Assembly (NCBI GenBank): GCA_017471925.1
Contig: JAFURM010000059.1
Span: forward strand, 1-64,000
Origin: Bacteroides sp.
GTDB lineage: Bacteria; Bacteroidota; Bacteroidia; Bacteroidales; Bacteroidaceae
DNA: 64,000 nt
Reading direction: 5' to 3'
The translations under genes and the position numbers were made by a program. Positions within the stretch are counted from its first letter, which is position 1. Each line of letters begins with the position of its first letter. The notes beneath the pieces were generated by a model. The model saw only the letters and a program-made list of their open reading frames with translations. It was not told where the DNA came from and ran no database searches. Below, piece after piece: positions 1-64,000 of this stretch.

Positions 1-563
1 ATTGCTTGACGGAATTGGGATATAAGATTCTGAATGTGGTAACATGGGCAAAGACCAATCCACCGCCTAATATCTCTTGCCGCTATTTCACATATAGCAC
101 TGAATTTATAATCTGGGCACGTAAGAGCGAAAAGAAACTGCACTACTTCAATTACGACCTGATGAAGCAGATAAATGGTGACAAGCAAATGACGGATGTT
201 TGGCACTTGCCGGCTATTGCCCGATGGGAAAAATCGTGCGGAAAACATCCGACACAAAAACCACTTGCTTTGTTGGCAAGAATCATAATGGCATCTACTA
301 AACCTGGCGAGTGGGTGCTTGACCCTTTTTGCGGTAGCTCGACAACCGGTATTGCCGCTAATTTGCTTGACCGTCGCTATTTAGGTATCGACCAGGAACA
401 AAAGTATTTAGAAATAAGCAAGAATAGGCGAGAAGAATTAGAGAGCCAACAAACATATCAAATGTATCGTTCTAAAATTAAAGATATTCAAGTTATGGAT
501 TCTTTGTATCCTTCAATGGTAAAAGAAGATTCAGATATAACTTACGGAGATTTACCATTCTAA
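1..563 (+). CDS. Site-specific DNA methyltransferase, C-terminal part
   Basis: The reading frame is open from the first base, so the N-terminus lies outside the window. The visible ~187 residues contain a motif X-like HPTQKP followed by the SAM-binding motif I VLDPFCGSSTTG and RRYLGID. Motif I near the C-terminus is the beta-class order typical of N6-adenine or N4-cytosine methyltransferases of type II restriction-modification systems. The catalytic (D/N)PPY motif is not in the visible part; NPPPN near the start is probably not it. Base composition is much more AT-rich than the genes after 2126, which suggests acquisition by transfer. No restriction enzyme is visible downstream; it could lie upstream of the window, or this could be an orphan methyltransferase. 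Confidence 0.85.
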   Translation, partial: CLTELGYKILNVVTWAKTNPPPNISCRYFTYSTEFIIWARKSEKKLHYFNYDLMKQINGDKQMTDVWHLPAIARWEKSCGKHPTQKPLALLARIIMASTKPGEWVLDPFCGSSTTGIAANLLDRRYLGIDQEQKYLEISKNRREELESQQTYQMYRSKIKDIQVMDSLYPSMVKEDSDITYGDLPF

Positions 564-650
564 TTTTTCATGAAGCTTTATTATGATATTCGATAAAGGC
601 TTGATAACATTAAATGATTTTAAAAGCCTCTAATCGAATATCCATATGCG

Positions 651-836
651 TTATTTCACCTTTATTAAATTATTAATAGGGATTATCTTGTTTTTAGTAT
701 ATTCCGACAGAGTATTTTTGACAGCGGAAGTTTCTTGAAAAAACTTAACACTATATAATCCTGATGAAATTTGAACTTTTGGATTATATCCTGAACTATT
801 TATATTAACTACTTTTGTTTTCATGTTAATTTTCAT
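651..836 (-). CDS. Small hypothetical protein overlapping the protease gene end
   Basis: A 61-residue basic protein (MKINMKTKVVNINSSG...), not recognised. The frame is open further upstream, but the ATG at 836 overlaps the end of the protease gene by 11 bases, which fits translational coupling. A second ATG at 824 is also possible. It has no signal peptide or membrane segment. It shares the AT-rich composition of the island and would be the last gene of a two-gene unit with the protease. The gene is plausible, but its function is unknown. Confidence 0.4.
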   Translation of the reverse strand: MKINMKTKVVNINSSGYNPKVQISSGLYSVKFFQETSAVKNTLSEYTKNKIIPINNLIKVK

Positions 837-1839
837 GTTTCCAACCTTCAAATGTTCTATTGTCTGCAAGGCTTGTTTGTGGAGCCATTCCTGGGGCTGG
901 GACAAATGATTGTTTTATTAATTCACCTTCGCTAACATATACATCAGTACCATTTTCGATAGATTCAATAAGTCCTCTTCTAAATGAATATTGATGACGT
1001 TGTGATGTATTTAATAAAATCGTAGGATTATATGGGTTTTCTAATTCCAATTCATTACTTATATCATCATAGATTTGTTTAATTATGGAATATAAATCCC
1101 TTGAAGGCTTTTCTATATTTAATCCTAAATTCTCTTTTGCTTCTTTCCTTCGTATAGAATAATCGTGACTTCCTGATTCGCTGCATAGAAATTTAATTAT
1201 AGCATCTTCTTTTTCTGCACCCAAGTTTTGATACTTCATTAACTTTCTTGCTAACATCTGAATTTGACTTTTTGATTTATAAACCTGTCCTAAAGTTAGA
1301 GGATGAATTTTTTCGGATAGATTTAATAATATCTCAGTCATATTTCTTTGGTTTGTTATACCAAAATCTCTTTTTGCCATCTCAATATACGCATTGACAA
1401 ACTCAACACTTACAGGAACTTTTGCATTAGGGTCTGAAATACCTGGTATCATTGGATTCAACGGTCCATTAATACTTGGATCAATAGGACCCAATGAAGC
1501 CTGTTTTGTCATAACTAACTTATCTGCTCCTAAACTTATTAATGTACCTGAACTAAAACAATTAGAAGGTATGATAACTTCAAGTTCTTCACAAAAACTT
1601 CTAATTAGATTAACCAAACTCCAAGCCGTAAGAGTATTACCGCCATTAGTATATAAAAATAATGATATTTTTTGTGTATCACCTATACTATCTAGATGCT
1701 CTGAAAACTTTGGCAAAATATCATTTGCAATTTGTGTCTCAAGTCCTTGTCGTGTACTTGTAACATATACTAGCAATTTGGAATTTCTCTGCTCTTCTAA
1801 CTGATTATATAATTCTAACCGATCTACTCTCATATACAA
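826..1839 (-). CDS. ClpP/SDH-type serine protease
   Basis: A 337-residue protein of the ClpP/crotonase-fold peptidase group, closest in pattern to the serine dehydrogenase proteinase (SDH) family. The oxyanion-type segment LYTNGG lies at about residues 62-67. A hydrophobic strand follows, then NCFSSGT with the likely nucleophile Ser96, then ALGAD-like SLGADKLVM and SLGPIDPSI, the family signature after the active site. No signal peptide is seen, so a cytoplasmic site is likely. The start at 1839 is followed by another ATG at 1833. The C-terminal ~120 residues (SRDLYSIIKQIYDDI...) are helical and not recognised. It sits in the AT-rich island beside a methyltransferase gene of opposite orientation, so a role in defence or protein quality control is possible but unproven. 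Confidence 0.75.
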   Translation of the reverse strand: MYMRVDRLELYNQLEEQRNSKLLVYVTSTRQGLETQIANDILPKFSEHLDSIGDTQKISLFLYTNGGNTLTAWSLVNLIRSFCEELEVIIPSNCFSSGTLISLGADKLVMTKQASLGPIDPSINGPLNPMIPGISDPNAKVPVSVEFVNAYIEMAKRDFGITNQRNMTEILLNLSEKIHPLTLGQVYKSKSQIQMLARKLMKYQNLGAEKEDAIIKFLCSESGSHDYSIRRKEAKENLGLNIEKPSRDLYSIIKQIYDDISNELELENPYNPTILLNTSQRHQYSFRRGLIESIENGTDVYVSEGELIKQSFVPAPGMAPQTSLADNRTFEGWKHEN

Positions 1840-1911
1840 AACATCAATGAATATATAATTTCTGCGAAAATAATGATTTTATCTGAGATTATGTGTTTGT
1901 TTTCTTTCTTT

Positions 1912-1942
1912 TTTGCGATATTAAGAATAATTCGTATTTTTG
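1912..1942 (+). promoter_or_regulatory. Bacteroides-type promoter with no clear gene
   Basis: TTTG (1912-1915), 19 bases, then TATTTTTG (1935-1942) is a perfect fit to the Bacteroidetes consensus. It points right, towards 1950-2125, where no convincing gene is seen; an inverted repeat AGATTG-GTG-CAATCT lies at 1975-1989. It may be a relic or drive a small RNA. Confidence 0.45.
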
Positions 1943-2078
1943 TATCATAGTTGTTTGACAAAGCATAACGCAGAAGATTGGTGCAATCTTGAAGTCACCA
2001 AATCGTTACCAACAACTTTCTACTATAGCATTCGCTATTTGTGTATCAATCAGATACGGGATAATTGAATATCTGGGG

Positions 2079-2086
2079 CAAAGATA
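2079..2086 (-). promoter_or_regulatory. Possible -7 box upstream of the protease gene
   Basis: The minus strand reads TATCTTTG, matching TAnnTTTG. The -33 region is weak. The next minus-strand start is at 1839, which would give a leader of roughly 230 bases. The 286 bases between 1839 and 2126 hold this box, the rightward promoter at 1912 and no recognisable coding sequence. Confidence 0.35.
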
Positions 2087-2125
2087 CAATAAAGAAACGA
2101 AAGTGAATGTAGGTGAACTAATAAA

Positions 2126-3640
2126 TCATTCCAGTACAATGACCTTTGCGCTTCGGTTGTCCATGTCGGGCATGGTGGCTCCTACGGGTGCACCGATGTA
2201 GGTGGGGTCGCAGACGGTGAACTTGCGTCCGCCCACCTGGATGTAGTCACCATTTACCGACTGGGTGAAACCTACGGCAGTGGCCAGGTGGCCGGGATAG
2301 TAGACCAGCATCACCTTCAGTCCCAACAGGTCGCGCACCAGTCGGCTGAAGAGGATGGAGCGGTCTTCACAGTCACAATAGGGGTAATAGAGCGACTCTT
2401 CGGCAAAGAAGGCACGGTCGCCTCCCCACACTTTGTTGTCATATTCGTAGACAAAGGCAGTCTGCACGAAGTTCAGCAGGCGTCCCACGGCTTCGGCCTG
2501 ACTCTTGCCGGCAATGCAGCGTTTCAGGGCGGGATAGAGCTGATGCTGCATCCGCTCGCTCAGGGGCGTGTTGGCATAGAAGGCCCAGCGGGTACAGAAG
2601 TCGTTGTCCAGCATGGAGGTGGGGTAGGTGGAGAAGAACTGTTGAAGCGTCTCGTCGCTGCTCACTGTCACCTTCATGTCGGGATAACGTTCCGACTGCA
2701 GCGTGCGTGAGGGCGAGAATCGCTCGGTCAGTAACGGCACTTGGGGTACCAGCAGTGACAGCGGCTGCTCGTTGGGGAAGGCGGCTTCGCAAATCTCCAG
2801 TACCTCTTCCTGACAGTTCAGCGGATAGTAGGCCACGCCGTCTATCGTCCAGTAGCTGCGCTCATAAATCTGGTGCCGGCTGGCCACCAACAGGTAGAGG
2901 CGGTTGTTGCGCATGCCCAAACGCATCTTATAGCCCGACTGGCAGTAGAGGTAGGCACAGAGCAGGGTGGCTTCGTTGCTTCCTTTACCCAGGAAACTGT
3001 CGGTCAGTTCCTGAAGCATCAGCAGGTAGGCCCAGTCGCAGAGCTGGTGACGGATGCGCAACTCCAGACAGTCACGGATGGCGTTGTTGTAGACCGGATT
3101 GGAGAGTTGTTCCCAGGCAGAGGCTATGGTATTGCCGTTGCACTTCTTCAGGGTGAAACGGTGCCTGTCGTCCAGCCTCACCTTGCAGGAAGTGCGGAAG
3201 AAGTTGAAGGTGTAGTAGGTTTCTTGGGGTTGCGGCTCTTCCCTCACGGGAGCTACAGGTTTGGGCTGCGGCTCAGGTGTGGGAATGGGCACCACCTCTT
3301 CTATGGGCTGTGAATTGTCCTGCAGGGGTTTGTCCTTGTCCTCTTCGGGGAAGACCTGGGGCGGAACGGGCGGCTCATCCTTGGGCTTGGGAATTTCCGG
3401 TTTGCGGCGATACTCCTCCCATGCCTGGCGCATGAAGTCGGCATAGGCTTTGTTGGCCCGGTCACGAAAGTCGTTGTACTCCTGTATGGCCTGTTGCTTG
3501 AAGGCTTCATACTGTTTCCTCAAGTCCTCTTCCTGGGCTTCCGTTGTGGTGGCTGCAAGGGCGAGTGTGAGGAGCAGGATGCCTCTCTTGAGGGTTGTCC
3601 TGAGGGCCTGTCTGTCCCGATTCCATCCGTTCTTCATCAT
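2126..3640 (-). CDS. Exported transglutaminase-like protein
   Basis: A 504-residue protein with an N-terminal signal peptide (GILLLTLALAATTTEAQ). A charged helical stretch follows at about residues 38-75, then a proline-rich linker at about 80-145, then a large domain. The C-terminal part carries a transglutaminase/papain-like core: CEDRS with Cys424, YYPGH with His451 and VCDPTY with Asp478, in the Cys-His-Asp order of that superfamily. It could be a protease, a peptidoglycan-linked amidase or a cross-linking enzyme; the sequence does not decide. It is the last gene of the six-gene operon that starts at 8200, 12 bases after the previous stop. Confidence 0.7.
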   Translation of the reverse strand: MMKNGWNRDRQALRTTLKRGILLLTLALAATTTEAQEEDLRKQYEAFKQQAIQEYNDFRDRANKAYADFMRQAWEEYRRKPEIPKPKDEPPVPPQVFPEEDKDKPLQDNSQPIEEVVPIPTPEPQPKPVAPVREEPQPQETYYTFNFFRTSCKVRLDDRHRFTLKKCNGNTIASAWEQLSNPVYNNAIRDCLELRIRHQLCDWAYLLMLQELTDSFLGKGSNEATLLCAYLYCQSGYKMRLGMRNNRLYLLVASRHQIYERSYWTIDGVAYYPLNCQEEVLEICEAAFPNEQPLSLLVPQVPLLTERFSPSRTLQSERYPDMKVTVSSDETLQQFFSTYPTSMLDNDFCTRWAFYANTPLSERMQHQLYPALKRCIAGKSQAEAVGRLLNFVQTAFVYEYDNKVWGGDRAFFAEESLYYPYCDCEDRSILFSRLVRDLLGLKVMLVYYPGHLATAVGFTQSVNGDYIQVGGRKFTVCDPTYIGAPVGATMPDMDNRSAKVIVLE

Positions 3641-3652
3641 TCTATTACTGTT

Positions 3653-4312
3653 TTATCGTTTTATGAGGAATTTATAATATCCTACCGCCAGTTCGGCATA
3701 GTTGTATTTCCTGTCCATGCGCGGAAATTCCTTCAGACTCTGCTTCTTCTTGACAGCCTCTTGAGTCAGGTCCATACCGGCATTGTACAGGGTGGCCCAG
3801 TAGGCTACGGTCGCTTCGGGAGTGGACGGTGCTACTTCTTGGGTACTTTCCCGTACCAGACAGATGAAGGCGGCCAGATAGCTCGTCTGCCAGCCTGGCT
3901 CTATCAGGCGTTCAATGCGGGTGCGCCGCTTCTCCCTTGGGGTTCCTTCTGTTATCAGAAGCTTACCGAAACGTTCCCTCAGCAGACTGTTCCTATCCAC
4001 TTCCCGCTCAATGTGCTCGGCAAAGGAGGGCTTCATCTGAAAGGGACCGATGCTGAAGTCGCCCACTCCCTGCTGCACGTAGAGCAGGCACAGGGTGCGT
4101 ATCTCCAGCATGTCCAGCATTTGCCGGTAGTGGCTGATTTCGGGAGCCACGATGGCCAAGGCCATCAGACTCTCCTCTTTGCCTAACTGCCGCTCCAGGT
4201 CGGCCACCTCTTCCCGGTGGTTCTCGATGAAGGCCACTACACGCTCTATCTCCACGGGGTGGGAGAGGGTACAGGTCATCAGGGCGGCTATGCAGCAGGC
4301 GGAGAGGAACAT
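3653..4312 (-). CDS. Exported protein with possible lysozyme/transglycosylase-like fold
   Basis: A 219-residue protein with a short hydrophobic N-terminus (FLSACCIAALMTC). The segment MALAIVAPEISHY, followed about 30 residues later by FSIGPFQMKPSFA, resembles lytic transglycosylases, where a catalytic Glu is followed by a G-x-x-Q-x-x-P segment. Glu58 would be the acid. This is a motif-level resemblance and could be coincidence. The gene lies 4 bases after the preceding stop and 12 bases before the transglutaminase-like gene, so it is part of the same operon. If correct, it would act on peptidoglycan in the periplasm. Confidence 0.5.
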   Translation of the reverse strand: MFLSACCIAALMTCTLSHPVEIERVVAFIENHREEVADLERQLGKEESLMALAIVAPEISHYRQMLDMLEIRTLCLLYVQQGVGDFSIGPFQMKPSFAEHIEREVDRNSLLRERFGKLLITEGTPREKRRTRIERLIEPGWQTSYLAAFICLVRESTQEVAPSTPEATVAYWATLYNAGMDLTQEAVKKKQSLKEFPRMDRKYNYAELAVGYYKFLIKR

Positions 4313-4316
4313 GGCA

Positions 4317-5414
4317 TCAGTAGCATTTATAATAGTAGAGCACCAGTTGGCGACCTTCGACGGCTATCCAGACAAAAGTGTCTGTCCGCTCGTCATAGAA
4401 TGCCTCCAAGGGATAGCTGCTGCCATAACGTTTGCCGTCTATCAGTACGTAGTCGTAGTTCCAGTGGGCCGAGAACATGTGTCGTCCGCTCTTGTCGTGA
4501 AGGGTCTTCTCGAAGCTGATGATCCACTCCTTGCTTGCTTCCTTGTAGACCCACTCCTTGCGGAAAGGTTCGCCTTTGTATTCCTTGCTGAGGCGGGTGG
4601 TGATGCGCAGGGTCTCCCAGTCGAAGTATTCGCTTTTCAGGTCTATCTCCCGCACCTCGTTCTTGGTCACATAATAGGCCCGGCTGAAGTAATCATAGTC
4701 GTTGTTCAGCCCGTTTACCTTGATGTACCAGAATTCACAGTAGCACTCGCCGTTGTCAAAGAGGTAGAAGTAGTGGCGGGGTGGGTCCTCGGTGTCCATG
4801 TCGGCGGGAATGGGCATCACGTAGTTCACGCCGTCGATGGTCAGCAGGCGTCTGTCTGCCGACAGGCGTGCCGTGTGGTTCTTTGAAGGACTGGTGAACT
4901 CAAAACGTCCCACATCGCGCTTGTAGGTCTGCCCGTCATAGTCGTGTACGAACCAGTTGCCCATGACGTAGAACATGAAATAGTTGTGATGCCTGAAGGT
5001 GGGGTTGACCGTATTGCTCCACCATACCTTGTAGGTGGGATTGTTGTATTCCACGCCACCGTAGGGACCGTACTCCTCGCCCTCTACGATGAGGTAGACA
5101 CCGTCGCCCACTCCATAGGAGTAGATGCACTTCTCGAAGTCCTGCAGGTCTACGTAATCGATTTGCAGCCAGTCGTCGCTCTCTATGGCCCGGATGCCGT
5201 TCCAGATGAAGGTCTTCTTGTCCAGCACCGTGTCGCGCACGATGCAGGCATACTTGCCGCCGTTCAGCTTCAGGTTGGAGGTGTATTCGCCGAAATTGAG
5301 TACCTCGTTGTAGCCCATCGTCAGCAGGACGTTCCTCACGGGACCATCCGCACGGAGCGGCTGCAGGGCGGTGCAGAGCAGGGCGAACAGGATGGGGAGA
5401 ATGTATTTTCGCAT
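4317..5414 (-). CDS. Exported hypothetical protein of the caspase operon
   Basis: A 365-residue protein, not recognised. The start at 5414 was chosen because it gives a clean signal peptide (MRKYILPILFALLCTALQPLRA) and lies 10 bases after the caspase-gene stop; the longer frame would overlap that gene. The mature part is rich in Tyr, Trp and Asp and predicts as mostly beta-strand, with repeated phrases such as GPYGGVEYNNPTYKVWW and DGKRYGSSYP. It may be a beta-propeller or a set of MORN-like hairpins, but this is a guess from strand spacing. It is the fourth gene of the operon. Confidence 0.6.
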   Translation of the reverse strand: MRKYILPILFALLCTALQPLRADGPVRNVLLTMGYNEVLNFGEYTSNLKLNGGKYACIVRDTVLDKKTFIWNGIRAIESDDWLQIDYVDLQDFEKCIYSYGVGDGVYLIVEGEEYGPYGGVEYNNPTYKVWWSNTVNPTFRHHNYFMFYVMGNWFVHDYDGQTYKRDVGRFEFTSPSKNHTARLSADRRLLTIDGVNYVMPIPADMDTEDPPRHYFYLFDNGECYCEFWYIKVNGLNNDYDYFSRAYYVTKNEVREIDLKSEYFDWETLRITTRLSKEYKGEPFRKEWVYKEASKEWIISFEKTLHDKSGRHMFSAHWNYDYVLIDGKRYGSSYPLEAFYDERTDTFVWIAVEGRQLVLYYYKCY

Positions 5415-5424
5415 AACGTTTTGG

Positions 5425-6642
5425 TTAGAATGTAATCTCTTTCCAGGTAGCCTCCATGGCGGTGGAGACATTCACTGTGGGAGTCTGCGGGTTGTTGTTT
5501 CTCACGATGGAGTGTTGTCTGACGTTGGTGGTCACATAGTCGGTCAGTTGTTTCAGGGTGACGTCGCCCTTGCTGTCCTTCAGCTTCTTCAGCAGGTAGT
5601 AGGTGAAGAGTCCGTGTCCTTTGGCCTCCAAGGGGTAGGCGGTCTCGTCTTCCTTGGTGGCGGCAAAGGCCACGACGTTGCCGGTCAGGCGGTTTTCTTT
5701 AGGCTTGATGGCTACGGCCTTGGCTGCCGTGAGCATGCCGCCGTTGCGCTGCGCACCGCTGAAGCAGGCATCGATGAAGACAGTGACGCTTCGTGCGTTC
5801 ATCTCGCCCAGCTGGTCATAGAAGGAACTGAGGGCGTAGGCACTCTCGGGGTCGTTGGCAATGCCGTCCACGGGGAGGAGGTAAGCCTTCTTGGTGGTCT
5901 CGTCGGGCATGCCGTGTCCGGAGTAGTAGACGATGAAACTGGCCTCGCCGTTGAAGGCGTCGGCCACGTTCTTCAGCCATCTCACTTCGGAGCGCATCTG
6001 GTTACGTGTGGCGTTGGCCTTGATGTGAATGTTGTCCTTGGGTACGCCGAGTGTTTTCTGGCAATATTCGGCAAAGACCTTGCCGTCCTTCAGGGCAAAG
6101 TTCACGTCGGAGATGTTGCTTTCGGAGTACTTCTCGTTGGAGATAATCAGAACAAAGGTGTTGCTGTTCTTTCGTTTGTTCACGGGAATGGAGACATCCA
6201 CGTCAGAGAGAACTTCTTCCTTGGCGTTGTTGCCCAGCACGTCATCTATCCTCACGTTGTTGCGGGCCAGGTAGTCCAGCCCGTCCTGTCCGGCCTTCTG
6301 CATGTCGGTCAGGTAGCTGGGGTCGCCCACCTCCACCTTACACAAGGCTCTGAGGTAGTAACACTTGGGCTGTGCGGCGTCATAGGAGAGCGCCGAAGTG
6401 CAGTCGGCCACGGCATAGAGGTAGCGGCCCTCCTTATAGTAGGCTTCCGCCCGCTTGTAGTAGTAGTCGGCGCAGCGGTTGTCGGGGTTTCTCAGCAGTC
6501 TGCTCATGGCAACGACGGCCCCGCCATAGTGCTGCTTCTTCATGTTCTCCTTGTACTCCTGCAGCTCGGCGTTTTGGGCCTGCAGCCCCGTACAGAGGGT
6601 GGTGAGCAGCGTCAGTGCTGCCAGTATGCTTCGTTTCATCAT
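5425..6642 (-). CDS. Exported caspase-like (C14) peptidase with TPR repeats
   Basis: A 405-residue protein: signal peptide (residues 1-22), two or three TPR-like helices at about 28-125, then a caspase p20-like domain from about residue 160. The catalytic dyad is visible: YYSGHGMP with His243 and FIDACFSGA with Cys293, the classic caspase/metacaspase order. A conserved FVLIISNEKY strand opens the domain. Export to the periplasm is unusual compared with cytoplasmic prokaryotic caspases used in defence. It lies 8 bases downstream of the DUF4384 gene; DUF4384 and caspase domains are often linked. The target is unknown. Confidence 0.85.
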   Translation of the reverse strand: MMKRSILAALTLLTTLCTGLQAQNAELQEYKENMKKQHYGGAVVAMSRLLRNPDNRCADYYYKRAEAYYKEGRYLYAVADCTSALSYDAAQPKCYYLRALCKVEVGDPSYLTDMQKAGQDGLDYLARNNVRIDDVLGNNAKEEVLSDVDVSIPVNKRKNSNTFVLIISNEKYSESNISDVNFALKDGKVFAEYCQKTLGVPKDNIHIKANATRNQMRSEVRWLKNVADAFNGEASFIVYYSGHGMPDETTKKAYLLPVDGIANDPESAYALSSFYDQLGEMNARSVTVFIDACFSGAQRNGGMLTAAKAVAIKPKENRLTGNVVAFAATKEDETAYPLEAKGHGLFTYYLLKKLKDSKGDVTLKQLTDYVTTNVRQHSIVRNNNPQTPTVNVSTAMEATWKEITF

Positions 6643-6649
6643 GGATGGT

Positions 6650-7516
6650 TCATTTCTTTCTGATGGTCAGGTTTCGTTTGTCCACACACATGCTGTTGTC
6701 TCTGCTCCGGCTCTTCACCAACCACTTCTGGAAAGCTTCGAAACTCAGTTCGCGCGGCAGCAGTTCGGCCTTATCCGAAGAGGTGGCCTTGGCGAATTCG
6801 TTGGGCGAGAAGATGATGTAGAGCGTATTCTGCTCCTGCTGGCGTGTGCAGCTCAGGGTATATTCGTCCACTATCGCGGCATCCTTCCCGCCATGTTCGG
6901 CGGAGAAGAGCAGATAGGAGGTGTCGTGCCGCACGGGCATGACGGCCTCGGTGGAGTGTTTGTAGGGCAGGAGGCAGTAGACGTTTTGGGTCACTTCGTC
7001 CAGCAGGTAGACAGCCAGAAAACCGTCGGCGGGCGATTGGAAGTAGAGGTACATGTCATCGCCGTTGCGGAAGTCGGTGGCGGCAAACTTCAGGTCGGTG
7101 CCGTTGCGCAGCACCTCAGCCTTGAAGTCGATGGATGCTTTCTGGATTTCGCGGATGCGGCCGGCGAGGGTCACCTTTACCGCCAGCATGCCGTTGCCGT
7201 AGCTGATTTCATATTTCGGCTCCTCGGTTGTCTCTATCCATTCGCCTTTCACCTCGCTCTCGCCTAAGGAGAAGAAGTCCACGTCGGACTTCCCGTTCTC
7301 GTTGCTGATGAAGGTGGTATTGGCCTGGGTGACCACCGTGCCGAACTCGTCGGCAATGGCCTGAATCTTGGCACGCTCCAGGGCGGTACGCTTGGCCTGT
7401 GCGGGCGACACGTCCTCAGAGGCGTGGTAGGTGTACTCCACGCGTACCTCCTTCACCTCCTGGGCCATCAGGACGGCAGGAAGCAGCATCAGGATAAGCC
7501 ACAAACGGATATGCAT
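6650..7516 (-). CDS. Exported DUF4384 protein
   Basis: A 288-residue protein with a signal peptide (LWLILMLLPAVLMAQ). The N-terminal ~100 residues (SPAQAKRTALERAKIQAIADEFG) resemble the LPP20/FlgT-N type alpha-beta unit. The region FRNGDDMYLYFQSPADGFLAVYLLDE..VYCLLPY followed by LYIIFSPNEF is the DUF4384 signature, at about residues 145-245. DUF4384 modules are commonly found with peptidases and kinases and are thought to be sensory or binding modules. The gene is second in the operon, 6 bases after the LPP20-like gene. Confidence 0.75.
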   Translation of the reverse strand: MHIRLWLILMLLPAVLMAQEVKEVRVEYTYHASEDVSPAQAKRTALERAKIQAIADEFGTVVTQANTTFISNENGKSDVDFFSLGESEVKGEWIETTEEPKYEISYGNGMLAVKVTLAGRIREIQKASIDFKAEVLRNGTDLKFAATDFRNGDDMYLYFQSPADGFLAVYLLDEVTQNVYCLLPYKHSTEAVMPVRHDTSYLLFSAEHGGKDAAIVDEYTLSCTRQQEQNTLYIIFSPNEFAKATSSDKAELLPRELSFEAFQKWLVKSRSRDNSMCVDKRNLTIRKK

Positions 7517-7522
7517 AGCCCG

Positions 7523-8200
7523 TTACCAGCCTAAAAGTTCGTCCAACTGTTCGTGCAGCTCGTCGCCTTTTTGCTTGAGGTCTTCCTTGATGACCTTCTT
7601 GGCCACCTTCTTGGCCATGTTGCCGCTGTAGGCGATGCGCAGCAATACCTCCTTGTTGCCCCCTTTCTTTTCGCGGTAGGCCTCCACCAGGGTAATGGTG
7701 CGTCCGATGCTTTGTGAGATGAGGTTCTTGCCGGCCATTACGCTCTTGCTGATGGACTCGGCCTGTCCTTCAGAGAGCTGCTCGTTGGCCAGGGAGTTCT
7801 CCACCAAGGCGGTAATCTCCGTCTGAATCTGTGCGGCCAGGTTCAGCTTGGCCAGTTCCTGGGCCTGCATCTTGGCGGCGTCATAGTGTTCTCCGATGCT
7901 CATGGCCTCACCGATAATATATTTGGGGAACATGTCTTCGTCAAATTCAGCCATCTGCATCATGTAGGCGCGATCCAATTGGCGGTCTAAGGGCAGTGCA
8001 CCGGGAGTGACCTGCCATCCCTCTTTCTCGAACTTCTTGGCCTCCTTGCGGGCGGTATCGCTCGCCTTCTTGTTCAACTCTGCCTTGGTGGCTTTGGCCA
8101 GTTCCTGACGCTCCTTCAACAGTTCCTGGGCTGTCTGTGCAAAACTCATCCCGCTTATAGCCATGCACAAAGCGGCTAACAAAACGATTCTTTTCATCAT
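7523..8200 (-). CDS. Exported LPP20-like protein, first gene of the caspase operon
   Basis: A 225-residue protein with a cleavable signal peptide (IVLLAALCMAISGMSFAQ) and no lipobox Cys. After a charged helix (residues 25-60) comes an LPP20-like domain: AKMQAQELAKLNLAAQIQTEI, SISKSVMAGKNLISQSIGRT and EVLLRIAYSG at about residues 105-205. The shared fold with the next gene's N-terminus suggests partners or relatives. A promoter lies at 8268-8302. No function can be assigned beyond an envelope location. Confidence 0.65.
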   Translation of the reverse strand: MMKRIVLLAALCMAISGMSFAQTAQELLKERQELAKATKAELNKKASDTARKEAKKFEKEGWQVTPGALPLDRQLDRAYMMQMAEFDEDMFPKYIIGEAMSIGEHYDAAKMQAQELAKLNLAAQIQTEITALVENSLANEQLSEGQAESISKSVMAGKNLISQSIGRTITLVEAYREKKGGNKEVLLRIAYSGNMAKKVAKKVIKEDLKQKGDELHEQLDELLGW

Positions 8201-8267
8201 ACTATTCTATTTGGGGTTAATAAATCATCTTTGGACACGGCCTCATTTATAGACCTATGTCATACTG

Positions 8268-8302
8268 CAAAGTTATGTATTATTTCTGAATAATCCTAAA
8301 AA
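8268..8302 (-). promoter_or_regulatory. Promoter of the caspase operon
   Basis: The minus strand has TAACTTTG (8275-8268), matching TAnnTTTG, with a TTTTTAG -33-like element about 20 bases upstream (8302-8296). Transcription would start near 8262, about 60 bases before the ATG at 8200. Confidence 0.65.
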
Positions 8303-8435
8303 CCTGTTTTGAATTTGTTCTTTTTATGGGCATTACGGTGCGGATTCAATATTGGATGCATTCACTTATTGAAAGAATAACCTGAATGGATTGTACATAA
8401 TGCTTACTTTTTGTGGATACTTTTGAACGGCTCTG

Positions 8436-8455
8436 TGTGTCACTTTGATGACACA
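8436..8455. repeat. TGTGTCA palindrome
   Basis: TGTGTCA-CTTTGA-TGACACA, a perfect 7-bp dyad. Direct copies follow at 8507-8513 and 8519-8525, inverted copies at 8882-8888 and 8952-8958, and a second dyad GTGTCA-G-TGACAC at 8945-8957. A 15-bp exact inverted pair AAGGTGTGTCACTTT lies at 8503-8517 and 8878-8892. Confidence 0.6.
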
Positions 8456-8590
8456 TGATATATAGTGTTTATATTCAGTAAGTTATGCCTTGTTTTTGAG
8501 GCAAGGTGTGTCACTTTGTGTGTCATTAGCCGCGAAATACTTGAAAATGTCGGATTATTTATTCTTATATGTAAGGAATCGTTAATGTTT

Positions 8591-8612
8591 TAGGCACGGA
8601 TTACACGGATAA
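8591..8612 (+). repeat. Dispersed GGCACGGATTACACGGAT repeat
   Basis: Same sequence family as at 15997-16020 (one-base variants) and as the inner arm at 42543-42563 (reverse complement). All copies are intergenic. Confidence 0.6.
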
Positions 8613-8632
8613 ACACTGATTATTTCACTATT

Positions 8633-8667
8633 TTAGAGTCTGTTTTGCATGAAAAAGCAGACTCTAA
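8633..8667. repeat. Small hairpin related to the MITE-like element
   Basis: TTAGAGTCTG (8633-8642) and CAGACTCTAA (8658-8667) form a perfect 10-bp inverted repeat. The left arm is followed by TTTTG and the right arm by ATTCAAAACAA, the same end sequence as the 174-bp element at 29491-29664. This is probably an internally deleted or degenerate relative. Confidence 0.55.
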
Positions 8668-9124
8668 ATTCAAAACAAGTTCTTAGAGCCCGTGTCTAAA
8701 ATGTCAATGATTTGATTCTTGACGTCCTCAGTTGGATAGCACCGTTTCCCCTTTCAGGCGGAGCATTCAGTAGCCACCGGCATCAAATCGTCAATCTGCG
8801 TTTCATATATTGTGATATGTGCGGTGTATTTACCAAAAACGACCCTGCTTGAAACTGCTTTTGCGGTTATAGGCGCAAAAGTGACACACCTTACCCCGAA
8901 AATGTGTTCTAAACGCTTGTTATAGATGTAGTTGCAGATGTGTCGTGTCAGTGACACATTCCGGCTTCATTTCTGCTGCTGCTATAAAGATTTATCAGTA
9001 AATATTTATAAATGCAGAACCGACTGTTATCTCATAAACTCCTCCCTTCCCTTATCCCGAAAGGAACATTCCCCTCCCACTTTCTCTCTTGCTTCTTTCC
9101 CTCCTTGCCCGTATAGATGATGGG

Positions 9125-9168
9125 TGTAGCGTGTATAATGCGATGCCCGATGCGTGTATGGACATCCG
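9125..9168 (+). repeat. Degenerate 22-bp repeat
   Basis: Two imperfect units containing GCGTGTATAATGCGATG and GCGTGTATGGACATC resemble the 22-bp units of the arrays at 21073 and 49233. The site follows the end of the thi operon. Confidence 0.35.
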
Positions 9169-9194
9169 TCTGCGTATGTGGATTTGTCTTCTCC

Positions 9195-10535
9195 TCAGAC
9201 AAAGTGCCACACCGGGCCGTTGCCGTGTCCGATACGATGCTTGCTGCCGGCCTTGATGGCACGGGTGATGTAGCTCTTGGCCCGCTCCACAGCTTTGGGC
9301 AGGGAATGGCCGTGGCTCAGTAGGGTGGCTATGGCCGAGGAGAGGGTGCATCCCGTGCCGTGCAGATTGCGGGTCTCAATCTTTTCGTCCACATAGCGGT
9401 AGAGGCAGCCGTCGGCATAGAGCACATCACACATTGTCTGGCCGGTGAGGTGTCCGCCCTTGATGAGTACGGCCGGACCGTAAGTGCCGCTCAGTTCGCG
9501 GGCGGCCTGTTCCATAGCAGGTATGCTGTCCAGCGTGCGGCCACAGAGCAGCGTGGCCTCGTGCAGGTTGGGCGTAATGAGCGTGGCCAGTGGCAACAGT
9601 TCCTGCTTGATGGTGTCAATGCTCTCCTCCGTCAGCAGACGGTGGCCGCTGGTGGAAATCATTACGGGGTCGTAGACGGTGAAGACCGGGCGGTAGTGCT
9701 TCAGACAGCCGGCAATGGTACGGGCAATCGCACTGTCGTGAACCATGCCAATCTTCACGGCACTCACCTGAAGGTCGTCCATGACGGCACGAATCTGTGC
9801 GTCCACCACTTCGGTGGGGATGGGCAGAGCGTGTTGCACCCCCAGCGTGTTCTGCACGGTGACGGCCGTAATGACCGATGCCGCATACCCTCCCAAGGCC
9901 GAGATAGCCTTGATGTCGGCTTGTATGCCTGCACCGCCCGAGCAGTCGCTTCCGGCAATGGTGAGGATGACGGGAGGGGTGGCTTGCTCTTTGGTCGTCT
10001 TGCGCTCCCAAGCCGCTCCCAGCATGGCACCGCCTCCGAAGCCCCACTGTTGCAGCAAGGAAAAACGTTCCGTTGTCACGCCTCCCAGGGCGATGACTTG
10101 TTCATCGATGATGCCTCTCTTGCGGGCCGTTTCCAGCTCTTCGGTGGTGTAGCGGGCCGTGTAGCCCTGCTTGGAGATGCTGTCGAAGATGGGGCTGAGG
10201 AAAAGGTAACTGCACGACGGCTTGTAGCGTTCTATCTCCTCTAACGAGTGGCACGAGCGGCTGATGTTTCCCCGATAGCCCTCGGGAGCGTGAGGATGGC
10301 GGCTGTTCAGGTGGATGCCGTGCAGGCTGAAGCGCGTGGCCAGTGCATGGTGGTCATGGACGACCAGCCGGCTTCTGTAGGCTACAGGGATGGATTCAAT
10401 CAGTCGGGCCACTTCGCCCTCACCGGCTTCGGGCTTGCGGAGGTGGACCAGGTCGGTGCCGTTGTCCAACAGTGAAACGATGCGTGCCGCCTCGTTGTCA
10501 ATGAAATGGGGGAGGGTGATGACTATCTTTTTCAT
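9195..10535 (-). CDS. thiD: ThiE/TenI-like domain fused to ThiD (HMP/HMP-P kinase)
   Basis: A 446-residue two-domain protein. Residues 1 to ~185 are a TIM barrel of the ThiE/TenI family: HLRKPE, SPIFDSISKQGYTA and ALGGV near the phosphate site. The ThiE diphosphate-binding phrase (VHLGQxD in true ThiE) is replaced by IHLNSRH, so this half looks more like TenI thiazole tautomerase than thiamine-phosphate synthase. Residues ~188-446 are ThiD, which phosphorylates hydroxymethylpyrimidine and its monophosphate: TIAGSDCSGGAGIQADIK at the start and HGTGCTLSSAIA with the catalytic Cys region near 405. It is the last gene of the thi operon, 18 bases after thiF. A separate complete ThiE is encoded at 14902. 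Confidence 0.9.
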   Translation of the reverse strand: MKKIVITLPHFIDNEAARIVSLLDNGTDLVHLRKPEAGEGEVARLIESIPVAYRSRLVVHDHHALATRFSLHGIHLNSRHPHAPEGYRGNISRSCHSLEEIERYKPSCSYLFLSPIFDSISKQGYTARYTTEELETARKRGIIDEQVIALGGVTTERFSLLQQWGFGGGAMLGAAWERKTTKEQATPPVILTIAGSDCSGGAGIQADIKAISALGGYAASVITAVTVQNTLGVQHALPIPTEVVDAQIRAVMDDLQVSAVKIGMVHDSAIARTIAGCLKHYRPVFTVYDPVMISTSGHRLLTEESIDTIKQELLPLATLITPNLHEATLLCGRTLDSIPAMEQAARELSGTYGPAVLIKGGHLTGQTMCDVLYADGCLYRYVDEKIETRNLHGTGCTLSSAIATLLSHGHSLPKAVERAKSYITRAIKAGSKHRIGHGNGPVWHFV

Positions 10536-10553
10536 TACTTAAGTTTTTGCAGG

Positions 10554-11252
10554 TTACAAATCCAGGATATAGCTCTGCAGCGTGCGGAGGTCTATTGTCC
10601 ATAGGCGGTTGATGAGCGGCTCGCCATAGCCGCAGATGAGCTTCAGGGCCTCGCCGGCCTCTACCGACCCCACGATGGCAGGGGTGACTCCCGCCACTTG
10701 CCGGCCGGGATGAGGCATCTGCAGGGTGGCCTCCTCATCGGGGAAGAGGGTGCGATAGGTACAGGCTTCCTTGCCGTGACAGAGCACGGCCACCTGTCCC
10801 TCCAGCCCGCAGATGGCTCCGTAGATATAGGGACGCCCGAGGGCCGAGCAAGTGTCCGACAGGAGGAAGCGGGTGGCAAAGTTGTCGCATCCGTCTATCA
10901 CCAGGTCATACCGGGCGATGAGGTCACGGGCATTTGCAGCAGTGAGCCGCATGGGGTGAGGCTCGATGCACACCTCACTGTTCAGTCCGCCCAAACGGCG
11001 GGCGGCACAGGCAGCCTTGGACTGTCCCACTTCGGCCTCACTGTAGAGCACTTGGCGGTGCAGGTTGTTGAGGGAGACCACATCATCATCCACCAGACCG
11101 ATGGTGCCCACTCCGGCACCGGTCAGATAGAGGGCAATGGGGCTTCCTAAACCACCTACGCCCACGATGAGCACACGGGCCCGGCGGAGTTTCTCTTGTC
11201 CCTCCTCGCCAATCTCCGGGAGGAGAAGTTGACGTTGGTATCTTTCGTTCAT
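10554..11252 (-). CDS. thiF: ThiF-type sulfur-carrier adenylyltransferase
   Basis: A 232-residue E1-like (MoeB/ThiF) enzyme expected to adenylate the C-terminal Gly of ThiS. The nucleotide-binding VGVGGLGSP is at about residues 31-39, with DDDVVSLNNLHRQ and DGCDNFATR following. Compared with E. coli ThiF as recalled, the CYRC zinc motif reads CTYRT, the Cys184 position lies in HPGRQVAGV with no Cys, and the protein stops before the C-terminal CPVC. It therefore lacks the zinc site and the persulfide Cys. It keeps the adenylation core and lies between thiH and thiD in the operon, so adenylation of ThiS remains the best call; the sulfur relay must differ. Confidence 0.85.
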   Translation of the reverse strand: MNERYQRQLLLPEIGEEGQEKLRRARVLIVGVGGLGSPIALYLTGAGVGTIGLVDDDVVSLNNLHRQVLYSEAEVGQSKAACAARRLGGLNSEVCIEPHPMRLTAANARDLIARYDLVIDGCDNFATRFLLSDTCSALGRPYIYGAICGLEGQVAVLCHGKEACTYRTLFPDEEATLQMPHPGRQVAGVTPAIVGSVEAGEALKLICGYGEPLINRLWTIDLRTLQSYILDL

Positions 11253-11271
11253 AGGAATAGAATCAGTTTTT

Positions 11272-12411
11272 TTAAACGTTACTCAGGTGTTGGAAGCCTT
11301 GGTCGAAACTGCCGTCCCAGTCTTTCCATACCGGTTCGATGCCTATCTCCTTCAGTCGGCGGACCACCTCCCAGGCCGTGCGCTCGTCGCTCACGGCAAA
11401 CTGTTCCAGAGCCTGCGGATAGGTGTAGTAGCCGCCCGGCTCGGTCTTGCTCCCGGCACTCATGGTGGTGACCCCCAGGGTGGCCATGTGGTCACGGATG
11501 AAGGGTGTTTCGCGGGTGGAGTAGGAGATGTCCACGTCGTGGTCGAAGATGCGCATGGCGAAGGTTAGCTGCGCCAGTTCCTTGTCGGTCATGACGACAT
11601 TGGGCTGGAACCCGCCGTTCTCGGCCGGTCTCATGCGGGGGAAGTTCACGCTATACTTGGTGCGCCAGTAGTGGCGTTGCAGGTAGCGCAGGTGATGAGC
11701 CATCATGGTGACATCCGTGCGCCACTCTTCCAAGCCGATGAGCACCCCCATGCCGATGCTGTGCACACCGGCCTGCCCCATGCGGTCGGGGGCATTGACA
11801 CGCCAGTCGAAGCGTGACTTCATGCCGCGTGGATGGTAGACATTGTAGCGTTCGCGGTTGTAGGTCTCCTGAAAGCAGATGACCCCGTTCAGCCCATGCC
11901 GCGTCAGCTCGGCATACTCCTCGCTCTTCAGCGGCATGACCTCAATCTTGAGGTTGGCGAAGTAACGCTTGGCCATGTCTAAGGCCTGTGCCAGGTAGGG
12001 TACGCCGGCCTTGGCCGGATTCTCCCCCGTGACCAACAACAGGTTCTCGAAGGGACCGAGCCGCTTGATGGCCCGGTATTCGTTTTCCATCTCTTCGGGA
12101 GTGAGGATGGTGCGTGGCATCGGGTTGGAGATGTGGAAACCACAGTAGACACACGAGTTGGCGCACGAGTTGGTGAGGTAGAGGGGGATGAAGAGCGACA
12201 TGGTGCGTCCGAAACGCTCCTCCGTGTAGCGGCGGCTCAGGCGGGCCATCGTCTCTATATAGGGCACGGCGGCAGGCGAAATGAGCGCCATGAAGTCGTC
12301 CACCGTGCAATGCTCTTTCGACAAGGCACGCCGCACGTCGGCTTCGCTTTTGCTGTATATGCAGTCGGTGGTCTCTTGCCACGACAGTTTGTCTATTTCT
12401 TCTGAGAACAT
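11272..12411 (-). CDS. thiH: ThiH, 2-iminoacetate synthase (radical SAM)
   Basis: A 379-residue radical SAM tyrosine lyase that makes dehydroglycine for the thiazole ring. The cluster motif CANSCVYC (C-x3-C-x2-C) is at residues 83-90 from the chosen start. The ATG at 12411 gives MFSEEIDKLSW, the usual N-terminus. A GTG at 12435 would overlap the thiC stop and add eight residues. ThiH rather than ThiO (glycine oxidase) fits an anaerobe. It lies directly after thiC. Confidence 0.93.
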   Translation of the reverse strand: MFSEEIDKLSWQETTDCIYSKSEADVRRALSKEHCTVDDFMALISPAAVPYIETMARLSRRYTEERFGRTMSLFIPLYLTNSCANSCVYCGFHISNPMPRTILTPEEMENEYRAIKRLGPFENLLLVTGENPAKAGVPYLAQALDMAKRYFANLKIEVMPLKSEEYAELTRHGLNGVICFQETYNRERYNVYHPRGMKSRFDWRVNAPDRMGQAGVHSIGMGVLIGLEEWRTDVTMMAHHLRYLQRHYWRTKYSVNFPRMRPAENGGFQPNVVMTDKELAQLTFAMRIFDHDVDISYSTRETPFIRDHMATLGVTTMSAGSKTEPGGYYTYPQALEQFAVSDERTAWEVVRRLKEIGIEPVWKDWDGSFDQGFQHLSNV

Positions 12412-12431
12412 AAGAGATGACAATGAATGAT

Positions 12432-14009
<1,578 letters not shown>

Positions 14010-14052
14010 TCAGTGTGTTGTTAATACTTTAGTTTTGCAAGCTCAACCTTGG

Positions 14053-14829
14053 TTATTCATTCAGGAATGCGGTGAGTGGTGATGAGGCTTCCGCTATCAG
14101 TTGGTCGCTCGTGGCACCCAGTCCGGCCTCATAGGCTCGTCGGCCGGCGATGACGGCCTCCTTGAAGGCGATGGCCATCTCCACGGGGTTGCCGGCTACG
14201 GCGATGGCGGTGTTCACCAGACAGGCCGAGGCTCCCATCTCCATCGCTTCGGCGGCGTGGCTGGGTGCTCCGATGCCGGCATCCACAATGACCGGCACAT
14301 TGGCCTGCTCAATGATGATGCGCAGGAAGTCACGGGTCTGCAATCCCTTGTTGGTGCCGATGGGGGCACCAAGCGGCATCACGGTGGCGGCACCGGCCTC
14401 TTCCAGATGCTTGCACAGGGTGGGGTCGGCCTGGCAGTAGGGCAACACGACGAAGCCCAGCTTCACCAGCTCCTCGGTGGCCTTCAGGGTCTCCACAGAG
14501 TCGGGCAGCAGGTATTTCGGGTCGGGATGAATCTCCAACTTCAGCCAGTTGGTGCCAAAGGCTTCACGGGCCATCTGGGCGGCAAACACGGCCTCCTCGG
14601 CATTGCGCACGCCTGAGGTGTTGGGCAGTAGTTGGATGTGGGGATGCTTGATGTGCAGCAACATGTCGTCTTCGGTGTTGTCCAGCTCGATGCGCTTCAT
14701 GGCTACGGTCACCATCTCCGTTTCCGAGGCCAGGATGGACTGTTCCATCTGTTGGTTGGAGTTGAACTTTCCTGTTCCCAAGAACAGACGGGACGAGAAT
14801 TCACGCCCCGCAATGATTAGCTTTTCCAT
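14053..14829 (-). CDS. thiG: ThiG, thiazole synthase
   Basis: A 258-residue TIM-barrel enzyme that builds the thiazole phosphate from deoxyxylulose phosphate, dehydroglycine and ThiS thiocarboxylate. The N-terminus [16 protein letters not shown] and the phrases [31 protein letters not shown] and [19 protein letters not shown] are the family hallmarks. The start is preceded by a short AT-rich repeat tract (14833-14899). Length matches the family. Confidence 0.96.
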
Positions 14830-14832
14830 ATG

Positions 14833-14899
14833 GGCAGTTGATAGTTGATAATTGATAGTTGGTAATTGATAGATGATAGTTGGATAGTTGATGGTTATT
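14833..14899. repeat. Intercistronic GATAGTTGATAATT-type repeat
   Basis: Imperfect tandem 7-8-base units (GTTGATA, ATTGATA) fill the gap between thiE and thiG. The same tract type precedes pyrI (34276-34325) and cysC (60077-60106). Confidence 0.6.
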
Positions 14900-14901
14900 G
14901 G

Positions 14902-15555
14902 TTATTGGATTGGGGAATCTAACTGCTGGACCACTTTCCTCATCTCTTCCACTGGTTGGTCGGCGCGGAGGATGCTTCCGCTGAGGGCAATGCCGCTGAT
15001 GCCGGTCTCCATAAGCGTGGGGATGTCGGCCTGCGTGATGCCGCCGATGGCAACGAGGGGAAGACTGATGCCGGTCTCTCTCATCCGGTTGATGATGAGA
15101 CGATAGCCCTCCGCTCCCAGGATGGGTGAGAGGTTGCTCTTGGTCGTGGTGTAGCGGAAGGGACCGCAGCCGATGTAGTCGGCTCCCGCCTCGTGGTGGC
15201 TCTTCACGTCGTCGAAGGTGTTGGCCGTACCGCCAATGATGAATCCGTTTCCCAGGATGCTTCGTGCCTCCTTCAGCGGCATGTCGTTCTTGCCCAGGTG
15301 TACACCGTCGGCTCCTAACTTCTTCACCAGTTCCACACGGTCGTCAATGATGAAGACAGCTCCCGCTTCGCGGCACATCCGTTGCACCTCGCGGGCTACA
15401 GGCTCCACCTCTTCGTCCGTCGCTCCCTTCATGCGCAGCTGTACCCACCGGCATCCGCCCTGCAGGGCTATCTGTGCCGAGTCAAGGTAGCCGTAATGTG
15501 CTGTCGTGTGCGTGATGAACTGCACCCGGCATTTCGCTCTGTCCATCCTGTTCAT
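14902..15555 (-). CDS. thiE: ThiE, thiamine-phosphate synthase
   Basis: A 217-residue TIM-barrel enzyme that joins HMP diphosphate and thiazole phosphate. Substrate motifs are present: VQLRMK, IIDDRVELVKKLGADGVHLGKNDMP, GGTANTFDD and GPFRYTTTK. The chosen ATG at 15555 overlaps the thiS stop as ATGA; a second ATG at 15546 has GGAGG nine bases upstream and is equally possible. This is the canonical ThiE of the operon, unlike the TenI-like half of the fusion at 9195. Confidence 0.93.
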   Translation of the reverse strand: MNRMDRAKCRVQFITHTTAHYGYLDSAQIALQGGCRWVQLRMKGATDEEVEPVAREVQRMCREAGAVFIIDDRVELVKKLGADGVHLGKNDMPLKEARSILGNGFIIGGTANTFDDVKSHHEAGADYIGCGPFRYTTTKSNLSPILGAEGYRLIINRMRETGISLPLVAIGGITQADIPTLMETGISGIALSGSILRADQPVEEMRKVVQQLDSPIQ

Positions 15556-15749
15556 CCTCCACATGCAGCCTTGATGATGACCACTTGCATGCCTTCGGTG
15601 AGGGCATACGTCTCCCATTCTGTGCGGGGCACCATGCGGTTGTTCACAGCTACGGCCACGCCTGCGGCCGGCAATGCGAGTTCATTGGCGAGGGCCGACA
15701 CGGTCTCCGCTGTAGTCTCGATAGTCCGATTGTTTACTGTCAGTTTCAT
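15552..15749 (-). CDS. thiS: ThiS, sulfur carrier protein
   Basis: A 65-residue ubiquitin-like protein ending in the required Gly-Gly (IIKAACGG). It carries the sulfur as a C-terminal thiocarboxylate for ThiG. The start at 15749 gives the family N-terminus MKLTVNN; the frame is open further upstream, but that part lies in the riboswitch leader. It is the first gene of the operon, about 85 bases after the riboswitch. Confidence 0.93.
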   Translation of the reverse strand: MKLTVNNRTIETTAETVSALANELALPAAGVAVAVNNRMVPRTEWETYALTEGMQVVIIKAACGG

Positions 15750-15834
15750 ACTTCTTGCCTTTAGATTGATGCCGACAAAGGAGAAGCCTTGATAGAAGAA
15801 GTGCCCGGACGGGCACAGACGTAAAACGATATCC

Positions 15835-15908
15835 ACAATTCCTACGGCAGCATTATCTGCGTCAGGTTCGAGGGTATAATCTCAGCCTCTTCGCGAGGCA
15901 CCCCTTTG
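15835..15908 (-). promoter_or_regulatory. TPP riboswitch (THI element)
   Basis: The minus strand contains the conserved core: GGGGTGCC, GGCTGAGA with ATACCC, GAACCTGA, TAATGC and CGTAGG in order. It lies between the promoter and thiS, so thiamine diphosphate is expected to switch off the whole thi operon. In Bacteroides this usually works on translation or early termination; which one applies is not evident. Confidence 0.95.
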
Positions 15909-15920
15909 TCTATGTCGTGG

Positions 15921-15928
15921 CAAAGGTA
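15921..15928 (-). promoter_or_regulatory. -7 box of the thi operon promoter
   Basis: The minus strand reads TACCTTTG with a TTTC -33-like element 19 bases upstream. The start point would be at about 15914, a few bases before the riboswitch. Confidence 0.7.
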
Positions 15929-15996
15929 GAGTTTTTTGCTGAAATAAGAAATGAATGGGATATCTTTTTAGAGGTAAGTAGGTACGAATGTGAATT

Positions 15997-16020
15997 TAGG
16001 TACGGATGACACGGATTAAA
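15997..16020 (+). repeat. Dispersed GGTACGGATGACACGGATT repeat
   Basis: A variant of the repeat at 8591 and 42543. It lies between the apbE-like stop and the thi promoter. Confidence 0.5.
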
Positions 16021-16038
16021 CCAATCAATGCTCAACGA

Positions 16039-17061
16039 TCAATCATTCTTCAGATATTTCTTCATCCCTTTCGTATAGTGCATCTGTAGCGTGCCCAGTG
16101 AGTCGGTATAGATGAAGCAGGCGTCAATGTCGGGACGGGAGTCGGTGAAACGTTCGGCCTCCTGCAAGCCCATGACCATGAAGGCCGTGGCATAGGCGTC
16201 GGCACTCATGCAGTCGGCAGCGATGACCGTGGCCGACAGAATCTCGTTCTCGGCGGGATAACCGGTGCGGGGGTCAATGGTGTGGGCATACTTCTTGCCG
16301 TCCTTGTAGTAATAGTTGCGATAGTTGCCCGAGGTGGCCATGCCCACATTGCTGACGTGGAGCACCTCCTGCACCTCCTGCCGTATGGAGAGCGAGTCGT
16401 CCACCGGCTTGTTGATGCCGATGCGCCAGGGCATACCTTTGGGGTTGGTACCACACACCACCACCTCGCCGCCGATGTCCACCATCAGGTTCTTGATGCC
16501 CTTCCGTTGCAACAGGTCGGCCACCACGTCCACGGCATATCCCTTGGCGATGGCACTGCAGGTGAGCATGATGCGTGGGTCTTGCTTCTGCACCTTGCCG
16601 TCGGCCGACAGGGCTACCTTGTCGTAGCCTGTGAGTGTTCGCAGGCTGTCTATCATGGATGAGTCGGGAAACTGCCCCTTCTTGAATCCGAATCCCCAGG
16701 CATTCACCAAGGGGGCTATGGTGATGTCGAAAGCACCGCCGGTTTCGGCCGATACCTCCCTGCTGCGTTGGAAAACACGGATGAAGAACGAGTCGGTCGT
16801 CACCTCCTCATTGCGGTTGATGCGCGTGATGGTGGCCGTGTCGTTGAAGGGCGAGAGTGAGCCGTCGAAGCGTTTCAGGGTTGCCTCGATTTCGTCCTGC
16901 AGGTCGTTGTCATACTGATAGGTGATGTTGTAGATGGTGCCGAAGATAAGTCCGGTGGCCGTCTGATAGGCTTGCGGGCGGCGGTGATTGGACCAGGCCC
17001 AGGCAATGACCAGCAGCAACAGGGCTACTCCGATGAATATTTTCTGTCTTCTCTTTTCCAT
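16039..17061 (-). CDS. apbE: ApbE-like FAD:protein FMN transferase
   Basis: A 340-residue enzyme that attaches FMN to Thr residues of proteins such as the Nqr and Rnf subunits. It has an N-terminal membrane anchor (IFIGVALLLLVIAWAW) without a lipobox Cys, so the catalytic part faces the periplasm. Motifs: GGAFDITIAPLVNAWGFG, SAIAKGYAVD, NLMVDIGGEVVVCG and the metal site HTIDPRTGYP..SADAYATA. The start at 17061 avoids an extension with no hydrophobic lead. It is the last gene of the operon starting at 20484. Confidence 0.92.
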   Translation of the reverse strand: MEKRRQKIFIGVALLLLVIAWAWSNHRRPQAYQTATGLIFGTIYNITYQYDNDLQDEIEATLKRFDGSLSPFNDTATITRINRNEEVTTDSFFIRVFQRSREVSAETGGAFDITIAPLVNAWGFGFKKGQFPDSSMIDSLRTLTGYDKVALSADGKVQKQDPRIMLTCSAIAKGYAVDVVADLLQRKGIKNLMVDIGGEVVVCGTNPKGMPWRIGINKPVDDSLSIRQEVQEVLHVSNVGMATSGNYRNYYYKDGKKYAHTIDPRTGYPAENEILSATVIAADCMSADAYATAFMVMGLQEAERFTDSRPDIDACFIYTDSLGTLQMHYTKGMKKYLKND

Positions 17062-17115
17062 GGTGTGAACATTGGGTGACATTTGAATAATAACACAAGA
17101 CGCACAGTAGTTGCG

Positions 17116-17697
17116 TCAACTGAAGAAGAGGTGCTCGATGAGTATCTTCACTCCGATGAGAATCAGGATGATGCCTCCCCATAGCTCCGCCTTCAGTCGG
17201 CGGGCCAGGCCGCATCCGAAGCGGATGCCGAACAGCAGTCCCGTCAGGGAGAGCAGGAAGGAGACCAGTCCGATGACCAGGACGGGATGGAGCATGTCGC
17301 CCATCTCCTTGATGCCCAGAAAGGCGAAGGAGACCCCAACGGCCAGGGCGTCAATGCTGGTGGCTACAGCCAGGGCCAGCACCACCTTCAGTCGGGTGGG
17401 GTCGAACTCATGCTTGCAATCGTCGTCCTTCAGCGACTCCTTCACCATGTTGCCGCCCAGCAGCAACAGGATGGCAAAGGCTATCCAGTGGTCTATCTCC
17501 TCTATCAGGTGGCTGAACAGACTGGCACCTATCCAACCTATCAGCGGCATCAGGGCCTGAAACAGACCGAAGAAGAAAGCCATGACCAGCATGGGACGCA
17601 GGCGTACCCGCTTCAGCAGGATGCCGCTGGCGATGGAGACGGCGAAACAGTCCATGGCAAGCCCTACGGCCAACAGCCATATTTCAATGGTACTCAT
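17116..17697 (-). CDS. mntP: MntP-type manganese efflux pump
   Basis: A 193-residue inner-membrane protein with six predicted membrane helices. The two internal repeats carry the paired Asp motifs GLAMDCFAVSIASG (helix 1) and ATSIDALAVGVSFA (helix 4), diagnostic of MntP, which exports Mn2+. The gene follows the DUF6048 gene by 4 bases. No manganese riboswitch is visible, in contrast to E. coli mntP. Confidence 0.9.
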   Translation of the reverse strand: MSTIEIWLLAVGLAMDCFAVSIASGILLKRVRLRPMLVMAFFFGLFQALMPLIGWIGASLFSHLIEEIDHWIAFAILLLLGGNMVKESLKDDDCKHEFDPTRLKVVLALAVATSIDALAVGVSFAFLGIKEMGDMLHPVLVIGLVSFLLSLTGLLFGIRFGCGLARRLKAELWGGIILILIGVKILIEHLFFS

Positions 17698-17701
17698 GGG
17701 G

Positions 17702-18490
17702 TCAATACGGGAGTTTATAGGTTATGGTATAGCTGACGCCCAGTTTGTTGGAGGCATACTTTCCGAATCCGGGAACGTACCAGGGGTCGCCATACTGGCC
17801 GGTAGTGGCCGATGTCTTGAACTTGAAGCGCATGGCCCATCCCATATAGAGATTCTGCCAGATGTGAGCCCTGATGCCCACGCAGAACTCTATCCATTGC
17901 ATGGAGCCTTTCATCCCCTTGTGGTTGAAGGGCTGGCTGCCGCCCCAGATGTCATCTTCCAGGTTGGGGTTGCCCACGCTGCCGCCATAGATGGGGTCGT
18001 TGATGTCTAACGCCATGACGTCATACTTGAAGCTGGTGGCCGCATAGCGCAGTCCCACCAGAAGCATGTGACCGTGGGCCTTGTTGTAGAGCGTGTTGTA
18101 GTCCATGCCGATGCGGAAGTAGGGAGCCGAGGTCTTGTAGTTGGTTCCCTTGTCATTCCAGGCATCGGTGGTGCCATAGCCCAGTTCCACGATGGGGAAG
18201 TAGCGGTTCTTCAGGTTGGCGCTGACCGACACTTCCGTGCTCAGGAAGTCACTGCCCAGCACCTTTCCGCCCAGTCCCCACAGGTCCAGTCCCACGGACA
18301 GTCCGTTGTAGAGCGGTGCTTCGGGAACCTCCTGCACCTTCTCCTTCTTCTCGGCCTTTCGGGGAGTGTTGCCTTGGGAGGGACTTCCGCCGCTCACCTG
18401 TGCCGACAGCGGCTGGCCCAGCAGGAGACACAGGAACAGGATGAGTCCCAGCGTGCGATTAATAGAATAACTTGAGGTTCTCCGTTCCAT
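17702..18490 (-). CDS. DUF6048 outer-membrane protein
   Basis: A 262-residue protein with a signal peptide (LGLILFLCLLLGQPLSAQ) and a low-complexity charged linker. The beta-strand-rich body has alternating aromatic residues and ends VSYTITYKLPY, as in outer-membrane barrels. It matches my recollection of DUF6048, which often sits next to DUF6452, as here. Its ATG at 18490 lies inside the end of the DUF6452 gene (32-base overlap), suggesting coupled translation. Function is unknown. Confidence 0.7.
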   Translation of the reverse strand: MERRTSSYSINRTLGLILFLCLLLGQPLSAQVSGGSPSQGNTPRKAEKKEKVQEVPEAPLYNGLSVGLDLWGLGGKVLGSDFLSTEVSVSANLKNRYFPIVELGYGTTDAWNDKGTNYKTSAPYFRIGMDYNTLYNKAHGHMLLVGLRYAATSFKYDVMALDINDPIYGGSVGNPNLEDDIWGGSQPFNHKGMKGSMQWIEFCVGIRAHIWQNLYMGWAMRFKFKTSATTGQYGDPWYVPGFGKYASNKLGVSYTITYKLPY

Positions 18491-18944
18491 AGATGTTGGC
18501 TTCTGCTTCTGAAATATAAATAGAATCGAGCAAGTGGCGCGTGTAGCTGACGCTTCTCACCTCCTGCTGCATCTGGTATCCGCAATCCATGGACACGAAG
18601 TAGGGTGTGTTGGTCTGGCGGATAATCAGGGTGTCGCGTCCCTCGTCATAGTGGAACACCAGCACGGTGGAGTCGGCCGTGTAGCGCAGGGGCAGTGTCA
18701 GGTCCTTCACGTTGGAGCCCCTGTTCAGGATGACGCTGTCCGTTCCCCAGGCCGTGATGGTCAGGCTCTTCAGGGTGTCTTTCTTCACCGTGTTGCTCTC
18801 TTCGTCTATGGTGTAGAGGTTACAGTAGAGCATGGCGCGTGTGGTCATGGAGCAGTCTTCCTCTTCCGAGCAGGCCACGGCCATGCCGATAATCGGGCAG
18901 GCGAGTATGCCCAGTATGAAAAGGCGGGTCAGGTTCTTCTTCAT
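18459..18944 (-). CDS. DUF6452 family exported protein
   Basis: A 161-residue protein with an N-terminal hydrophobic segment. The AVACS sequence is lipobox-like, so a lipoprotein is likely. Conserved-looking Cys residues (EEDCSMTTRAMLYCNLY, MDCGYQ) and strands TLIIRQTNTPYFVSMDCG fit DUF6452. It is paired with the DUF6048 gene and likely works with it at the outer membrane. Function is unknown. Confidence 0.65.
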   Translation of the reverse strand: MKKNLTRLFILGILACPIIGMAVACSEEEDCSMTTRAMLYCNLYTIDEESNTVKKDTLKSLTITAWGTDSVILNRGSNVKDLTLPLRYTADSTVLVFHYDEGRDTLIIRQTNTPYFVSMDCGYQMQQEVRSVSYTRHLLDSIYISEAEANIYGTENLKLFY

Positions 18945-18978
18945 CTCTTGTACTATATTAATAAGGTATATATGTCTC

Positions 18979-19929
18979 TTATAGGATTTTCTCTATCTGA
19001 TACTTGTTGCGTTCGGGGGCATTGCGTGAGATAAGCTCGCCCAGGAATCCGGCCACGAAGAGCTGCGTGCCGATAATCATGGAGGTGAGTGCCAGGTAGA
19101 AGTAGGGCGAATCGGTCACTAACCGGTAGGGCATGCCGTGGTTCATGTAGTAGAGCTTGCCGAAGCCCACGATGAGCACGGCGATGAAGCCCAGGATGAA
19201 CATCAGCGAGCCCAGCAGGCCGAAGAAGTGCATGGGCTTCACACCGAAGGTGGAGAGGAACCACAGGGAGATGAGATCCAGGTAGCCGTTCACGAAGCGG
19301 TTCAGGCCGAACTTGGTCTTGCCATACTTGCGTGCCTGGTGGTGGACCACCTTCTCGCCGATGCGTCCGAAGCCGGCCGTCTTGGCCAGGTAGGGGATGT
19401 AGCGGTGCATTTCGCCATACACCTCGATGCTCTTCACCACTTCGCAGCGATAGGCTTTCAGCCCGCAGTTGAAGTCGTGCAGGTTCTTGATGCCCGACAC
19501 CTTGCGTGCTGTGGCATTGAACAGCTTGGTGGGAATCGTCTTCGACAGGGGGTCGTAGCGTTTCTGTTTCCAGCCGGATACCAGGTCATAGCCCTCTACC
19601 GTTATCATGCGGTAGAGTTCGGGTATCTCGTCGGGACTGTCCTGCAGGTCGGCATCCATGGTGATGACCACGTTGCCCTCGGCCTGCTCGAAGCCACAGT
19701 AGAGGGCCGGCGACTTGCCATAGTTGCGGCGGAACTTGATGCCCTTCACGTGGGGAGAGCGTTGCTTCAACTCTTCAATGACCTGCCAGGAGCGGTCGGT
19801 ACTGCCGTCGTTCACGAAGATGACCTCATACGTGAAGCCGTGCTCCTGCATCACCCGTTCTATCCAGGCATACAGTTCGGGGAGGGACTCCTCTTCGTTG
19901 TATAGCGGTATGACTACAGATATGTCCAT
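18979..19929 (-). CDS. Family 2 glycosyltransferase, DPM1/GtrB type
   Basis: A 316-residue polyprenyl-phosphate glycosyltransferase. It has a GT-A domain: SVVIPLYNEEESLPEL at the start, FVNDGSTD, and the metal motif DADLQDSPDEIPEL at about residue 95. Two C-terminal membrane helices (about 235-260 and 270-300) fit the GtrB/ArnC subgroup that loads a sugar onto undecaprenyl phosphate at the inner membrane. It lies 24 bases after the DUF4199 gene. Confidence 0.9.
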   Translation of the reverse strand: MDISVVIPLYNEEESLPELYAWIERVMQEHGFTYEVIFVNDGSTDRSWQVIEELKQRSPHVKGIKFRRNYGKSPALYCGFEQAEGNVVITMDADLQDSPDEIPELYRMITVEGYDLVSGWKQKRYDPLSKTIPTKLFNATARKVSGIKNLHDFNCGLKAYRCEVVKSIEVYGEMHRYIPYLAKTAGFGRIGEKVVHHQARKYGKTKFGLNRFVNGYLDLISLWFLSTFGVKPMHFFGLLGSLMFILGFIAVLIVGFGKLYYMNHGMPYRLVTDSPYFYLALTSMIIGTQLFVAGFLGELISRNAPERNKYQIEKIL

Positions 19930-19953
19930 TTGTCTTGTATCGAATGATTTTGC

Positions 19954-20484
19954 TTATACTTTCTTGGATTTCATCACCAGCAGGGCTGTGGGCAGGCCCA
20001 GCAGGGCACCACAGAAGACATTGCTCGAGAAAAGCTGCATGGTGATGTTCACGGCCGTCAGGTTGCGCACACTGTCCAGTGCGTCGCGGTAGAGTTTCAC
20101 GTAGCCCTCCAACTGGGGAAGCTCCATCTGCGCCACCTGGTCTATCTGGCTGTCCAGGGTATTGATGATGAACCCCTGGTCGATGAAGCGGAAGTAGACG
20201 TAGTGGGCCACAGCCGTAAGCAGCGCGGCAAACATGTACATGAACAGCGTGAACATATAGGCTTGGAAGAAGCTGATGGCCCCTTCACAAAAGTGGTCGC
20301 GGTACATGCGGGCAAAGCGATAGCCCATGAAGGGAACGGCCACTGTCAGTCCCAGAAACAGGAAGGAGAGGAACGAATGGGTCATGCCCAGTGGGAACAG
20401 GATGAACTTTACAATCCAAAAGATGCCCATGTAGGTGCCGAACTGCATGGCATAGCGTTGCATATAAATTCTGTTTTCACTCAT
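19954..20484 (-). CDS. DUF4199 membrane protein
   Basis: A 176-residue inner-membrane protein with four predicted helices, a pattern typical of DUF4199. The first and second helices (FWIVKFILFPLG, FLFLGLTVAVPFMG), the EGAISFFQAYMFTLFMYMFAAL segment and a C-terminal helix are clear. It is the first gene of the six-gene operon ending with the apbE-like gene. Function is unknown. Confidence 0.75.
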   Translation of the reverse strand: MSENRIYMQRYAMQFGTYMGIFWIVKFILFPLGMTHSFLSFLFLGLTVAVPFMGYRFARMYRDHFCEGAISFFQAYMFTLFMYMFAALLTAVAHYVYFRFIDQGFIINTLDSQIDQVAQMELPQLEGYVKLYRDALDSVRNLTAVNITMQLFSSNVFCGALLGLPTALLVMKSKKV

Positions 20485-20504
20485 TGCTCAAAAGAATAAT
20501 GGCG

Positions 20505-20512
20505 CAAAGGTA
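20505..20512 (-). promoter_or_regulatory. -7 box for the DUF4199-apbE operon
   Basis: TACCTTTG on the minus strand, about 20 bases before the ATG at 20484. The -33 element is weak. Confidence 0.55.
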
Positions 20513-20574
20513 TAAAAATAATAGATGCAATCCCTTCATATTCCTGTTAAAGTTGAAAAAAGTTTGGAGCCCCT

Positions 20575-20605
20575 ATTGCGGGAACGAAAAAAATACCTAC
20601 CTTTG
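20575..20605 (+). promoter_or_regulatory. Promoter of the SRP RNA
   Basis: ATTG, 19 bases, then TACCTTTG (20598-20605); the start point would fall near 20612-20622, at the 5' end of the SRP RNA. Confidence 0.65.
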
Positions 20606-20621
20606 CACCCGCAAACGAAAA

Positions 20622-20719
20622 CGGGTAAGTCCTATACGGCCAGCTCCCTTCGAATCCTCCAGGGCTTGACGGCAGCAAAGGTAGTTGGTTGTAGCGGCGC
20701 GATATAGTAAGCTTACCCA
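20622..20719 (+). ncRNA. ffs: Signal recognition particle RNA (4.5S type)
   Basis: About 98 bases closed by GGGTAAG (20623) pairing with CTTACCC (20712). An inner stem pairs CCAGCTCCCTT with AAAGGTAGTTGG. The apical part, CCAGGGCTTGACGGCAGCAAAGG-like, carries the GCAGCA asymmetric loop that binds Ffh. It fits the small bacterial SRP RNA, is expected to act with Ffh in membrane targeting and lies just before a tRNA gene. The end points are set by the stem. Confidence 0.78.
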
Positions 20720-20722
20720 CCC

Positions 20723-20796
20723 GCCTCTTTAGCTCAGTTGGCCAGAGCACGTGATTTGTAATCTCGGGGTCGTTGGTTCGAATCCGACAAGAGGCT
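20723..20796 (+). tRNA. tRNA-Thr (UGU)
   Basis: 74 bases with a complete cloverleaf: acceptor GCCTCTT/AAGAGGC, D arm GCTC/GAGC, anticodon loop TTTGTAA with anticodon TGT, T arm GTTGGTTCGAATCCGAC. The anticodon stem has one T-T mismatch. CCA is not encoded. It lies a few bases after the SRP RNA and probably shares its transcript. Confidence 0.92.
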
Positions 20797-20797
20797 C

Positions 20798-20843
20798 AAA
20801 AAGATGGATGTGTCATTCCGAACACATCCATCTTTCTTTTTTG
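20798..20843 (+). terminator. Terminator after tRNA-Thr
   Basis: AAAGATGGATGTGT pairs with ACACATCCATCTTT around an 8-base loop and is followed by CTTTTTT. Confidence 0.85.
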
Positions 20844-21295
20844 ATACGCCCACGGGCACGGACTGACCCCTTCTTCCCCTGCTGTGAAAAATAGAGGGGC
20901 CAGCTGAGAAAAAAATTCTTCCCAGTTGACCTCCTTTTTTGAGCCTCTGTTTTACATCTGTTAATAGATAGGGGAAATGTTTACAGTATGAAGCGGCTTG
21001 TCGTGTGGGGTTGAGTAAGGAATTACGGCTTCTTTTGTAAGGTGTTCATGAGGAATTTGTAGGGCTTTCCATTCATGCGTATATAGGGCAATGGAGCACA
21101 CGTATATAGAGCGATGGACCATACATGTGTGGACGACGGACGACACGTGTGTGGACGACGGACGACACATGTATGGACGACGGACCACACGTGTCTCGTC
21201 CAACGGCCATACGAAAGGAGTCAATCGATAAAGAATGACTCCTTTGTAAACCATTGAACTGTAATGTGTTATCAATCTTTGTGCAAGGCGTTGCC
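20844..21295. other. Intergenic region with the first 22-bp repeat array
   Basis: About 450 bases between the tRNA terminator and the end of the GH20 gene. It holds an imperfect hairpin followed by T6 (about 20894-20940), then the repeat array at 21073-21206. No gene is supported. Confidence 0.6.
21073..21206 (+). repeat. Six-unit 22-bp palindromic tandem repeat, array A
   Basis: Six imperfect units of 22-23 bp with consensus CCACACGTGTATGG plus ACGACGGA. The 14-base core is a near-perfect dyad (CCAYACRTGTRTGG) around CACGTG or CATGTG/ACATGT. A sister array is at 49233-49365. Confidence 0.85.
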
Positions 21296-23806
21296 CTACT
21301 CGCTCCGAAGCGTGATGCAGACGCTCTCCTTCCCCTTGTAGAAAGCCTTGGCCTTTACGCAGGAGGCGCGGCAGGGCACGGGGGCTGTCCATAGGGGCGA
21401 CCGGAGGGTGGGGGTGGTGCCGTCCAGGGTGTAGCGTATCTCCGCTCCGGGCAGGATGACGTTGGCATGGAGCAGGCCGTCGCTGAGCATCAGTCCGGGG
21501 AAGGGCACGTGGAAGTTGACGCCGCGTCCGGCCCAGTGGGGAATCTCCCGCCGGCCAATCTTCTGCTCATAGAGGGAGACCTCACGCAGGAAGGCCTGCT
21601 CTTCGGCCTCGCCCTCCAGGGCTTCCCACGAAGGATGGGTATGCCATCCACGCTCGGCCACGCCCATGTACTTGGGGAAGAAGTGATACTCCATCCACTC
21701 CGCTCCGCGCAGGGTCTCGGCAAAGAACTGGGCCGATACGCCAATCATCATCCGGCGTCCCAGGTCGCTCAGAATCGGCTTGTCCTCCTCGGCCTGCGAC
21801 AGGTCCAAAGGATGGCCGGAGAGCGAGTGGCGGCACGAGCGGTAGTTGCGGAAGGGGAGGGCCGAGAAGGAGCGTACCTCGTCCACGCAGCCGCCCCAGT
21901 CCAGTCCCGGCTCGGCCGGATGGTAGCTGTAGGCCATGTCCATATAGAAGTTGCAGACGTTGCTCAGCACGACGGGATAGCCGCTGTTGGCTATCTCATA
22001 GACCACACCGTCGGTGCCCCAGTCGGGCACGGCCGTCCAGCAGTTCACGCCTGCCGCCTGTGCGGTGAGCTGGCGGTGTGCCTCCGGACGATGCCCCATG
22101 GCCACCTCCTGCCAACCGTTGAACTTCACGCCCAGGCTGTCCAGCACGTGGGCGGCGCGGGTGATGTAGTATTCGGGCAGGTCGCTGCGGCTCATGCCCC
22201 GCTTCCGCTGCAGTTCGTGGCAGGCGGGCGAGCCGCTCCAGGCACCTTCGGCCACTTCGTCACCGCCCAGGTGGAAGGAGGTCATCTCCAGGCCGGCCTC
22301 GCGATACATGGCCTGCAGCTCGCTCACCACCTTGGCGATGAAACGGTAGGTGGAGGGCAGGGCCACGTCCAGCACATTGTCGCTGTAGTGCTGCACGGAG
22401 AGGTAGTGCGAGGTGTCTTCGGGGTGCACCAGCATATACTCCAGGGCTTTGGCCGGGTTGGTGGAGAGGTACTTGTCATAGCGGGCCTTCATGGAGACGA
22501 TGGCAGCCCGGGCATGGCCGGGGGTCTCCATTTCGGGGATGATGTGGACGTGGCGTGCGGCGGCATAGCGCAGCAGGTCGATGAACTCCTTGCGGGTGTA
22601 GTAGCCGTTGCCCAGGCTGCCCGGCCGGGGATTACTTCCGCCGGCATAGCCGGGATAGAGGCGGTCGCGTTCGTCGGTGGTGTGTCCGCGCCTGCCGCCC
22701 ACCTCGGTCAGTTCGGGCAGGCCGGGAATCTCTAAGCGCCATCCCTCATCGTCGTTGAAGTGGAACTGCAGCGTGTTCATCTTGTAGGAGGCCAGCAGGT
22801 CTATCATGCGCTTCAGGTTGTCCAAGGTGGTGAAGTTGCGCACAATGTCTATCATGACCCCGCGATAGTCCATGTCGGGGTAGTCGCTGATGTCGGCTCC
22901 CTGCAGCGTGTAGGGCCTTTCCGTTCCCTTCAGCATGGCCAGCAGGGTCTGCGTGCCGTTGAATATGCCGTGGGGGGTGGAGGCTGATATGCACGCGCGC
23001 GCGTTACTTATATATATGCGATAGGCTTCGGGGTGCTGCCGGGAAAGCTGTTCGGGCGGCAGCTGTTCCAGAGAGATGGCGACCGGTGCCGTGTCGCTCA
23101 CCCTGATGCCATAGAGGGTCGTCAGCTGCTCCTGAAGCAGGGAGGCTTCGCTCTTGAACTGTTCGGGGGCAATGATGCTGACGCCACGCTCCAAGCAGAT
23201 GCTTCCTTCGCCACTGACGGCCTGCTTCACCGTGGGGATGATGTCGGTCTGCTGCAGGCTTGGGGCAGGGGGGAGAGTGGCGTTGAAGGCATACACCCGC
23301 CCGGCGTCAGGATAGCGGGAGGCGATGCTTGCCGGCAGGGGAGTGCTCTTCAGCGTGAGGTCTATGGGAGTGCCGTCGCTGCCCACCCAGTAGGCTCCTT
23401 CGGGCAGATGCGTGTAGCGCTCCAATGAACCGGCACATCGGAAACTGAGGCAGAGGCTGTCACCGGGTGCCAACGGACGGTAGTGCGTGGTGGGGACGAT
23501 GCGGAAATAATTGCCGTTGACGGTCTGTACGGTGGCGGGCAGGCTGTCGGCCACCTCAATGCCGCGCGGCAGTTGGCAGTAGTAGATGCTCCATCCCTCC
23601 TGCAACGGGGCGGAGGAGCAGTTTTTCACGACGAAGGTGTTGACATACCCGCCCCGGCGAGTGTCTAAGGAGTCCATGCGCCAGGAGAGTTCAATGGGGG
23701 CTTGGGGTTGCTTGCTGTCGCTTTGGCATCCCGTGAGGAGCGGCGACAGAGCCGATAGCAGAGCCGGGAAGAGGCTGCAGACGAAGGCTGTTCTGTATGC
23801 TTTCAT
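21296..23806 (-). CDS. GH20 beta-N-acetylhexosaminidase lipoprotein
   Basis: An 836-residue protein with signal peptide and lipobox (ALSPLLTGC), so it is anchored in the outer or inner membrane. An N-terminal CHB_HEX-like and GH20b region precedes the catalytic barrel, which starts at about residue 310 (MDYRGVMIDIVRNF). The catalytic pair is HLGGDE with Asp516-Glu517, for substrate-assisted removal of GlcNAc/GalNAc. A short C-terminal domain (TLDGTTPTLRSPLW) resembles the chitobiase C-terminal module. The start at 23806 was chosen because it gives the lipoprotein signal and because the promoter box at 23843 would exclude the ATG at 23845. Likely used on host mucin or chitin-type glycans. Confidence 0.92.
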   Translation of the reverse strand: MKAYRTAFVCSLFPALLSALSPLLTGCQSDSKQPQAPIELSWRMDSLDTRRGGYVNTFVVKNCSSAPLQEGWSIYYCQLPRGIEVADSLPATVQTVNGNYFRIVPTTHYRPLAPGDSLCLSFRCAGSLERYTHLPEGAYWVGSDGTPIDLTLKSTPLPASIASRYPDAGRVYAFNATLPPAPSLQQTDIIPTVKQAVSGEGSICLERGVSIIAPEQFKSEASLLQEQLTTLYGIRVSDTAPVAISLEQLPPEQLSRQHPEAYRIYISNARACISASTPHGIFNGTQTLLAMLKGTERPYTLQGADISDYPDMDYRGVMIDIVRNFTTLDNLKRMIDLLASYKMNTLQFHFNDDEGWRLEIPGLPELTEVGGRRGHTTDERDRLYPGYAGGSNPRPGSLGNGYYTRKEFIDLLRYAAARHVHIIPEMETPGHARAAIVSMKARYDKYLSTNPAKALEYMLVHPEDTSHYLSVQHYSDNVLDVALPSTYRFIAKVVSELQAMYREAGLEMTSFHLGGDEVAEGAWSGSPACHELQRKRGMSRSDLPEYYITRAAHVLDSLGVKFNGWQEVAMGHRPEAHRQLTAQAAGVNCWTAVPDWGTDGVVYEIANSGYPVVLSNVCNFYMDMAYSYHPAEPGLDWGGCVDEVRSFSALPFRNYRSCRHSLSGHPLDLSQAEEDKPILSDLGRRMMIGVSAQFFAETLRGAEWMEYHFFPKYMGVAERGWHTHPSWEALEGEAEEQAFLREVSLYEQKIGRREIPHWAGRGVNFHVPFPGLMLSDGLLHANVILPGAEIRYTLDGTTPTLRSPLWTAPVPCRASCVKAKAFYKGKESVCITLRSE

Positions 23807-23842
23807 AAAGTCAGGAATATGGAAATAATGTTGTATATTCGA

Positions 23843-23850
23843 CAAAAATA
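23843..23850 (-). promoter_or_regulatory. -7 box of the GH20 gene
   Basis: TATTTTTG on the minus strand with TTGA 19 bases upstream. The start point near 23836 is 30 bases before the chosen ATG at 23806. Confidence 0.65.
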
Positions 23851-23883
23851 GCCTTTTTAGATGAAATCTTCAACATAAATCTG

Positions 23884-23891
23884 TAAATTTG
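23884..23891 (+). promoter_or_regulatory. -7 box of the malic enzyme gene
   Basis: TAAATTTG, about 28 bases before the ATG at 23920. The -33 element is poor. Confidence 0.55.
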
Positions 23892-23919
23892 CGGCGATTT
23901 ATAACAAAAACGATTAGAT

Positions 23920-26223
23920 ATGGTAAAAATAACCAAGGAGGCAGCCTTGCTCTATCATTCGCAAGGCAAGCCGGGCAAGATAGAAGTGGTGCCCACCAAA
24001 CCTTATAGTACGCAGACCGACCTTTCACTGGCTTACTCCCCCGGAGTGGCCGAACCCTGTCTGGAGATAGAGAAGAATCCGCAGGATGCCTACAAATATA
24101 CCGCCAAGGGCAATCTGGTGGCCGTGATTTCCAATGGTACGGCTGTACTGGGCCTGGGCGACATAGGTGCCATGGCCGGCAAACCGGTGATGGAGGGCAA
24201 GGGACTGCTCTTCAAAATCTATGGCGGCATTGACGTGTTCGACATTGAGGTGAACGAGAAAGACCCCGACAAGTTCATCGAAGCCGTGAAGGCCATTGCC
24301 CCCACCTTTGGCGGCATCAACCTGGAAGACATCAAGGCTCCCGAGTGTTTCGAGATAGAGCGCCGGCTGAAGGAAGAACTGGACATCCCCGTAATGCACG
24401 ACGATCAGCACGGTACGGCCATCATCTCCAGTGCGGGCTTGATAAACGCCCTGGAAGTGGCCGGCAAACGGATTGAGGACGTGAAGATTGTGGTGAACGG
24501 TGCCGGTGCGGCAGCCATCTCCTGCACCAAGCTCTATGAAGCCCTGGGCGCCACTCACAGCAACATCATCATGCTGGACTCCAAGGGCGTCATTCGCAGC
24601 GACCGCGAGGGACTGGATCGTCCGGGCAATGAGATGAAGCGTTACTTTGCCACCGACCGTCGCGACATCACCACGCTGGAAGAGGCCGTGCGCGGTGCCG
24701 ATGTCTTCCTGGGACTCTCCAAGGGCAACGTGCTGACGCAAGACATGGTGCGCAGCATGGCCGACCACCCCATCGTGTTCGCCCTGGCCAACCCCGTGCC
24801 GGAAATCTCCTATGAGGATGCCATGGCCGCACGTCCCGACGTGCTGATGTCCACCGGCCGCAGCGACTATCCCAACCAAATCAACAACGTCATCGGATTC
24901 CCCTATATCTTCCGTGGTGCCCTCGACGTGGCGGCTACGGCCATCAATGAAGAGATGAAACTGGGAGCCGTGCGCGCCATTGCCGCACTGGCCAAGCAGC
25001 CCGTGCCCGACGTGGTGAACGAGGTCTATCACGTGAACAACTTCACCTTCGGTCCCGACTACTTCATCCCGAAACCCGTGGATCCGCGCCTCATCACCGA
25101 GGTCTCCATGGCCGTGGCCCGTGCAGCTATGGAGAGCGGAGTGGCCCGCAAGCCCATTGAAGACTGGGAGGCCTACCGTCAGCACCTGAAGGAACTGATG
25201 GGTCAGGAGAGCAAGCTCACCCGCCAGTTGCGCGACACTGCCCGCCGCAATCCGCAGCGCGTGGTCTTTGCCGAAGGCATCCACCCCAACATGCTGAAGG
25301 CTGCCGTGGAGGCCAAGGCCGAAGGCATTTGCCACCCCATCCTGTTGGGCAATGACGAAGCCATCGAGAAGCTGGCCAAGGAACTGGAACTGAGTTTGGA
25401 AGGTATCGAAATAGTGAACCTGCGCCACCCCAATGAAGCCCCGCGCCGCGAACGCTATGCCCGCATCCTGGCCGACAAGCGTGCCCGCGAGGGAGCCACT
25501 TACGAGGAGGCCAACGACAAGATGTTCGAGCGCAACTATTTCGGCATGATGATGGTGGAGACGGGCGAAGCCGACGCCTTCATCACCGGTCTCTACACCA
25601 AGTACAGCAACACCATCAAGGTAGCCAAGGAAGTTATCGGCATACAGCCCGAGTACAACCACTTCGGCACCATGCACATCCTGAACTCCAAGAAGGGTAC
25701 CTACTTCCTGGCCGACACGCTGATTAACCGTCATCCCGACACCGAAACGCTCATCGATGTGGCCCGCTTGAGCGAACACACCGTGCGCTTCTTCAACCAC
25801 ACTCCCGTGATGGCTATGTTGAGCTACAGCAACTTCGGCGCAGACAACGAGGGCAGCCCCGTGAAGGTTCACGAAGCGGTGGACTACCTGCAGCGCACCT
25901 ATCCCGACCTGGCTGTGGACGGCGAGATGCAGGTGAACTTTGCCCTGAACAAGGAGATGCGCGACACCAAGTACCCCTTCACCAAGCTGAAGGGCAAGGA
26001 CGTGAACACGCTCGTCTTCCCCAACCTGAGTTCGGCCAACGCTTCCTACAAGCTGTTGCAGGCCATGGATGCCGATGCCGAACTCATCGGTCCCATCCAG
26101 ATGGGTCTGAACAAGCCCATCCACTTCACCGACTTTGAAAGCTCCGTGCGCGACATCGTGAACATCACGGCCGTAGCCGTCATCGATGCCATCGTTGCCA
26201 AAAAGAAAAACGGAGGCTGTTGA
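23920..26223 (+). CDS. maeB: NADP malic enzyme fused to a phosphotransacetylase domain (MaeB type)
   Basis: A 767-residue two-domain enzyme. Residues 1 to ~430 are malic enzyme (malate to pyruvate plus CO2): [41 protein letters not shown] and the nucleotide motif [11 protein letters not shown]. Residues ~440-767 are a phosphate acetyl/butyryltransferase-like domain ([45 protein letters not shown]), usually regulatory and sensitive to acetyl-CoA. In Bacteroides it links the C4 and C3 pools. It is transcribed alone and followed by a strong terminator. Confidence 0.95.
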
Positions 26224-26251
26224 TGCCTTGTGCATAATGCAGTTTCCATGT

Positions 26252-26297
26252 GAATCTTCCGCAATAGGGTTAGGGTTGCGGAAGATTCTTTTTTTTC
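26252..26297 (+). terminator. Terminator after maeB
   Basis: GAATCTTCCGCA pairs with TGCGGAAGATTC across a GGGTTAGGG-type loop, followed by eight T. Confidence 0.92.
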
Positions 26298-26316
26298 TGT
26301 CAGCCTTCGCGCCAAA

Positions 26317-26337
26317 ATGGCAGTCTATTCCTGCCAT
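26317..26337. promoter_or_regulatory. Inverted repeat upstream of groES
   Basis: ATGGCAG-N7-CTGCCAT is a perfect 7-bp dyad centred about 45 bases upstream of the start point predicted from the sigma54-like promoter. It could bind an activator or a repressor. No CIRCE element is seen. Confidence 0.5.
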
Positions 26338-26355
26338 GTCGAACAAAAAAGCCTT

Positions 26356-26371
26356 TGGCACGGTTTTCGCA
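26356..26371 (+). promoter_or_regulatory. Sigma54-like promoter of groESL
   Basis: TGGCACGGTTTTCGCA matches the RpoN consensus TGGCACGnnnnTTGCA with one difference and has the exact GG-N10-GC spacing. It lies 70 bases before the groES ATG. No good TAnnTTTG box was seen between the maeB terminator and groES. Confidence 0.55.
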
Positions 26372-26441
26372 ATGTCTCTTGTGCTTGCGTAAGTCAAGTG
26401 AGACAGAATAAATAATGTATAATATAAACGAAAGGACAATT

Positions 26442-26714
26442 ATGAACATTAAACCATTGGCAGACCGAGTTCTGATACTCCCTGCACCCGCAGAAGAGAA
26501 GACAATCGGCGGTATCATCATCCCCGACACCGCCAAGGAGAAACCCCTGAAGGGCGAAGTCATCGCAGCCGGAAACGGTACGAAAGACGAGGAAATGGTG
26601 CTGAAGGTGGGCGACACCGTGCTCTATGGCAAGTATGCCGGCACAGAGCTGGAAATCGAAGGCACCAAGTATCTCATCATGCGTCAGAGCGACGTACTCG
26701 CAGTATTGGGATGA
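26442..26714 (+). CDS. groES: GroES co-chaperonin
   Basis: A 90-residue Cpn10. [43 protein letters not shown] contains the mobile loop that docks on GroEL, and [32 protein letters not shown] is the closing strand set. The start at 26442 gives the normal N-terminus; the frame is open nine codons earlier. groEL follows 60 bases later. Confidence 0.97.
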
Positions 26715-26762
26715 TTCGTTGACAAGTCGATGAGACTCCCCATTCAAGATTCACAATTTTAA

Positions 26763-28409
<1,647 letters not shown>

Positions 28410-28439
28410 TCTGCATTCCATAGACATAATTTAAAGGTA

Positions 28440-28485
28440 GAAAGCCGTGGTGTCATTGAACTGACACTGCGGCTTTCTTGTTTAT
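28440..28485 (+). terminator. Terminator after groEL
   Basis: AAAGCCG-TG-GTGTCA pairs with TGACAC-TG-CGGCTTT; the T-run is short (CTTGTTT). Confidence 0.75.
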
Positions 28486-28514
28486 GGAGGAAATCACATT
28501 AAAACAGAACGGAA

Positions 28515-28733
28515 ATGAACAAGATTGAAATAGGACTGAACGCCGGAAAAATCTGGCACATGCTCTACGACTACGGCCGTTGGAACTATGACGAACTGAA
28601 AGAGCAGTCGGGCATGCGCGACCGCGAACTGAACGCTGCCCTTGGCTGGCTGGCACGCGAAGACAAGATAGAGTTTTTCCAGGAGGGAGACCGTCTGTTC
28701 GTGTCGCTGGGTGTGAATGTCTACATCGGGTGA
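28515..28733 (+). CDS. Small winged-helix protein (DUF2582 type)
   Basis: A 72-residue protein. The helices IGLNAGKIWHMLYD, WNYDELKEQSGMRDRELNAALGWLAREDKI and the wing EFFQEGDRLFVSLG give a winged helix-turn-helix. It fits the winged-helix family formerly called DUF2582, common in Bacteroidetes and archaea. It may bind DNA or RNA; no target is known. It precedes the cytidylate-kinase-like gene by about 80 bases. Confidence 0.8.
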   Translation: MNKIEIGLNAGKIWHMLYDYGRWNYDELKEQSGMRDRELNAALGWLAREDKIEFFQEGDRLFVSLGVNVYIG

Positions 28734-28814
28734 TGCAAATAATCGCGCCTGTTTGCACGGATATTCCAAATGATTCCATATATTTGCTGTCGCTACAAGC
28801 TAAATAGTGAAATC

Positions 28815-29441
28815 ATGGGAAACAATTTTGTGGTAAACATAGGGCGACAGCTGGGCAGTGGCGGTCGCGAGATTGGCGAAAAGCTGGCCTTGAGACTGGG
28901 CATCACTTTCTATGACAAGGAACTGATCAGGCTGGCCTCTGAGGAGAGCGGCCTGTGCAAGGAGTTCTTCGAACGGGCCGATGAGCGCACCTCACAAGGG
29001 ATTATAGGCGGCCTGCTGGGCATGCGCTTCCCCTTTATCAGTGAGGGCAGCATCCCTACACTGAACTGCCTGAGCAATGATGCGCTCTTCAAGGTGCAGA
29101 GCGACGTTATCCGACGCCTGGCCGAGGAGCGTTCCTGTCTCTTCGTGGGACGTTGTGCCGACTATATCCTGCGCGACAATCCCCGCTGTATCAATATCTT
29201 CATCTCGGCCTCCCTGGCCGACCGTACACAACGCCTCTGTCGCCTACACGGTGTCTCCGAAGATGAAGCACTGGAGATGATAGAGAAGGAGGACAAACGC
29301 CGTGCCGCCTACTACAACTATTACACCTACAAGACCTGGGGGGCTGCCGCCAGCTACCACCTCTGCATCGACTCTTCCGTGCTTGGAGTGGACCGCACCA
29401 CCGACTACATCGAACGTTTCGTAAAGGACTTCCTGGGGTGA
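28815..29441 (+). CDS. Cytidylate-kinase-like protein
   Basis: A 208-residue P-loop protein of the Cytidylate_kin2 type. The N-terminal NIGRQLGSGGREIGEKLALRLGITFYDKELI is the altered Walker A region of this family, and LFVGRCADYILRDNPRCINIFI and RRAAYYNYYTYKTWG follow. A nucleotide kinase role is inferred; the substrate may not be CMP. The ATG at 28815 gives the family start; an earlier in-frame ATG at 28770 adds 15 residues unlike the family. Confidence 0.85.
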   Translation: MGNNFVVNIGRQLGSGGREIGEKLALRLGITFYDKELIRLASEESGLCKEFFERADERTSQGIIGGLLGMRFPFISEGSIPTLNCLSNDALFKVQSDVIRRLAEERSCLFVGRCADYILRDNPRCINIFISASLADRTQRLCRLHGVSEDEALEMIEKEDKRRAAYYNYYTYKTWGAAASYHLCIDSSVLGVDRTTDYIERFVKDFLG

Positions 29442-29490
29442 GGGACTCTAACCAACAGCTCTACTTCCTCGTGAAGAACGCTGCTAACTA

Positions 29491-29664
29491 AGAGTCTGTT
29501 TTGAATTTATTCCATTCTTTTATTATTCGCTTTCCATGAGTTCCTTTTCGGCTCTTTTGCCCGTTCTTTCTCGTCACATAGCCCGCTATGCTCCTTGAAA
29601 GAACAACCAAAATATCTCGAAAAGACTCCTCATAAAAAGGCTGAATAAATTCAAAACAGACTCT
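29491..29664. mobile_element. MITE-like element with 22-bp terminal inverted repeats
   Basis: A 174-bp element. The ends AGAGTCTGTTTTGAATTT (29491 on) and AAATTCAAAACAGACTCT (to 29664) are perfect inverted repeats for 22 bp. The inside continues as an imperfect hairpin around CATAGCCCGCTATG. TAA lies outside GAGTC on both sides and may be a target duplication. It encodes no protein. Related shorter sequence is at 8304-8320 and 8633-8690. Confidence 0.7.
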
Positions 29665-29703
29665 AATAGTTTATTATTACTGTCCGCTAAACCTTAGCGC
29701 GCC

Positions 29704-29746
29704 ACAAAAAAGAGAGGGCTGGCCTCCGATTTGGAAGGTCAGCCCT
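29704..29746 (-). terminator. Terminator after the TlpA-type gene
   Basis: On the minus strand AGGGCTGACCTT pairs with the GGCCAGCCCT arm and is followed by CTCTCTTTTTT. Confidence 0.85.
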
Positions 29747-29802
29747 TTGGGGTTATCTTTGAGTTTCCACACTTAAAACATAACCGTGAAAAAGTACACA
29801 TT

Positions 29803-30909
29803 TTATTTCAGTGCTTCAGCCACCTTTTCAGCCACTTCGGCACCATGCAGGCCGCGGGCAAGGATAGTGCCGTCGGCAGCTATCAGCACGGTGTGGGGAA
29901 TGCTGTTCACGGCGTAGAGCTGTGCGCCTTCACACTTCCAGAACTTCAAGTCAGACATTTGAGGCCAGGTGATGTTCAACTCCTGAATGGCCTTCTTCCA
30001 GGATTCTGCATCGCGGTCCAGTGAGACACCTACTATTTCGAAGCCCTTGTCTTTGTATTGGGCATAGACCTCCACCAGGTTGGGCATTTCACGGCAGCAG
30101 GGACCACACCAGCTGGCCCAGAAGTCTACCAATACCACCTTGCCCTTGCCTACATAGTCGGACAGCTTCACCTCCTGGCCTTCAGGAGTCTTCATGGTGA
30201 AGTCGATGAACTTCTGTCCCTCGGCAGTCTTTTTCTTCTTCTCGGTCATCTCCTTGATGTAGACAATCTGTTCGTCCTTGGCAAACTCGGCAGGAATCTG
30301 CGGGATGAGTGCTTCAATCTCCTCGATGGACATATCATAGTAGGTGCGCTTCAGCATCTGTATGCCCACTGCGTTGGTGATGTTTTGTGTAGCGGCCGCC
30401 TTCATGTTGTTGACAAGCTGTTCATCGATGCTCTCGTATTCATCAATCAGCTTTTGGCGTGCTTCATCGGTGAGGGAGGGGTCGTTTACAGCTTCACGGA
30501 TTTCCATCATTCTGGCACTGGCCTCACGGTTCTGCTGCTTGAGAGCCATGTAGGTATCGTTGTTTGCCGTGCCACCGATGGTGTTGTTCTTCTCGTCTTT
30601 GGCCAGCTGGATGTTGATGCGGCCGTTCTCCAGGAAGAAGTCTGTCCGCTGAGGCTGGTCGCCTTCAGGGGTGTAGCAGACATAGCGCAGGACAGCCGTG
30701 TCCTGCTTGCCTTCGAACTTGAATTTTCCGTTGCTGATGACGGTAGTGTCCAGATTGGCGAGTTGGCGTCCCTGTACGGTAGCCAGGTAGATTGTGTCAC
30801 CGTCGGCTGCACCTTCCACGCTACCGGTAACGACATAGCCGTTTCCGCTGTTGCAGGCTGCCAATAAGGCAGCAGTTGCAATCCATGCTAATGATTTCTT
30901 CATTTTCAA
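29803..30909 (-). CDS. TlpA/ResA-type thiol-disulfide lipoprotein with DUF4369 domain
   Basis: A 368-residue protein. It has a lipoprotein signal (IATAALLAAC), an N-terminal DUF4369-like beta domain (about residues 25-110: GYVVTGSVEGAADGDTIYLA) and a helical middle. The C-terminal thioredoxin fold has the active site WASWCGPCCREMP at about residue 268 and the cis-Pro phrase SIPHTVLI. It is expected to reduce disulfides in the periplasm, for example for cytochrome c maturation or oxidative stress. It is transcribed alone. Confidence 0.92.
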   Translation of the reverse strand: MKMKKSLAWIATAALLAACNSGNGYVVTGSVEGAADGDTIYLATVQGRQLANLDTTVISNGKFKFEGKQDTAVLRYVCYTPEGDQPQRTDFFLENGRINIQLAKDEKNNTIGGTANNDTYMALKQQNREASARMMEIREAVNDPSLTDEARQKLIDEYESIDEQLVNNMKAAATQNITNAVGIQMLKRTYYDMSIEEIEALIPQIPAEFAKDEQIVYIKEMTEKKKKTAEGQKFIDFTMKTPEGQEVKLSDYVGKGKVVLVDFWASWCGPCCREMPNLVEVYAQYKDKGFEIVGVSLDRDAESWKKAIQELNITWPQMSDLKFWKCEGAQLYAVNSIPHTVLIAADGTILARGLHGAEVAEKVAEALK

Positions 30910-30933
30910 TGTGTTTTAAAGTTGATTTGGGGA

Positions 30934-30941
30934 CAAATGTA
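30934..30941 (-). promoter_or_regulatory. -7 box of the TlpA-type gene
   Basis: TACATTTG on the minus strand, 25 bases before the start, with TTTC near -33. Confidence 0.6.
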
Positions 30942-30962
30942 GTGAATTAAATGGGGATAAAG

Positions 30963-30996
30963 AAAAAAACGTGCCCTTTTCACAAAGAGCACGTTT
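30963..30996 (-). terminator. Terminator after glyA
   Basis: On the minus strand AACGTGC pairs with GCACGTT and is followed by a T-run of seven. Confidence 0.88.
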
Positions 30997-31030
30997 GAGA
31001 TAATTCATGCTTTATTAAAAATGAATTGTT

Positions 31031-32311
31031 TCAATATGCAAATATGGGGTATTTTTCCATGATTCGGTTTACTTTGGCACGGGTTGCTTTGATAACCTCT
31101 TCGTTGTCCACGTTGGACAGCACGGTTTCAATCATTTCCGCGATTTCCACCATGAGGTCTTCCTTGGCACCTCGGGTGGTGATGGCCGGTGTACCCAGAC
31201 GAATACCGGAGGTTTGGAAAGCCGAGCGGCTGTCGAAGGGCACCATGTTCTTGTTCACCGTGATGTCGGCCGATACCAGTGCCTTTTCGGCTACCTTGCC
31301 GGTGAGGTCCGGATATTTGGAACGCAGGTCCACGAGCATAGAGTGGTTGTCCGTACCGCCGCTCACGATGGTGAAACCACGTTTTATCAACTCTTCAGCC
31401 AGTACGGCGGCGTTCTTCTTCACCTGTGCGGCATATTCTTTCCACTCGGGCTGCAGGATTTCACCAAAAGCTACGGCCTTGGCTGCGATGACGTGTTCCA
31501 GCGGTCCGCCCTGTATGCCGGGGAATACGGCAGAGTCGAGAAGCTGGGACATCATCTTGATTTCGCCCTTGGGCGTCTTCTTGCCCCAGGGGTTGGGGAA
31601 GTCCTTGCCCATGAGGATGATGCCGCCACGAGGACCACGAAGGGTCTTGTGGGTGGTGGAGGTCACGATGTGGGCATACTTCACGGGGTTGTCCAGCAGT
31701 CCGGCAGCGATGAGGCCTGCGGGGTGGGCCATGTCTATCATCAGGATGGCTCCCACCTTGTCGGCGATTTCACGCATACGCTTGTAGTCCCACTCGCGGG
31801 AGTAGGCCGATCCACCGCCGATGATGAGCTTGGGCTGTTCGCGCAGGGCCACTTCTTCCATTTGGTCATAATCCACGCGGCCGGTTTCTTGGTTCAGGTT
31901 GTATTCACAGGGAGTATAGATGATGCCCGATGTGTTGACGAGCGAGCCGTGAGAGAGATGACCGCCATGTGCCAGGTTCAGACCCATGAACTTGTCGCCG
32001 GGGTTCAGTACGGCCAGGAATACGGCAGCATTGGCCTGTGCCCCCGAGTGGGGTTGCACGTTGGCCCATTCGGCACCGAAAATCTGCTTGATACGTTCAA
32101 TGGCGATGGTTTCACTTTGGTCTACGACCTCGCATCCTCCATAGTAGCGCTTGCCTGGATAGCCTTCGGCGTACTTGTTGGTGAGGCAGGAGCCCATGGC
32201 CTGCATGACTTGGTCGCTCACGAAGTTCTCGGATGCAATGAGCTCAATGCCCTTCAGCTGGCGTTGGTGCTCTTTCTCGATGATGTCGAAAATTTGTTCG
32301 TCTCTTTTCAT
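31031..32311 (-). CDS. glyA: Serine hydroxymethyltransferase
   Basis: A 426-residue PLP enzyme that interconverts serine and glycine and supplies methylene-tetrahydrofolate. The PLP lysine is in [14 protein letters not shown], and [32 protein letters not shown] and [13 protein letters not shown] are family hallmarks. It forms a single-gene transcript with its own promoter and terminator. kbl and the threonine dehydrogenase gene nearby feed glycine into it. Confidence 0.97.
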
Positions 32312-32373
32312 CTTTTTGTTCGCTTATTGTTTTTGTTGGGGTTGATAATGCAATAAACACTCTTTTAAGGGCG

Positions 32374-32381
32374 CAAAATTA
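32374..32381 (-). promoter_or_regulatory. -7 box of glyA
   Basis: TAATTTTG on the minus strand with TTTC around -33; the leader is about 57 bases. Confidence 0.6.
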
Positions 32382-32458
32382 CTCATTTAAATGATAAAAT
32401 GAAAGAAAAGCGTCTGTTTTTGCGTGCAAGTTGATAAGTTCTTTCTCGGAATGTCTGT

Positions 32459-33223
32459 TCAGAAGAAAACACCAAGCGAGAAGCTGAGTACATTGTCGCG
32501 TCGGTTGAAGCGTATGCCGTGGGTCGTCTCGGTGGCATCGGCAGGCAGTTCATAGGAGATTTTCTTGGAGACGTTGTGCAGTCCTATGTCATAGCGGAAG
32601 TCGAAGAAAATAGGTTCTATGGCTACGGCTACTCCCAAGGTGGCACTCAGGTTGAAGGGATAGAGTTCTTCGTGGAGGTTCCGTTGGTCGAAGTTCTCAA
32701 AAGTGATGTCACTCTTTCCTTTGATGAGGTAGCGCAGTTTGGGACCTGCAAAGACTGCCAGGCTGTAGGGTTTCTCCTTGATGATGTTGTAGCCCCACAG
32801 GATGGGCAGTTCCAGACTGTGCAGGTCGGAGGTGATGGAGGCCTCTTCGGGGATAGCGTTGGCCGGTGCGTCGACTGGCAAGGGTTTGTTGAGGACAATG
32901 TTGCAGCGGTTGATGGTATAGGACAGCTCGGGTTGGATAAATTGCCGCTTGAAGTTGATGCGCATGAAGAGGCAGGCCGAGTAGCCTATCTTGTAGTTGT
33001 TCTGCATCTCGCTGATAGTGGTTGCGTTGAGGTTGAACTTGGAGGCCAGGAATAGGGAAGAGGTGAACCCCACTTTGGCTCCATAGTTAACCTTTGTCTC
33101 CTGCTTGCTGCCGGCAGACAGGGAGGGACTGTCATTCCGGGGGGATGACTGTGCACGGAGTGTCTGTGTGGCAAGCAGGAGCAGCAGGCAGACCAGGCAG
33201 GTGGGGATTATCGCTCTTTTCAT
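32459..33223 (-). CDS. PorT-like outer-membrane beta-barrel protein
   Basis: A 254-residue protein with a signal peptide (PTCLVCLLLLLATQTLRAQ). The body has paired amphipathic strands (NYGAKVGFTSSLF, FIQPELSYTIN, LPILWGYNII, LAVFAGPKLRYLIKG) and a C-terminal Phe (LSFSLGVFF), as in small eight-strand barrels of the PorT/OMP_b-brl_2 group. It starts 18 bases after the flavin reductase gene and is probably the last gene of the pyrB unit. Function is unknown. Confidence 0.8.
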   Translation of the reverse strand: MKRAIIPTCLVCLLLLLATQTLRAQSSPRNDSPSLSAGSKQETKVNYGAKVGFTSSLFLASKFNLNATTISEMQNNYKIGYSACLFMRINFKRQFIQPELSYTINRCNIVLNKPLPVDAPANAIPEEASITSDLHSLELPILWGYNIIKEKPYSLAVFAGPKLRYLIKGKSDITFENFDQRNLHEELYPFNLSATLGVAVAIEPIFFDFRYDIGLHNVSKKISYELPADATETTHGIRFNRRDNVLSFSLGVFF

Positions 33224-33241
33224 GGGATGGGGGAACAGGGG

Positions 33242-33808
33242 TCAGCGTTTCTTTTCCACACTCCATCCGAACTTGCCGATTTTATCGCCCAGTTCGTAGT
33301 ATCCGCCATGAACATAGACCAGGGGATTGGTCTCGGCCAGTTCCAACTTGCCGGTTTCGGCATTCAGATGGTTGGTCTCTGCACGCACGTTCACCACGTC
33401 GGCAATGAACATGTCGTGGGAGCCGAGCGACACGATTTCCTTCACGCGGCACTCTATGCAGAGCGGAGATTCTTCAATGAGCGGTGCACTGACCACCGAG
33501 CATTGGCCGGGTGTCAGTCCCATCTCTTCGAACTTGCGGTAGTCGCGTCCGGATCGCACACCACACCAGTCGGTGGCTTTGGCCAGTTCCTTGGTTGTGA
33601 GGTTGATGACAAACTCCATGTTGCGCTTGATAATCTCATAGGAGTGACGCTCGGGGCGCACGGAGATGTAGCACATCGGCGGGTTGGAACAGATGGTGCC
33701 TGTCCAGGCAACTGTGATGATGTTGTACTCTTCGGGAGAACTTCCGCAACTCACCATGACGGCCGGCAGTGGGTATATCATGGTTCCGGGTTTCCAGTCT
33801 TCTTTCAT
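33242..33808 (-). CDS. Flavin reductase family protein
   Basis: A 188-residue FMN-binding split-barrel protein. The start [17 protein letters not shown], then [33 protein letters not shown] and EFVINL, are the family signature of NAD(P)H-flavin reductases. The ATG overlaps the pyrI stop (ATGA), so it is translated together with pyrI. The substrate is not known. Confidence 0.88.
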
Positions 33809-34275
33809 GCTCCTTTATCTGTTAGTGTGATTTGTTCCCTCACCTGCTCCTTGCCGCAATAGTGGCACTTGATGATGCAGCGCTCCTTGTCCGTTACGTG
33901 GAAGCGGGTAGGCATGGGCTCGTTGTTGGTGATGCACTTGGGGTTGCCGCACTTCACAATGCCGCGTAGCTCGTCGGGCAGGTGGAGCTCCTTCTTCTCC
34001 ACAACAGCGTAGTTGCGGATAATGTTCAACTTCACGTGGGGAGCCACCACGGCAATGCGGTTTATCTCCTCGTCGTCGAAGAATTTATCGGCAATCTTGA
34101 TGATGCCTTTGGTGCCCAGCTTGCCGCTTTTCAGGTTGAATCCGATGGTGATGTTATTCTTCATCTTCTCCAGACCGAGCAGGGAGACTACGGTGAAGAG
34201 TTTCTCGGAGGGGATATGGTCTATGACAGTGCCGTTCTCCAAGGCGGCCACTTGCAGTTCTTTCTTGTCGTTCAT
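33805..34275 (-). CDS. pyrI: Aspartate carbamoyltransferase regulatory chain
   Basis: A 156-residue regulatory subunit that binds CTP/ATP and controls PyrB. The N-terminal nucleotide domain has [15 protein letters not shown]. The C-terminal zinc domain has all four ligands: CGNPKC (C-x4-C) and CHYC (C-x2-C). The start at 34275 is the second in-frame ATG; 34290 is possible. It follows pyrB by about 60 bases with an AT-rich repeat tract between. Confidence 0.95.
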
Positions 34276-34325
34276 TTGGTCAGTTGACAATTGATGATTG
34301 ATAGTGGATAATTGATAGTTGATGG
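34276..34325. repeat. Intercistronic GATAGTTGATAATT-type repeat
   Basis: The gap between pyrB and pyrI is filled with ATTGATAGT/GTTGACAATT-type units like those before thiG and cysC. Confidence 0.55.
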
Positions 34326-34336
34326 TGAGGAAGGGG

Positions 34337-35278
34337 TTATTGTTTGCTGTCTTTCCTCACCTCTTCCAGCGTGATGCCCAACACGTCGCAGAGGATGGCT
34401 TCGCGGGCATAGAGCCCGTTTTGTGCCTGCTGGAAATAGTAGGCTTGCGGGCAGTCGTCCACGTCGTAGGCTATCTCGTTGACACGGGGCAGGGGGTGGA
34501 GGATTTTCATGTTGGGGCGTGTGGCCGTCAGCATGTCGGCACGCAGGATGTAGACGTTCTTCACGCGTTCATATTCCATCAGGTCAGTGAAGCGTTCGCG
34601 TTGCACGCGGGTCATGTAGAGAATGTCGGCATCGGCAATGGTCTCGGGCGTGAAGTCTGTGTGTTCCACATAGCTGATGCCATGCTCGCGGCAGTAGAGC
34701 TTATACTCCTCGGGCATCTTCAGTTCATCGGGGGCTACGAAGTGGAAGGTGGGGTTGAAGTGGCGCATGGCCATCAGGAGCGAGTGTACGGTACGTCCAT
34801 ATTTCAGGTCGCCCACCATATAGATGTTCAGGTTCTCCAGGGTGCCCTGTGTCTTGTAGATGGAGTAAAGGTCCAGCATGGTCTGTGAGGGGTGCTGGTT
34901 GGCACCGTCGCCTGCATTCACGATGGGCACGTGAGTGCTCTCGCTGGCATAGAGGGCGGCTCCCTCCAGATAGTGGCGCATCACGATGATGTCGGCATAG
35001 CTGGAGACCATCTTGATGGTGTCTTTCAGTGTCTCTCCTTTCGAAGAACTGGTCACCTTGGGGTCGGTGAACCCGATGACACGTGCTCCCAGGCGGTTGG
35101 CTGCCGTCTCAAAACTGAGGCGGGTGCGTGTGGAGGGTTCGAAGAACAGGGTGGCTACTACTTTGCCTGCCAGCAAACGTCGGTTCGGGTGGGCTTCAAA
35201 TTCTTTGGCCATTTCCAGCATATAGAGGATCTTTTCCTTCGAGTGCTCGGCTATGGTGACTAAACTTCTGTTTTCCAT
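34337..35278 (-). CDS. pyrB: Aspartate carbamoyltransferase catalytic chain
   Basis: A 313-residue enzyme for the first committed pyrimidine step. Carbamoyl-phosphate motif [19 protein letters not shown] and the aspartate-site HPLPRV are intact. The start at 35278 gives MENRSLV and a length like E. coli PyrB (311); the longer frame runs into kbl. No attenuator or UMP switch was recognised upstream. Confidence 0.96.
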
Positions 35279-35312
35279 ATCGTTTGATGTTGTTTTTGCT
35301 TTTACGGGTGCG

Positions 35313-35320
35313 TAAAGGTA
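35313..35320 (-). promoter_or_regulatory. Possible -7 box of the pyrBI unit
   Basis: TACCTTTA on the minus strand differs from TAnnTTTG at the last base; it lies 35 bases before the ATG. Confidence 0.4.
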
Positions 35321-35358
35321 GTAAATCTTGAAAGTGAGCGCAAATTTTTGCGCAACTA

Positions 35359-36555
35359 TTATTCGTCTGCTTTCAGTACGCCCAGTTCGCGGCCTACCTT
35401 GATGAAGGCTGCAATACACTTATCGAGATGCTCCTTTTCGTGGCCTGCGGAGATTTGCACACGGATGCGGGCCTGTCCCTTGGGAACTACGGGATAGTAG
35501 AAACCAGTGACGTAGATGCCCTCTTCCTGCATGCGGGCGGCATAGACCTGGGAAAGTTTGGCATCATAGAGCATCACGGCGCAGATGGCACTCTGGGTGG
35601 GTTTGATGTCGAAGCCGGCAGCAGTCATCTGGTCACGGAAGTAGTTGACGTTTTCCACCAACTTGTCGTGCAGGGCATTGCTCTCCTTGAGCATTCTGAA
35701 CACCTCCAGACTGGCACCGATAACGGCAGGAGCCACCGAATTGGAGAAGAGGTAGGGGCGGCTGCGCTGGCGCAGGAGGTCGATAATCTCTTTGCGGCCC
35801 GTGGTGAATCCTCCCATGGCACCGCCGAAGGCCTTGCCGAGTGTACCGGTATAGATGTCTACACGACCGTATGTATTATAGAGTTCGCTGACGCCGTGTC
35901 CCGTGGGACCTACCACACCGGCCGAGTGGGATTCGTCTACCATCACCAGTGCGTCATACTTTTCTGCCAGGTCACAGATTTTGTCCATCGGTGCCACATT
36001 GCCGTCCATGGAGAAGACACCGTCTGTCACGATGATGCGGAAACGCTGGGCCTGCGCCTCTTGCAGGCAACGCTCCAGGTCGGCCATGTCGGCATTGGCA
36101 TAGCGGTATCTCTGGGCTTTGCAAAGGCGCACTCCGTCAATGATGGAAGCATGGTTCAGGGCATCGGAGATGATGGCATCCTCTTCGGTGAACAGCGGTT
36201 CAAACACACCTCCGTTGGCATCAAAGCAGGCCGCATAGAGAATGGTGTCTTCCGTGTGGAAATAGTCGGAGATGGCGGCCTCCAGTTCCTTGTGGATGTC
36301 CTGGGTGCCGCAGATGAAGCGGACGGACGACATGCCGTAGCCACGACAATCCATCATCTGCTGGGCGGCGGCAACGAGACGGGGATGGTTGGACAAGCCC
36401 AAATAGTTGTTGGCACAGAAGTTCAACACTTCCTGTCCCTTTACTGTTATTGCAGCCTGTTGGGCACTTTCTATCAGGCGCTCTTCTTTATAGAGGCCGG
36501 CTTCCTTGATTTCAGCCAGAGTCCGGCTGAGGTGTTCTTGCATTTTACCGTACAT
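35359..36555 (-). CDS. kbl: 2-amino-3-ketobutyrate CoA ligase (glycine C-acetyltransferase)
   Basis: A 398-residue PLP enzyme that splits 2-amino-3-oxobutyrate with CoA into glycine and acetyl-CoA. Motifs: [25 protein letters not shown] and the PLP lysine in [13 protein letters not shown]. The start MYGKMQEHL at 36555 gives exactly the E. coli length; an ATG at 36591 would add 12 residues but lies at or before the predicted start point. It is divergent from the threonine dehydrogenase gene, the enzyme that makes its substrate. Confidence 0.95.
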
Positions 36556-36581
36556 GTTGTTTGCTGTTTTTAAAGTTTCTA

Positions 36582-36589
36582 CAAAGGAC
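36582..36589 (-). promoter_or_regulatory. Possible -7 box of kbl
   Basis: GTCCTTTG on the minus strand lies exactly 19 bases after TTTTG. The first two bases differ from TAnnTTTG. Confidence 0.4.
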
Positions 36590-36644
36590 ATTATTTTCTT
36601 GGAATAAACAAAACAGAATGATAGAAAAATGAAAAAAAACTCTG

Positions 36645-36652
36645 TATCTTTG
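36645..36652 (+). promoter_or_regulatory. -7 box of the threonine dehydrogenase gene
   Basis: TATCTTTG, 38 bases before the ATG at 36691. The -33 region is A-rich and poor. Confidence 0.6.
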
Positions 36653-36690
36653 CCCCCTGTTAACGAACAAAACCATTTTATATAAGTCGT

Positions 36691-37647
36691 ATGAAGAATA
36701 TTTTGGTAATTGGAGCAACCGGACAAATCGGTTCGGAACTGACTTTAGAGTTGCGTAAACGTTATGGTGATGACCATGTTGTGGCAGGCTATATTCCCAG
36801 TGCAATTCCCCAAGGAGCACTGAAGGCTACAGGACCATCGGCCATTGCCGATGTGACGGACCGACAGTCCATAGAAGTGGTATGTCGTCAGTTCAAGATT
36901 GATACGATTTATAACTTGGCCGCCCTCCTCTCCGTCGTGGCAGAGAGCCGTCCGGCTATGGCTTGGAAGATTGGTATTGACGGTTTGTGGAATGTGCTGG
37001 AAGTGGCGCGTGAATATAACTGTGCCGTGTTTACTCCCAGTTCCATCGGTTCATTCGGCGAGGCCACCCCTCATGTGAAGACCCCGCAGGACACTATCCA
37101 ACGTCCGCGCACCATGTATGGCGTGACCAAGGTGACCACCGAATTGCTGAGCGACTATTACTATACGAAATATGGGGTGGATACCCGCTCGGTACGTTTC
37201 CCCGGTATCATCTCCAATGTGACGCCTCCGGGAGGAGGAACCACCGACTATGCCGTAGACATTTACTATTCGGCCGTGAAGGGAGAAAAATTCGTGTGTC
37301 CTGTGAAGGCCGGCACCTATATGGACATGATGTACATGCCCGATGCCATCAATGCGGCCATTTCGTTGATGGAGGCTGCACCGGCCCGTCTGAAGCACCG
37401 CAATGCCTTCAATATCGCCTCCATGAGTTTCGACCCCGAGGCCATCTATCAGGCCATCAAGAAACATGTGCCCGATTTTGAAATGGAGTATGAAATCGAC
37501 CCACTGAAGCAAGCCATTGCCGACAGTTGGCCCGACTCCCTGGATGATAGCTGTGCCCGTCAGGAGTGGGATTGGCAGCCGCACTATGACCTGGAATCCA
37601 TGACTGTGGACATGCTGGAAAAACTGCGTGCCAAATTGAACAAGTAA
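36691..37647 (+). CDS. L-threonine 3-dehydrogenase, SDR type
   Basis: A 318-residue short-chain dehydrogenase of the epimerase-like threonine dehydrogenase group. NAD site GATGQIGSEL, NLAALLSVVAE, and the active pair YGVTK (Tyr-x3-Lys) preceded by PSSIGSFG. It oxidises threonine to 2-amino-3-ketobutyrate. The assignment over a sugar epimerase rests on the PSSIGSFG...TPPGGGTTDYAVDIYY pattern and on divergence from kbl. Confidence 0.9.
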   Translation: MKNILVIGATGQIGSELTLELRKRYGDDHVVAGYIPSAIPQGALKATGPSAIADVTDRQSIEVVCRQFKIDTIYNLAALLSVVAESRPAMAWKIGIDGLWNVLEVAREYNCAVFTPSSIGSFGEATPHVKTPQDTIQRPRTMYGVTKVTTELLSDYYYTKYGVDTRSVRFPGIISNVTPPGGGTTDYAVDIYYSAVKGEKFVCPVKAGTYMDMMYMPDAINAAISLMEAAPARLKHRNAFNIASMSFDPEAIYQAIKKHVPDFEMEYEIDPLKQAIADSWPDSLDDSCARQEWDWQPHYDLESMTVDMLEKLRAKLNK

Positions 37648-37663
37648 GCGACTGTCATAGGAA

Positions 37664-38524
37664 ATGAAAAAATCATTGTTTGCCGTTGCTCTGCTCATGT
37701 TGTTATTGGCGTGCAATGGCAGGAAGAACGAAACGGTTTCTTCAGAACCGCAGGCAGAAGCGACAGACACCTTACTACTGTATGGTGGTGAGGACACGCT
37801 CTCACTGTTGGAGCGGTTGGTGGAGGAACCGAAGTATGAGGTGGCGAATGAACTGTTCGACGACTTCATCTTCAATTATGCCGGTGATGAAGAGTTACAG
37901 CGCGAGCGCACAGTGTTCCCTTTACCTTATTATAATATAGACAAGCCCACCAAGATTGAAGCCGGAGCATGGAAGCATGACTATCTCTTCACGAAGCAGA
38001 ACTACTATACCCTTCTGTTCGATGACGAGAAGGAGATGGACCTCGTGGGAGATACGGCCCAAACCTCTGTACAGGTGGAGTGGATTTACCTGAACAGCCA
38101 TCAGGTGAAGCGTTACTACTTTGAGCGCATCAAGGGGAAATGGATGCTGGAGGCCATCAACCTGCGCTACATAGAGAAGAACGACAAAGACGAGAACTTC
38201 GTGCAGTTCTACACCCGCTTTGTGACCGACAGCCTGTATCAGAGCACCCACATTGCCAATCCTCTGGAGTTTGTCACTATTGACCCTGATGACGAGTTTA
38301 CCATCCTGGAGACAACGCTCGACCTGAACCAATGGTATGCCTTCAGACCCACTCTGCCTACCGACAAACTCTCCAACATCAGCTATGGCCAAAAGAATGA
38401 AGACCTCTCTACTTCCAAGATTCTGAAAGTGAACGGCATAGGTAACGGCTATGCCAACGTGTTCTATTTCCGCAAGGAAGCCGGAGAATGGAAACTGTGC
38501 AAGTATGAAGACACCAGTATATAG
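37664..38524 (+). CDS. DUF4348 lipoprotein
   Basis: A 286-residue protein with a lipobox (MLLLAC). The body, from about residue 50, has the DUF4348 pattern: [42 protein letters not shown] and [15 protein letters not shown]. It is likely attached to the outer membrane. It starts 16 bases after the threonine dehydrogenase stop and is followed 16 bases later by murB, so the three genes probably share a transcript. Function is unknown. Confidence 0.8.
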
Positions 38525-38540
38525 CCCAGACAGAACCATC

Positions 38541-39524
38541 ATGAAAAGAATTCCCAATACATTCGGCATTGAAGCCCGGGCCATGCACTACCTGGAGTAT
38601 GCCTCGGAAGAGGAACTGAAAGAACTGATTGCTTCCGGAAAGATAGTTCCGCCCTATCTGCATGTAGGGACCGGCAGCAACCTGCTCTTTACCGCTGACT
38701 ATCCGGGCACCATCCTCCATTCACGTATAACGGGCATAACGGTGATCGCTGAAGACGAACAAACGGTCACGTTGCGTGTGGGAGCCGGAATCACGTGGGA
38801 TGACTTTGTACTCCATTGTGTGAAGCTGGGGTGGTATGGAGCCGAAAATCTCTCCCTGATTCCCGGTGAGGTGGGAGCTGCGGCAGTGCAGAATATCGGT
38901 GCTTACGGTGTGGAAGCCAAGGACCTGATTGTTGCCGTGGAGACCGTGAACATTCATGGTCAGCAACGGACCTATGTGACGGATGAGTGCCGGTATGCCT
39001 ATCGCGAAAGCCTCTTCAAGCAGCCGGAGATGAAATCCCTCTTTGTGACCCGTGTCAATTTCCGCCTGAGCAAGCAACCTTGCTATAAACTGGATTACGG
39101 TACCATCCGACAGGAGCTGGAACGCTTTGCCGAGGTCAATCTGAAAAACGTGCGCGAAGCCATCATCCGCATCCGTGAAAGCAAACTGCCCGACCCCAAG
39201 GTGACGGGTAATGCCGGAAGCTTTTTCATGAATCCCATCGTACCCCGCCGACAGCTTGAACGCTTGCAGGAACGTTATCCCTCCATGCCCTATTATGAGG
39301 TGGATGCCGACCGTGTGAAGATACCGGCCGGATGGATGATTGACCGTTGCGGATGGAAGGGCAAGGCATTGGGCAGGGCTGCTGTCCATGACAAGCAGGC
39401 ACTTGTGCTCGTGAACAGGGGCGGGGCTACCGCTGCCGACATCATAGCCTTGTCGGATGCCATCAGGGCCTCGGTCAAGGCCGAGTTTGGCATAGCCATT
39501 TATCCGGAGGTCAATTTTATTTAA
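38541..39524 (+). CDS. murB: UDP-N-acetylenolpyruvoylglucosamine reductase
   Basis: A 327-residue FAD enzyme that makes UDP-MurNAc for peptidoglycan. FAD-binding phrases [11 protein letters not shown] and [19 protein letters not shown], and the substrate/catalytic segment [12 protein letters not shown], are present. The C-terminal [13 protein letters not shown] closes the fold. The start at 38541 follows the DUF4348 stop; earlier in-frame codons lie inside that gene. Confidence 0.95.
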
Positions 39525-39541
39525 TGACTTTACGACGTGTT

Positions 39542-40303
39542 ATGGAACTGAGAATTTTAGGAAGCGGAACCTCTACCGGAGTACCTGAAATAGGCTGTAA
39601 CTGTCCGGTCTGCACCTCTGACGACCCGCGAGACAATCGCCGACGTGCCTCTGCTCTGATTCATGCGGATGATGGCTCTACGATACTGATAGACTGCGGA
39701 CCCGACTTTCGGGAGCAGATGTTGCAGGCAAAGTGGTTTGGCAAGATTGACGGTGTGCTCATCAGTCACATCCATTATGACCATGTCGGTGGGCTGGATG
39801 ACTTGCGTCCTTTCTGCCGTTGGGGAGAGGTGTCGGTCTATGCCGAAGAGTATACGGCCGAACATCTGCGCACCTATATGCCCTATTGCTTTGCTGAGCA
39901 CAAGTATCCGGGAGTACCCAAAATCGCCTTGCAGGAAATAAAGGCAGGCACTCCTTTCTTCATCAATCACACCGAGGTGCTTCCCCTGAGGGTGATGCAT
40001 GGCAAGCTGCCCATTTTGGGCTACCGTATCGGGAGGCGAATGGCCTACATCACAGATATGCTGACCATGCCTGAAGAGTCCTATGCCCAACTGGAGGGGC
40101 TGGACATCTTGGTGATGAATGCTTTGAGGGTGGAGCCCCACATGTCCCATCAAAGTATTGCCGAAGCATTGCGGGCTGCCGGAAGAATCGGAGCCAAGGA
40201 GACCTATTTCATCCACATGAGCCATCATGCCGGATTGCATGCGGAGATAGAAGCCAAACTCCCTCCACACGTCCATTTCGCTTATGACGGGTTGATGCTT
40301 TGA
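39542..40303 (+). CDS. Metallo-beta-lactamase-fold hydrolase (PhnP-like)
   Basis: A 253-residue protein. The metal motif SHIHYDHVGGLDD (H-x-H-x-D-H) is at about residue 82; later ligands are in RVMHGKLPILGYRIG and YITDM. The N-terminal GSGTSTGVPEIGCNCPVCTS with paired Cys is typical of PhnP/cyclic-phosphate phosphodiesterase relatives. The substrate is unknown. The ATG at 39542 gives the family start; an ATG at 39524 overlaps the murB stop (TAATG), so coupling from there is possible. Confidence 0.85.
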   Translation: MELRILGSGTSTGVPEIGCNCPVCTSDDPRDNRRRASALIHADDGSTILIDCGPDFREQMLQAKWFGKIDGVLISHIHYDHVGGLDDLRPFCRWGEVSVYAEEYTAEHLRTYMPYCFAEHKYPGVPKIALQEIKAGTPFFINHTEVLPLRVMHGKLPILGYRIGRRMAYITDMLTMPEESYAQLEGLDILVMNALRVEPHMSHQSIAEALRAAGRIGAKETYFIHMSHHAGLHAEIEAKLPPHVHFAYDGLML

Positions 40304-40321
40304 AACATTTATTGCCTTTTG

Positions 40322-40353
40322 TTTGGTTTTATTAGTAGAAAGATTTATTTTTG
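40322..40353 (+). promoter_or_regulatory. Promoter of the DUF3352 gene
   Basis: TTTG (40322-40325), 20 bases, TATTTTTG (40346-40353); 24 bases before the ATG at 40377. Confidence 0.75.
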
Positions 40354-40376
40354 CCCAAAAATGAACGTAGCATGCT

Positions 40377-41960
40377 ATGAAGCCTCCAGTTATAACACGA
40401 GTGACAGTGATTCTATCCGTAATAATCTTGTTTACGGTGGGGGCGGTGTATTCCTTCTTTCAGTTGAATACGGCAGAGAAAAAGAGCACGTTCAACCTCT
40501 ATTCCTTGGTTCCTGAAGATGCGACGGCCGTGGTGGAGACCGGACACATGGCCGACTTGGTGAAAGAAATCGAAGCCTTGCCTTGCAGCAAGGACAATCA
40601 CTTCCTCTATATTTCCGACTTGTTTGTCTATCTGAAGAGCTATCTTCTGGAGCTTGTGGACGACACGCCTCACGGCTTGAGCACGGAGATGAACAAAATG
40701 TTGCTGAGCTTTCATGAACCGGACTCTCCACTGAATCAGGTGCTGTATTGCACGTTGGGTGAAGGGGACCATGAACTGGTGGAGTCCTTTGTGCGCAAGT
40801 ATGCGGGTGGAGAGTTTTCGCCCAGGACGTTGAAGTATGCCGGTGAGGAAATCCGCATCTATCCGATGGAGCAGGGACGTTTCCTGGCCGCCTATTTCAC
40901 TTCCGACTTTCTGGTGCTAAGCTTTCAGATGCACCTGATAGAGCGCGTGATTGATGCTCTGTCCGACAAGAAGTCACTGTTGGAGCAGGAGGCTTTCCGG
41001 GCCATTTATGACGGTAGCCGCAAGCATGTCTCCGCAACGGTCTATGTGCGGATGCGCGATGTGGAGATGGGAAAGGAGAGTGACACCATCAATTCCCAGG
41101 CGCGGCTGGGTAACTGGGTGGAGTTCGACTTGAAGTTGGACGAGAGGGCCATTTATTGTTCGGGCATAACCCACGATACCGATACCACGCAGAATTTCTT
41201 CAATGCCTTGCGCAAGCAAGAACCCATCAGTGTCTTTGCCGGTCATTGCCTGCCTTCGTCCACCTTCTTCTATAATTCATTGGCCATATCAGATCGTGAG
41301 GCCATCTTCGGATTCATGGCACAGCAAGCCTATCATGCCTTGCCAGGCTTGTCGGACAGTGTCAGAGAGCGCGATGAGGCTTGCCTGACTTTCCTGGACG
41401 AACATGCCGCCGGCCACGCCATGACCTGCTTCTTCCAACCAGAAGAGAAAGACACGCTTTCGCCCTGTGTCGTGCTGTGTGTGCCGCTGAAGGACGAGTG
41501 GGCGGCCGAGAAGCAGTTGCAGGCCTACCTGTCGGAGTATTATCCGCAAGATTGGGCAGGCCGGAGATACGTGCTGCCCTACAACACCTTGCTGGCCCAG
41601 ATGACGGGAGTTGTCAAACGGGCGGCTCACACGTATGTGGCCTTTTATCAAGGTATGTTGCTGCTTGCCCCTGATATCGAAAGCCTGACCGCCTATATCC
41701 ATGCGTTGGATGCTGGGGATGTCCTGGATGGTCGGCCGTTGTATGAAGAGACCGTCAGCGGCCTCTCCTCCTATTACAATTTTATGATGAGTATAGAGAT
41801 GGAGAAGATGTTGCATCAGTCCGAGGAGTATGTGCGCCTGGTGCCCAAATACTTCTTCCGCCATGCCAAGTTCTTCCGTCACTTCCTTATCTCCATGCAG
41901 TTCACCTGCACCGATGGTGTGGTTTATCCCAACATTGTTCTGCTTTATAATGGAGAGTGA
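40377..41960 (+). CDS. DUF3352-type membrane-anchored protein
   Basis: A 527-residue protein with one N-terminal membrane helix (VTVILSVIILFTVGAVYSFF) and a large periplasmic part. The opening LYSLVPEDATAVVETG, the repeated strand pairs and FFYNSLAISDREAIFGFM fit the DUF3352 family. Function is unknown; it may be a scaffold or inhibitor in the envelope. It has its own promoter and a convergent neighbour 4 bases away. Confidence 0.7.
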   Translation: MKPPVITRVTVILSVIILFTVGAVYSFFQLNTAEKKSTFNLYSLVPEDATAVVETGHMADLVKEIEALPCSKDNHFLYISDLFVYLKSYLLELVDDTPHGLSTEMNKMLLSFHEPDSPLNQVLYCTLGEGDHELVESFVRKYAGGEFSPRTLKYAGEEIRIYPMEQGRFLAAYFTSDFLVLSFQMHLIERVIDALSDKKSLLEQEAFRAIYDGSRKHVSATVYVRMRDVEMGKESDTINSQARLGNWVEFDLKLDERAIYCSGITHDTDTTQNFFNALRKQEPISVFAGHCLPSSTFFYNSLAISDREAIFGFMAQQAYHALPGLSDSVRERDEACLTFLDEHAAGHAMTCFFQPEEKDTLSPCVVLCVPLKDEWAAEKQLQAYLSEYYPQDWAGRRYVLPYNTLLAQMTGVVKRAAHTYVAFYQGMLLLAPDIESLTAYIHALDAGDVLDGRPLYEETVSGLSSYYNFMMSIEMEKMLHQSEEYVRLVPKYFFRHAKFFRHFLISMQFTCTDGVVYPNIVLLYNGE

Positions 41961-41964
41961 TTCC

Positions 41965-42459
41965 TTATAGTTCCATTCCCATAATGTAGTCGTTCATGAA
42001 GAAGCCGTTCCCGATGGGGAAGTCTCCTTCACGGAGGATGGTCATGCCCATGCGTTGATAGAAGTGGAGGGCTTTGTTGTGGCGGTTGACGTTCAATTCC
42101 ATCCGGCAGGGTGCGGGATGGAGACGCTTGATGTGGGCCACGGCTTCGCGGAAGAGGAAACTGCCGCAATGCTTGCCTTGCACCTGTGGCAGGACATAGA
42201 TTTTCTGCAGGTGGAAGAGGTGAGCCCCCTGCTGCTCTATGGAGGCATAGCCCACGGGGATGGAGCCGTCATAGGCCAGGAGATAGGTGTGTCCCTCGGC
42301 CATCTGTCTGGCGATGTTCTCCGGGGCATACATCCATTCCATCATGTAGGCCGTCTGTTCAGGTGTAAGTATGTCGCGGTAGGTGGTGGGAAATGCTTCT
42401 GTGGCCAACTGCTGAATCAGGGCGCAGTCTGTAGGCTCTGCTTGACGTAAGGTGTACAT
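41965..42459 (-). CDS. GNAT family N-acetyltransferase
   Basis: A 164-residue acetyltransferase. LRQAEPTDCALIQQLATEAFP opens the fold. The acetyl-CoA phrase at YVLPQVQGKHCGSFLFREAV (Q-x-x-G-x-G/C) and the C-terminal NKALHFYQRMGM are typical. The start at 42459 gives the usual N-terminus. The substrate is unknown. Confidence 0.9.
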   Translation of the reverse strand: MYTLRQAEPTDCALIQQLATEAFPTTYRDILTPEQTAYMMEWMYAPENIARQMAEGHTYLLAYDGSIPVGYASIEQQGAHLFHLQKIYVLPQVQGKHCGSFLFREAVAHIKRLHPAPCRMELNVNRHNKALHFYQRMGMTILREGDFPIGNGFFMNDYIMGMEL

Positions 42460-42479
42460 AGGATGGGGGAAGATAAAAC

Positions 42480-42563
42480 AGGCACGGGTACACGAAATTT
42501 CGCATTTTTTTCCGTTTAAGCATTTTATGTCCAATTGCGAACTTCCGTGTAATCCGTGCCTAA
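42480..42563. repeat. Hairpin-forming dispersed repeat
   Basis: Arms of about 25 bases: AGGCACGGGTACACG with TTTCGCA, and the reverse complement TGCGAA with TCCGTGTAATCCGTGCCTA, with a few mismatches. It lies between glgB and the GNAT gene and could also stop glgB transcripts. Single arms occur at 8591 and 15997. Confidence 0.6.
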
Positions 42564-42610
42564 GAGGTCAATGAATAATTTCAAGAACTGCTTCTTATGA
42601 CATCATCCCT

Positions 42611-44620
42611 TTATTTCACTCGTTTCAGCACCACGGCCGTGCGGGCGGGGATGTAGAGCTTCAGCCACTCTTTCTTCTCCTTTTTATAGAGCGGGTCGGG
42701 CATGGTGAAGTGCTTGATGGTGTCGTCGGTCAGGCCGTTGCCGCCAAAGTCCGGAGAGTCGGTGTTCAGCACCACTTCATAGGCACCCGGTGGAACGAGG
42801 AGGCCGTAGTCCGTGAAGGATTGGCAGGGGTTGAAGTTGAAGACGAAGAGCAGGTCTTTCCTCATGTAGGCCAACACCTGGTCGCCATCGTTGTGCCATA
42901 TCTCCTGTACGGGAGTGCCGACGAACTTTCTGGTCTCTTTCATCACCTGCAACATGGCAGCGTCGAAGTCGCCCAGATAGTGGAAGTTCAGGTTCTTGTT
43001 GTCCAGCAGGTTCCATTGGCGGCGGGCATATTTGTGGGACCATCCATTACCTTCGCGCGGGAAGTCTATCCATTCGGGATGCCCGAACTCGTTGCCCATG
43101 AAGTTCAGATAGCCACCGTTGATGGTGGTAGCCGTGAGCAGGCGTATCATCTTGTGGAGTGCTATGCCGCGATGCACGGTGTAGTTCTCGTCGCCTTTCT
43201 GGAAGTGCCAGTACATGTCGGCGTCAATGAGGCGGAAAATGATGGTCTTGTCGCCCACCAATGCCTGGTCGTGGCTTTCGGCATAGGAGATGGTCTTTTC
43301 GTCCTTGCGTCGGTTGGTCACTTCCCAGAAGAGGCTGGAGGGTTTCCAGTCTTCGTCTATCTTCTCCTTGATGGTCTTTATCCAATAGTCGGGAATGTTC
43401 ATGGCCATGCGGTAGTCAAAGCCATATCCGCCGTCTTCAAACTTGGCGGCCAGTCCGGGCATGCCCGACACCTCTTCGGCTATGGTAATGGCACGTGGGT
43501 TCACCTCGTGGATGAGTCGGTTGGCCAGGGTGAGGTAGCAGATGGCGTTATCGTCCTGATGGCCGTTGAAGTAGTCGGCATAGTTGCAGAAGGCTTCACC
43601 GAGTCCGTGGCTGTAGTAGAGCATGGAGGTGACGCCGTCGAAGCGGAAACCGTCGAAGTGGAACTCTTCCATCCAGTACTTACAGTTGGAGAGCAGGAAG
43701 TGGATGACCTCGTTCTTGCCATAGTCGAAGCAGAGGGAGTCCCATGCCGGATGTTCGCGTCGTCCGCCGCTGTAGAAGTACTGGCAGGGGTCTCCGGCAA
43801 AATTGCCGAGTCCCTCCACTTCGTTCTTCACGGCGTGGGAGTGTACGATGTCCATGATGACGGCAATGCCCATCTGGTGGGCTGTGTCAATGAGTCGTTT
43901 CAGCTCTTCGGGTGTGCCGAAGCGTGAAGAGGCGGCAAAGAAACTGGACACGTGGTAGCCGAAGGAACCATAGTAGGGGTGTTCCTGTATGGCCATGATT
44001 TGAATGCAGTTGTATCCGGCCTTGGCGATGCGCGGCAGTATCAGTTCACGGAACTCGTTGTAGCTGCCCACCTTCTCCTCCTGCTGGGCCATGCCGATGT
44101 GGCATTCATAGATAAGCAAAGGGTCGGTATGGGGCTTGAAGCTTTTCTTCTTCCACTTGTAGGAAGTTTCGGGTGCCCACACCTGTGCACTGAAGATTTT
44201 GGTTGCCTCGTCCTGCACCACTCGGGTTGCCCATGCCGGTATGCGTTCTCCTTCACCGCCTTCCCAGTACACCTTCAGCTTGTAGAGGTCACCATGCTTC
44301 ATGGCATTGGCCGGGAGTTTCAGTTCCCAGTTGCCGTTGCTCTTCTTCTTCAGGCTGTATTTCTTGTTCTCTTTCCAGCCGTTGAAGTCGCCGATAAGGT
44401 AGATTTCGGTAGCATGGGGTGCCCACTCGCGGAAGGTCCATCCGTCGTCTGTGGCATGCAGTCCGAAGTAGAGGTAGCCCGAGGCAAAGTCAGAGAGTGT
44501 CTTCTTTCCTTTCCCTGTCAGTTCGGCCTCCTTCTCCAGGGCGTGCCGGTGACGTCCCTCGATGGCCGGTGCATAAGGTTCCAGCCAAGGGTCGTTCTTC
44601 ACTAAGTTCAATGTGTCCAT
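42611..44620 (-). CDS. glgB: 1,4-alpha-glucan branching enzyme
   Basis: A 669-residue GH13 enzyme that introduces alpha-1,6 branches in glycogen. An N-terminal CBM48 region (FGLHATDDGWTFREWAPHATEIYLIGDFNGW) is followed by the barrel with DGFRFDGVTSMLY (nucleophile Asp), AITIAEEVSG (acid Glu) and AESHDQALVGDKT (Asp). No signal peptide, so cytoplasmic. It starts 19 bases after the YhcH-like gene and is close to an alpha-amylase-family gene, forming a glycogen/starch group. Confidence 0.95.
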   Translation of the reverse strand: MDTLNLVKNDPWLEPYAPAIEGRHRHALEKEAELTGKGKKTLSDFASGYLYFGLHATDDGWTFREWAPHATEIYLIGDFNGWKENKKYSLKKKSNGNWELKLPANAMKHGDLYKLKVYWEGGEGERIPAWATRVVQDEATKIFSAQVWAPETSYKWKKKSFKPHTDPLLIYECHIGMAQQEEKVGSYNEFRELILPRIAKAGYNCIQIMAIQEHPYYGSFGYHVSSFFAASSRFGTPEELKRLIDTAHQMGIAVIMDIVHSHAVKNEVEGLGNFAGDPCQYFYSGGRREHPAWDSLCFDYGKNEVIHFLLSNCKYWMEEFHFDGFRFDGVTSMLYYSHGLGEAFCNYADYFNGHQDDNAICYLTLANRLIHEVNPRAITIAEEVSGMPGLAAKFEDGGYGFDYRMAMNIPDYWIKTIKEKIDEDWKPSSLFWEVTNRRKDEKTISYAESHDQALVGDKTIIFRLIDADMYWHFQKGDENYTVHRGIALHKMIRLLTATTINGGYLNFMGNEFGHPEWIDFPREGNGWSHKYARRQWNLLDNKNLNFHYLGDFDAAMLQVMKETRKFVGTPVQEIWHNDGDQVLAYMRKDLLFVFNFNPCQSFTDYGLLVPPGAYEVVLNTDSPDFGGNGLTDDTIKHFTMPDPLYKKEKKEWLKLYIPARTAVVLKRVK

Positions 44621-44639
44621 AAGAGTTGTAGGTTGTCGT

Positions 44640-45086
44640 TTACGCTTTCACTTTGATGATGATTTTCTTCACACCGTCGGGGGTGATGCCCGGTGCGTGT
44701 CCGTCCTGGGGGAAGAATATGGCAAACATGCCGGGCTTCACTTCGATGTAGCTTTCGGCCGGTCCTTCGAAGAAAGTGATGTCCTTTTCGGCATTGTAGG
44801 GAGCGTCGGCGGGTTGGCAGTCGGCTGCGGCCGTATAGCCCATAATTTCCACGCCGCTCAGCGGAATCTGTATGTCAATGAAGTCGCGGTGTGTCTCTAA
44901 CCGTGCCTCTTCCTTCGTCTTGGGGCGTGCCTGGGCTACGTTCACCAGCAACTCTTTGCCCTTCAGTTCGGTCTTGCCCACTTCCAGGGCATTCAGGTCA
45001 TTCGATTTCAAGAATGCTACGGCTTCTGCGAACAAGGGGTTCAACGATGCATACTTCTCAATGTTTTCCAATCTATCTATTACCAT
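44640..45086 (-). CDS. YhcH/YjgK/YiaL family protein
   Basis: A 148-residue cupin-like protein (former DUF386). LEVGKTELKGKELLVNVAQARPKTKEEARLETHRDFIDIQIPLSGVEIMGY and the metal-site-like FFPQDGHAPGI are typical. Members are tied to sialic acid or other sugar breakdown as possible anomerases. It is the first gene of the unit with glgB. Confidence 0.9.
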   Translation of the reverse strand: MVIDRLENIEKYASLNPLFAEAVAFLKSNDLNALEVGKTELKGKELLVNVAQARPKTKEEARLETHRDFIDIQIPLSGVEIMGYTAAADCQPADAPYNAEKDITFFEGPAESYIEVKPGMFAIFFPQDGHAPGITPDGVKKIIIKVKA

Positions 45087-45147
45087 AATATAAAGATATT
45101 TAGTTAGTTATTACGATGATTCCTGTCTCGGTTCCTTGTTTTCCAAG

Positions 45148-45155
45148 CAAATGTA
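45148..45155 (-). promoter_or_regulatory. -7 box of the YhcH-glgB unit
   Basis: TACATTTG on the minus strand, about 60 bases before the ATG at 45086. Confidence 0.55.
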
Positions 45156-45189
45156 TGAAATATATTCTGAACACCCATCATAAACGACC

Positions 45190-45226
45190 GAAAAAAAGAG
45201 GTGTCAACGCCATGACACCTCTTCTT
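45190..45226 (-). terminator. Terminator after the alpha-amylase-family gene
   Basis: GAGGTGTCA pairs with TGACACCTC and is followed on the minus strand by seven T. It lies 150 bases after the stop. Confidence 0.85.
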
Positions 45227-45379
45227 TGGGCTTGATGTATCTACTTTCACAAGCGGGTACGTCCTGAAATTAATCTTATATCTAATACTATGAAAAACAC
45301 ATGTAGATTAACAAGACGTGCAGCCCTTTTGTTTGTGAAAGTGTGTCAAAGTTCCATTTATATTTTGACCTGCTCCGGC

Positions 45380-47074
45380 CTACAGGCGTATCTTCAGCAT
45401 CTTTCCGCTGTAGCCCTCCACGGAAACGTTGGTAGCTTTGTGGGGCAGCAGGCTGAGCGTCTCCTCCTTGCCGCTGAGCAGGTCGGTGGCCTTGCAGAAT
45501 TCTATCTGTGGCATCTGCAGGTAGCCGAAGGCGTGTTCGGGCAGGTTGATGGCGATGTCTGCGGTCATGTGGTCGAAGTTGGTCACGATGAGTATCAGCT
45601 CGTTCTCGTGCTTGCGCAGGAAGGCGTACTGCTTGTGCTCGTTGAAGCGCCATCCGTTCTGGTTGGCATACATGAGGTCGAAGAAGAGTCCCTGTGAGAT
45701 GGCTTTCTCCTCGTTGCAGAGGTTCAGGATGCGGCGATAGGTGGCTTGCATGCGCTGTTCGTCATCGGTCAGCAGTTTGCCATCGAACTTGCCTCCGTTC
45801 CGCCAGCGGCGTATGGTGTCCACGCTCCAGTAGTCGAAGATGGTGGTACGTCCGTCGCGTCCGCTGAAGCCCTCGCTGTCCATGCCCAGTTCGCCGAACT
45901 CCTGTCCGAAGTAAATCATCATGGGGTTGGTGTTCAGGCAGGCCGACACGATGAGTCCGGGTATGGCTTTGCGGGGATTGCCTGCAAAGAAGTCCGAGGC
46001 TATGCGCTGTTCGTCGTGGTTTTCCAGAAAGTTGAGCATGCGCTGCTCAATGCCTCCCAATGCCTGCCAGGCGCGGGTGATGGCCGTGGCCGACTCATAG
46101 CCGCACACCACGGCACGCAGGGTGTCATAAAGCCCTACTTTGTCATAGAGGTAGTCGAACTTGCCCTTGAACAGGTAGTTGCGGTATTCGGCCGGATTGT
46201 AGACCTCGGCGATGAACAGCAGGTCGGGATAGTGGGCTTTCACCTGGGGAATGGCCCATTCCCAGAACTCCACGGGCACCATCTCGGCCATGTCACAGCG
46301 GAAGGCATCCACCTGCTTGCCGGCCCAGAACAGCAGGATGTCCAGCATCTTGTGCCAGGTGTCGGGGATGGGGGTGAAGTGGGCCGTCCCACCGTTGGGA
46401 TAGTCCACGCCATAGTTCAGCTTCACGGTCTCATACCAGTCGTTGATGTTGGGATAGGCGTCGAAGCGGTTGTTGCCGGTAGCCTTGGCCGGAAACTCCC
46501 TGTAGGCTTCGGGTGCGGCACCTTTCATGTCGAACTGTCCGTGCAGGTCACTTCCCGGAATGTAGTAGAAGTTGTTGTAGGGGCTGAAAGCCTGTGTGGG
46601 GTCATCGTTTCCGCCCAGCTGGGTGGTGCCGTCGGGTTGTGAGTCCGAGTGATATTGGCGGGCCACATGGTTGGGGATAAAGTCCATGATGACCTTCAGC
46701 CCGCAACGGTGGGTGCGCTGCACCAGGTTCTCGAATTCCTTCATGCGTCCGGGCACGTCCTTGGCTATGTCGGGGTCAATGTCATAGTAGTCCTTTATGG
46801 CATAGGGCGAGCCGGCCTTGCCTTTCACGATGGCCGGATGGTCGGGGCGTATGTCGTAGCGTCGATAGTCGGTCTGCGTGGCATGCTCGATGAGGCCCGT
46901 ATACCAGATGTGTGTGGCTCCCAGTGCCTTTATTTCATTCAGAGCCTTGACGGTGAAGTCGGCCATCTTGCCGCAGCCGTTTTCGCTGTAGCTTCCGTTG
47001 GCAATGCAACGACTGTTGTTGTTACCGAAAAGGCGTACCAATACTTGGTAAATAATCATCTTGTTGTTGTCCAT
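45380..47074 (-). CDS. Alpha-amylase family (GH13) glycosidase
   Basis: A 564-residue cytoplasmic GH13 enzyme (no signal peptide). Motifs in order: VIMDFIPNHVARQYHS, VDAFRCDMAEM (nucleophile Asp), LLFIAEVYNP (acid Glu) and LNFLENHDEQRIA (transition-state Asp). The C-terminal beta domain ends with SGKMLKIRL. It may act on glycogen or imported maltooligosaccharides; the exact bond is not readable. It has its own promoter at 47101. Confidence 0.92.
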   Translation of the reverse strand: MDNNKMIIYQVLVRLFGNNNSRCIANGSYSENGCGKMADFTVKALNEIKALGATHIWYTGLIEHATQTDYRRYDIRPDHPAIVKGKAGSPYAIKDYYDIDPDIAKDVPGRMKEFENLVQRTHRCGLKVIMDFIPNHVARQYHSDSQPDGTTQLGGNDDPTQAFSPYNNFYYIPGSDLHGQFDMKGAAPEAYREFPAKATGNNRFDAYPNINDWYETVKLNYGVDYPNGGTAHFTPIPDTWHKMLDILLFWAGKQVDAFRCDMAEMVPVEFWEWAIPQVKAHYPDLLFIAEVYNPAEYRNYLFKGKFDYLYDKVGLYDTLRAVVCGYESATAITRAWQALGGIEQRMLNFLENHDEQRIASDFFAGNPRKAIPGLIVSACLNTNPMMIYFGQEFGELGMDSEGFSGRDGRTTIFDYWSVDTIRRWRNGGKFDGKLLTDDEQRMQATYRRILNLCNEEKAISQGLFFDLMYANQNGWRFNEHKQYAFLRKHENELILIVTNFDHMTADIAINLPEHAFGYLQMPQIEFCKATDLLSGKEETLSLLPHKATNVSVEGYSGKMLKIRL

Positions 47075-47100
47075 AACTTGACGGGTTGTAAAATTCGCAG

Positions 47101-47108
47101 CAAAAGTA
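47101..47108 (-). promoter_or_regulatory. -7 box of the alpha-amylase-family gene
   Basis: TACTTTTG on the minus strand, 27 bases before the ATG at 47074. Confidence 0.6.
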
Positions 47109-47165
47109 GCAGATAAAAATCAAATAATAGGCTACATGATGCTAAAAAGTTAATGATATATCCGC

Positions 47166-47173
47166 TATCTTTG
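47166..47173 (+). promoter_or_regulatory. -7 box of the HhH/barrel gene
   Basis: TATCTTTG, 24 bases before the ATG at 47197; divergent from the amylase promoter. Confidence 0.6.
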
Positions 47174-47196
47174 TCGGAAAATAACATTGTGCCCTG

Positions 47197-49206
47197 ATGA
47201 AACACCTCCCCATACTGCTCGTGATGTTCTTCGGATGGATGGCCGTGACGGCCTCGGCCCAGGACGTGCCGCCCACCCTCTGGTTGGACAACCTGGAAGA
47301 GCTGGCGCAGGAGGAGGAAGAACCCGACTGGGAGGAAGAACTGCGCCTGCTGGAGGAGCGGCAGGAAGAACCTCTCAACCTGAACACCGCCACCAGGCAG
47401 CAGCTGGAATGTTTCCCCTTTCTCAGCGACAGCCAGATAGAGCACCTGCTGGCCTACCTCTACCTGCATGGAGAGATGGAGACCATCTATGAACTGCAAC
47501 TGGTGGAAGAGATGGACAAGCAGACCATCAGGCTGCTGCTCCCCTTCGTCTGTGTGAAGAAGGCGGTGAAGAAGCAGACGTTTCCCGCCTGGGGAAAGAT
47601 GCTGAAGCAGGGCAGGCATGAGGTGAACACCCGCCTGGATTATCCACTCTACACCCGGCGCGGCTATCAGACGGCCTATCTCGGCCCCAAGCCCTATCAC
47701 TCCTTGCGCTACCGTTTCCACTACGGAGACTATCTGCAGGCCGGGCTCACGGCTGAGAAGGATGCCGGCGAACCCTTCTTTGCCCGCCACAACGCGCAAG
47801 GTTATGACCACTATGCCTACTACTTGCAACTGCGTCACAAAGGTTGGCTGGACAATCTTCTCCTGGGGTGCTATCGCCTCCACTTCGGGCAGGGGCTGGT
47901 GATGGGCAGCAGTTTCCACACGGGCAAGAGTTACACCCTCTCGACTTCGGACTACAAACCGCAGGAGATACGTCCTCAATCCTCTGTCGATGAGTTCAAC
48001 TACCTACACGGCATTGCCCTGACGGCACGCCTTTCCCGGGCAGTGAATCTCTCGGTCTTCTGTTCCCATCGCACGATGGACGGCACGGTGGAGGAGGGGA
48101 GCATCGTCTCCATCAACCGCACGGGACCACACCGCACCCGGCAGGAAGCCGACCGGAAGGATGCCTTCTCCATGCAACTGGCGGGTGCCCATCTCTCCTA
48201 TGCCAAGGAGCGTCTGCGCCTGGGACTTACGGGACTCTACTACGACTTCAGCCGCCCCTATGCCCCCGACCTGCCCAAGTATGCCAAGTATCACCTGACC
48301 GGCAACCGACTCTATAACCTTGCTGCCGACTACTCCTGGCGTGCGGGACGCTTCAGCCTGTCGGGCGAAGTGGCCAAGGGCAAGCACGGATGGGCCACAC
48401 TCAACCGCTTGTTCTACCGTCTCTCCTCCTCTTGGCGCTTCCTGCTGGTGCACCGTTATTATGCCCACGATTATTGGGCCTTCTATGCCCGCTCCTTTGC
48501 AGAGGGCAGTGAGGTCAGAAACGAGAATGGCTGGTATCTCGCCGCCGAGGCTACCCCTTTCTCCCGATGGCGCTTCTTCGTCTCGGCCGACTTCTTCTCT
48601 TCGCCCTGGTGGCGCTATCGTGTCAGCAAGCCCTCGCAGGGAGTAGACCTCATGCTGCAGGCCGCCTATGCTCCGACCGACAGGCTGGGCATGTACCTCA
48701 ACTATCGTGTGAAACGCAAGGAGCGCGACATCACCGGCACGGGTGGCGAACAGACCACGCCTACGCTTCATCACCGCTGGCGCTACCGCCTGGAGTATAA
48801 GCAGGGCATCTGGACAAGCCGCACTACGCTGGACTACAACCGCTTCTCCCAGCAGACGCTATCCCCTTCACAAGGCTTCATGCTCACCCAGATGGCCTCC
48901 TGCACCTTGCCTTCTCTGCCACTCTCCGCCACTGTACAGGGCAGCTACTTCCACACGGACGACTATGACTCGCGCCTCTATGCCTATGAGAAGGGGATGC
49001 TCCACACGTTCTACACCCCCTCCTTTTATGGCCACGGCTTCCGCTACTCCCTCCACCTGCGCTATGACCACTCGGAGCACCTCATGCTGATGCTGAAGTT
49101 CGGACAGACCATCTACACCAACCGCAACACCATAGGCTCGGGCAATGACCTCATCAGCAGCAACCGTAAAGGAGACCTCCAACTGCAGATACGCCTGAAG
49201 TGGTGA
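47197..49206 (+). CDS. Helix-hairpin-helix domain fused to an outer-membrane barrel
   Basis: A 669-residue protein with a signal peptide (LPILLVMFFGWMAVTASAQ). An acidic helix at about residues 27-55 leads to a ComEA-like helix-hairpin-helix unit (LNLNTATRQQLECFPFLSDSQIEHLL, about 58-110). The rest (about 130-669) is rich in aromatic amphipathic strands and ends LQLQIRLKW, as in outer-membrane barrels. HhH units of this kind bind DNA in ComEA but also occur in secretion proteins, so the role is open. It forms a single-gene unit. Confidence 0.75.
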   Translation: MKHLPILLVMFFGWMAVTASAQDVPPTLWLDNLEELAQEEEEPDWEEELRLLEERQEEPLNLNTATRQQLECFPFLSDSQIEHLLAYLYLHGEMETIYELQLVEEMDKQTIRLLLPFVCVKKAVKKQTFPAWGKMLKQGRHEVNTRLDYPLYTRRGYQTAYLGPKPYHSLRYRFHYGDYLQAGLTAEKDAGEPFFARHNAQGYDHYAYYLQLRHKGWLDNLLLGCYRLHFGQGLVMGSSFHTGKSYTLSTSDYKPQEIRPQSSVDEFNYLHGIALTARLSRAVNLSVFCSHRTMDGTVEEGSIVSINRTGPHRTRQEADRKDAFSMQLAGAHLSYAKERLRLGLTGLYYDFSRPYAPDLPKYAKYHLTGNRLYNLAADYSWRAGRFSLSGEVAKGKHGWATLNRLFYRLSSSWRFLLVHRYYAHDYWAFYARSFAEGSEVRNENGWYLAAEATPFSRWRFFVSADFFSSPWWRYRVSKPSQGVDLMLQAAYAPTDRLGMYLNYRVKRKERDITGTGGEQTTPTLHHRWRYRLEYKQGIWTSRTTLDYNRFSQQTLSPSQGFMLTQMASCTLPSLPLSATVQGSYFHTDDYDSRLYAYEKGMLHTFYTPSFYGHGFRYSLHLRYDHSEHLMLMLKFGQTIYTNRNTIGSGNDLISSNRKGDLQLQIRLKW

Positions 49207-49232
49207 TATAGTTGATGATTATCAGGCACGGA

Positions 49233-49365
49233 CAACACGTGTATAGGGCGATGAACCGCACGTGTATGGACGATGGACGACACATGTATGGACGATGGAC
49301 CACACGTGTATGGTCGACGGGCCACACGTGTATGGTCGACGGGCCACACATGTATGGACAATGGG
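49233..49365 (+). repeat. Six-unit 22-bp palindromic tandem repeat, array B
   Basis: Units start at 49233, 49256, 49278, 49300, 49322 and 49344. The fourth and fifth are identical (CCACACGTGTATGG plus TCGACGGG). Same consensus and copy number as array A at 21073, and likewise between convergent genes. No other feature is seen in 49207-49423. Confidence 0.88.
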
Positions 49366-49423
49366 TAATACCCGCTGAACACTTGCAGGTTGTTATGAGA
49401 GGTGATGTTGATATATTCCATCA

Positions 49424-49461
49424 GAAAAGGCGCCCCTCGGAAAATACCGGGGAGCGCCTTC
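49424..49461 (-). terminator. Terminator after galK
   Basis: On the minus strand AAGGCGCTCCCCGG pairs with CCGAGGGGCGCCTT and is followed by TTTTC. It can also fold on the plus strand. Confidence 0.8.
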
Positions 49462-49507
49462 ATTGATGCATCATTGTTTGTGTTGTTCTATGATGTTTTT
49501 TTCTGTC

Positions 49508-50662
49508 TTATTCCAAACGGCGGGCACCGTCGCTGATGACCACGTCATAGACCTTCGGGCTGCGTCCGAACTTCGCCTTGAAGTCTTCCTTGGCCTTGTT
49601 GATGAAGGTGGAGTAGAGCTCTTCCTTGACGAGGTTGATGGTGCAGCCACCGAAGCCACCGCCCATTACGCGTGAACCGGTCACGCCACAGTCGAAGGCG
49701 AGGTCGTTCAGGAAGTCCAGCTCTTCGCAGCTCACTTCATAGAGCTTGCTCATGCCGTGGTGGGTTTCATACATCTTCTGGCCTACCGTTTCATAGTCGC
49801 CCTTTTCCAATGCATCGCATACGTCCAGCACGCGCTGAATCTCCTCGATGACATATTCGGCACGCATGAAGTCTTCTTCGCTGATGTCAGCCTTGGATTC
49901 GTTCAGCATGTCCATCGTCACATCGCGCAGGAACTCTACTTCGGGATGCTTTTTCTGCACGGCGGCAACTGCGTTTTCGCAGCTTTGGCGACGCTTGTTG
50001 TAGGCTGATGAAGCCAGTTCGTGCTTCACTACAGAGTCAACCAACACCAGACGGTAGCCTTTGGGGTCGAAGGGGAAGTATTGATACTCCAGCGAGCGGC
50101 AATCCAAGCGGATGAGGCTGCCCTTCTTGCCGAATACAGAGGCAAACTGATCCATGATGCCACACTTCACACCACAGTAGTTGTGCTCCGTGGCCTGGCC
50201 CACCTTGGCCAATTCAAACTTGTCTATCTTGTTGTCACCGAACAGATCGTTCAGGGCATAGGCATACGTGCTTTCCAATGCTGCACTGGAGGACATGCCG
50301 GCACCCAAGGGTACATCACCGGCAAAAGCCGTGTTGAATCCCTTCACCTCTACGCCACGCTTGATCATCTCACGGCATACACCGAAGATGTATCTGGCCC
50401 AGCTGGCACGGGGAGCATCGTCCTCGCCCAATCCGAACTCAACGTAATCCTTCAGGTCAATGGAGTAGGCCTTGACCAAGTCTGTGCCGTTGGGCTTTAT
50501 TTCTGCAATCATACCTTTGTCGATGGCGCCGGGGAATACGAAACCACCGTTATAGTCTGTGTGCTCGCCAATGAGATTGATGCGACCGGGAGAAGCGTAA
50601 ACCGCTCCTGTAGTTCCATCAAAGTGCTTGATGAAACGACTTCTTACATGTTCAATATCCAT
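49508..50662 (-). CDS. galK: Galactokinase
   Basis: A 384-residue GHMP kinase that makes galactose 1-phosphate. GRINLIGEHTDYNGG (substrate signature), PLGAGMSSSAALE (ATP loop) and VMGGGFGGCTINLV (third motif) are intact. It is the last gene of galM-gluP-galK and matches the family length. Confidence 0.97.
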   Translation of the reverse strand: MDIEHVRSRFIKHFDGTTGAVYASPGRINLIGEHTDYNGGFVFPGAIDKGMIAEIKPNGTDLVKAYSIDLKDYVEFGLGEDDAPRASWARYIFGVCREMIKRGVEVKGFNTAFAGDVPLGAGMSSSAALESTYAYALNDLFGDNKIDKFELAKVGQATEHNYCGVKCGIMDQFASVFGKKGSLIRLDCRSLEYQYFPFDPKGYRLVLVDSVVKHELASSAYNKRRQSCENAVAAVQKKHPEVEFLRDVTMDMLNESKADISEEDFMRAEYVIEEIQRVLDVCDALEKGDYETVGQKMYETHHGMSKLYEVSCEELDFLNDLAFDCGVTGSRVMGGGFGGCTINLVKEELYSTFINKAKEDFKAKFGRSPKVYDVVISDGARRLE

Positions 50663-50710
50663 GATATTACTGTTTTAATAAGGTTAATAAATAATTTACC
50701 TATACTGATT

Positions 50711-51997
50711 TTATTCTACGGGAATGTCCTTGTTGACGTTCTTGCAACCAATCTTGCTGTAGTACAAGATGTAGGCCAACATGGCGATGACCAGCCAGTA
50801 ACTGCTGATGGCACCCAGGCTTTGGGCAATGGCGTGCTGGATGAGCGGCATGATGCCACCACCTACTACCATTGTCATGAAGATGCCTGAAGCGGCGGCT
50901 GTATACTTGCCAAGACCTTCAACGGCCAGGTTGAAGATGCCACCCCACATGATGGAGGTGCAGATACCGCAGACGGCGATGAAGAAACACTTGGCAGGAA
51001 TGTCGTGGCCCTTGAAAGTGACGGAAGCACTTTCGGGCAGGAAGATGGCAACAAGCAGGAACAGGATGGCAGCAGAGGAGACGATGGTCATCTGCGTAGA
51101 GGTGGAAATCTTGCCGCTGATGGCACTGCTCAGCGCACGGCCCACCATCATCAGCAACCAATAGGCGGCAGCCAGACCACCACCGATGGCGGCAGCACCT
51201 TCAAAGTCCATACCGGTGATGTAGAAGTTCAACTCGGCGGGGATACCAATCTCAATACCTACATAGAAGAAGATGGCGATGACACCCAGCACACAGTGGC
51301 GGAAGGAGAGGGGGCTGTGCTTGGATTTTTCCTTCTTGACATTGCTGCCCTGCTTGTGGGGCTCGGGGATTGTGACGAATGAAATGATGAAGAAGGAGAT
51401 GGCAAACACGGCAATACCGATGAACAGCAGCGGAGCCACATCGCTCATGCTCGTCTTGTCGGTGAGCTGACCTACCAATACACCTACCAGGAACGGAGTC
51501 AATGTGCCGGTGAGTGAGTTCAGCGTACCACCAATCTGGATGAACTGGTTACCGCGGTTACCGCCACCACCTAAGATGTTGAGCATCGGGTTTACTACGG
51601 TGTTGAGCATACATACGCAGAAGCCGCAGATGAAGGCACCGAGCAGGTAGATGACCAGGTTGAGAGCCACGGCCTGACCCTGATAGTCGAACGCATGGAT
51701 GTCGGCACCGAAGATGCTTGATAGGTATTGTACCAGCAGACCGACAACACCTACTGCCAAGGCGATGAGGGCAGTCTTCTTGTAGCCGAACTTCACCAGC
51801 ATCTTGCCGGCGGGAATACCCATGAACAGATAGGCGGCAAAGTTCATCATGTTGCCCATCATGCCGGCCCAGTTATAAGTGTAACCCCAGATGGTACCGA
51901 AGGGGGCTGCCATGTTGGTCACGAATGAAATCATGGCAAAAATGAAGCACATCGTGACAATCGCGATGAGGTTTCCGTTTTTTTCTTTTTGAGTCAT
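50711..51997 (-). CDS. gluP: FucP/GluP-type sugar transporter (MFS)
   Basis: A 428-residue inner-membrane protein with about 12 helices. NMMNFAAYLFMGIPAGKMLVKFGYKKTAL and FICGFCVCMLNTVVNPMLNILGGGG are hallmarks of the FHS family of fucose/glucose/galactose:H+ symporters. Placement between galM and galK points to galactose or glucose. The symbol is by family and context. Confidence 0.9.
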   Translation of the reverse strand: MTQKEKNGNLIAIVTMCFIFAMISFVTNMAAPFGTIWGYTYNWAGMMGNMMNFAAYLFMGIPAGKMLVKFGYKKTALIALAVGVVGLLVQYLSSIFGADIHAFDYQGQAVALNLVIYLLGAFICGFCVCMLNTVVNPMLNILGGGGNRGNQFIQIGGTLNSLTGTLTPFLVGVLVGQLTDKTSMSDVAPLLFIGIAVFAISFFIISFVTIPEPHKQGSNVKKEKSKHSPLSFRHCVLGVIAIFFYVGIEIGIPAELNFYITGMDFEGAAAIGGGLAAAYWLLMMVGRALSSAISGKISTSTQMTIVSSAAILFLLVAIFLPESASVTFKGHDIPAKCFFIAVCGICTSIMWGGIFNLAVEGLGKYTAAASGIFMTMVVGGGIMPLIQHAIAQSLGAISSYWLVIAMLAYILYYSKIGCKNVNKDIPVE

Positions 51998-52046
51998 AAT
52001 CAGAATAAAAGTTTTTTTAGTTTATAAATTAGGTTAGTTGTTTTAT

Positions 52047-53144
52047 TTATTCGTTCACGTCAAACTTGTAGACGGTAATCTGCTGGTATTCATCGCCCGG
52101 AAGCAGTATGGCCGAGGGAAAGTGGGCCTTGTTGGGCGTGTCGGGGAAGCACTGTGCCTCAAAGCAGACTGCACTGCGGGCAGGGAAGGTGGCACCGTGT
52201 GCACCGGAAAAGCCGTTCAGCCAGTTGCCTGTATAGAGTTGTACGCCCAGCTCGGTGGTGTAGACTTCCATGGTGCGGCCGCTTTCAGGGTCGGCATAGG
52301 TGGCAGCCAGGCTCAGTTCGCCATTCTCCGTCTTGTTCAGTACATAGCAGTGGTCATATCCGCTGCCGTTCACCAGCTGCTGGTCTTTTTCTTCGATGCG
52401 CTCACCGATGGTATGGGGCGTGCGGAAGTCCATGGGCGTGCCTTCCACCTTCAGGATTTCACCCGTGGGGATGGAAACCTCATTGATGGGCACGTAATGG
52501 TCGGCATTGATGGTGATGATGTGATTCAGTACAGTGGGAGTGGGGTTGGCAATACCTGCCAGATTAAAGAAACCGTGATTGGTCAGGTTGACGATGGTTG
52601 CCTTGTCCGTCGTAGCGCGATATTCGATGACCAGTGCATTCACTTCCTCTTCCAGACGATAGGTTACGTCTACTTCCAGTGTCCCGGGAAAGCCCTCTTC
52701 ATTGTCGGGAGAGGTGTAACTGAAGATGACCGTGTCTTCCGAAGGCTGTACGGCGTCCCATACGCGGGCATGAAAGCCGGTAGGTCCTCCGTGCAGGGAG
52801 TTGGGGCCGTTGTTGATGGCCAGTGAATGCTCCTCGCCATACAGTGTGAACTTACCGTTGGCGATGCGGTTGCCATAGCGTCCGATGACGGTGCTAAGGA
52901 ACGGTTCGGGGCTGTTCACCACATTATCTATGCTGTCGTGTCCCAGGATGACATTGGCATATTGGCCGTTCTTGTCGGGGACCATGATGGAAAGTATAGC
53001 ACATCCGTAGTTTGTCACTGCGACCTCCATACCTTTCTTGTTTTTCAGGATGAAGAGGTCTGTCATTTTGTTGTTTATCTCCTTTTGAAAGTCCCTTCTG
53101 TCCAGTCGGGACAGATTACTTTCTGTTGGGGTAGTGTTCGTCAT
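52047..53144 (-). CDS. galM: Aldose 1-epimerase (mutarotase)
   Basis: A 365-residue enzyme that interconverts alpha and beta anomers of galactose and glucose. NYGCAILSIMVPDKNG, NGPNSLHGGPTGFHARVWD (His), LTNHGFFNLAG (His) and the C-terminal CFEAQCFPDTPN (Glu) are the active-site parts. It may start downstream at MTDLFILKNKKG (about 53066), as the first ~25 residues are unlike the family. It is the first gene of the gal unit. Confidence 0.95.
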   Translation of the reverse strand: MTNTTPTESNLSRLDRRDFQKEINNKMTDLFILKNKKGMEVAVTNYGCAILSIMVPDKNGQYANVILGHDSIDNVVNSPEPFLSTVIGRYGNRIANGKFTLYGEEHSLAINNGPNSLHGGPTGFHARVWDAVQPSEDTVIFSYTSPDNEEGFPGTLEVDVTYRLEEEVNALVIEYRATTDKATIVNLTNHGFFNLAGIANPTPTVLNHIITINADHYVPINEVSIPTGEILKVEGTPMDFRTPHTIGERIEEKDQQLVNGSGYDHCYVLNKTENGELSLAATYADPESGRTMEVYTTELGVQLYTGNWLNGFSGAHGATFPARSAVCFEAQCFPDTPNKAHFPSAILLPGDEYQQITVYKFDVNE

Positions 53145-53168
53145 ACGTGGTATTAATTAAATTTCTTG

Positions 53169-53176
53169 CAAATAAA
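53169..53176 (-). promoter_or_regulatory. Possible -7 box of the gal operon
   Basis: TTTATTTG on the minus strand, exactly 19 bases after a TTG; one mismatch to TAnnTTTG. Confidence 0.45.
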
Positions 53177-53276
53177 ACGAAATTCTTTTGTACTCCCAAG
53201 TAATTGCAGGGAAATGTGGCAGGCATTTTAGGAAAGTTTAGCGTTTACCGTTGGCGGGGCTAAGGGATATTTTTTG

Positions 53277-53284
53277 TATGTTTG
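53277..53284 (+). promoter_or_regulatory. -7 box of manA
   Basis: TATGTTTG, about 59 bases before the ATG at 53343. A TTGG lies 22 bases upstream. Confidence 0.55.
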
Positions 53285-53342
53285 CCGCCGTAACCATAAT
53301 AATGTACTTTTATTTATTGAAAATTCTAACTGAGACAAACGA

Positions 53343-54314
53343 ATGTATCCTCTGAAATTTGAGCCTATTTTGAAGCAGACGCTTTGGGGAGGCGACAAGA
53401 TTATTCCGTTCAAACATCTGAACGATGCCCTTGCTAACGTGGGCGAAAGTTGGGAAGTGTCGGCTGTGGAAGGCAGCGAGTCTGTAGTGGCCAATGGTGC
53501 CGACAAGGGTATGACCCTGCCCGAGATGGTCAGAAAATACAAGGCAGCCCTGGTAGGTGAGGCCAACTATGCCCGTTTTGGCGAGAAGTTCCCCCTGCTG
53601 ATTAAATTTATTGATGCCAAGTTGGATCTCTCCATCCAGGTGCATCCGGGTGACGAACTGGCCAAGCAACGTCACAACAGTTTCGGCAAGAACGAAATGT
53701 GGTATGTGATAGATGCCGACAAGGGTGCCAAGCTGATTTCAGGCTTTGCCCGTGAGATTACTCCTGAAGCCTATCAGGAAAGAGTGGACAACGGCACGTT
53801 TGCTGAAGTGCTATGCACGTGCGATGTTCGTCCGGGCGATGTCTTTTATGTGCCGGCAGGCCGTGTGCATGGCATCGGAGCAGGAGCATTTGTGGCCGAA
53901 ATACAGCAGACATCAGACATCACCTACCGCATCTTTGACTATAACCGTAAGGATAAGGAGGGCAAGAGCCGTGAACTGCACACGGCGCAGGCTTTGGATG
54001 CCATCAACTTTGCCGATGTGCAGGAGGATTTCCGCACTCACTATGAGCAGTTGCCGAACGAGCCTGTGCAGATAGTGGACAGCCCCTATTTCACCACCTC
54101 TGTCTATGACATGACCGAGAATATCACTTGTGACTACTCCGAATTGGATTCCTTCGTTATTCTCATCGGAGTAGAGGGCAGTTGCCGCCTGACGGACAAC
54201 GAGGGCAACGAGGTGACCCTTGCTGCCGGAGAAACCGTCTTGCTGCCTGCTTCTACGCAAGAACTCACCATCTGCCCCGAAGGCAAGGTGAAACTGCTGG
54301 AAACCTACGTGTGA
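53343..54314 (+). CDS. manA: Class I mannose-6-phosphate isomerase
   Basis: A 323-residue zinc enzyme that interconverts fructose 6-phosphate and mannose 6-phosphate. FEPILKQTLWGGDKI, the metal site IQVHPGDELAK with the nearby Glu in KNEMWYV, and PAGRVHGIGAG are present. A C-terminal cupin half ends at EGKVKLLETYV. It is divergent from galM. Confidence 0.94.
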   Translation: MYPLKFEPILKQTLWGGDKIIPFKHLNDALANVGESWEVSAVEGSESVVANGADKGMTLPEMVRKYKAALVGEANYARFGEKFPLLIKFIDAKLDLSIQVHPGDELAKQRHNSFGKNEMWYVIDADKGAKLISGFAREITPEAYQERVDNGTFAEVLCTCDVRPGDVFYVPAGRVHGIGAGAFVAEIQQTSDITYRIFDYNRKDKEGKSRELHTAQALDAINFADVQEDFRTHYEQLPNEPVQIVDSPYFTTSVYDMTENITCDYSELDSFVILIGVEGSCRLTDNEGNEVTLAAGETVLLPASTQELTICPEGKVKLLETYV

Positions 54315-54339
54315 CGTCGTGCCCCACGTAGGTGTTTCC
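54299..54339. terminator. Hairpin at the end of manA
   Basis: GGAAACCTACGTG pairs with CACGTAGGTGTTTCC (one bulged base). It overlaps the last codons of manA and faces the convergent esterase gene. There is no strong T-run. Confidence 0.45.
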
Positions 54340-54368
54340 GTGTCTGAAAGTTCAGCGCAGGCCCTGAA

Positions 54369-55646
54369 TCAGTTTCCGTCAGGCTTGTCCAGTTCGCAGA
54401 AGGGCGAAGGACTCCACTGGAAAGTGTCGGGATTGTCAGGCGTAGCCGGATTATAGGCCGGGTCGGTGCTGAGGTGGGGGATGAGTTCGGGCGTGGCTTT
54501 ACGCATTCCTTCGATGACACATTTGGCTATCTGGTAGGCACCATAGGGGTTGAAGTGTGTGTTGTCGGCCAGGGCCTTCTCCTGCTTGGGATAGGTGCCG
54601 GCCGGATAGTGCACAAAGGCCCGTTTGGAAGCCTCCACACCCAGTGCCTCATAGAGCGTGCGGGTCATCTCGTTCAGCTCTATCAGAGGCACATTCTCCT
54701 TGGTAGCCAGCCAACGCATGGCTTCGGGGAAATCCTCATGAGTGTTGCGTATCCGGCCGTTCTCATCGAAAGCACGGCGACAGGTGGGGGTGACGAGCAC
54801 CGGATGAGCACCTCGTGCACGGGCTTCGTCGATGAAGGTCTTCAGGCTGGTCATGAAAGAGTAGAATGCTCCTTTGCCCGGCCCTTTCTGCTTCTGGTCG
54901 TTGTGACCGAATTCAATGAATATATAGTCTCCTTTCTTCATTTGGGAGAGAGCTTTGGCCAGACGCTTGGCGGCAATGAACGTGTTGGCCGATTCGCCCG
55001 ACTCGGCGTAATTGGCAAAGCATACACCGTTATCGAAGAAACGTGGTATCATTTGTCCCCAACTGGCCCAAGGTTCTTGGTCTTGGTCTACCACGGTGGA
55101 GTTGCCGCAGAGGAAGAGGGTAGGCACTTCATCGGCACGGCGGATGATGAGTTCGGCCAGTTGGGGAGCTTCGCCGTTCACCTCAATGGTCAGTTTGTCG
55201 TCCCAATTCAGTTTGCCCTGTTCGCGCTTCTTGATTCTCACACTCTCGGTGTCGTTGATGCGGGTGTTGCGCTTGTTGATGACAAAGGTGCAGCTCTTCA
55301 GTTCGCCCCGTTTGGTGGCGACGCTTTCGTGGAAGAGGCGGCGTGACTCTCCTCGCAGGGTGGTGTTGCCGGCTTTCTTCTTGTTGCCCACTACGGCCGT
55401 GACATGATAGTTGCCGTCAGGCAGACAGACGGAGAAGAAGAAGGGGGTGACAGTCTTGCCATCAGGCGAGGCTATGAGGTCATAGCCATAGCCGGTTTCC
55501 TCATTGAAGCGAGTGTCGGGTGTCACCTTGGTGTAGCCCTCCTTGACTTTCTTGCCGGTGGTGAAGTCAAACTTGTACTCTTGTGCCGACCCCAGCAGGC
55601 AGCTGGCAAACATGGCCACTACGGCCGATAGGATTTTCTGTTTCAT
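54369..55646 (-). CDS. SGNH/CE12-type acetylesterase
   Basis: A 425-residue exported protein (signal peptide AVVAMFASCLLGSA). An N-terminal carbohydrate-binding-like beta domain (about 22-175) precedes the SGNH hydrolase. Block I is FLCGNSTVVD (Ser), block III FIEFGHNDQ, and block V DNTHFNPYGA (Asp-x2-His). This is the rhamnogalacturonan acetylesterase pattern and suggests removal of acetyl groups from pectin-type glycans. No other polysaccharide genes (SusC/D) lie beside it. An imperfect -7 box (CATCTTTG) lies at about 55707-55714. Confidence 0.9.
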   Translation of the reverse strand: MKQKILSAVVAMFASCLLGSAQEYKFDFTTGKKVKEGYTKVTPDTRFNEETGYGYDLIASPDGKTVTPFFFSVCLPDGNYHVTAVVGNKKKAGNTTLRGESRRLFHESVATKRGELKSCTFVINKRNTRINDTESVRIKKREQGKLNWDDKLTIEVNGEAPQLAELIIRRADEVPTLFLCGNSTVVDQDQEPWASWGQMIPRFFDNGVCFANYAESGESANTFIAAKRLAKALSQMKKGDYIFIEFGHNDQKQKGPGKGAFYSFMTSLKTFIDEARARGAHPVLVTPTCRRAFDENGRIRNTHEDFPEAMRWLATKENVPLIELNEMTRTLYEALGVEASKRAFVHYPAGTYPKQEKALADNTHFNPYGAYQIAKCVIEGMRKATPELIPHLSTDPAYNPATPDNPDTFQWSPSPFCELDKPDGN

Positions 55647-55798
55647 GGTAGGGTTGTTTTTTTAATGTGCATAAAATCGGAACAGACGTCTTTTCTGTTT
55701 CCGTGGCAAAGATGCTGCTTTCGCTTGACTCCTGACATGGAAAAGAGTACGAAAGCATGTATTTTCATGCTTCATGCCGCTTGGCGGGGTGGCGACAC

Positions 55799-57436
55799 TC
55801 ACTCCGTCACGGCCTTGAATACCGGGCGTGGCACCTGGGCTTCCGACTCGTAGCCATACCAATAGCCGCTTGTCTCCGTCTCTCCGGTGGGGAGGAAGCA
55901 GAGGCGCAGGCTCCCCTTATACTCGCCTTGCAACACCCTCCAATGCTCGGGTGGCTGCAGGTGACGGGTGCGTACCCGCTCGGCAGGCCGCTTCTTCAGC
56001 GACATGCCGGCCTCTATCCAGGCTGTGGAGGCGGCGGTGAGAAAGTCGGTATGGTACATCCGGCAATAGTCGTAGAGCAGTAGCCCACGTTTCTCCAGAC
56101 TCATGGGCTGGTCAATGAGGTTGTCGTCGGTGAGGTGCTTCAGGAAGGCCATGAGGAATCCTTGGTCATGAGCCATCAGCGAGCGGGTGAGAGATTGCCA
56201 GGCCGGGGTGTTGTAGAAGGCATCGAGCAGGCGGGAGAGACGTCGGGCCGTCTGCAGTTCTTCGCTACTTATTTCACGGGTCTGCAACACCTCGTAAGGG
56301 GGTAGAGACGAATGGGTGATGCCCCACTCTTCGGCCCTGCGGCGCATCTCGGTGCCGGGCAGCAGCTTCAGCGACTCCAGCTGAATTTCCCCGGCCTGAT
56401 AGGTGGCCAGGGTGTGGATGTCCTCCACCAACTCCTTCAGGCTGTAGAGCGGCAGGCCGGCGATGAGGTCGGCATGCGTCTCCATATTGTCCAACGAGCA
56501 GAGGAAACGCAACCCCTCCAATGCCTCCTCCAACCGTCCGGCCCTATGGCTTTGGACAAGCACCTCTTGGCGCAGGCTTTGTATGCCGGCTTCCAGGTGC
56601 AGCAGCCCCTTGGGCATCTGTCGGAGCAATGCTTTCAGTTCGTTGGTGAGCAGTGCCGGGTGTATCTCCAAGTGGAAACGCATATCGGGGAAGGATGTGA
56701 ACAACTCCAACAACTCCCTGGCCCGTCGTGGGTTATAGTTGAACGTGCGATCCAGCAGGCGCACATCCCTGATGCCGTGGCTGTGGATGGCGAGCAGGCG
56801 TTGGCGGATGGCCTCTACGGGGAGTGAACGGACGGGCTTCTCTCCACCGCTTACGCAGAAGGCGCAGGTGTTGAAGCATCCTCGGGTGGTCTCCAACTGT
56901 ACGAAAGGCTTCTCCCAGTTGAAGAAGCGGCTCGTCTCCGGAGGCATCAGGGAGGAAAAGTCGGCCACGCGTGCCGTGCCGTTGTCCCGATAACGGCCCT
57001 CATGGTCAATGTAGCACAGCCCCTTGACCTCTCCCCAACTTTCCTGTTGCCGGTAGCGTGCGAGCCAGCGGGGAAACTCCTCCTCACCCTCTCCTCTGAA
57101 CACACAGCTCACCAGGGGATGGCTGCGCAGGAAGGACTCATTGTCACCCAGAAACTCCGGCCCGCCCAGGATGAGGCAAACCTGTGGCAACAATGCCTTG
57201 ACACGGCTGCAGACGTGCATCAGGGCTTCGTGGTTGAAGAGCCAGACAGTGGCGGCCAGGATGTCGGGCCGGTGGCGGTATATGGCATCGGCTATCGTGC
57301 CGGGCGGCTCATTGATGGTGGCCGACACCACTGCCCATTCTATGGCATCGTCTGCCGCCATCTGGGCATGCAGGGCGGGAAGTGCCAGGGAGGAGTGGGC
57401 GTAGGAACTGTTGAGGTCTATCCAGAGTATTTTCAT
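55799..57436 (-). CDS. B12-binding radical SAM protein (DUF4080 type)
   Basis: A 545-residue protein. An N-terminal B12-binding Rossmann-like domain (KILWIDLNSSYAHSSLALPAL, LILGGPEFLG, FRGEGEEEFPRWL) is followed by the radical SAM core with C-x3-C-x2-C in TTRGCFNTCAFC at about residue 180. The C-terminal part (about 340-545) resembles DUF4080. Substrate unknown; such proteins often methylate or rearrange metabolites. The ATG at 57436 begins the domain; 57484 lies at the promoter box. Confidence 0.88.
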   Translation of the reverse strand: MKILWIDLNSSYAHSSLALPALHAQMAADDAIEWAVVSATINEPPGTIADAIYRHRPDILAATVWLFNHEALMHVCSRVKALLPQVCLILGGPEFLGDNESFLRSHPLVSCVFRGEGEEEFPRWLARYRQQESWGEVKGLCYIDHEGRYRDNGTARVADFSSLMPPETSRFFNWEKPFVQLETTRGCFNTCAFCVSGGEKPVRSLPVEAIRQRLLAIHSHGIRDVRLLDRTFNYNPRRARELLELFTSFPDMRFHLEIHPALLTNELKALLRQMPKGLLHLEAGIQSLRQEVLVQSHRAGRLEEALEGLRFLCSLDNMETHADLIAGLPLYSLKELVEDIHTLATYQAGEIQLESLKLLPGTEMRRRAEEWGITHSSLPPYEVLQTREISSEELQTARRLSRLLDAFYNTPAWQSLTRSLMAHDQGFLMAFLKHLTDDNLIDQPMSLEKRGLLLYDYCRMYHTDFLTAASTAWIEAGMSLKKRPAERVRTRHLQPPEHWRVLQGEYKGSLRLCFLPTGETETSGYWYGYESEAQVPRPVFKAVTE

Positions 57437-57481
57437 CTTCGTCTTGCTTGGGGAAGCAACTGTAGCGATGCTTCGGGCGAG

Positions 57482-57489
57482 CAAAGATA
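57482..57489 (-). promoter_or_regulatory. -7 box of the radical SAM gene
   Basis: TATCTTTG on the minus strand. The start point near 57476 excludes the ATG at 57484 and supports 57436. Confidence 0.6.
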
Positions 57490-57580
57490 AGTGTTTTCTT
57501 CCGATTTCCTGTCCTATTCTCCACGCGAACTGTTTACAAACCCTTTGTCGGCTTAAAAGAAGTTATAAAACGTCTGCACG

Positions 57581-57606
57581 AAAACTATTCGACCGCGAAT
57601 AGTTTT
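57581..57606. promoter_or_regulatory. Perfect palindrome in the cysQ promoter spacer, likely operator
   Basis: AAAACTATTCG and its exact complement CGAATAGTTTT, separated by 4 bases. The right arm ends directly at the -7 box, so a bound protein would block RNA polymerase. A stem with trailing T is also possible on the RNA level, but no upstream plus-strand gene needs a terminator here. Confidence 0.6.
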
Positions 57607-57614
57607 TAATTTTG
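57607..57614 (+). promoter_or_regulatory. -7 box of the sulfonation operon
   Basis: TAATTTTG, about 72 bases before the cysQ ATG at 57687. Confidence 0.6.
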
Positions 57615-57686
57615 TGCAACACATTGAACGCCTCTCCCGGATTCTTGTTTGACCTTCCAGGGACGGCGTTGAAAACTGACTATTGA

Positions 57687-58535
57687 ATGAAACAACTGTT
57701 TTTATTGGAGGCCATTGACGCCGCTTTGCTGGCCGGCGAGCGGATTGCAACTGTCTATAATGACCCTTCAGCCGATTTTTGCGTGGAGAAGAAAGCCGAT
57801 GATTCTCCGCTGACCATTGCCGACAAGCAGGCCCATGAGGCGATTGCGGGCATCTTGCGGCACACTCCTTTCCCCATCCTGAGCGAGGAGGGGAGCGAGG
57901 TTCCCTATGCCGAGCGTAGCCGGTGGCAAACGCTTTGGGTGGTTGACCCGCTGGACGGCACCAAGGAGTTCATCAAGCGTAACGGCGAGTTCACGGTGAA
58001 CATCGCTTTGGTGCGGCATGGCGTGCCTTGCCTTGGTGTTATTTACTGGCCGGTTGGGAAAAAACTTTTCTTAGGTTGGGAAGAATTTGGTGCCTGCCTA
58101 ATAGAGGGAATTACCTCTCGCGAGGGACGCACTTTGGATGAACTGCTGGCCGGTGCCATTCGTCTGCCCCTGCCCCGAAAGCGGGAGCATGCTGTGGCGG
58201 TGGCTTCGCGTTCTCACCTCTCGCCCGAGGCGGAGCAATACATAGAGCAACTCAGGCAACGCTATGGCAGCGTGGAGCTGCAGTCGGCCGGCAGTTCCCT
58301 CAAAATATGTAAGGTGGCCTCCGGTGAGGCGGATGTCTATCCCCGCTTTGCTCCCACCATGGAGTGGGACACGGCCGCCGGACATGCCATTGCGCGTGCT
58401 GCCGGCTGTGAAATCTATCAGGCAGGCACGCACATCCCCTTGACCTACAATAAGGCTGACCTCCACAATCCTTTCTTCATCGTGGAGGCGCGAAGTGAAT
58501 CACCCTCAGACACTTCCCACCGCCATGACCTTTGA
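57687..58535 (+). CDS. cysQ: CysQ, 3'(2'),5'-bisphosphate nucleotidase
   Basis: A 282-residue Mg-dependent phosphatase that hydrolyses PAP (3'-phosphoadenosine 5'-phosphate) to AMP. Metal-site motifs: LSEEGSEVPYAER, VVDPLDGTKEFIKRNGEFTVNIAL and EWDTAAGHAIARAAGC. It removes the PAP that sulfotransferases release and that inhibits them, which fits its place at the head of this cluster. It overlaps the permease gene by 11 bases. Confidence 0.94.
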   Translation: MKQLFLLEAIDAALLAGERIATVYNDPSADFCVEKKADDSPLTIADKQAHEAIAGILRHTPFPILSEEGSEVPYAERSRWQTLWVVDPLDGTKEFIKRNGEFTVNIALVRHGVPCLGVIYWPVGKKLFLGWEEFGACLIEGITSREGRTLDELLAGAIRLPLPRKREHAVAVASRSHLSPEAEQYIEQLRQRYGSVELQSAGSSLKICKVASGEADVYPRFAPTMEWDTAAGHAIARAAGCEIYQAGTHIPLTYNKADLHNPFFIVEARSESPSDTSHRHDL

Positions 58536-60078
58536 GATTGTCTTCGTACTGCTGGCCCTGCTGGGCATGGTGGCGGCACTCATCATGGACAAGATGAGGC
58601 CGGGCATGATACTTTTCACGGTGGTGGTGCTCTTCCTCTGTGCAGGCATCCTCTCGCCCAAGGAGGCACTGGAGGGATTCTGCAACAAGGGAATGATAAC
58701 GGTGGCCCTGCTTTTCCTGGTGAGCGAAGGCATCCGTCAGTCGGGTGCTTTGGAGACACTCATCAAGAAACTGCTTCCGCAAGGCCGTTGTACGGTCTTC
58801 AAGGCCCAACTGCGCCTGTTGCCTGCCATCTCTTTTGTCTCTGCCTTTCTGAACAATACACCGGTGGTGGTGATATTTGCCCCCATCATCAAGCGTTGGG
58901 CCGAGTCGGTCAAGCTGTCACCCACCAAGTTTCTTATTCCCCTTTCCTATGCCACTATCCTGGGCGGCATCTGCACGCTGATAGGAACCTCTACCAACCT
59001 GGTGGTACATGGCATGATTCTGGAAGCCGGCTACGAAGGCTTCAGTATGTTCGAGCTGGGCAAGGTGGGCGTTGTCATTGCCGTGGCCGGTGTGCTCTAT
59101 CTGCTGCTTTTCTCTTCTCGCCTTTTGCCCGACCGCAGGCAAGGTGGGGCTGCTGTCGGTGAAAATGCCGACGACGAAGAGGGATGGCATCGGGTAGAGG
59201 TGGTGCTGGCCTCCCGTTTCCCAGGCATTAACAAGCGGTTGGGTGAGTTCGACTTCAAACGCCACTATGGTGCCGAGGTGAAGGAACTGAAGCGGGGCGG
59301 ACAGCGTATCGTGCAGGGCATGGAGGAGGAGGTGCTGCGCGAAGGCGACACCCTGGTCATCCTGGCCGATGACACCTTCATGCAGGCCTGGGGTGAGTCT
59401 TCGGGCTTCATGTTGCTGGCCAACGGCAAGGATGCCGTGCCGGCTTTGGGACGACGCAAACGCTGGCTGGCCTTGATACTGCTCGTGCTGATGATTGCCG
59501 GTGCCACGGTGGGCGAACTGCCCGTGGTGCAGCAGGCCTTGCCGGGCATCAAGCTGGACATGTTCTTCTTCGTTTCGGTGACCACCGTCATCATGGCGTG
59601 GACAAAGATTTTCCCACCGCGAAAATACACCAAATACATCTCTTGGGACATTCTCATTACCATCGCCTGTGCCTTTGCCATCAGTAAGGCCATGGTCAAT
59701 TCGGGGGTGGCCGATGCCGTGGCGGCCTGCATCATCGACATGAGCCATCACTATGGCCCGCAGGTGTTGCTGGCGGCACTGTTCATCATCACCAATCTCT
59801 TTACGGAACTGATAACCAACAATGCGGCAGCGGCCTTGGCCTTTCCGCTGGCCTTGTCCATCTCTTCCCAGATGGGGGTGAACCCCATGCCCTTCTTTGT
59901 GGTTATCTGCATGGCGGCTTCGGCCAGCTTCTCTACGCCCATCGGATATCAGACAAACCTCATCGTGCAGGGCATCGGCAACTATAAGTTTACCGATTTC
60001 GTGCGCATCGGGTTGCCGCTGAATCTCATCACTTTCCTGATTTCGGTCTTCCTGATACCGCTGATTTGGGAGTTTTGA
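58525..60078 (+). CDS. SLC13-family permease with TrkA-C domain, likely sulfate uptake
   Basis: A 517-residue inner-membrane protein with about 11 helices. A TrkA-C (RCK_C) regulatory domain sits in the middle (VVLASRFPGINKRLGEFDFKRHYGAEV to EGDTLVILA, about residues 215-285). The ion-site loops FVSAFLNNTPVVVIFAPI and NLFTELITNNAAAALAFP are typical of the SLC13/CitT group that includes bacterial sulfate/Na+ symporters. Location between cysQ and cysC makes sulfate the best substrate guess. The ATG at 58525 overlaps the cysQ end. Confidence 0.85.
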   Translation: MTFEIVFVLLALLGMVAALIMDKMRPGMILFTVVVLFLCAGILSPKEALEGFCNKGMITVALLFLVSEGIRQSGALETLIKKLLPQGRCTVFKAQLRLLPAISFVSAFLNNTPVVVIFAPIIKRWAESVKLSPTKFLIPLSYATILGGICTLIGTSTNLVVHGMILEAGYEGFSMFELGKVGVVIAVAGVLYLLLFSSRLLPDRRQGGAAVGENADDEEGWHRVEVVLASRFPGINKRLGEFDFKRHYGAEVKELKRGGQRIVQGMEEEVLREGDTLVILADDTFMQAWGESSGFMLLANGKDAVPALGRRKRWLALILLVLMIAGATVGELPVVQQALPGIKLDMFFFVSVTTVIMAWTKIFPPRKYTKYISWDILITIACAFAISKAMVNSGVADAVAACIIDMSHHYGPQVLLAALFIITNLFTELITNNAAAALAFPLALSISSQMGVNPMPFFVVICMAASASFSTPIGYQTNLIVQGIGNYKFTDFVRIGLPLNLITFLISVFLIPLIWEF

Positions 60079-60106
60079 TAGTTGATAATTGATAATTGAT
60101 AGTTGT
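60077..60106. repeat. Intercistronic GATAGTTGATAATT-type repeat
   Basis: Four units of GTTGATA/ATTGATA fill the gap between the permease stop and the cysC ATG. Same family as before thiG and pyrI, here in the opposite orientation to the gene. Confidence 0.55.
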
Positions 60107-60709
60107 ATGAATCATATTTACCCGATATTTGAGCGGATGCTTCCGCGAGAGGAGAAAGAGGAACTCTTGGGACAAAGAGGTCTCATGGTGTGGTTTACCG
60201 GCTTGAGTGGCTCGGGCAAGAGCACGATTGCCATAGCATTGGAGCGTGAGTTGCATCGGCGGGGCATCCTGTGCCGCATCCTGGACGGTGACAACATACG
60301 CACCGGCATCAACAGTAACCTTGGCTTCACGGCAGAGGACAGGGTGGAGAACATCAGGCGTATTGCCGAGGTGGCCAAGCTCTTTGTAGATACGGGCATT
60401 GTCACCATTGCCGCTTTCATCAGCCCCGGCAGAGAGATTCGTGAAATGGCAGCCGACATCATCGGACGCAAGGATTTCCTGGAAATCTATGTCAGCACCC
60501 CCTTGGAGGAGTGTGAACGGCGCGATGTCAAGGGACTGTATGCCAAGGCCCGCCGTGGCGAAATCCAGCACTTCACCGGCATATCGGCCCCCTTTGAGGC
60601 TCCCGCCTCGCCGGCCCTTGCCATAGACACTTCGGTCACGTCGTTGGAGGAGTCGGTGGAGAGCCTGCTGCAACTTGTATTACCGCATATTCAGAAAAAA
60701 CAGAGATAG
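60107..60709 (+). CDS. cysC: Adenylylsulfate kinase
   Basis: A 200-residue kinase that phosphorylates APS to PAPS. The P-loop GLSGSGKST is at residues 32-40; [15 protein letters not shown] and [10 protein letters not shown] (with the Ser phosphorylated in E. coli) follow. The start at 60107 was preferred to an in-frame TTG at 60089. It is a separate gene, not fused to CysN. cysD follows after 5 bases. Confidence 0.95.
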
Positions 60710-60714
60710 ACAAT

Positions 60715-61626
60715 ATGGAAGAGACATACCGATTGAGCCACCTGAAGGAGCTGGAGGCAGAATCCATCCACATCATCCGCGAGGTGGCGGCAGAGTTTGA
60801 AAACCCCGTGATGCTCTACAGCATCGGAAAGGATTCTTCGGTCATGGTGCGCCTGGCCGAGAAGGCTTTCTATCCCGGCAAGGTGCCTTTCCCCTTGATG
60901 CACATTGACTCCAAGTGGAAGTTTCGCGAGATGATTGAGTTTCGCGACACCTATGCCCGTCAGCACGGATGGAACCTCATCGTGGAGAGCAACGAAGAGG
61001 CTTTCCGGGCAGGTGTAGGCCCCTTCACGCATGGCAGCAAGGTGCACACCGACCTGATGAAGACCCAGGCTCTGCTGCAGGCCTTGGACAAGTATAAGTT
61101 TGATGCCGCCTTTGGCGGTGCCCGTCGTGACGAGGAGAAGTCACGTGCCAAGGAGCGCATCTTCTCCTTCCGCGACCGCTTCCACCAGTGGGACCCCAAG
61201 AACCAGCGCCCCGAACTGTGGGACATCTACAATGCCCGCGTGCGCAAGGGAGAGAGCATCCGCGTCTTCCCCCTGAGCAACTGGACAGAGCTGGACATCT
61301 GGCAGTACATCCGCCTGGAGAACATCCCCATCGTGCCCCTCTATTATGCCAAGGAACGGCCGGTGGTGGAGTTGGACGGCAACCTCATCATGGCCGACGA
61401 CGAGCGTTTGCCCCGGGAGTATCGCGACCGTGTGGAGATGCGCATGGTGCGCTTCCGCACGTTGGGCTGCTGGCCGCTGACGGGTGCCGTGGAGAGCAGT
61501 GCCGACACGATAGAGAAAATCGTGGAGGAAATGATGACCACCACCAAGAGCGAGCGTACCACCCGTGTCATTGACTTCGACCAGGAGGCCAGTATGGAGC
61601 AGAAGAAGAGGGAAGGCTATTTTTAG
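60715..61626 (+). CDS. cysD: Sulfate adenylyltransferase subunit 2
   Basis: A 303-residue PAPS-reductase-like ATP pyrophosphatase subunit that makes APS with CysN. The PP-loop [10 protein letters not shown] is at about residue 35, [22 protein letters not shown] follows, and the C-terminus [10 protein letters not shown] is typical. Length equals E. coli CysD (302). Confidence 0.97.
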
Positions 61627-61637
61627 AAGAAGATATT

Positions 61638-63104
61638 ATGGACAATTCATTGGATATAAAAGGGTTCCTGGATAGGGACGAACAGAAAGACCTGCTGCGC
61701 TTCCTGACGGCAGGCTCGGTGGACGACGGAAAGTCCACCCTGATAGGGCGTCTGCTTTTCGACAGCAAGAAGTTGTATGAAGACCAGTTGGATGCCTTGG
61801 AGCGTGACAGCAAGCGTGTGGGCAATGCCGGTGAACACATCGACTATGCCTTGCTGCTGGACGGGCTGAAGGCCGAGCGTGAACAGGGCATCACGATAGA
61901 CGTGGCCTACCGCTACTTCTCCACCAACAACCGCAAGTTCATCATTGCCGATACACCGGGACATGAGCAATACACGCGCAACATGATTACCGGAGGCTCT
62001 ACGGCCAACCTGGCCATCATCCTGGTAGATGCCCGCACGGGTGTCATCACGCAGACGCGGCGCCACAGCTTCCTCGTCTCCCTGCTGGGCATCAGGCACG
62101 TGGTGCTGGCTGTGAACAAGATGGACCTGGTGGACTTTTCGGAAGCCCGCTTCCGTGAGATAGCCGATACCTACACCCGCTTCGTGGCTCCCTTAGGCAT
62201 CCCCGACGTGACCTGCATTCCCCTGTCGGCACTGGATGGAGACAATGTGGTGACAACCTCCCCGCGCACGCCGTGGTATGACGGCCCTTCGCTGCTGGAC
62301 TTCCTGGAGACGGTGCAGATAGAAAACGACCACAACCTGAATGACTTCCGCTTCCCGGTGCAGTATGTGCTGCGCCCCCACCTGAATTTCCGCGGATTCA
62401 GCGGCAAGGTGGCTTCGGGCGTTGTCCGTCAGGGCGATGAGGTGATGGCGTTGCCCTCGGGCAAGCGGTCGCGCGTGAAGCGCATCGTCACCTACGACGG
62501 CGACCTGCCCTATGCCTTCCCGCCCCAGTCGGTCACCCTTACGCTGGAGGACGAGATAGACGTGTCGCGCGGCGAGATGCTGGTACACCCCGACAACCTT
62601 CCGCTCACCTCCCGCCATATCGAGGCCATGCTCGTGTGGATGGACGAGGAGCCGATGGACATGGGCAAGTCGTTCTTCATCAAGCAGACCACCAACCTGA
62701 GCCGCATGCACATAGATGACATTATATATAAGGTGGACGTCAACACCATGGAGCACCTGAGCGTGGAAAACGGCTCGTTGAAGCCCGAAAAACTCCCCCT
62801 GACGCTCAACCAGATAGCCCGTGTGCAGCTCACCACCTCCAAGGAACTCTTCTTCGACCCCTATGCCTGCAACAAGGCCACGGGCGCCTTCATCCTGATA
62901 GACCCCATCAGCAACAACACCTGTGCCGTGGGCATGATTATGGACAAGGTGGAGGAGAAAGACCTGCATCATGCCGAGGAGTTGCCCGTGCTCAACCTGC
63001 CCCGCCTGGGCATTGCCCCCGAACACTATGCCGCCGTCCATGCCGCCGTAAAGGAGTTGGCTCGACAGGGCGTCAGCGTCAGGGTGGTGACCAATGCTGA
63101 TTAG
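61638..63104 (+). CDS. cysN: Sulfate adenylyltransferase subunit 1 (GTPase)
   Basis: A 488-residue EF-Tu-like GTPase that drives APS synthesis. G1 [10 protein letters not shown]3 [12 protein letters not shown] and G4 NKMD are intact, followed by two beta-barrel domains. It ends after the barrels and so lacks the CysC fusion seen in NodQ-type proteins, consistent with the separate cysC. It follows cysD by 11 bases. Confidence 0.96.
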
Positions 63105-63161
63105 TGGCTGATGCCCCGCGATAGGATTCTCAGTTCTCAACGATTAATTCTTAAAACGAAA

Positions 63162-64000
63162 ATGGAGTTCAGTAAACTTCCCATAAACACCTTGGTCGGT
63201 GCCGATTGGCAGACCTTCAAGGCCATCACTGCCGGACGCACGGTGGATGCCGGCTATAAAGGCAAGTACCGCCTCACGAAGATGGTGTGCCGCCTGCTGT
63301 CGCTCTTTGTCGGCGAACAGGAGAGACGCTACAACAAGTTGTTGGCCGACCAACCCTTGGCGCACGACCCCGTATTCATCCTGGGCCACTGGCGCAGCGG
63401 GACGACCTTCGTCCACAACGTGCTGTCGTGCGACAAGCACTTCGGCTACAACACCACCTACCAGACCGTCTTTCCCCATCTCATGATGTGGGGACAGCCC
63501 TTCTTCAAGAAAAACATGAGCTGGCTGATGCCGGACAAACGCCCCACCGACAACATGGAGCTGGCCGTAGACCTGCCGCAGGAGGAGGAGTTCGCCCTGG
63601 GCAACATGATGCCCTACACCTACTACAACTTCTGGTTTCTGCCGCGCCACCAGCAGGAGTATGCCGAGAAATACCTGCTCTTCAATGACGTCACGCCCGA
63701 AGAACTGCGCGTCTTCGAAGAGACTTTCCGCAAGCTCATCAAGATTTCCCTGTGGAACACCCGCGGCACACAGTTCCTCAGCAAGAATCCGCCCCACACG
63801 GGCCGTGTGCGCCAGCTGGTCAGCATGTTTCCCAACGCCAAGTTCATCTACCTGATGAGAAACCCATACACCGTCTTCGAGAGCACACGCAGCTTCTTCA
63901 CCAACACCATACAGCCCCTGAAGCTGCAGGACATCACCCCCGAAGAACTGGAGCGCAACATCCTCAGCATCTATGCCAAGCTCTATCACAAGTATGAGGC
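63162..64000 (+). CDS. PAPS-dependent sulfotransferase, N-terminal part
   Basis: The frame from ATG 63162 stays open to the window end (279 codons visible); the C-terminus is missing. The 5'-phosphosulfate loop ILGHWRSGTTFVHNVL is at residues 73-88, and the 3'-phosphate segment SKNPPHTGRV..FPNAKFIYLMRNPYTVFESTRSFF lies at about 207-246. This is the Sulfotransfer_3-like pattern. It uses the PAPS made by CysDNC; the acceptor is not readable. In B. thetaiotaomicron a sulfotransferase in a similar cluster (BT_0416, recalled, not looked up) sulfonates cholesterol and other sterols, so a steroid acceptor is a sound hypothesis. Confidence 0.88.
   Translation, partial: MEFSKLPINTLVGADWQTFKAITAGRTVDAGYKGKYRLTKMVCRLLSLFVGEQERRYNKLLADQPLAHDPVFILGHWRSGTTFVHNVLSCDKHFGYNTTYQTVFPHLMMWGQPFFKKNMSWLMPDKRPTDNMELAVDLPQEEEFALGNMMPYTYYNFWFLPRHQQEYAEKYLLFNDVTPEELRVFEETFRKLIKISLWNTRGTQFLSKNPPHTGRVRQLVSMFPNAKFIYLMRNPYTVFESTRSFFTNTIQPLKLQDITPEELERNILSIYAKLYHKYE

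Follow-up and report, generated by a model that had tools for sequence, protein, structure and literature searches.

We analyzed a window of 64,000 nucleotides from a Bacteroides sp. contig (the window being this whole stretch of DNA), whose ORF list contains six genes, termed g1 to g6, packed 4 to 12 nt apart on the minus strand (gaps of 6, 7, 10, 4, and 12 nt from g1 to g6). The run is separated by 286 nt from the next gene on its 3′ side and by 994 nt from thiamin genes on its 5′ side. The first gene, g1 (positions 7523 to 8200, 225 aa), is followed by g2 (6650 to 7516, 288 aa), g3 (5425 to 6642, 405 aa), g4 (4317 to 5414, 365 aa), g5 (3653 to 4312, 219 aa), and g6 (2126 to 3640, 504 aa). 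The start of g4 was corrected to 5414, the longest-ORF start at 5471 falling within g3. ORFs, spacing, and catalytic residues are as a first-pass annotation of this DNA had described them. The element TAACTTTG (8275 to 8268, minus strand), located 67 nt ahead of g1, has the form TAnnTTTG, which we take to be the Bacteroides -7 box, and is a candidate promoter element of the operon; since TANNTTTG occurs 36 times in the window versus 20.1 expected, this one TAACTTTG site is not significant. A scan for sigma-70 promoters returned 10 promoter-like sites, with 5.7 (SD, 2.6) expected, and a terminator scan returned 8 terminator-like sites versus 8.4 expected and thus gave no terminator signal. According to our own hydropathy test, the leaders of g1, g2, g3, g4, and g6 combine a basic residue with a hydrophobic stretch, and export of these products is predicted from their leaders. 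All six had been credited with signal peptides or hydrophobic leaders, which holds for these five but less well for g5, whose leader is hydrophobic but poor, its N terminus containing no basic residue.

The assignment of g3 as a caspase with His243 and Cys293 as catalytic residues is borne out by a match to Peptidase_C14 (Pfam entry PF00656; E value of 2.4e-22, 80.2 bits, for a curated cut-off of 21.4) and by an intact dyad at these positions (codons 5914 to 5916 and 5764 to 5766, minus strand). The catalytic module (aa ∼144 to 403) is preceded by a TPR-like N-terminal half (aa ∼25 to 140). The TPRs claimed for g3 stand only tentatively: the best Pfam match (E value of 0.0093) lies under the cut-off, but the best-matching PDB sequences are TPR proteins (E value of 1.2e-4). 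With the model of the EACC1-associated caspase (NF047832), g3 scored 70 bits and did not reach the curated cut-off of 140. Across 55 aligned caspase modules, the dyad is intact in 53 (His in 53, Cys in 53; two modules are without it), and an Asp occupies the position of Asp291 (codon 5770 to 5772, minus strand), two residues before Cys293, in all 55. Its counterpart in TbMCA2 is the acidic S1 residue Asp211 (PMC4357240), and Asp291 is accordingly predicted to accept a basic P1 residue. By analogy with metacaspases, which have an Asp at the same distance from the Cys, g3 is predicted to cut after Arg or Lys.

Sequence comparison of the loci revealed that the N-terminal half of the caspases is exchanged among relatives (TPR, Sel1, LRR, WG, CARDB, and barrel types were found) and that the catalytic module is kept. 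Barrel proteins also adjoin caspases or are fused to them in two loci, L053 and L022. A [VI]DxxIP stretch lies ahead of the module in 41/55 sequences; we considered it as a cleavable linker and dropped the idea, as a similar VDxxI immediately follows the leader of L104_2 and of L104_3, and the stretch is therefore taken as a part of the module. Concerning location, the first-pass annotation started from the view that most prokaryotic caspases are cytoplasmic, which finds no backing in the figures at hand from a survey of 671 of them (PMC3501461): only 7 are given as intracellular, 529 are without location information, 98 are at the membrane (most with one N-terminal helix, maybe a signal peptide), 30 are extracellular, and 7 are both membrane and extracellular.

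The g6 protein had been described as transglutaminase-like with Cys424, His451, and Asp478. These three residues are invariant in 41/41 aligned sequences (the window's included), and the fold predicted with AlphaFold2 for the C-terminal domain (about aa 340 to 504), which follows a long N-terminal helix and a proline-rich spacer, matches that of LapG, in agreement with the description. LapG is reported to be a calcium-dependent periplasmic protease, and its triad and calcium site positions were taken from PMC13090378 and PMC4866520. The residues of its D-C-E-D site were found in the g6 model, those of D-C-E again being invariant in all 41 sequences, and calcium use by g6 is predicted by analogy with this site. 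Pfam Transglut_core (PF01841) gave no match with g6 itself at an E value of ≤1, and it matched 27 of the 41 aligned members at this threshold (best E value, 4.7e-4). The g6 profile retrieved nothing credible from PDB sequences at an E value of ≤1, and the LapG family entry (Peptidase_C93, PF06035) had no match in the genome at an E value of ≤0.1; in a control, it matched 1 of 14 named genomes, that of Caulobacter vibrioides.

For g1, which has a match in 20 of the 149 genomes of the order (its own included), the proposed likeness to LPP20 (PF02169) was dropped: the domain does not match g1 at an E value of ≤1, and it matches only 3 of the 28 aligned family members. The DUF4384 domain (PF14326) proposed for g2, in its C-terminal half, is a possible assignment, with 19.2 bits (E value of 1.3e-3) falling short of the curated cut-off of 27 bits but with 19 of the 27 aligned members matching at an E value of ≤1; a g2 paralogue in the same genome passes the cut-off (31.6 bits). 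Neither the g1 nor the g2 profile found anything credible among PDB sequences at an E value of ≤1. In cyanobacteria, orthocaspases are reported to have DUF4384 as an accessory domain (PMC7475262).

The suggestion that g5 may have a lysozyme fold with Glu58 (codon 4139 to 4141, minus strand) gained from the alignment, where this Glu is invariant in 50/50 sequences (the window's included), and from an AlphaFold2 model, which together predict a lysozyme-fold lytic transglycosylase. The Pfam entry SLT (PF01464) did not match g5 and matched 1 of the 50 aligned members (E value of 0.053), and the g5 profile returned nothing credible from PDB sequences at an E value of ≤1. The beta-repeat-like g4 is a near-orphan without a Pfam match. 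A search limited to proteins 0.55 to 1.75 times as long as g4 and having short words in common with it yielded one other protein, P0225, which has the same ends and, in the middle, a longer array of repeats, and the 149 genomes yielded two further weak partial matches of 80 to 88 residues. We suspected the g4 repeat within the N-terminal halves of caspases and found no match in the ORF set.

We then looked into the recurrence of these genes in Bacteroidales. The six had been presented as one set, which the loci do not bear out: in 30 named g6 loci, we found g1 in 13, g2 in 11, and a caspase in 14, with relatives of g4 and g5 in none. The recurring core is composed of g1, g2, one to three caspases, and g6, a combination present in 14 of the 89 other loci that were fetched; g4 and g5 are variable, and g5 was likely recruited into the locus. 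Ten named loci have all four genes, and 8 of them keep the order g1-g2-caspase-g6; gene order differs in L020, in L022, and in a second, related locus of the same genome, where g1, g2, and a caspase again form a group among other neighbors. Over the order, g2 occupies 16 places beyond the contig of the window; 10 of these have a strong caspase match within 10 kb, when ∼0.2 would be expected (∼60 times chance), and the other 6 do not. The comparison of gene order that had been suggested as a check thus gave an association far above chance, and caspases are not always without the other genes. The partners also occur apart. No caspase was seen in 16 of the 30 named g6 loci, some of which are on short contigs, or in 15 of 20 picked g6 loci of the genus; g1, a g2-like gene, and g6 are found without a caspase in L086 to L089, L057, and L069. 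Conversely, caspases of the g3 type are without g1, g2, and g6 in the fetched stretches of L097 to L100, L105, L106, and L104 (a 5-kb contig), and G255 has caspases without the other genes. In L101, a g1-like short ORF lies ahead of the caspase, and this locus is therefore not counted among the solitary ones.

What lies between the core genes varies by species. In four related loci, the caspase is followed by three fimbrillin-like lipoproteins, and g6 is present in only two of the four; the window itself contains no fimbrillin. Within the variable stretch, we found MNT/HepT genes in L003 and an AbiGi gene in L075. Genes that look phage-like by eye adjoin L056, L075, and L103, and L073, a g6 locus without a caspase, contains a PEGA-barrel protein.

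We propose that the recurring core of this operon-like run works outside the cytoplasm in the maturation of proteins, with the caspase and the g6 protease cutting envelope or surface proteins, a reading to which we give a probability of about 0.45. Selected proteins would be cleaved by the caspase behind an Arg or Lys, and a further cleavage, probably dependent on calcium, would fall to the g6 protease. The exchangeable N-terminal halves would pick the substrate or the place, with g1 and g2 as an envelope carrier or scaffold of the caspase, and the genes of the variable stretch (g4 and g5 here, three fimbrillins elsewhere) would provide substrates or local partners. In the window, g5 would be an enzyme that proteolysis sets free or positions so that it opens the peptidoglycan locally. 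The Thr-Arg site of the fimbrillins does not point to the caspase, because other proteases process that fimbrillin family. More speculatively, and we would not bet on it, C14 caspases that are exported, carry interchangeable targeting halves, and act with a LapG-like partner might form a third clan CD surface-maturation route in Bacteroidales, each caspase dedicated to the proteins of its own cassette (type V pilins, beta-repeat surface proteins, and wall enzymes among them), with the g2-to-g6 gap serving as a cassette slot where a protease would travel with its client.

The main rival is a periplasmic death or defense system, in which phage adsorption or damage to the envelope would be sensed by the variable N-terminal half and would activate the caspase, with the LapG-like protease and g5 breaking down the envelope. 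A caspase with exchangeable sensor-like repeats next to a muramidase-like predicted fold fits this scheme, as do the defense-type genes of L003 and L075 and the phage-like neighbors of three loci. The generic caspase model of PADLOC also matches g3 (E value of 8.2e-11), but over the caspase domain only, and g1 and g6 weakly match unrelated PADLOC models (E values of 0.014 and 0.063). We nevertheless consider death or defense unlikely, since the core products are all predicted to be exported, Pfam gives no NTPase match for any of the six, g5 has no relative in the 30 named g6 loci, and processing agrees better with the four loci where fimbrillins follow the caspase. A peptidoglycan or outer membrane stress response, with g5 trimming the wall and the two proteases controlling the level of g5 and of misassembled outer membrane proteins, would account for the predicted fold and Glu58 of g5 and for the barrel proteins of L053, L022, and L073; it appears improbable, with g5 lying outside the recurring core and a cassette content too varied for a housekeeping response. 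Least probable is that g1, g2, and g6 are envelope operons of their own and that caspases merely insert at a tolerant place, as solitary caspases (G255 and elsewhere), g1/g6 loci without caspase, and unrelated genes in the same gap, some of toxin-antitoxin type, would suggest, but against which stand the order kept in 8/10 loci, the renewed grouping of g1, g2, and a caspase among different neighbors in the same genome, the ∼60-fold excess of caspases near g2, and the DUF4384 domain of cyanobacterial orthocaspases (PMC7475262).

The papers on prokaryotic caspases, as far as consulted, mostly treat these enzymes in the context of cell death and stress. Exported caspases recurring beside a LapG-like protease would shift part of the family to the envelope of Bacteroidales, where their clients could be tested, and would enlarge the small number of enzyme families that mature surface proteins in this order. 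Among the matches listed in the open-licence literature (titles and starts of abstracts), which include surveys of caspase homologues and papers on LapG, on metacaspase structures, and on pili, none describes such an operon, and no paper in that literature contains the full set of terms for bacterial caspases with type V pili or for LapG with caspases in Bacteroidetes.

Among known systems, g3 and its relatives share with metacaspases and orthocaspases (C14B) the C14 domain, the His-Cys dyad, the Asp two residues before the Cys, and Sel1 or TPR partners at the N terminus. Possible leaders and multicaspase operons in Bacteroidetes were already noted (PMC3501461); here, however, the caspases repeatedly have g1, g2, and a predicted LapG-like protease as neighbors, a setting absent from the consulted part of that survey. 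The g6 protein resembles LapG and DvhG (BTLCP, Peptidase_C93) in the predicted fold of its C-terminal domain, the Cys-His-Asp residues, the D-C-E-D site, and predicted export, and differs from them in having no PF06035 match, a length of 504 aa, a long N-terminal helix, a proline-rich spacer, and a caspase as neighbor. With lysozyme-fold lytic transglycosylases and muramidases (GH23, Tse3), g5 shares the predicted fold and the invariant Glu, without sharing the Pfam SLT match. The last comparison is with the processing of type V pilins by Arg-gingipain (C25) and surface clostripain (C11). Here the putative processing enzyme is of family C14, and the window has no fimbrillin. The likeness lies in the use of cysteine proteases of clan CD, in the maturation of Bacteroidales surface lipoproteins as their task, which for the caspase is a proposed one, and in the fimbrillins found in four of the caspase loci.

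The six genes of the operon (g1 to g6 in transcription order) are located on the minus strand at positions 7523-8200 (g1), 6650-7516 (g2), 5425-6642 (g3, the caspase), 4317-5414 (g4, a beta-repeat-like protein), 3653-4312 (g5, a predicted lysozyme-fold protein), and 2126-3640 (g6, a LapG-like predicted protease), with spacings of 4 to 12 nt over 2126-8200. According to Pfam, a thiamin cluster (a fused ThiE/ThiD-type protein, ThiF, a BATS/radical-SAM protein, ThiC, and ThiG) lies upstream, and a gene for a ClpP-like SDH-type serine protease (826-1839, same strand) is found 286 nt downstream. An N6/N4 DNA methylase (6-563) is truncated at the window edge. The genome is a 2.87-Mb draft.

We looked into the neighborhood of g6 in the 30 loci yielded by a g6 scan over named genome contigs. 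By tblastn (E ≤ 1e-4), a caspase was present in 14 loci, g1 in 13, and g2 in 11, and neither g4 nor g5 was detected in any of the 30. Eleven of the 14 caspase-bearing loci contained g2; in L006, L015, and L024, where it was missing, the contig breaks off shortly upstream of the caspase gene. The core genes g1, g2, caspase, and g6 occurred together in 10 of the 30 loci, 8 of them in the window's order g1-g2-caspase-g6 (exceptions, L020 and L022); the caspase number reached two in L005 and three in L007. Four further loci from other genomes (L054, L070, L079, and L080) also carry all four core genes, bringing the total to 14. This total refers to the 89 loci inspected on contigs other than the window's (L003-L032 and L053-L111), each of which had been fetched for holding at least one of the genes.

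In a sample of 149 genomes spanning the order, matches with E ≤ 0.001 numbered 20 for g1, 15 for g2, 78 for g3, 3 for g4, 17 for g5, and 35 for g6. Outside the window's contig, a strong caspase match lay within 10 kb of g2 in 10/16 places, of g1 in 7/19, and of g6 in 6/38; chance alone would yield ∼0.17 such g2 places and ∼0.25 such g6 places if genomes are taken to be 3.5 Mb long. One of the ten g2 places is a second locus in the window's own genome (contig C23, 8000-27000), which has the order g2'-g1'-caspase-barrel protein and no g6; there, g1' (316 aa) carries an additional N-terminal part, and the 929-aa caspase, of the BspA-LRR type, neighbors the outer-membrane barrel protein. Within the genus (158 genomes), g6 was found in 70 genomes, a caspase in 57, g2 in 11, and g5 in 11, and 9 of 12 g2 places, counting the two of the window's own genome, had a caspase within 15 kb. 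The remaining three are a 4-kb contig (G286), a contig end (G279), and genome G243, where ∼45 kb separate g2 from the caspase. In G243, g1-g2 (L103, contig C3, ∼384-385 kb) and caspase-caspase-AbiGi-g6 (L075, ∼335-342 kb) lie ∼43 kb apart on one strand, and the genes at both edges of the gap (a 2260-aa protein and transposase-type proteins) look phage-like by eye, as if a prophage had split the operon.

The first-pass annotation had treated the six genes as one set. A recurring core stands, and the rest are local cassette genes, since g6, window-type caspases, and g5 relatives also occur in other contexts. Several kinds of gene runs with predicted exported products end in g6. In L073, no caspase is present, and the genes preceding g6 encode a small protein resembling a lipoprotein, a 632-aa protein with weak similarity to LPP20, and a PEGA-barrel protein; in L086-L089, g6 accompanies g1 and a g2-like protein, again with no caspase. 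Caspase-less runs ending in g6 in L077, L071, L076, and L081 resemble L073 by size only. A caspase was present in 5 of 20 hand-picked genus loci around g6. In L097-L100, L105, and L106, the sequence fetched around window-type caspases contained no g1, g2, or g6. Relatives of g5 were found in other gene contexts (L107-L110); in these four genomes they adjoin a 531- to 574-aa protein with GFLKKLKQK near its start, forming another gene pair. For g4, a large protein search gave a single other match, P0225 (627 aa), with the same ends and a long repeat array between them, and the 149 genomes gave two weak partial matches; g4 looks like a fast-evolving beta-repeat protein. As for the family labels initially proposed, DUF4384 is matched by 19 of 27 aligned g2 members at E ≤ 1, but g2 itself scores below the cutoff, and LPP20, matched by 3 of 28 aligned members, is not supported for g1, which has no recognizable family.

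We analyzed 57 caspases from the fetched loci, 55 of which (54 different genes) have a full catalytic module. The His-Cys dyad (His243/Cys293 in g3) is intact in 53 of the 55 modules, and Asp291, the predicted basic-P1 residue, is present in all; 52 pass a simple leader test, the others being two borderline cases and one at a contig end. All module pairs match each other (1431/1431), and among N-terminal halves of at least 60 aa, 269 of 1176 pairs do so, the window's half matching none of those compared. In 13 of these proteins scanned with Pfam besides the window's, these halves contained Sel1, WG, TPR, BspA-type LRR, CARDB, or outer-membrane barrel domains, and a [VI]DxxIP stretch marks the module start in 41/55. 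Two tandem caspases in L104 (934-3924, reversed coordinates) have the reverse domain order, with the module right after the leader and the additional part C-terminal. The two modules lacking the dyad are L097_4 and L056_6 (Leu/Gly and Leu/Pro), and L097_4, which adjoins an intact caspase, resembles a pseudoenzyme partner. Another caspase type (open frame of 920 to 955 aa, 35 to 39% identity), found in 30 of the 57 caspase-bearing genus genomes, is a separate family; in the one case opened (L111, 3211-5973, reversed coordinates), it lies beside a 700-aa protein, without g1, g2, or g6.

The simplest mechanism covering all observations is proteolytic maturation in the envelope, to which we give a probability of about 0.45. 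The exchangeable half of the caspase would pick the client or the place, g6 would make a second cut, and g1/g2 would act as envelope carriers. The analysis shows the genes, their catalytic residues, their association, and the modularity of the caspases; export, folds, specificity, and calcium use are predicted, and we infer the clients and the order of action. Candidate clients appear in L079 (97-13019), where a caspase is followed by a carboxypeptidase-regulatory-like protein, three Mfa_like_1 fimbrillin lipoproteins, and then g1, g2, and g6. Relatives of the three fimbrillins accompany a caspase and g2 in L093, L094, and L095, where no g1 was found and g6 follows in L095 only, and two of them accompany g2 on a 4-kb contig (L102); these five loci may combine type V pilus genes with a dedicated protease. 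The main rival, a periplasmic death or defense system, would account for the MNT nucleotidyltransferase/HepT-like (L003, 9377-9933) and AbiGi (L075, 3824-4552, minus strand) genes between caspase and g6, with g5 as its possible killing component in the window. However, g5 is exceptional and fimbrillins recur, and we therefore prefer proteolytic maturation. A search by title or abstract start, with subscription papers mostly outside its scope, returned no description of this operon among the matches listed.

The second and third fimbrillins carry Thr-Arg near the N terminus in 9 of 10 sequences and Thr-Lys in the tenth, which would fit processing at Arg. In the metacaspase TbMCA2, Asp211 lies two residues ahead of the catalytic Cys213. 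This aspartate is one of the residues implicated in activity or in binding the substrate, and metacaspases and paracaspases are described as cleaving after Arg/Lys (PMC4357240). Sel1 and TPR partner domains of bacterial caspases are already known (PMC3501461). As the fimbrillin family is already reported to be processed by Rgp (PMC5954841) and by a surface clostripain (PMC12632263), the Thr-Arg site is compatible with caspase cleavage rather than diagnostic of it.
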